A program made the translations under genes and the position numbers. Below, piece after piece: positions 1-18,747 of a DNA stretch of 18,747 bases (positions are counted from its first letter, which is position 1; each line of letters starts with the position of its first letter). The notes below the pieces were generated by a model that was not told the DNA's origin, did no database searches, and saw only the letters and a program-made list of their open reading frames with translations. The stretch lies in assembly GCA_022496205.1 (NCBI GenBank), contig WTXD01000196.1, forward strand, positions 1-18,747. The letters are read 5' to 3'. The stretch comes from Gloeopeniophorella convolvens (lineage: Eukaryota; Basidiomycota; Agaricomycetes; Russulales).

Positions 1-142
1 GCCGTTTTCGAAAAATGACAAGTTGAACCGTTGGCCTGCAAGGCAAGAACGCGTGACACGTGATACGTGATGTGCGTGTGAACTATCCGGCTGAACCCGG
101 TGTTGTACGAAACTTTGCGACGCGCGTTGCCACATCGTTTCG

Positions 143-205
143 CTCTCTTCTCCTCCCTCCATCTTTCCCCATTTCCCCTCTCCCTTTCCTCTTCCCTTCC
201 CTCCC
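143..205. repeat. Pyrimidine-rich low-complexity tract
   Basis: This is a 63-bp run made almost entirely of C and T on the plus strand, with only two A residues. It is followed by two copies of the word CTACCTGCAAG or a close variant (210-235). No function is implied. Such tracts occur in fungal promoters and in repeat debris. Confidence 0.7.
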
Positions 206-498
206 GCCGTACCTGCAAGCCCACTACCTGCAAGTTAAGGTCAGTATAGGATGGAACTGGGCATAGGGTGAGTGTTTAGCACGTCCTACATGGGTTTTCT
301 GACTTTATGACTAGTGCAAGATCTTGCTGGCTTGTTGCTGCCTCGCCTCTCATTATCTCTTGCTTCTTTGACTGGTATAAGGTATGTTTCTTCACTCTTC
401 CATGTACTATTGCTGACTCTGTTGAGCAGCAGACTCTGGTCCCTGGCTGGATGACTTGTGGTTGAGGGTTAGCATTGGGTTTCTAAGGTGGGGTTATG

Positions 499-513
499 TT
501 AGGGTTAGGGTTA
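499..513 (+). repeat. Short telomere-like TTAGGG repeat
   Basis: Two and a half units of TTAGGG lie in an AT-rich stretch. The array is too short to be a telomere and is recorded only as an interstitial telomere-like word, possibly chance. Confidence 0.4.
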
Positions 514-810
514 CTATTAGCTACTTTAATAGTGTATAATGTTAGTAGTATAATGTTGCAATATTAGCTCCTTTTCACTGCTTCTACATTGTAGTGTGAC
601 TATCTTTTCACTAGCTTATTTCTGTCTTATTGTGTGCCTTATCTTTGAGTGTTCTTTTAAAGATGCTAATAAGATGTAGGTCTTTTGACTAGTGTGGCAA
701 TTTAGATGGATAAGGAAGAAATAAGCCCAGTTCCCAATAATCACTTATTAAGGACAAAAAAGGTCTTATTTGGTATCATAAGAGGGGAGGGTTTTTGTAG
801 AGGATAACCA

Positions 811-1057
811 GAGACCCATGTGAAAGCGGAACTAAAGTGGGTCGACCAGAACTGCAGGTGGGTCAACCCAGAACTGCATGTGGGTCATGGAAGGGCCCGG
901 AAGAATCTAGAACAGGAACGAGAGTAGGTACAGCCTTAGGGGCTAGAACATAATGATGTCATATACATTGTAGATCAGATAGCTCGCAGATCACCGAGTC
1001 CCTTATCTAATCTAATCAGAGACGTCCTTCCTGTCCTGAGTCCTGTTCATCTCAACA
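811..1057 (-). mobile_element. Decayed LTR fragment, inverted relative of the solo LTR at 3570-4054
   Basis: Read on the minus strand, this segment aligns with the first ~210 bp of the solo LTR at 3570-4054. Shared blocks include an exact 18-mer (1004-1021 against 3596-3613), an exact 12-mer GTGGGTCATGGA (880-891 against 3721-3732) and a matching end, CTCAACA at 1057 against TGTTGAG at 3570. Intervening bases have diverged and carry small indels. The promoter half with TATA box and internal duplications is not recognisable further left. A TGTTGAGC at 420-427 could be the other end, but its flank (GACTC) does not match the bases after 1057 (ACCGA), so no target duplication is seen. It is probably an older, truncated member of the same LTR family. 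Confidence 0.6.
837..893 (+). repeat. Tandem 21-22 bp repeat inside the LTR fragment
   Basis: Two units beginning GTGGGTC and containing CCAGAACTGCA run head to tail (837-857 and 858-879). A third, partial GTGGGTCATGG follows from 880. The related solo LTR has no such array at the matching place, so this is a local expansion in this copy or subfamily. Confidence 0.65.
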
Positions 1058-1298
1058 ACCGACGTTCGAACTTCGTGTTGGAATCATGATCAATCATCGG
1101 ACAGTGATAAGATAAGGTGATCGGACATAGATTAGTCGTAGCGTACACTACCGTTTGACACAACTATCTAGACACACGGATTCATCCCTTCCTACCTCGA
1201 CGGGCGACACCATCCGGTCTCAAGTCACGGAAATATTCACACTTCGGTTCCATCTTTGGTTTATTAATGTCCGCCATCCAACTCTCCAGCGACTCGAG
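1058..1298. other. Left flank between LTR fragment and DNA transposon
   Basis: This is 241 bp of host or older repeat sequence ending at the target duplication of the DNA transposon. Read on the minus strand across the empty insertion site, its right end joins in frame with sequence after 8160 (see findings). No gene is confidently assigned. Confidence 0.5.
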
Positions 1299-1306
1299 TG
1301 CAGCAT
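1299..1306. repeat. Left target-site duplication TGCAGCAT
   Basis: This perfect 8-bp word immediately outside the left terminal inverted repeat is repeated at 8153-8160 just outside the right one. An 8-bp duplication is the usual signature of hAT and P superfamily insertion. Confidence 0.9.
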
Positions 1307-1330
1307 CAAGGGGGTCTCGGACCGGCAGGC
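1307..1330 (+). repeat. Left terminal inverted repeat of the DNA transposon
   Basis: These 24 bases match the reverse complement of 8129-8152 at 21 positions. The outermost 13 bases, CAAGGGGGTCTCG, are identical. The outer edge is fixed by the abutting target duplication. Confidence 0.88.
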
Positions 1331-1725
1331 CGGGACCGGACGTTAGGTAGTTAGTTGGTCCGGTGATGGCCCTATCAGAAAGTTGCACCCCCTCCTAAGT
1401 CAGCTGATTTTCGGGCTAGGGATGGCCGGATGGCACTCTAGAGCTCTCCATTAAGTTTGGAAATGTGTCTAATTAGCATTTTGAGCACTATTCTAATATT
1501 GCTGTGTGTCATTTTGGTGGGAATCCGTGCTTGTGTCCTCAAGCGTGTGTCAAATTGCCTTATGGGGAGGCCTCTTACCCTAATTGGGTGGATCGGACTG
1601 AGGTAGCATCGCAGCAAGTTGTCAACCACGCAGACCAAGACACAGATACAGTGGATACTACAGTACGCAAGAGACTACCATATCCTCGAATCTTCAAGCT
1701 TCTTTACCACCCTCTGGCTAGCACT

Positions 1726-3654
1726 ATGGCATCGGAGGTGCGTTGCATCGAACTTGTCCTGAGGCATTTGTCGTTGACAGGGGCCAGGGGTCTGCTAGCG
1801 ATGACATTGTCGCCGATGCCAATGGGCATGTTCTTTGCCCTGAGTGCAACGTGAAGATCCTGCTCGGGAATGGAGGAGTTAACAACTTTCGAAAGCAACA
1901 CCTTGGGAGCAAGAAGTGTCGCACCCAGAAGGCGAAACACATGGATGAAGCAGCCCGCGCGACCCAGACGGGCCTCCAGGCAAAGCTCACATCTTTCTTC
2001 CATCCTGCCCCTACACCTACCCCCGTTCCAAGTCAGGCGACACCACCGAGCCTCATCATGTCGACTGTGGCAGCCGCATGTCACGACACCGCAGGAGCAG
2101 CTGAGGATGCGGCATTGTCAGCTACTGCATGCACGCCTGCAACGGCTATGAGTTCAAACCTAGCTCCAATCACCTATGGTGGAGGTCGTGGTGGCGCATC
2201 TCAGGAGCGCACGGCAATGAGCGTTCTTAAACGACTGAAGGATGCCATCAAGGACTTACCATCATCAATCCCGAGCGCGACCGACACAGATCAACTTGCG
2301 CGGTTCGCAGAACTGTCGCTGAAGTCCTATGTTGTTGACAGTGAAGCTCGAAAGGCTCTGGACCTCAAGTTAACTCGGTTCATGGGCATCGGTGCCACAG
2401 CAAAGGATGTTGCGCTCCTTGTACGACGAGGCTCAATGGGGATGGACGCACTGCATGACTACATCAAGGATTTTGTCTTGGAGTACGAGATGGATGCAGA
2501 GCTGTTAGAAGGAAAGGTTAATATATTGGTGGAAGCAATGCGTATTGCGTGCGTTACTTAGCTCTCCTTCATCTTGCGTGTACTAAGCTGGCTCGGATAG
2601 ATCTCAAAGAGAGGAACATAATGCCATACAAGAAACACAACATAAAGAGAGCAATGGGCCCCCAATCCCCGCAGGCCCCGTGCTCAGAGTCCCGGATGCC
2701 TTAGCACCATCTAACGAGAGTCATCAACATGCGACTCCCGAGGCGCGTCCACAGCTGTGTGCTGGGTACTCACCTACGCTGCCGACGGGTTGCTCACCTC
2801 ACTCAAGCTACCCATTCGGACTTCATGACAAGTGGAGCCTTCCTTGGGATTATGAGACCCACCACGGAGCCTTGGTTCTAAGGGTGCACGCGTGCACAAG
2901 GATCGTAGCATCAGGTCGGTGCACCGCATGCAAAGCGCTCGCAACAAGCACCCTTCTAAAGGGTATTCTTTGGCGAATCGAACATGGAGTCAAAGAGAGT
3001 TCAGCATATCTGTACCATGGAATCGGTGGACTGATCAAACTTTTGAAGCACAAGACGGACCTTATCGACAACTTCAGGCTATGCCGCCTAAACGATGCGC
3101 GCAAGCTTGTTGGCCTCGAAGGGGTTCTTGACACCCAGAAGAAGGTCTTGCTTGCTGTGTCATCGCAGAGCATCCCGCGGATTGATCGAGTCCTTCGCGT
3201 GGGCTTCAATCGGGGTGCAAGCATGCAGAGCATCCTCTTGATGGTCCAGAAAGCTGCAGATGGCGTCTACCGACCCAAGGGATTTGACGAGAGGGACAAT
3301 CTTCTTGCGTCCCTCTTCCTTCGCTACGGAGGAGCGCGCCTGGCAAATATGACAGCACGCGTCTTTGGAACACCTGCGGCATCCACAATCTGCAAGCGAA
3401 CGAACATACCGATCCTTGCGCCATCACCCTCCATGCCAACTCTTTCCGAAGTTACTCAAAACATCCGGGCGGCACTTGAAGCCATCGTAGATATCCTCGC
3501 AGGGCCATCGGAAGGACCGTGCCACGCAGTGCTGATGTGGGATGAGTTGGCAATCGAGCAGCGCCCACGTGTTGAGACGGACAGTGTCCTGGCGGCTCTG
3601 ATTAGATTAGATATGGACCTAATGATCAAGGACTATCTTATCTTGTGTACATAA
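1726..3654 (+). CDS. 5' part of transposase: zinc finger and first catalytic acid, truncated in LTR
   Basis: As it stands the frame runs from the ATG through two introns (1738-1787, 2549-2600) into the LTR and stops at 3652-3654, giving about 608 residues. Near the start is a C2HC finger, C21-x2-C24-x16-H41-x5-C47, similar in spacing to BED-type DNA-binding fingers. A Thr/Pro/Ala-rich linker follows (about 65-140), then a helical stretch. In exon 3 come a Cys/His-rich patch (VHACTR...GRCTACKAL), a long helical region and, just before the break, the motif LMWDELAIEQRPR. Its aspartate (572) is the likely first catalytic residue. The last ~28 residues are encoded by the LTR and are foreign. A truncated product could bind DNA but could not catalyse transposition. 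Confidence 0.7.
3565..3569. repeat. Left 5-bp target duplication of the solo LTR (CCACG)
   Basis: CCACG lies directly before the TGTTGA end of the LTR and is repeated at 4055-4059 after TCAACA. It falls inside the codons for Pro-Arg in the transposase motif. Confidence 0.88.
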
Positions 3655-3826
3655 TGTTCTAGACTTAAGGCTATGCTCAGCCCCACATTTGTTTCCATGT
3701 TCTGGACTATTCTAGGGCATTCCATGACCCACCTTGTACTCCGGTACCCACTCTTACTCCGTTTCATGTGGGTCTCCTAGGCTTTCTAAGCAGTGTTTAT
3801 CACATGCTATCTGTCGCTCCTTACTG

Positions 3827-3834
3827 TATATAAG
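3827..3834 (+). promoter_or_regulatory. TATA box of the LTR
   Basis: TATATAAG lies mid-LTR, at the place where the U3/R boundary is expected, followed by a pyrimidine-rich stretch. In its present place it could start transcription into the 3' half of the transposase gene. Confidence 0.55.
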
Positions 3835-3859
3835 GACCTCTTTCTTCGCCTTTGTAGCC

Positions 3860-4023
3860 TCAGTCTTTTGACCTTCTCTGACTGAGGCAAGTACACTACC
3901 GCTCTTTTCACTTCTACCTTATGCTTACCTTACCTTGTAGCGTCACTCTGTGTCCTTCAGGTATTGCACTAATGTATCAGTCTTTTGACCTTCTCTGACT
4001 GAGCGTCACTCTGTGTCCTTCAG
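3860..4023 (+). repeat. Duplicated 27-bp and 21-bp blocks within the LTR
   Basis: A 27-bp block (starting TCAGTCTTTTGACC) occurs exactly at 3860-3886 and 3977-4003. A 21-bp block (starting GCGTCACTCTGTG) occurs exactly at 3940-3960 and 4003-4023. The order is A...B...A-B, so the second pair is directly fused. Both lie downstream of the TATA box, in the likely R/U5 part. Confidence 0.85.
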
Positions 4024-4054
4024 TTGTCACTCCACCCTTTGCTGCGCTTCAACA

Positions 4055-4059
4055 CCACG
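4055..4059. repeat. Right 5-bp target duplication of the solo LTR (CCACG)
   Basis: This is the second copy of CCACG, directly after the TCAACA end of the LTR. The transposase frame resumes here with CCA CGG TGG. Confidence 0.88.
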
Positions 4060-7000
4060 GTGGGACGACAAGACAAATAACTTGTTAGGATTTTGCAGAG
4101 AATGCACTAAAGATACTTCCCTGGAGTTTTCAAGTATGGAGGACTTGGATGTTGTGTTTGATGAGCTTGAGCATGGAGAAGTGCATCTCGCGTCGGAGGT
4201 GAGTGGGAAAAAACAGTCTGCCCATTCGGGATGTTGACTGACACATGTTGATAGGCGACTGTGGGCGCTATCGGTTTGCTGAGCGCTGACTCGCGTCTCT
4301 ACAGCGCACGCCCCATCCTCGCATCTGGAAGCTGCAAACGCGAGAGCGCTCGAGACCATGTCACCCTCTTGCAAACAACAATTAATGCTGTAAACTCTCA
4401 GAAAGCATTGACGCGTGCTCGCATTGTTTCCCTGGCCTCTGACGGCGAAGCACGTCGTGGCAAAGCACTTGTGCACCTCACCTTCAAGTCGCTCCTCTCA
4501 CCGACATCATCTATATATCTATCCCTTTCAACACTCTCCCTCATGGACCTCCACGTGGGCGATGACGACATCACTGCAGACAAAGACTACAAACACGTTG
4601 TGTTCAAGCGTTTACGAAATGTGCTACTCCGCGAGAAAGGTTCCCTCGTGCTAGGGGTTTGGATCACTCCTGCACTCCTGCGTCGCCACCTCTTGGATTC
4701 AGGTCATACTTTGGCCCATGTACAGTCCGTCTTGAACCCTGCTGATAAACAAGATGTCGAACTCGCGTACCGGCTTGAACGCGACATCTGGTCCCTCAAG
4801 TCACTAGCTGAAGATGCATCCAAGGACGCAGCGTATGCTCAGACACGCGACGCACTGTGCGCATTCGGTTCTTTGTGTTATCACCTCGTATTCCCATACA
4901 TATGTGTCGACCTCTCCCTCTCTGAGCAACTCGGGCATCTTAGCAGCACCGCCCATCTTGCCATGGCGCTCTACACATTCGAAGATGCCAAGTCCCGCTT
5001 CCTCCCCAATGCGCTCTATATCGACATCATGATCATGATCAAGAACGTCTTCTTCTGCGTTGCAAAGGCGAAGGTTGACATGCCCGAGCGCCCATTCTAC
5101 TTGATCCTGCTCGGGACTGATCGACTCGAGTCACTTTTTGGTATTCTGCGCACCATGGTTGGCAACGATGCAAACCTCGACATGTTACAACTTGCATTAC
5201 GAGTCACAGGCACAACTGAGGTGGCAAATATCCTCGCAAAGCATCCAGAGTGGGACAGAGCACCACGGCGCTTACATCTGCCTACTCTTACGAGGGATGC
5301 CCAGGCAGTCCATGGTGCTGATCATATTAGCCCGCGCGCATGGCGGGGAAGCGTCGTTCCCCAGGACGTCACCTTGGCTACATGCTGGAAGCGTGGGCGA
5401 CGCTTCATTGAAGACAAATTCCCGTTTACAACAGAACAGCTTCGTACAATCGACGAAACACCAGGCGCATCGATCTTGGCACCCTTCGGAACGCTTATGG
5501 TGAAGCCCCTGCTAACTGGGGAGTCTTCGGACACCAGCGTCCTCGCTCTCATGGACGACAACATCGAGGAACCTGAGGTGCCTGTCACCCTTGCCGATAG
5601 CACCGTAGAGAGCGATCTTATGGGTGAGGGTTTACGCACTTTGGAAGATGCTGCCTCGCAGGCCGAGTGGGGCGAAACTTCAGCAACATCAAAGGGAGCT
5701 TCATTTTCGAATCAAATCGACGTCAATGGCAAAGGCGAGATAATCAGTAAGGCACGCGCGCTCGCGCAACGCTTCAAGTACAAGACGACTTCTAGCTCAA
5801 CCGATCGTCTCCGCCGAGTCCAGCAGGAGCCAAGGTACATGAACGGCGGCAGCGCTTCCATTGGACCCCTCGCTCATCTCCAGGAGGGTCCGCGAATTTC
5901 AGTCACAGACCCCGTAGCTTCACTTGTTCGCTGCGATGGCCACGTCTTCCTATGCCTTGGCGAGATCAATAACATCAAGTTCAACTCACAGGCAGTAGAA
6001 GAAGTTCTCGTTTCCGTTCTACACGAGAAAGCGGTTCAAATTTCCTATCAAGTGATCAGTCTCATCCCGGCGACTGACGCTGACGATCCCTCGAAGAAAT
6101 GTGACTGGCGCTCTTCGCGCCTGCTCCCTATCACGCTCACGGTCCCGGGTGCTCTCATTCATCCGATCAACCCATTAATGGGGATGCGTGAAGCCCCGGG
6201 TGGGGCCAGCACATTCTTCATTCTCGACAGTCCTACTTTAGTTGCATTGGCTTCGACACTTCACGACCGGGTGATGTACACGCATGCGCGTGTTGTACCA
6301 TCTATCAAGCCGAGCAACGATTTCCCATACCATGAGCCAGCAGGTACGCTCTTCATATCCTGGACACCAGGCATCATGTGACGTTTCGTCTAGGGAAGGC
6401 TTGCTTTGTTGCAGAAGGGAGGCACGATGTTCACGAATCGATGTCTCTCTGCTGCCCACAGTGCCTTCCCGAATTCCGATTCGATGCCTCAAACGCCCAG
6501 CGGATCCTGGAACACGTTGGCAGCCACATCCTCCACGATTCCTCAGTAGACCGTACAATCGAGCCCTGTGGACTTTGCCTACAGTCGTGGGGCGGGTGTC
6601 AAATCTTTCTCAAAAAGACAAAAGGACAAAACCGAAACCTCGGAATCCTACGCGAATGGAGTACATGTGCCAACTTTGTCAAATTCTCGTATGCCGTCGC
6701 CGCAAAGTCCACCGCTTCCTCGCCTTGTAGTAACGTTCCGCTAATTTGTCCACTGTGTCCTTCCAACTCACCTGCTGTATGGCGCTACAATATCCAAGCT
6801 CACTTCGCACGCGTCCATCCGTCTGTGCCTGCAGGGACCTATGAAGACCTATGGAGGCTTGACGACAATGAACTGCACGAGATGGACCGTGTCTGGAAAG
6901 CCCGTGCTAAGCAGGTTGAGCCACGGAAGAAGAAGCAAGATGTATGTAACCTGGTGATCTCCGAGGCACACAGCTCCCGAAATGCGGCACAGTGCGTCTG

Positions 7001-7893
7001 GTGGACTGCTTCCTCCGGTGAATCAAGGTTGACTTGTATCTAGATCGACATTGAAGGTCAGCTCACAAGACGAAGATGCCGAAAGCACCGGCGACTATCT
7101 GTACTCAGATCCGGTGTCGGAAGAAGAGGATGCGCTGCCAACGAGTGTGGCAGATCTCCCCTATGATGACATTCTCCACAGTCCCTATGAAGACTCGGAG
7201 ATACCTCCGATAGGTGCCGAGGATACCTGCAAGATGTCTCCGCCCGCGCGAGAGCCCGAGCACTGCGATCTGACTTTGGAGTCAGCCTCTGACTGCGCTC
7301 CAGAAGCGTTGGGGACCGGTACTCTTGTAGTCGAAACGGGGACTATCGAGGATGCGCAACCCTTGATGGAAGATGCGCCTGGGGGTGAACCCAGTCGCGG
7401 ACTTGAAACCGGTAAGCTGCTCGCGTTGTAGGATGGTGTTTCTTGTACTCACAATACGCGTAGGTGATCCATCGAGCGAGGAAGCTGCAGATATAGAGCA
7501 CACGAACAATGCGTGTGAAGCACACGGCACATCTCACCCCGGAGAGCCGGCGGGTGGAGGAGATTCGGCAAGTGGAGGCGAGCCAACGCGGACAAGGAGG
7601 AAGCGCAAGGGACTTGACCTGGCAATAGTTCGGCACTGTATATGTGGGGATGAGGCCGTTGCGGGTGCCAAAGACTCGATCATGTGTGCGTGGGGAGGTT
7701 GCGATACGATATGGGTGAGTGTGAGTTTTTCTTCAGTCAGTAACAGTGCTCACCCGGTGTCCTCTTCGCTCTGATCCCACCCAAATCCCACCCTTAGTTT
7801 CACTTGGAATGTGTTGAACTTGTGGAGCCGGCAAAAGGCTGGACCTGCACTTCATGCAAAGCAACGGCCAGCAAAAAGCAGAGACGTCGTTGA
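4055..7893 (+). CDS. 3' part of transposase: catalytic core, C2H2-like fingers and PHD finger
   Basis: The frame resumes after the LTR and runs through six exons to the stop at 7891-7893. Numbering is for the uninterrupted protein. A likely second catalytic aspartate is D690 in SLASDGEARRGKAL. At about 736-748 is a DKDYKHVVFKRLRN motif like the PH..K..RN segment before the helical insertion of P-element transposases. The likely catalytic glutamate is E919 in DRLESLFGILRTMVGND. A low-complexity region (about 1030-1130) follows. Next are a C-x2-C...H-x3-H finger from about 1344, a second C-x2-C-x14-H-x4-H finger from 1442, an acidic Ser/Glu/Asp-rich linker, and a C4HC3 PHD finger (1702-1750) followed by a basic tail. 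No ATG is well placed after the LTR, though the LTR promoter could drive a fragment. Confidence 0.75.
7637..7868 (+). other. PHD-finger-encoding segment, split by an 83-bp intron
   Basis: The zinc ligands read CIC, then IMC, GGC, FHLEC, and GWTCTSC, which is the C4HC3 order of PHD fingers. An aromatic residue follows the fourth cysteine and a Trp precedes the last pair, as is usual. The intron (7715-7797) falls between the Trp of DTIW and the Phe of FHLEC. PHD fingers commonly read histone H3 tails. A role in chromatin targeting of the transposase is inferred. Confidence 0.85.
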
Positions 7894-8128
7894 TATCGGA
7901 CGTCTGTAGAGGGATGGTGCAAGTGAAGGAGAGTGGCTGGCGGGCGTGGGTTGAACGTGGGAGTTGGGAGAAGTTCCCAGCGCGCGAGGGAAACACAGAT
8001 AGCGACGTGTCTTAATCTTATCTTTCCTTATTTGGTAGATGTCCCTGATGACTAATCACGTGCCTGCTTACATACCTAGTTAGTCCAACCCCCCTATCGG
8101 TATTGAGAAAATGCGACCCCCGGTTTCT
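7894..8128. other. 3' untranslated and subterminal region of the DNA transposon
   Basis: This is 235 bp between the transposase stop codon and the right inverted repeat. I see no gene. It should hold the polyadenylation signal and subterminal transposase-binding sites, but none is clear enough to name. Confidence 0.6.
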
Positions 8129-8152
8129 GACTGCAGGTTCGAGACCCCCTTG
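8129..8152 (-). repeat. Right terminal inverted repeat of the DNA transposon
   Basis: The reverse complement begins CAAGGGGGTCTCG and matches the left repeat at 21 of 24 positions. GGTTCGAGACC within it resembles a tRNA B-box, but the arms around it do not pair as a tRNA T-stem. Confidence 0.88.
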
Positions 8153-8160
8153 TGCAGCAT
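8153..8160. repeat. Right target-site duplication TGCAGCAT
   Basis: This is identical to 1299-1306 and directly abuts the right inverted repeat, closing the element. Confidence 0.9.
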
Positions 8161-8398
8161 ACTGGAGACAATACTTACCCAGCCACGACAAATTACGTCG
8201 ATGGCACTCGCCCTCCGACAACTGAAGAATAGCATCAGTTATCTAAGCCCAATCACATTTTGTTGCGGGGACACTGCGTCTTCGAGCTTCACGCACGCTG
8301 CGCAGCTGATATTGGGGCGGGCCCTGAGGTAAGGACTGATGCTAATAAGAGCAGACCGACGTTACACACCTATCAACTGATCTCAAGGCCACCGGGAG
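8161..8398. other. Host sequence between transposon and DUF6535 gene
   Basis: This is 238 bp with no confidently assigned gene. On the minus strand an open frame from about 8221 leads down to the insertion site. Just upstream of it is a splice-acceptor-like stretch (CTGATGCTATTCTTCAG, ending at 8222). It may belong to a small gene split by the transposon (see findings). Confidence 0.4.
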
Positions 8399-11300
8399 TT
8401 AGGACTCATCGCTCGAAGAGTCCGAGTCTACGTGCGCCCGTCCGCGCTTATGCCCTCCCTGATGCTCCCTCGACGAGTCCTCCTCCCCGATGGTACTCAG
8501 CTTTGTGTCCACTCGTTCTGCAGCACGCGGAAATGACGGCCCAAGGCCATTATAATAGGGGGGATCGCCCGGCATTCCTAGTTGATCGGTCTGCGCAACG
8601 CCAGGCATGCCTCGCAGCGGCCCGCTATGGGGAACCCGGGAAGGAGAAGTCAGTCGAGAGAAGCTTCGAGAGCGCGGCGCAGTATGGTTCGTGACTGGGG
8701 CCGGGGATAATGGTGGATAAGGGTAGTGCGCGGCAGACGAGGGCTCGGCCCTATTTAGTGCACCCAGTGGCGGGCTACTGGGAGTATCGGCATAGGGGTT
8801 TGGGGGTACCAAGAGGCGCCGCCCCCTGAGTAGGTGGGGACAAAGCTGGAGGGGCGGAGTTCGGGCATTCCGGTAGGATTCGTGTCGGGGTAGCTATCAG
8901 TTACACCGCTGTACGGCCCTGGCCGCCATTGAGGGCCAGCAGCCGGCAGTACACCGTACCGGGTAAATGTCGCTGCTACTGGCTGCATCAGTGTCGAAGC
9001 CGGTGGGGGGTAGCCAGTCGGGAGGGCTGCAAGAGGAGGCTTGGGGGAGTTCGTGTAGAGTCCTCTGTAAGGTGGCTCTGGTAAGACCGTCGGCCAAGAT
9101 GCGACCCGGTAGGTCTGGATGAGAGGCTTACCTGGGTAGGCGTAGGCTGAGCCCATGTGTGGATGTCCAGAGTAGGGTGCAGCGTCCTCCGCGTGACGGT
9201 GATGATGCGAGTCGCTCTCGATGTCGTTCCTCGCAAGGCGCATGAGGTTGATCTCCTCGATCATGTCCAGTAGCGGCTGTAACTTGGATCTGACGTCGCT
9301 GCCACCCTTGACGCCGCTCCTGCGCGCCAATTTTCGCAGGCGCTTGAATTCAGCCCATACCCTATTCGATGCGTTGATCAGCGGCAGACGTGGATCCTTG
9401 ACCAATCTTCTGAGCAGCTTCCACAGCTTCTCGACGTCTTCCGGCGGCAACGAGTCCGATCCGCCGAGCGGGAGCTCTATCGTGGCGAGGACCCCGAGCC
9501 TGCAAAAGTTGTAGAGGGGTCCGTCGCGAGCGGCTACGTCCAAAAGTTTTTGTGCCCTGGTGAGAAGTTCGCCTTCAATCCTCCTCTTGCGGGTAAATGA
9601 CTCCCAGAATCCAACGTCCGCTTTCTCTACGACGTCCAAGAAGATGAACAGTCTTGCGAGAGCTACGATGTCCCATTCCGAACGAAGAGACAGAGGTTGT
9701 CCGCGAGAGACCTCCTCTGAAAATTGGATCAGTATGGCTTGGTAGAGCTGTGCATTGAACAGACTCGTGCGGAAGCTGATGTACCTCCCGGCGAAGACGT
9801 CGCGGAAGCACTCCTCCCAGAACAGCTCGACGTGGTTCACCAGGGACCCGAACTCGGGCGCGCGCCAATTTGCATCCTGCGAGCTTGCGAGGGAGGAGAA
9901 CGCCGCGTCGAGCACATCGTGGCATGCTACAAACACCTGCACTTTGCTCCGAATCGGGCGGTCGGCTTGCATGCACGTTTGGAGGTTGACTTGCAGCTTG
10001 GTCCAGAGGTCGTCTTTGGAGACGATACGCTCCATGAAGACTGCCGACCGATCGGCGCCGCTGTCCGAGAGGAATTTGGGGAGGCACTTCGCAAACGCCT
10101 CCAACAGGTCGCTGTTTTCGAGGTGCTCCTGCCCGAACATGGCTTCCGTGACGTTGGCAGTGGATACTTTTGGTTGGCGTAGAAAGGCAGTTGCAAGGTG
10201 CCTCCCTCGCACCACGATGTTCAAGACTTCGAGAAGAGGGGTGAGGCGGCCGCCTCGATCGTTCCTCTCGACGCCGTCTCGTACTCTGCTGTGGACTTCT
10301 TCGAACCGTGTCTGCACCAAGTTAGATGCCTGCGCCTGAGCGATCCCAGAGATGTGAGGAGTGTATCGAGCGTCCTCCAACACATGTCCAGATTGAGCTC
10401 GCGCACGTTGACATGGACAGGATGGCGTCGGCGAAGACGGCAAGGTTTTCTAGTGGTCCATCGTGTACAAGGTCCTCCCACATGGTAGTATCACTTGGTT
10501 CGAGCCGGATAGCGTCCACTGAAGGGTGGTAGGAAGGTCGCGCCATTGTCCACTGCTCGTGTTCTTTCTGGTGCGGAGGAATGCATATAGCGGAACAAGG
10601 TAGTCCGGAAACCTTTGGTCAGATAGCGACTGCAGGTCCGTGCGAACGTAAGGGATGAGGAAACCGTGGAAGGCAAGACACCGAACGCTTGACGCGCGTA
10701 GGGCCACGACGGAGTCTGGCCTCTTGCACAGCTCATCCAGATGCTCTATGATGGCCCGGATGTACCCGGCGTCCGAACCACCGGTACGGGTGCCGCTCGA
10801 TTCGAAAATGAGACGCAAGGAGCTAACGCACGCCAGCACGCGGGACATGCAAGCTTCTTCGGAAAGCTCGAACGACATCACGCATGCCGTAAAGTGCTCC
10901 CTGATCCGTCGCAGGATGTGCTCGGCGGCCAGACCTTCGGCCAGATTCTTTGCCTCCGTGAGAGGGGAAGAAACATATCCCGGAAGTCCTTTTAGGAACT
11001 CATCCATATCTCCACCGTCCAGCTTCTGGAGAAGCCAGTGCAACGCGAATCGATCGAGTTCTGGCGCTCTGGAATTTGCCTCGTCCATGAGCACGACCTC
11101 CCTGTTCAGTTTGATAGCTCGGGAGGATCCAGAATCTCCTTGGGATAGATTCGGGGATGTGGTTCGAGCTAAGCGCTTTGCAGCGGTGAGGAAGGAGTGA
11201 ATGATCAGGACCAAGGCTTTGATCGGGGTCGTGAGAGCTGTTTGATACGGAGAGTTGCCGGATATGAGCGGAGAAATGCTGAGTGTCATGTACACGGCGA

Positions 11301-12045
11301 GGAGCGCGACAAGAGAATATCGCGCAACCAGACCAACGACGGCATCGATGGTATGGAGGAAATCGCTGAGTGCCCAGAAGAATAGAAAGACCGAGGCGTG
11401 AAGGAGGACGGGAACCCCCTCGATGAATCTTCGCATCTGGAACTGAGAAAGTCCAGAGAACATGTACGCTCGGACTCTCCCCCGCTTATGAGGGGCGGCA
11501 TTTGGCTGAGAATATTGAAGGTAGTCGCGGGCCCATTGTTGTACCAACGTTGAAGCAAGAGCGCTGGACACGCTGAGGAAGAGGCTGAGGAACATGAGGA
11601 TATTGATGCGAACAGCAGAAGCTGTCGCAGTGGTCGGCTGGGAGCCTCCAATGGGAGTGGACGACGGCCGGGATATATTCGACTGAGAGATGACTTGAAT
11701 GAGTAGGGCGACCGTTTCGGGGCCGGAGTCGACCCGGAGAGTCTTGTATGTCTCGATGAGAAGGCTGGCAACGATGGTAGAGAAAAGGCCGGTCTACAAC
11801 ATCGTCAGAAAGCGGACGGCTGAGACCTCTCCGTAAGGACTCACGAAGATCAGCATCGAATTCGTATTGCCCATCCAGCTTTCTACGAGGGCCTTGTCGT
11901 ATTTTTCCGACTCCAAGCCATAGAGATTCCACATCTGGGCGGACGTGTCCCCATATTCAGAGCCTCGACAGAAGGGTGAGCCGATCGAATAGGTATCAAC
12001 AGCAGCAGCCTTACCTTTGTCTCCATCCTTCTCAACTACGAACAT
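8399..12045 (-). CDS. DUF6535-like membrane protein gene, probably frameshifted
   Basis: Exon 1 (11845-12045) and a 51-bp GT-AG intron (11794-11844) lead into a long second exon. The protein has an N-terminal motif WNLYGLESEKYDKALVESW and four membrane helices near residues 63-82, 130-155, 185-210 and 215-240, the layout of the basidiomycete DUF6535 family. Several hundred helical soluble residues and a Pro/Tyr/Ser-rich tail ending in a DSDSSSDES run follow. The function of the family is unknown. The frame changes near 10516 (one base short in a GG pair), near 10380 (net +1 or -2) and in a G-run at 8802-8806 (C-run on the coding strand). With these bridged the product is about 1,200 residues. 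A 45-bp intron (10450-10494) could bypass the first two breaks but would replace natural-looking sequence with an odd Pro/Cys/Arg-rich peptide. Without bridging the last break the protein ends at 8755. Confidence 0.65.
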
Positions 12046-12970
12046 TCGCGCCAGCGAGCCTCTTCGCGTGCCGGCTTAAAGAGCGGCTCTCGTCAGTGGA
12101 TTGACTCCGGGTGAAGTGGAATGTGAAATTCAGCAGACCTTCGCGCTGGGCTTCAGGATCCCTTGGATGTGCTGCGCTCGCCATTCAGGATCCAATTATG
12201 CGAGCATCTATCGTATCGCTTTAGAGGATACTCACGGGCGATTGCATCTGTTCCGCGCCTGTCCCGACGGGTGGCAGCAGACTACTGGGGATATATTGGG
12301 GCCTCGGGGTTCCGCGATGAAAACACGTTGACAGAGCGCCTTCGAAGTACCAGCAGATGGGTTCGAAGAGCATACATGCGGTCTGACAGCGGAGCCCCAC
12401 AGCGAGGTTAGCCTTGGGATGGCATGTTCTGAGGGAAGCAGAAGCAGTGGCAGCAGAACGCGGCCAGGCGCCTGCTGTCACGTGGAGCCCAGTCAACTGA
12501 CATCGTTGTCCGAGACGAGTCCGTCTCGTGAGCGCTTATATCTTTACTTCTTGCCAACCGACGCACCAGCGGAGAACGTGTTGAGTACGCTCGAACGGAG
12601 AGGTTTAGTAGGAAATGACGGTGCGCACAACACACTCCGCCACAGGAAGTGTGACTCAATCTCTGAACAGTATCGTCGTTCTCTATTGAAATAGGGCTCA
12701 ATGTCGCCGACATAGCTTCCCTCCCGGAACTGTCGCGGAACACAACTTCTGACATGGAATCTGGCGCGTGTCGCTGTGCACTCCCTGGCCTACTAAAGTA
12801 CTAAACCCTTGACCCAAATCATCGATAGGTCATCGATGGGAGTAGACCCCCCCCCTCCCCCCGGTGCAGTCGATTTGGCACTTCCTGTCAATTTCTACTA
12901 GGTCTAGCTGCTGCCCTCACGCCTCTGTTCCATCCATTGATGAGCTCTACTTTACCCAATCCCGACAATC
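12046..12970. other. Divergent intergenic region
   Basis: This is 925 bp between the start of the minus-strand DUF6535 gene and the plus-strand seven-helix membrane gene, so it should hold both promoters. TTATATC at about 12537-12543 is a weak TATA-like word. Two TCATCGAT words lie close together near 12820-12837, and a C-rich tract follows. Open frames here show no motif or codon pattern that I would call a gene. Confidence 0.5.
12847..12862 (+). repeat. C-rich homopolymeric tract
   Basis: C9-T-C6 lies about 110 bp upstream of the ATG of the seven-helix membrane gene. Such tracts are prone to length error in sequencing and may act as a nucleosome-poor promoter element. Confidence 0.75.
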
Positions 12971-14077
12971 ATGAGTAATACCACCGTTTGCCAGGGCATA
13001 ATAGCAAACCCGGATGTATCTGGAATCGGGGTGAGTCGACTGCCGCTATCATGTTGCACCTTTCGTAGTCGGCGGCAGCTCTAATGCCCAGCATGCAGAT
13101 TCGCGTGAACTTCTACGTCACGATGATATTGACGGCCTTGGTTCCGTACGCGGAACCCACACACGAGCTGCTTGACGACCTCAATCTGAGCGCGGTACTC
13201 TACGGCCTCAGCCTCATCGTCACTGCTGTCATCCAGACGGCACAGGGTCAACTGGACTTGTACCATGCCATCTTCGTGATACACATGCTGACCTTTCTTT
13301 CCCATGTCTACGGAAACGGTGCTACCCCTTCGGTCCTTTTGCGTCCCTGGGCTGACTGTCATTGTATGCAGCGATGACTAGGTTTCTCACGGTCAAACCA
13401 GAGGAGCGCTCGTTCCGCATGGCAACTACCATTGCCATGCAGACCATATCGCTCGCCATGGTTTATAGCTGGGCCATATACGTCTGGGTGTTGGACGCGC
13501 GCTTCGGCTCGCAGCCTGAGTGCAACGACCTCGTCAAGTACATCGTGTTCGGCTTTACCGTACGCGCGACTGTCAACTGGTATCGGGTGCTTGCGCTTGT
13601 CATCTTCCCGTTGTCATTGGCCAACCTCATACGCGGGAGGTATCTACTGCTCCGCGCGTTACACAGAAGCGAGCACCTTGAGGAAGAAAAGTATGGGATG
13701 AATTCCCTGAAGGCCTGGCTCGGCAGCGTAGCGTGTGTACCTTCTTCGAGAATGACTTACTACGACTGGGGGCTAACGCGGAGCTTCGCAGGTTGGCTAT
13801 ATACAGTATAGTCATTCTGGAATTGACGGTGCGCTTTCGTGTCTTTCGCGATGTTCTTTATGCTAACCTGGAGACTCAGGTTAAGCGCAACAGCTCCCTT
13901 ATCCTTCCCGGAGAAAGCGACTGGACCTTCGGCCAGGTCGTGGCAGTTGTACTCACTCTCGCTTCAATCATCGAAATCGTGGATCATTTATACAACGCGA
14001 GGAGAGCCGGTCGTAAGATGTTGAAGCAACCCCGGAGCGCCACCGAGTTGCAGACTGTGGCTGATGGGACTGCATGA
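12971..14077 (+). CDS. Seven-helix fungal membrane protein, 308 aa, function unknown
   Basis: There are four exons, 12971-13030, 13099-13318, 13372-13732 and 13792-14077. They are joined by GT-AG introns of 68, 53 and 59 bp, and the phases fit to give 309 codons including the stop. The ATG at 12971 gives a short extracellular-type N-terminus, MSNTTVCQGI, with one Asn-X-Thr site. Seven hydrophobic helices are visible at about 23-37, 50-68, 75-92, 112-134, 155-180, 210-230 and 265-285, separated by short charged loops. The C-terminal tail is basic, then polar. The topology resembles small seven-helix proteins common in basidiomycetes. I cannot assign a ligand, transport activity or a Pfam name with confidence. 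No frame defect is seen, unlike the genes on either side. Confidence 0.8.
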
Positions 14078-14837
14078 AGTACCGTTCGGGCAAGTTATGG
14101 TGCCTTTGCTTCAATGTATTGTCCAAAGTAATCGAGTACATGTTCCCTCGACGCGCCCCCTTGATAAGCTTACCTGATACTTCAACGAGGAGTCATCGAA
14201 GAGGACGTGCCGCGCGTACGAGGCAACCATTCTATCCACAAGTGCATCTGGTCCTGCGAGGGTGAGCATAAGATGCGGGGCGGCCTGTGCACGGTCCGGG
14301 AGGGCTTTCGGGGCTCGCGTCTAGAAGATCTTGGCTCCGAGGGAGGCCGCCGCCTAGTAACGTAGGCCGCCCACGCGCTGACAGTGCTGAGATCGTTTGG
14401 GCCGCCTACTCTCAGAGCAGTCACCATCAGGTCAGTAGCGTAGCACCCACTTAGCCTAGGGCTGTTGCCTTATTCTTGGTCTACCGCCCTTACACGACTG
14501 CCAGTAGCGTGCCTTGTTCGCCAAACAAGTTCGCATGGTGACACTCCTAGCGATTCTAGACCCGCGTCCACGAGGGCTCTCCACTCCCTGTCGCAACAGC
14601 GACGAGCGATTCACGTGCGCATGGGGCATGACTTGCGCTGCGCTCATCCTCGTACATCCGCCTTACTCAACCTGTATTGCGTACTACATAAGATATTGGA
14701 TTCAGAACAGTCTTCGAGTCGTTATCCCCGCAAACCCACCCCAGGGTTGGTGCTACGGGGAATTTGAGTCATCTATCCTAACAGTCTCCCCTCTCTGCGC
14801 GGCCCAGCCTTCCCCGCCAAATTACGGCACCATATTC
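14078..14837. other. Intergenic region, no supported gene
   Basis: This is 760 bp between two converging genes. Open frames of about 60-145 codons exist on both strands but have no motifs, no sensible start context and no splice pattern. It should contain the 3' untranslated regions of both neighbours. No repeat or transposon end was recognised. Confidence 0.55.
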
Positions 14838-17800
14838 TTACTGTGCCGCAATCTCCTCCAACTTTCGGTACTTCGAGTGATGAGCAGATTCAGTCGAGCA
14901 CAGCGGCGTGAGATTGCGCCTAATGTTTTCTCGAGCCTGCTTAACTTGTGAATCGGTATCTGGATCGGAGTCTGCGTATGCTGCCTTCGGATCGGGCATC
15001 GATCGTTGCAGAATGAGCTTGTACTCCTCCCGCTCATTGCCGATGATCGGGAATGTTTCTGGCCAGATCCCTGAGAACCAGATGTCATACGCAGTGAAGG
15101 GTTTGCCATGTCGTGAGTCACGGTCTGATGGTTTCGCAATATGCATCGCTGGCTCTTCGAGGCGAGAGCGAAGACCATGCGGATGCACGGCAGTGGCGTT
15201 TCATCGTCCTTATACACTTTGAGGGAGAACGGGTTTATGGCGTGGAACAATATAGATCGTGTGCGGGACCGATGCGTTTGTCGTTCTTGACCTGGATAAA
15301 AATCGCTGACACCGTCTTGCGTGAAAGGACGTCGCCAGAGATGCAGAACGGGATCACGATGTCGACGGCGACTTGCTGGATTGGCACATAATCATCGCGC
15401 CACGCGTCATGAACTTCCACAGCTCGTGCGAGCTGAGCATTGCGGTATCGTGAATCCTGATGACGTGATTAACCAGAGCCGACTGTCCTTGAACGCGTCC
15501 CAAACGACTGCTTCTCGGCCTCGGTACGATGTTGGAACGGCAGGGCCTCCTTCAGTTGTGCATACGCAAAGTCTGGCATCAGTGCTTCGAGAAAATCGCA
15601 CAGAGGGATGTCCCGGGTCCCCGTTATGCCAGCGACCTTGTCTCGCGCCGCCATTAGAATCAGCAATGCGGTGAGCTCGCCCCGATTGCCACGATCAATA
15701 AACGGTTGGTCAAGCCGACCTGCAAGATGCTTCACGGGGCTCTGGCCGATGTCAGAGAGAATTTCCTGCGCTGCCTCCGCGAGGAATGGCTCCGAGCTGG
15801 ATGTAGTGGATAGCGCTTCAAAGCCCGATGTTGCGGAGATGCAGAGTCGCATGTGTCGCTCGACTAGTGTGAGCACGGCATCGCGATGGAACTCGGTTGT
15901 GGGGTTGAATTCCAGCGCGAATCGTATGGCAACGGAGGCCAGAACCCAGTTGCCGGGCTCCGGTGTGATCTCCTTTTCCCACTTCTTCATGGCCTCTGGA
16001 ACCGTGATATTTCCACCAAGTATCTTTTGCTTTGCGAAATTATGGATGTTTGTGCGCGCTAAGTTATTTGGCGCAAAATCATAGAGGGAGCCAAATCTTC
16101 CACACACGCCGATGAGCATGCGTCACATGGATAGAGACGAGAGAACTCACAGGGGGCGACCCAGATGGCATATCCAATTTAGGCTGGTGACTTCGGTCAG
16201 GGTGACAACGCCTTCACATGCGACAGGCATAAGTACATCGAAGCCTGTCTCTGTAATCGGGGGCAACACAGAGTACTTCTTGCGCGAGATCCGGCTGGAG
16301 GGGTCCGATGGCAGTGTTGGAGAGAATCGACGGAACTTTCCTCCCGTCGCGAGAAATAGAGAAAATATCGGAACATCCGCCGCCTGTCGGAGCGCACGGC
16401 GCAACTCGGAGAAGACAGACCAGCTATCTTGTTTATCGCTCTCGGTGAGCCGATGCGATTCATCAAACGAGAGGATGAGGAATGGCCGCCGGATATCGGT
16501 CTTCTTTCCGGCTGGAGCTCCCCAGACTCTGGCGGGGTCAATGAAATCGTTCAACCTCGTCACCACCTGGGCGATGTCGCCTGCAAAAGTTGATGTAAGA
16601 AGCAATGTTCACAAATATCCTCCACGGCGGCCACTGACCATTAGAGGCATTCCTATATCTCACGGGGCTCGATTTGATCGAAGGAGAGGGATTTGAAGTG
16701 CCGACTGGAAATCGTTCGTCACAATGTTATAGGGTTGATAGACAAGCAACTTACCTGCGCTTCTCCCCCTTTGCTTTGATTCGGGACTCGGTCCATCGTC
16801 ACTGTCTCCTTGTTCATGAACCCGCCGGCTTCCAGAGGTAAACTGACATACAAGATGAGTCGCACGAGTAGCATAGGAACTATACAGACGTACCGTTCTC
16901 GCTCCGTCATGACGTCCTTATAAAACTTCTTTCGATAGTCATTTGCGCTACCGAATGCTTGTCCATGGGTCATCAAGTGACGGAAAGCACTCGCGAGGCG
17001 TTCTTGGCGCCTGACGAAGAACGCAGCTGCATTCCTGCGCTCCGCTTCTTCTGAAGGTTTGTACTTCCCAGCCAGCATATCGTCCACAGTCCAAGTCTTC
17101 CTAGCGACTTTTAGCTTCTCTAGTCGGCTGAAAGCTATTCAGCACCGGAAGTAGCGGAAGTACACGACGCGGTGGGTTACCTTGCGATGCCTCTATCTCT
17201 TTCAGTCGTTGCAGTGTTACTCTAGGAGAGAGTGCAAGAAACCGTGCAACTTCTTTTCGGTCTCCTCCTTGCCAGATTTGGGTAATTCAGCAAACCAGTC
17301 GCGAAGACTACCGTCAGCAGGCGGAAACCCTACCCGCGCCGTTCGTTAGGTTTTATAACATGCGAGGAAGCCGGAACTCGCAGACCTGTGGAATCCTTGT
17401 CCCGCAGACACATCGGCACACTGATGATTGTCTTCGCCAACTCGTCGACCATGCGCGACTTGCCTGTCCCGGAGGAATTTATGATGCTCGCGAGTGGGGC
17501 ATAGTTAGTCCTCTTCGTTTTGAGGTAGTCTGAGATGATATTGAGGAGAACATCGGTGGCGTTTCCTCGATATTGAAGATCCCAAGATTCCAAGACCACT
17601 GAGGGTTGATTAGCGACAGGCCGGGTGGACAGTTACAACACGCCTACTCTGCTTCTCCTCTTCGGTGTCATCCAGGGAAGGGGTAACAGCCGGCTTGCGA
17701 AGGATTTCTTGATGAGATACGAGCATGTCAGCACGGGTTAGGGCGCAGACAATGTAGGTATGCAGCTCACTGAGAAGGCGCAATTTGCGAGCGGTCCGAT

Positions 17801-18145
17801 TTTCGCAGCAGTCCTGCACCAGAGATACAAGCCACGGATACTCCTCGAAGAGTTGCGTTACGTTGCTGTCTGAGTCCTTGTCGCTGTTATATTTCTTGTC
17901 CAACAGATCGCAGCTGTTGACAACCATTGTGAGAACGAGCGCGGCCGCAACAGTTGAGGCGTCGCCAGCTGCGTGCAAAGTGCTGAATGTTTTCATCGTA
18001 AACCTGAGAATGATGTCCCCGTCAAGCTGTTCATGCTCTTCATCGCGGAGGTCGTCCGGTACCATCTCGCTGCCTCTTCCCCGGCAACGGCCAGGTTAGG
18101 GCGTCCGACTCCAACGCCCGCCATTAATTCGTCAGTAGCCTGCAT
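14838..18145 (-). pseudogene. P-loop NTPase with C-terminal REase-like nuclease core, frameshifted
   Basis: Exons on the minus strand are 18116-18145, 17648-18065, 17386-17598, 17181-17329, 16894-17134, 16755-16828, 16639-16704, 16151-16580 and 14838-16096. Introns are 46-65 bp, GT-AG, with consistent phases. The Walker A-like motif NSSGTGKSR is at about 17453-17479, followed by a GFPPADG...RDWF segment. Walker B, FLILSFDESHRL, is at about 16448-16483. Near the C-terminus VDIVIPF...AIFIQVKND (15284-15366) gives D-x22-Q-V-K, as in the restriction-endonuclease fold. This order recalls Crinkler/RHS-type NTPase-nuclease proteins, an inference from motifs only. The frame loses one base at each of about 17224, 15505, 15471, 15383, 15250 and 15156. 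With all six allowed for, the length is 961 residues. Exon 1 is the least certain part. It is probably a decayed member of a tandem family. Confidence 0.6.
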
Positions 18146-18642
18146 GGAGAGGATCGCTCGAGGTCTCAGAGCTGATAGTAGCAGAGAAGTTGCAGATAGC
18201 GTGAGCCTGTTACAGCCTGGGTGGCAGTGGAAGGGACGGAGAAAGGACGACTTGGAAATGTGCCACAAGCTATCGGCGACTCGGAATATATAGCATGTCC
18301 TCAGGCACGACCACACAACGACCACACGACACCCGTGTCGCTCGTGTTACGTAATTGAACTGCCGTTTGTGGAAAATTAATGCACTGCCACAAGCTGCCA
18401 CAAGTGCGCGCTGAGGTAGGCTGCTGAGGTCAGCTCGAGGCTCGAGGCTCGGTTGCTTACGTCACAGCACTCAGGCATGTACTCGCTGACTTGAACTTCG
18501 TCGACTCGGTTTCAAGGTCGAGGTCTCGTACTTCCGAGTTCAAGTCCAGGGGATCGGAACCACAACTCCTATCGCCACACCGACAAGAGATCCACGCACG
18601 TGCGGGCGAGAGTTACATTGCAAGTCAAACTCGTACATGACA
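18146..18642. other. Spacer between two NTPase-family genes
   Basis: This 497-bp spacer should hold the promoter of the left gene and the 3' untranslated region of the right one. It contains the short palindrome CGACAC-CC-GTGTCG near 18325, repeated GCCACAAG words near 18390-18405, and GCTCGAG/GAGGCTC repeats near 18433-18450. No gene is seen. Confidence 0.5.
18287..18292 (-). promoter_or_regulatory. Candidate TATA box of the NTPase gene
   Basis: TATATA lies about 140 bp upstream of the proposed ATG at 18145, within CTATATATTCC on the minus strand. Position and sequence are plausible for a fungal core promoter. No transcript evidence is available. Confidence 0.35.
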
Positions 18643-18747
18643 CTATATCTCGCGCAACTTATGGGCGCTTATATCAAGCTGCAATCTCCTCCACGACCTG
18701 TACTTCGCGTTGTGAGCAGGGTCAATCTCGCACAGCGGTTGAAATTC
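18643..18747 (-). CDS. C-terminus of a second NTPase/nuclease family member (partial)
   Basis: The minus-strand frame enters from the right edge and stops at 18643-18645, giving 34 residues. It contains PLCEIDPAHNAKYRSW, which lines up with PLCSTESAHHSKYRKL at the very end of the neighbouring NTPase gene. The two also share nucleotide blocks such as TGGAGGAGATTGC. It is therefore a paralogue in the same orientation, with the rest of the gene beyond the window. The tail continues ten or so residues further than in the neighbour. Confidence 0.7.
   Translation of the reverse strand, partial: EFQPLCEIDPAHNAKYRSWRRLQLDISAHKLREI

Follow-up and report, generated by a model that had tools for sequence, protein, structure and literature searches.

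The DNA analyzed here, an 18,747-nucleotide stretch of the Gloeopeniophorella convolvens genome (contig WTXD01000196.1) that is referred to as the window, raises the question of whether the long gene lying between two identical 8-bp repeats belongs to a genuine mobile element and, if so, to which superfamily its transposase should be assigned. The preliminary description of the window, which was made from the sequence, proposed a complete P/hAT-type DNA transposon whose ends could be fixed to the base, with inverted repeats identical at 21 of 24 positions and a perfect 8-bp duplication. Re-reading of the window agrees with these boundaries. The element occupies positions 1307-8152 (6846 bp) and is bounded by two perfect copies of TGCAGCAT (Table 1). 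Its 33-nt arms are 82% complementary and form the longest inverted repeat listed within 1000-8500, while the end identity over the first 24 bp is 21/24. Between 1200 and 8300, the only pair that combines a perfect 8-bp flanking repeat with an end identity of at least 18/24 is that of the element's own ends, and the best end identity reached in 500 dinucleotide shuffles was 16/24.

Table 1. Features of the element and its gene in window coordinates, with the basis of each assignment.
Feature	Position	Strand	Basis or remark
Left target-site duplication TGCAGCAT	1299..1306	.	sequence read directly
Left terminal inverted repeat	1307..1339	+	inverted-repeat listing
Left subterminal TAGTTAGT, starting at base 42 counted from left end; putative transposase-binding site	1348..1355	+	
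Exon 1 (start codon)	1726..1737	+	gene model from C45 copy, transferred to window coordinates
Exon 2, BED-like finger	1788..2548	+	exon end set by intron 2, for which alternative boundaries exist
Exon 3, MWDELAIEQ motif with first catalytic Asp; nested LTR inserted	2601..4198	+	C45 model, PF21787
Nested solo LTR, TGTTGA...TCAACA	3570..4055 (486 bp)	+	absent from C45 copy
Exon 4, catalytic core (Asp of SDGEA, Glu of TDRLE)	4255..6343	+	gene model
Exon 5, two Cys/His-rich finger-like stretches	6394..6991	+	by eye
Exon 6, acidic linker	7044..7411	+	gene model
Exon 7, PHD finger, first half	7464..7714	+	gene model, profile/PDB matches
Exon 8, PHD finger, second half, and stop codon	7798..7893	+	gene model, profile/PDB matches
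Right subterminal TAGTTAGT, ending at base 69 counted from right end	8077..8084	+	
Right terminal inverted repeat	8120..8152	-	inverted-repeat listing
Right target-site duplication TGCAGCAT	8153..8160	.	sequence read directly

That the element has moved is evident from its other copies in the host genome; with the window copy there are eight independent insertions in which both ends are present and the 8-bp duplication is perfect, each with a sequence of its own. They fall into three protein families, designated A (the window copy with TGCAGCAT, C45 with GGTGTACC, the C370 locus with CATGGAAG, C2 with CCTTGAAC, and C5 with GGTGCAAT), B (C105 with GACTCCGT and C352 with CTACAGAG), and C (C379 with GGTAAACT). 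C404, C376, and C326 carry duplicates of the C370 locus and are omitted from this count. Perfect duplications are thus found in eight of the nine independent copies that have both ends in full, the flanking 8-mers of the ninth (C363) not matching. The inverted ends of family B extend over 37 bp (86%). Empty sites with a single 8-mer were found for four of the eight insertions (C370, C5, C105, and C352), while none of 36 host-genome matches of the joined flanks of the window copy spans the junction. Of the seven loci with the transposase core, six have an inverted end on either side at a spacing of 6.1-10.3 kb; the remaining one, C61, starts at a contig edge and only its right end is visible. 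The refuting condition named in the preliminary description, homologous genes lacking the inverted repeats at a similar distance, thus does not speak against the transposon in the host genome. Non-autonomous copies of 1.48 and 1.06 kb have only their ends of ∼0.15-0.2 kb in common with the long element. The eight insertions, their 8-bp duplications, and the empty sites identify a terminal inverted repeat transposon that has several long, gene-bearing members as well as short, non-autonomous ones, and the existence of empty sites makes it unlikely that these are immobile ends fixed at orthologous places. The element is a genuine cut-and-paste DNA transposon with several copies in this genome and an 8-bp target duplication, and the DNA-transposon reading of the preliminary description, which had proposed a search for copies with the same ends but different flanks and for empty sites, is borne out on both counts within the host genome.

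The gene had been described as a single large one encoding a transposase-like protein of 1,760 residues. This length agrees with the exons summed in two copies, which give ∼1,762 residues, but seven introns divide the coding sequence. In the window copy, moreover, the transposase frame is disrupted in exon 3 by a solo LTR, overlooked previously, which is flanked by the 5-bp duplication CCACG (3565-3569 and 4056-4060) and has at least 40 other full-length matches in the genome. Families A and B differ with pN 0.22 and pS 0.69, and the transposase protein has been under selection in the past.

The assignment of the transposase draws on weak matches to two Pfam models of the P-type RNase H domain, on the Asp-Glu spacing, and on the unequal distances of TAGTTAGT from the two ends. 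The model for its N-terminal part, PF21787, matched fragments of families B (E = 0.0003) and A (E = 0.0092) and longer constructs of the same two families (E = 0.0078 and 0.12, respectively), all below the curated cut-off. Across the 36.7-Mb genome it gave three matches at E ≤ 1, all of them family B copies (best E = 0.056), with no family A or C copy listed. The model for the C-terminal part, PF21789, matched only the family C fragment (E = 0.018, again below the curated cut-off) and not those of families A and B. In the genome, family C was the second of two PF21789 matches at E ≤ 10 (E = 0.33), the best being a place on C179 that is not an element copy (E = 0.038), and this model also matched in one of 14 control genomes. 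The PF21787 match falls at the first Asp of families A and B, and the PF21789 match at the Glu of family C. Exon 4 of the window by itself gave no Pfam match at E ≤ 1, and there was none at E ≤ 10 to PF21788 and PF12017, which we take to be the GTP-binding-domain and insect P models, in searches whose filters drop most matches above ∼0.1. The first and second Asp residues are 118 residues apart, and the second Asp is separated from the Glu, which lies in a DxxE motif, by 229 residues, which leaves room for a GTP-binding insertion, although no Pfam model matched one. The core had no match in the PDB, either by itself or as a rough profile whose family C entry consisted of two separate pieces; a search of ncbifam gave nothing informative, a scan of viral_contigs yielded three pattern matches and no relative, and a single-sequence structure model (pLDDT 35.6) was unusable. 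On sequence grounds, the transposase looks like a P-like enzyme, distantly related to the transposase of the fruit-fly P element. It is filed as P-like rather than as a proven member of the P superfamily because a THAP finger was not found. Of the earlier P/hAT assignment, the P-like half is thus favored by weak matches to two P-type models, while the hAT models found no match in the scanned pieces. With a probability of roughly 0.8, the window holds a recently transposed and since disrupted copy of a P-like cut-and-paste DNA transposon family.

Members of the P superfamily cleave the donor with a 17-nt stagger, and the fungal P branch, class DNA/P-Fungi in RepeatMasker, would be the expected home of the element if the P assignment holds. 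The element differs from Drosophila P in its size (6.4 kb without the nested LTR versus 2.9 kb), in the length of its protein (∼1,760 versus 751 residues), in the spacing of the first and second Asp (118 versus 73 residues), in having a BED-like rather than a THAP finger, and in carrying additional Cys/His stretches and an ING-type PHD finger at its C-terminus. Fungi reportedly lack THAP (PMC7776569). By the same account, Drosophila P and THAP9 share with the element the 8-bp duplication and inverted repeats of ∼31-33 bp, which are perfect in P (31 bp) and imperfect in the element (PMC7776569). As there described, the DxxE motif (D528/E531) is common to both, with a distance from the second Asp to the Glu of 228 residues in P (D303-E531); internal transposase sites lie at unequal distances from the ends of P, as does the putative site TAGTTAGT in the element, where the copies are direct, the repeat-to-motif gaps being 9 and 21 bp in P and 8 and 35 bp, measured from the 33-bp repeat, in the element; and short non-autonomous partners accompany both, although those of the element have unrelated interiors and are not plain internal deletions (PMC7776569).

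The sub-threshold matches to the P models, patchy between families, together with the BED-like plus PHD architecture and the differing Asp spacing, could also indicate a new fungus-specific superfamily between P and hAT. This is unlikely, as each of two different P-domain models matches where expected, at the first Asp of families A and B and at the Glu of family C, respectively, and a fungal P branch is already among the RepeatMasker classes. Very unlikely is a KDZ/Zisupton/Dileera-type or other fungal superfamily, for while KDZ elements are typically the source of large multi-finger Agaricomycete proteins with 8-bp duplications, no KDZ or CxC Pfam model, under the names that we presumed for them in the scan, matched the scanned pieces. 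A hAT transposon, placed slightly lower still, would also make 8-bp duplications, the core of the element may be RNase H-like with a large insertion, and P and hAT transposases are related (PMC3985635), but it was P models that matched, and no hAT model, including that of the dimerization domain common in hAT, did so in the scanned pieces (E ≤ 1/E ≤ 10, with filters that drop weak matches). Hence, with no Pfam match in these pieces, the KDZ and hAT assignments were rejected. That the inverted repeats pair by chance on either side of an ordinary host gene, a reading with no point found in its favor, is refuted by the shuffles, the other copies, and the empty sites.

The P-like transposase carries a finger at each end. 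At the N-terminus, a C-x2-C...H-x5-C pattern (CPECN...FRKQHLGSKKC) is BED-like by eye and is conserved in family B, and the N-terminal 79 residues had no Pfam match, THAP included. The C-terminal PHD finger has its best PDB matches, all of ING/YNG type, at E = 4.4e-6, 2.7e-5, and 5.1e-7 in families A, B, and C, respectively, and in all three the C4HC3 set is complete and the W precedes F/Y-H. ING/YNG2-type PHD fingers, which are alike in the C4HC3 set and the W, are readers of H3K4me, and in ING2 the residue before the first Cys is a Tyr of the methyl-lysine cage. Families A and C have H at that position and family B has E, hence K4me3 binding is uncertain. The nested solo LTR, the seven introns, the BED-like finger, and the conserved ING-type PHD finger all go beyond the preliminary description.

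Candidate binding sites near the ends are provided by TAGTTAGT, whose left copy begins at base 41 or 42 in seven of the eight insertions, spanning three families (the eighth, C5, has one mismatch), and whose right copy is at the same place, 69 bases from the end, in all eight. The copies are thus at unequal distances and are direct, not inverted, and the motif is found once more in the window, outside of the element. A longer motif, TNMCTAGTTAGTCCA, is not enriched, with 19 genome matches at up to one mismatch versus 25 for the backward control; however, all 14 exact matches are inside these elements, and of the five one-mismatch matches, the four that were placed are at element ends, the fifth lying on C323. 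Since the count is no higher than that of the control, support for TNMCTAGTTAGTCCA comes from position and not from abundance.

In the mechanism that we propose, the BED-like finger and the asymmetric TAGTTAGT sites would be the route by which the ∼1,760-residue transposase binds the ends, the RNase H-type D/D/E core, resembling that of P transposase, would make the cuts, and the element would be joined to target sites 8 bp apart. More tentatively than these steps, the ING-type PHD finger might tether the complex to chromatin. A wider proposal, possible but doubtful, is that of a fungal P-type lineage in which a BED-like finger replaces the animal THAP, an ING-type PHD finger was gained, target capture is guided by histone marks, and the ends obey a 12/23-like asymmetry rule via the direct TAGTTAGT sites. 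A multi-finger Agaricomycete protein is now tied to exact termini, to a target-site length and empty sites, and to non-autonomous partners, so that genes of this kind can be masked and receive a transposase annotation. In fungi, the family also allows possibly ancestral parts of the P mechanism (the 8-bp stagger and asymmetric sites) to be told from those specific to animals (THAP), and it is a directly testable example of a transposase carrying a histone-reader-type finger.

Without mismatch, the 20-mer end pattern CAAGGGGGTCTCGRRCCKGC occurs at 13 places in the genome, all at the ends of element copies or remnants, and 67 at up to three mismatches versus 25 for the backward control. Frequent among the three-mismatch places was CATGGGGGTCTCTGACCTCC, which was considered as a second terminal family and rejected; the one of its places that was traced, C341:219760, sits between two LTR copies of apparently one retrotransposon. 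Searches of the stretches around each of eight CAAGGGG-like ends (C2:394619, C179:31473, C360:77819, C383:337098, C190:158566, C45:6143, C355:167045, and C201:39996) found no second end with a duplication nearby and no transposase match.

The element (see table) has terminal arms of 33 nt that are 82% complementary, and TGCAGCAT adjoins both of its ends, in agreement with the 8-bp target duplication claimed in the preliminary description. The ends are identical at 21 of 24 positions, and this is the sole pair of sites in 1200-8300 that combines a perfect 8-bp flanking repeat with an end identity of at least 18/24; in 500 dinucleotide shuffles the top end identity was 16/24. A search of the 36.68-Mb host genome assembly (404 contigs) gave 12 matches to the left 194 bp of the element and eight to the right 193 bp. 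The copies form three protein families: A, which includes the window copy; B, whose exon 4 is 65% identical to that of A; and C (62% identity). The expectation that other copies would have the same ends between different 8-bp flanks was borne out by eight independent insertions, whose 8-mers match within each insertion and are distinct between insertions. The duplicates of the C370 locus, which show a small left-end change, were left out of this count.

Copies of the element and other features (C followed by a number denotes a host-genome contig)
Feature	Location	Remarks
Family A copy	window 1307-8152	
Family A copy	C45:22256-28609	6354 bp; two blocks 99.4 and 99.6% identical to window copy
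Family A copy	C370	1481 bp; locus repeated on C404, C376, C326
Family A copy	C2	1482 bp
Family A copy	C5	1057 bp
Family B copy	C105	6077 bp
Family B copy	C352	6625 bp
Family B copy	C363	both ends present
Family B copy	C61	truncated by contig edge
Family C copy	C379:79352-89602	10,251 bp; right end and flank repeated on C227
Left-end remnant	C342:154393-154458	66 bp
Solo LTR	window 3570-4055	486 bp; TGTTGA...TCAACA
Likely full-length retrotransposon	C341:217870-224043	
Top PF21789 place	C179:196516-196590	one stop
DUF6535 (PF20153) gene	window 10450-11790 (-)	E 6e-36
Open frame	window 17330-17632 (-)	

Searches with the joined flanks of each of the eight insertions, in which the best 40 of 175 and the best 40 of 335 candidates were scored, revealed the predicted empty sites with a single 8-mer for four insertions (C370, C5, C105, and C352), all situated within repeated DNA, perhaps LTR retrotransposons, of which unoccupied copies exist. 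All 11 places examined among the matches listed align over the junction with one 8-mer each, so the duplication is 8 bp long. This 8-mer is identical to that of the insertion in 8/11, and the other three, all for C5, have GGCGCAAT vs GGTGCAAT. For the window and C45 sites no junction-spanning place was found in the genome (36/36 candidates scored), and the outermost ∼55 bases of the window left flank occur again elsewhere in it.

The C363 copy has both ends, yet its flanks do not match and there is no duplication: the left flank is that of C105 and the right is different, which suggests ectopic recombination or mis-assembly. The left-end remnant on C342 lies within a 69-bp remnant between two ATCGCGAT and is perhaps the product of incomplete excision or repair. 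The non-autonomous copies on C370 and C2 are 94% alike; their interior bears no relation to the long element, and the C2 copy has a minus-strand open frame of 322 aa.

The transposase gene has eight exons and seven introns (50-83 bp), with alternative boundaries at intron 2, and the summed exons encode ∼1,760 residues. The protein begins with a C-x2-C...H-x5-C finger, BED-like by eye and without a Pfam match, followed by a core with the motifs MWDELAIEQ, SLASDGEAR, DKDYKH...KRLRN, and GTDRLESLFG, two more Cys/His stretches, an acidic linker, and a C-terminal PHD finger. As pN is well under pS in all pairs of families (A vs B, 0.22 and 0.69; A vs C, 0.18 and 0.76; B vs C, 0.14 and 0.71), the gene has been under selection across them. 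The spliced C-terminus matches PDB PHD fingers in A (4.4e-6), B (2.7e-5), and C (5.1e-7), with ING/YNG-type fingers at the top in each and the W ahead of F/Y-H conserved. The residue preceding the first Cys, which in ING2 is a cage Tyr, is H, E, and H in A, B, and C, respectively, and chromatin reading by this finger is plausible but unproven.

The transposase appears to be P-like, that is, similar to that of the Drosophila P element, and not a proven P member because the matches to P models all score under the Pfam curated cut-offs and are patchy between families, and because its Asp spacing is partly unlike that of P. The N part of the P-type RNase H (PF21787) matches both the A (E 0.0092) and the B (E 0.0003) fragments at the first Asp, with E 0.12 and 0.0078, respectively, in longer constructs, while the C part (PF21789) matches at the Glu in a family C fragment (E 0.018) and not in A or B. 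Genome-wide, PF21787 found three places at E≤1, all B copies (E ∼0.06) and none in A or C, and PF21789 found two at E≤10, C179 (E 0.038) ahead of family C (E 0.33); PF21789 also matches in 1/14 control genomes. The C179 place is unrelated to these elements and is perhaps another P-like remnant. Window exon 4 alone has no Pfam match, and PF21788, PF12017, hAT, and KDZ models gave none in the pieces scanned, those of family C lying outside exon 3. The second Asp and the Glu are 229 residues apart, with DxxE; in P transposase, according to PMC7776569, they are D303 and E531, with D528 three before E531. The first-to-second Asp distance does not match (73 in P, 118 in the element).

A subterminal motif, TAGTTAGT, a putative transposase-binding site, occurs in the same orientation at both ends. 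Counted inward from the left end, its first base is base 41 or 42 in 7/8 insertions (one mismatch in C5), and counted from the right end, its last base is base 69 in all eight; these positions are kept across families in which synonymous sites are almost saturated. Unequal gaps separate it from the 33-bp repeat in the window copy (8 and 35 bp), as in Drosophila P, where the gaps are 9 and 21 bp, a spacing likened to the 12/23 arrangement in V(D)J signals (PMC7776569).

Neither long A copy looks intact, since that on C45 has a frameshift close to the C-terminus and in the window copy the solo LTR splits exon 3 directly after the first catalytic Asp motif. This LTR is bordered by a 5-bp duplication, CCACG, present once in the C45 copy, which is without the LTR, and has at least 40 other full-length genome matches, from scoring the best 40 of 353 candidates; among those listed is a pair 5.7 kb apart on C341, arranged as in a full-length retrotransposon. 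The two long copies differ by 28 substitutions, of which 27 are transitions, 22 of them at CpG, compared to 24% of C/G in CpG. This excess suggests CpG methylation of these elements, and the long A copies may have moved recently and then undergone methylation-like decay. Elsewhere in the window are the DUF6535 gene and an open frame with a P-loop-like stretch, SSGTGKSR, recognized by eye.
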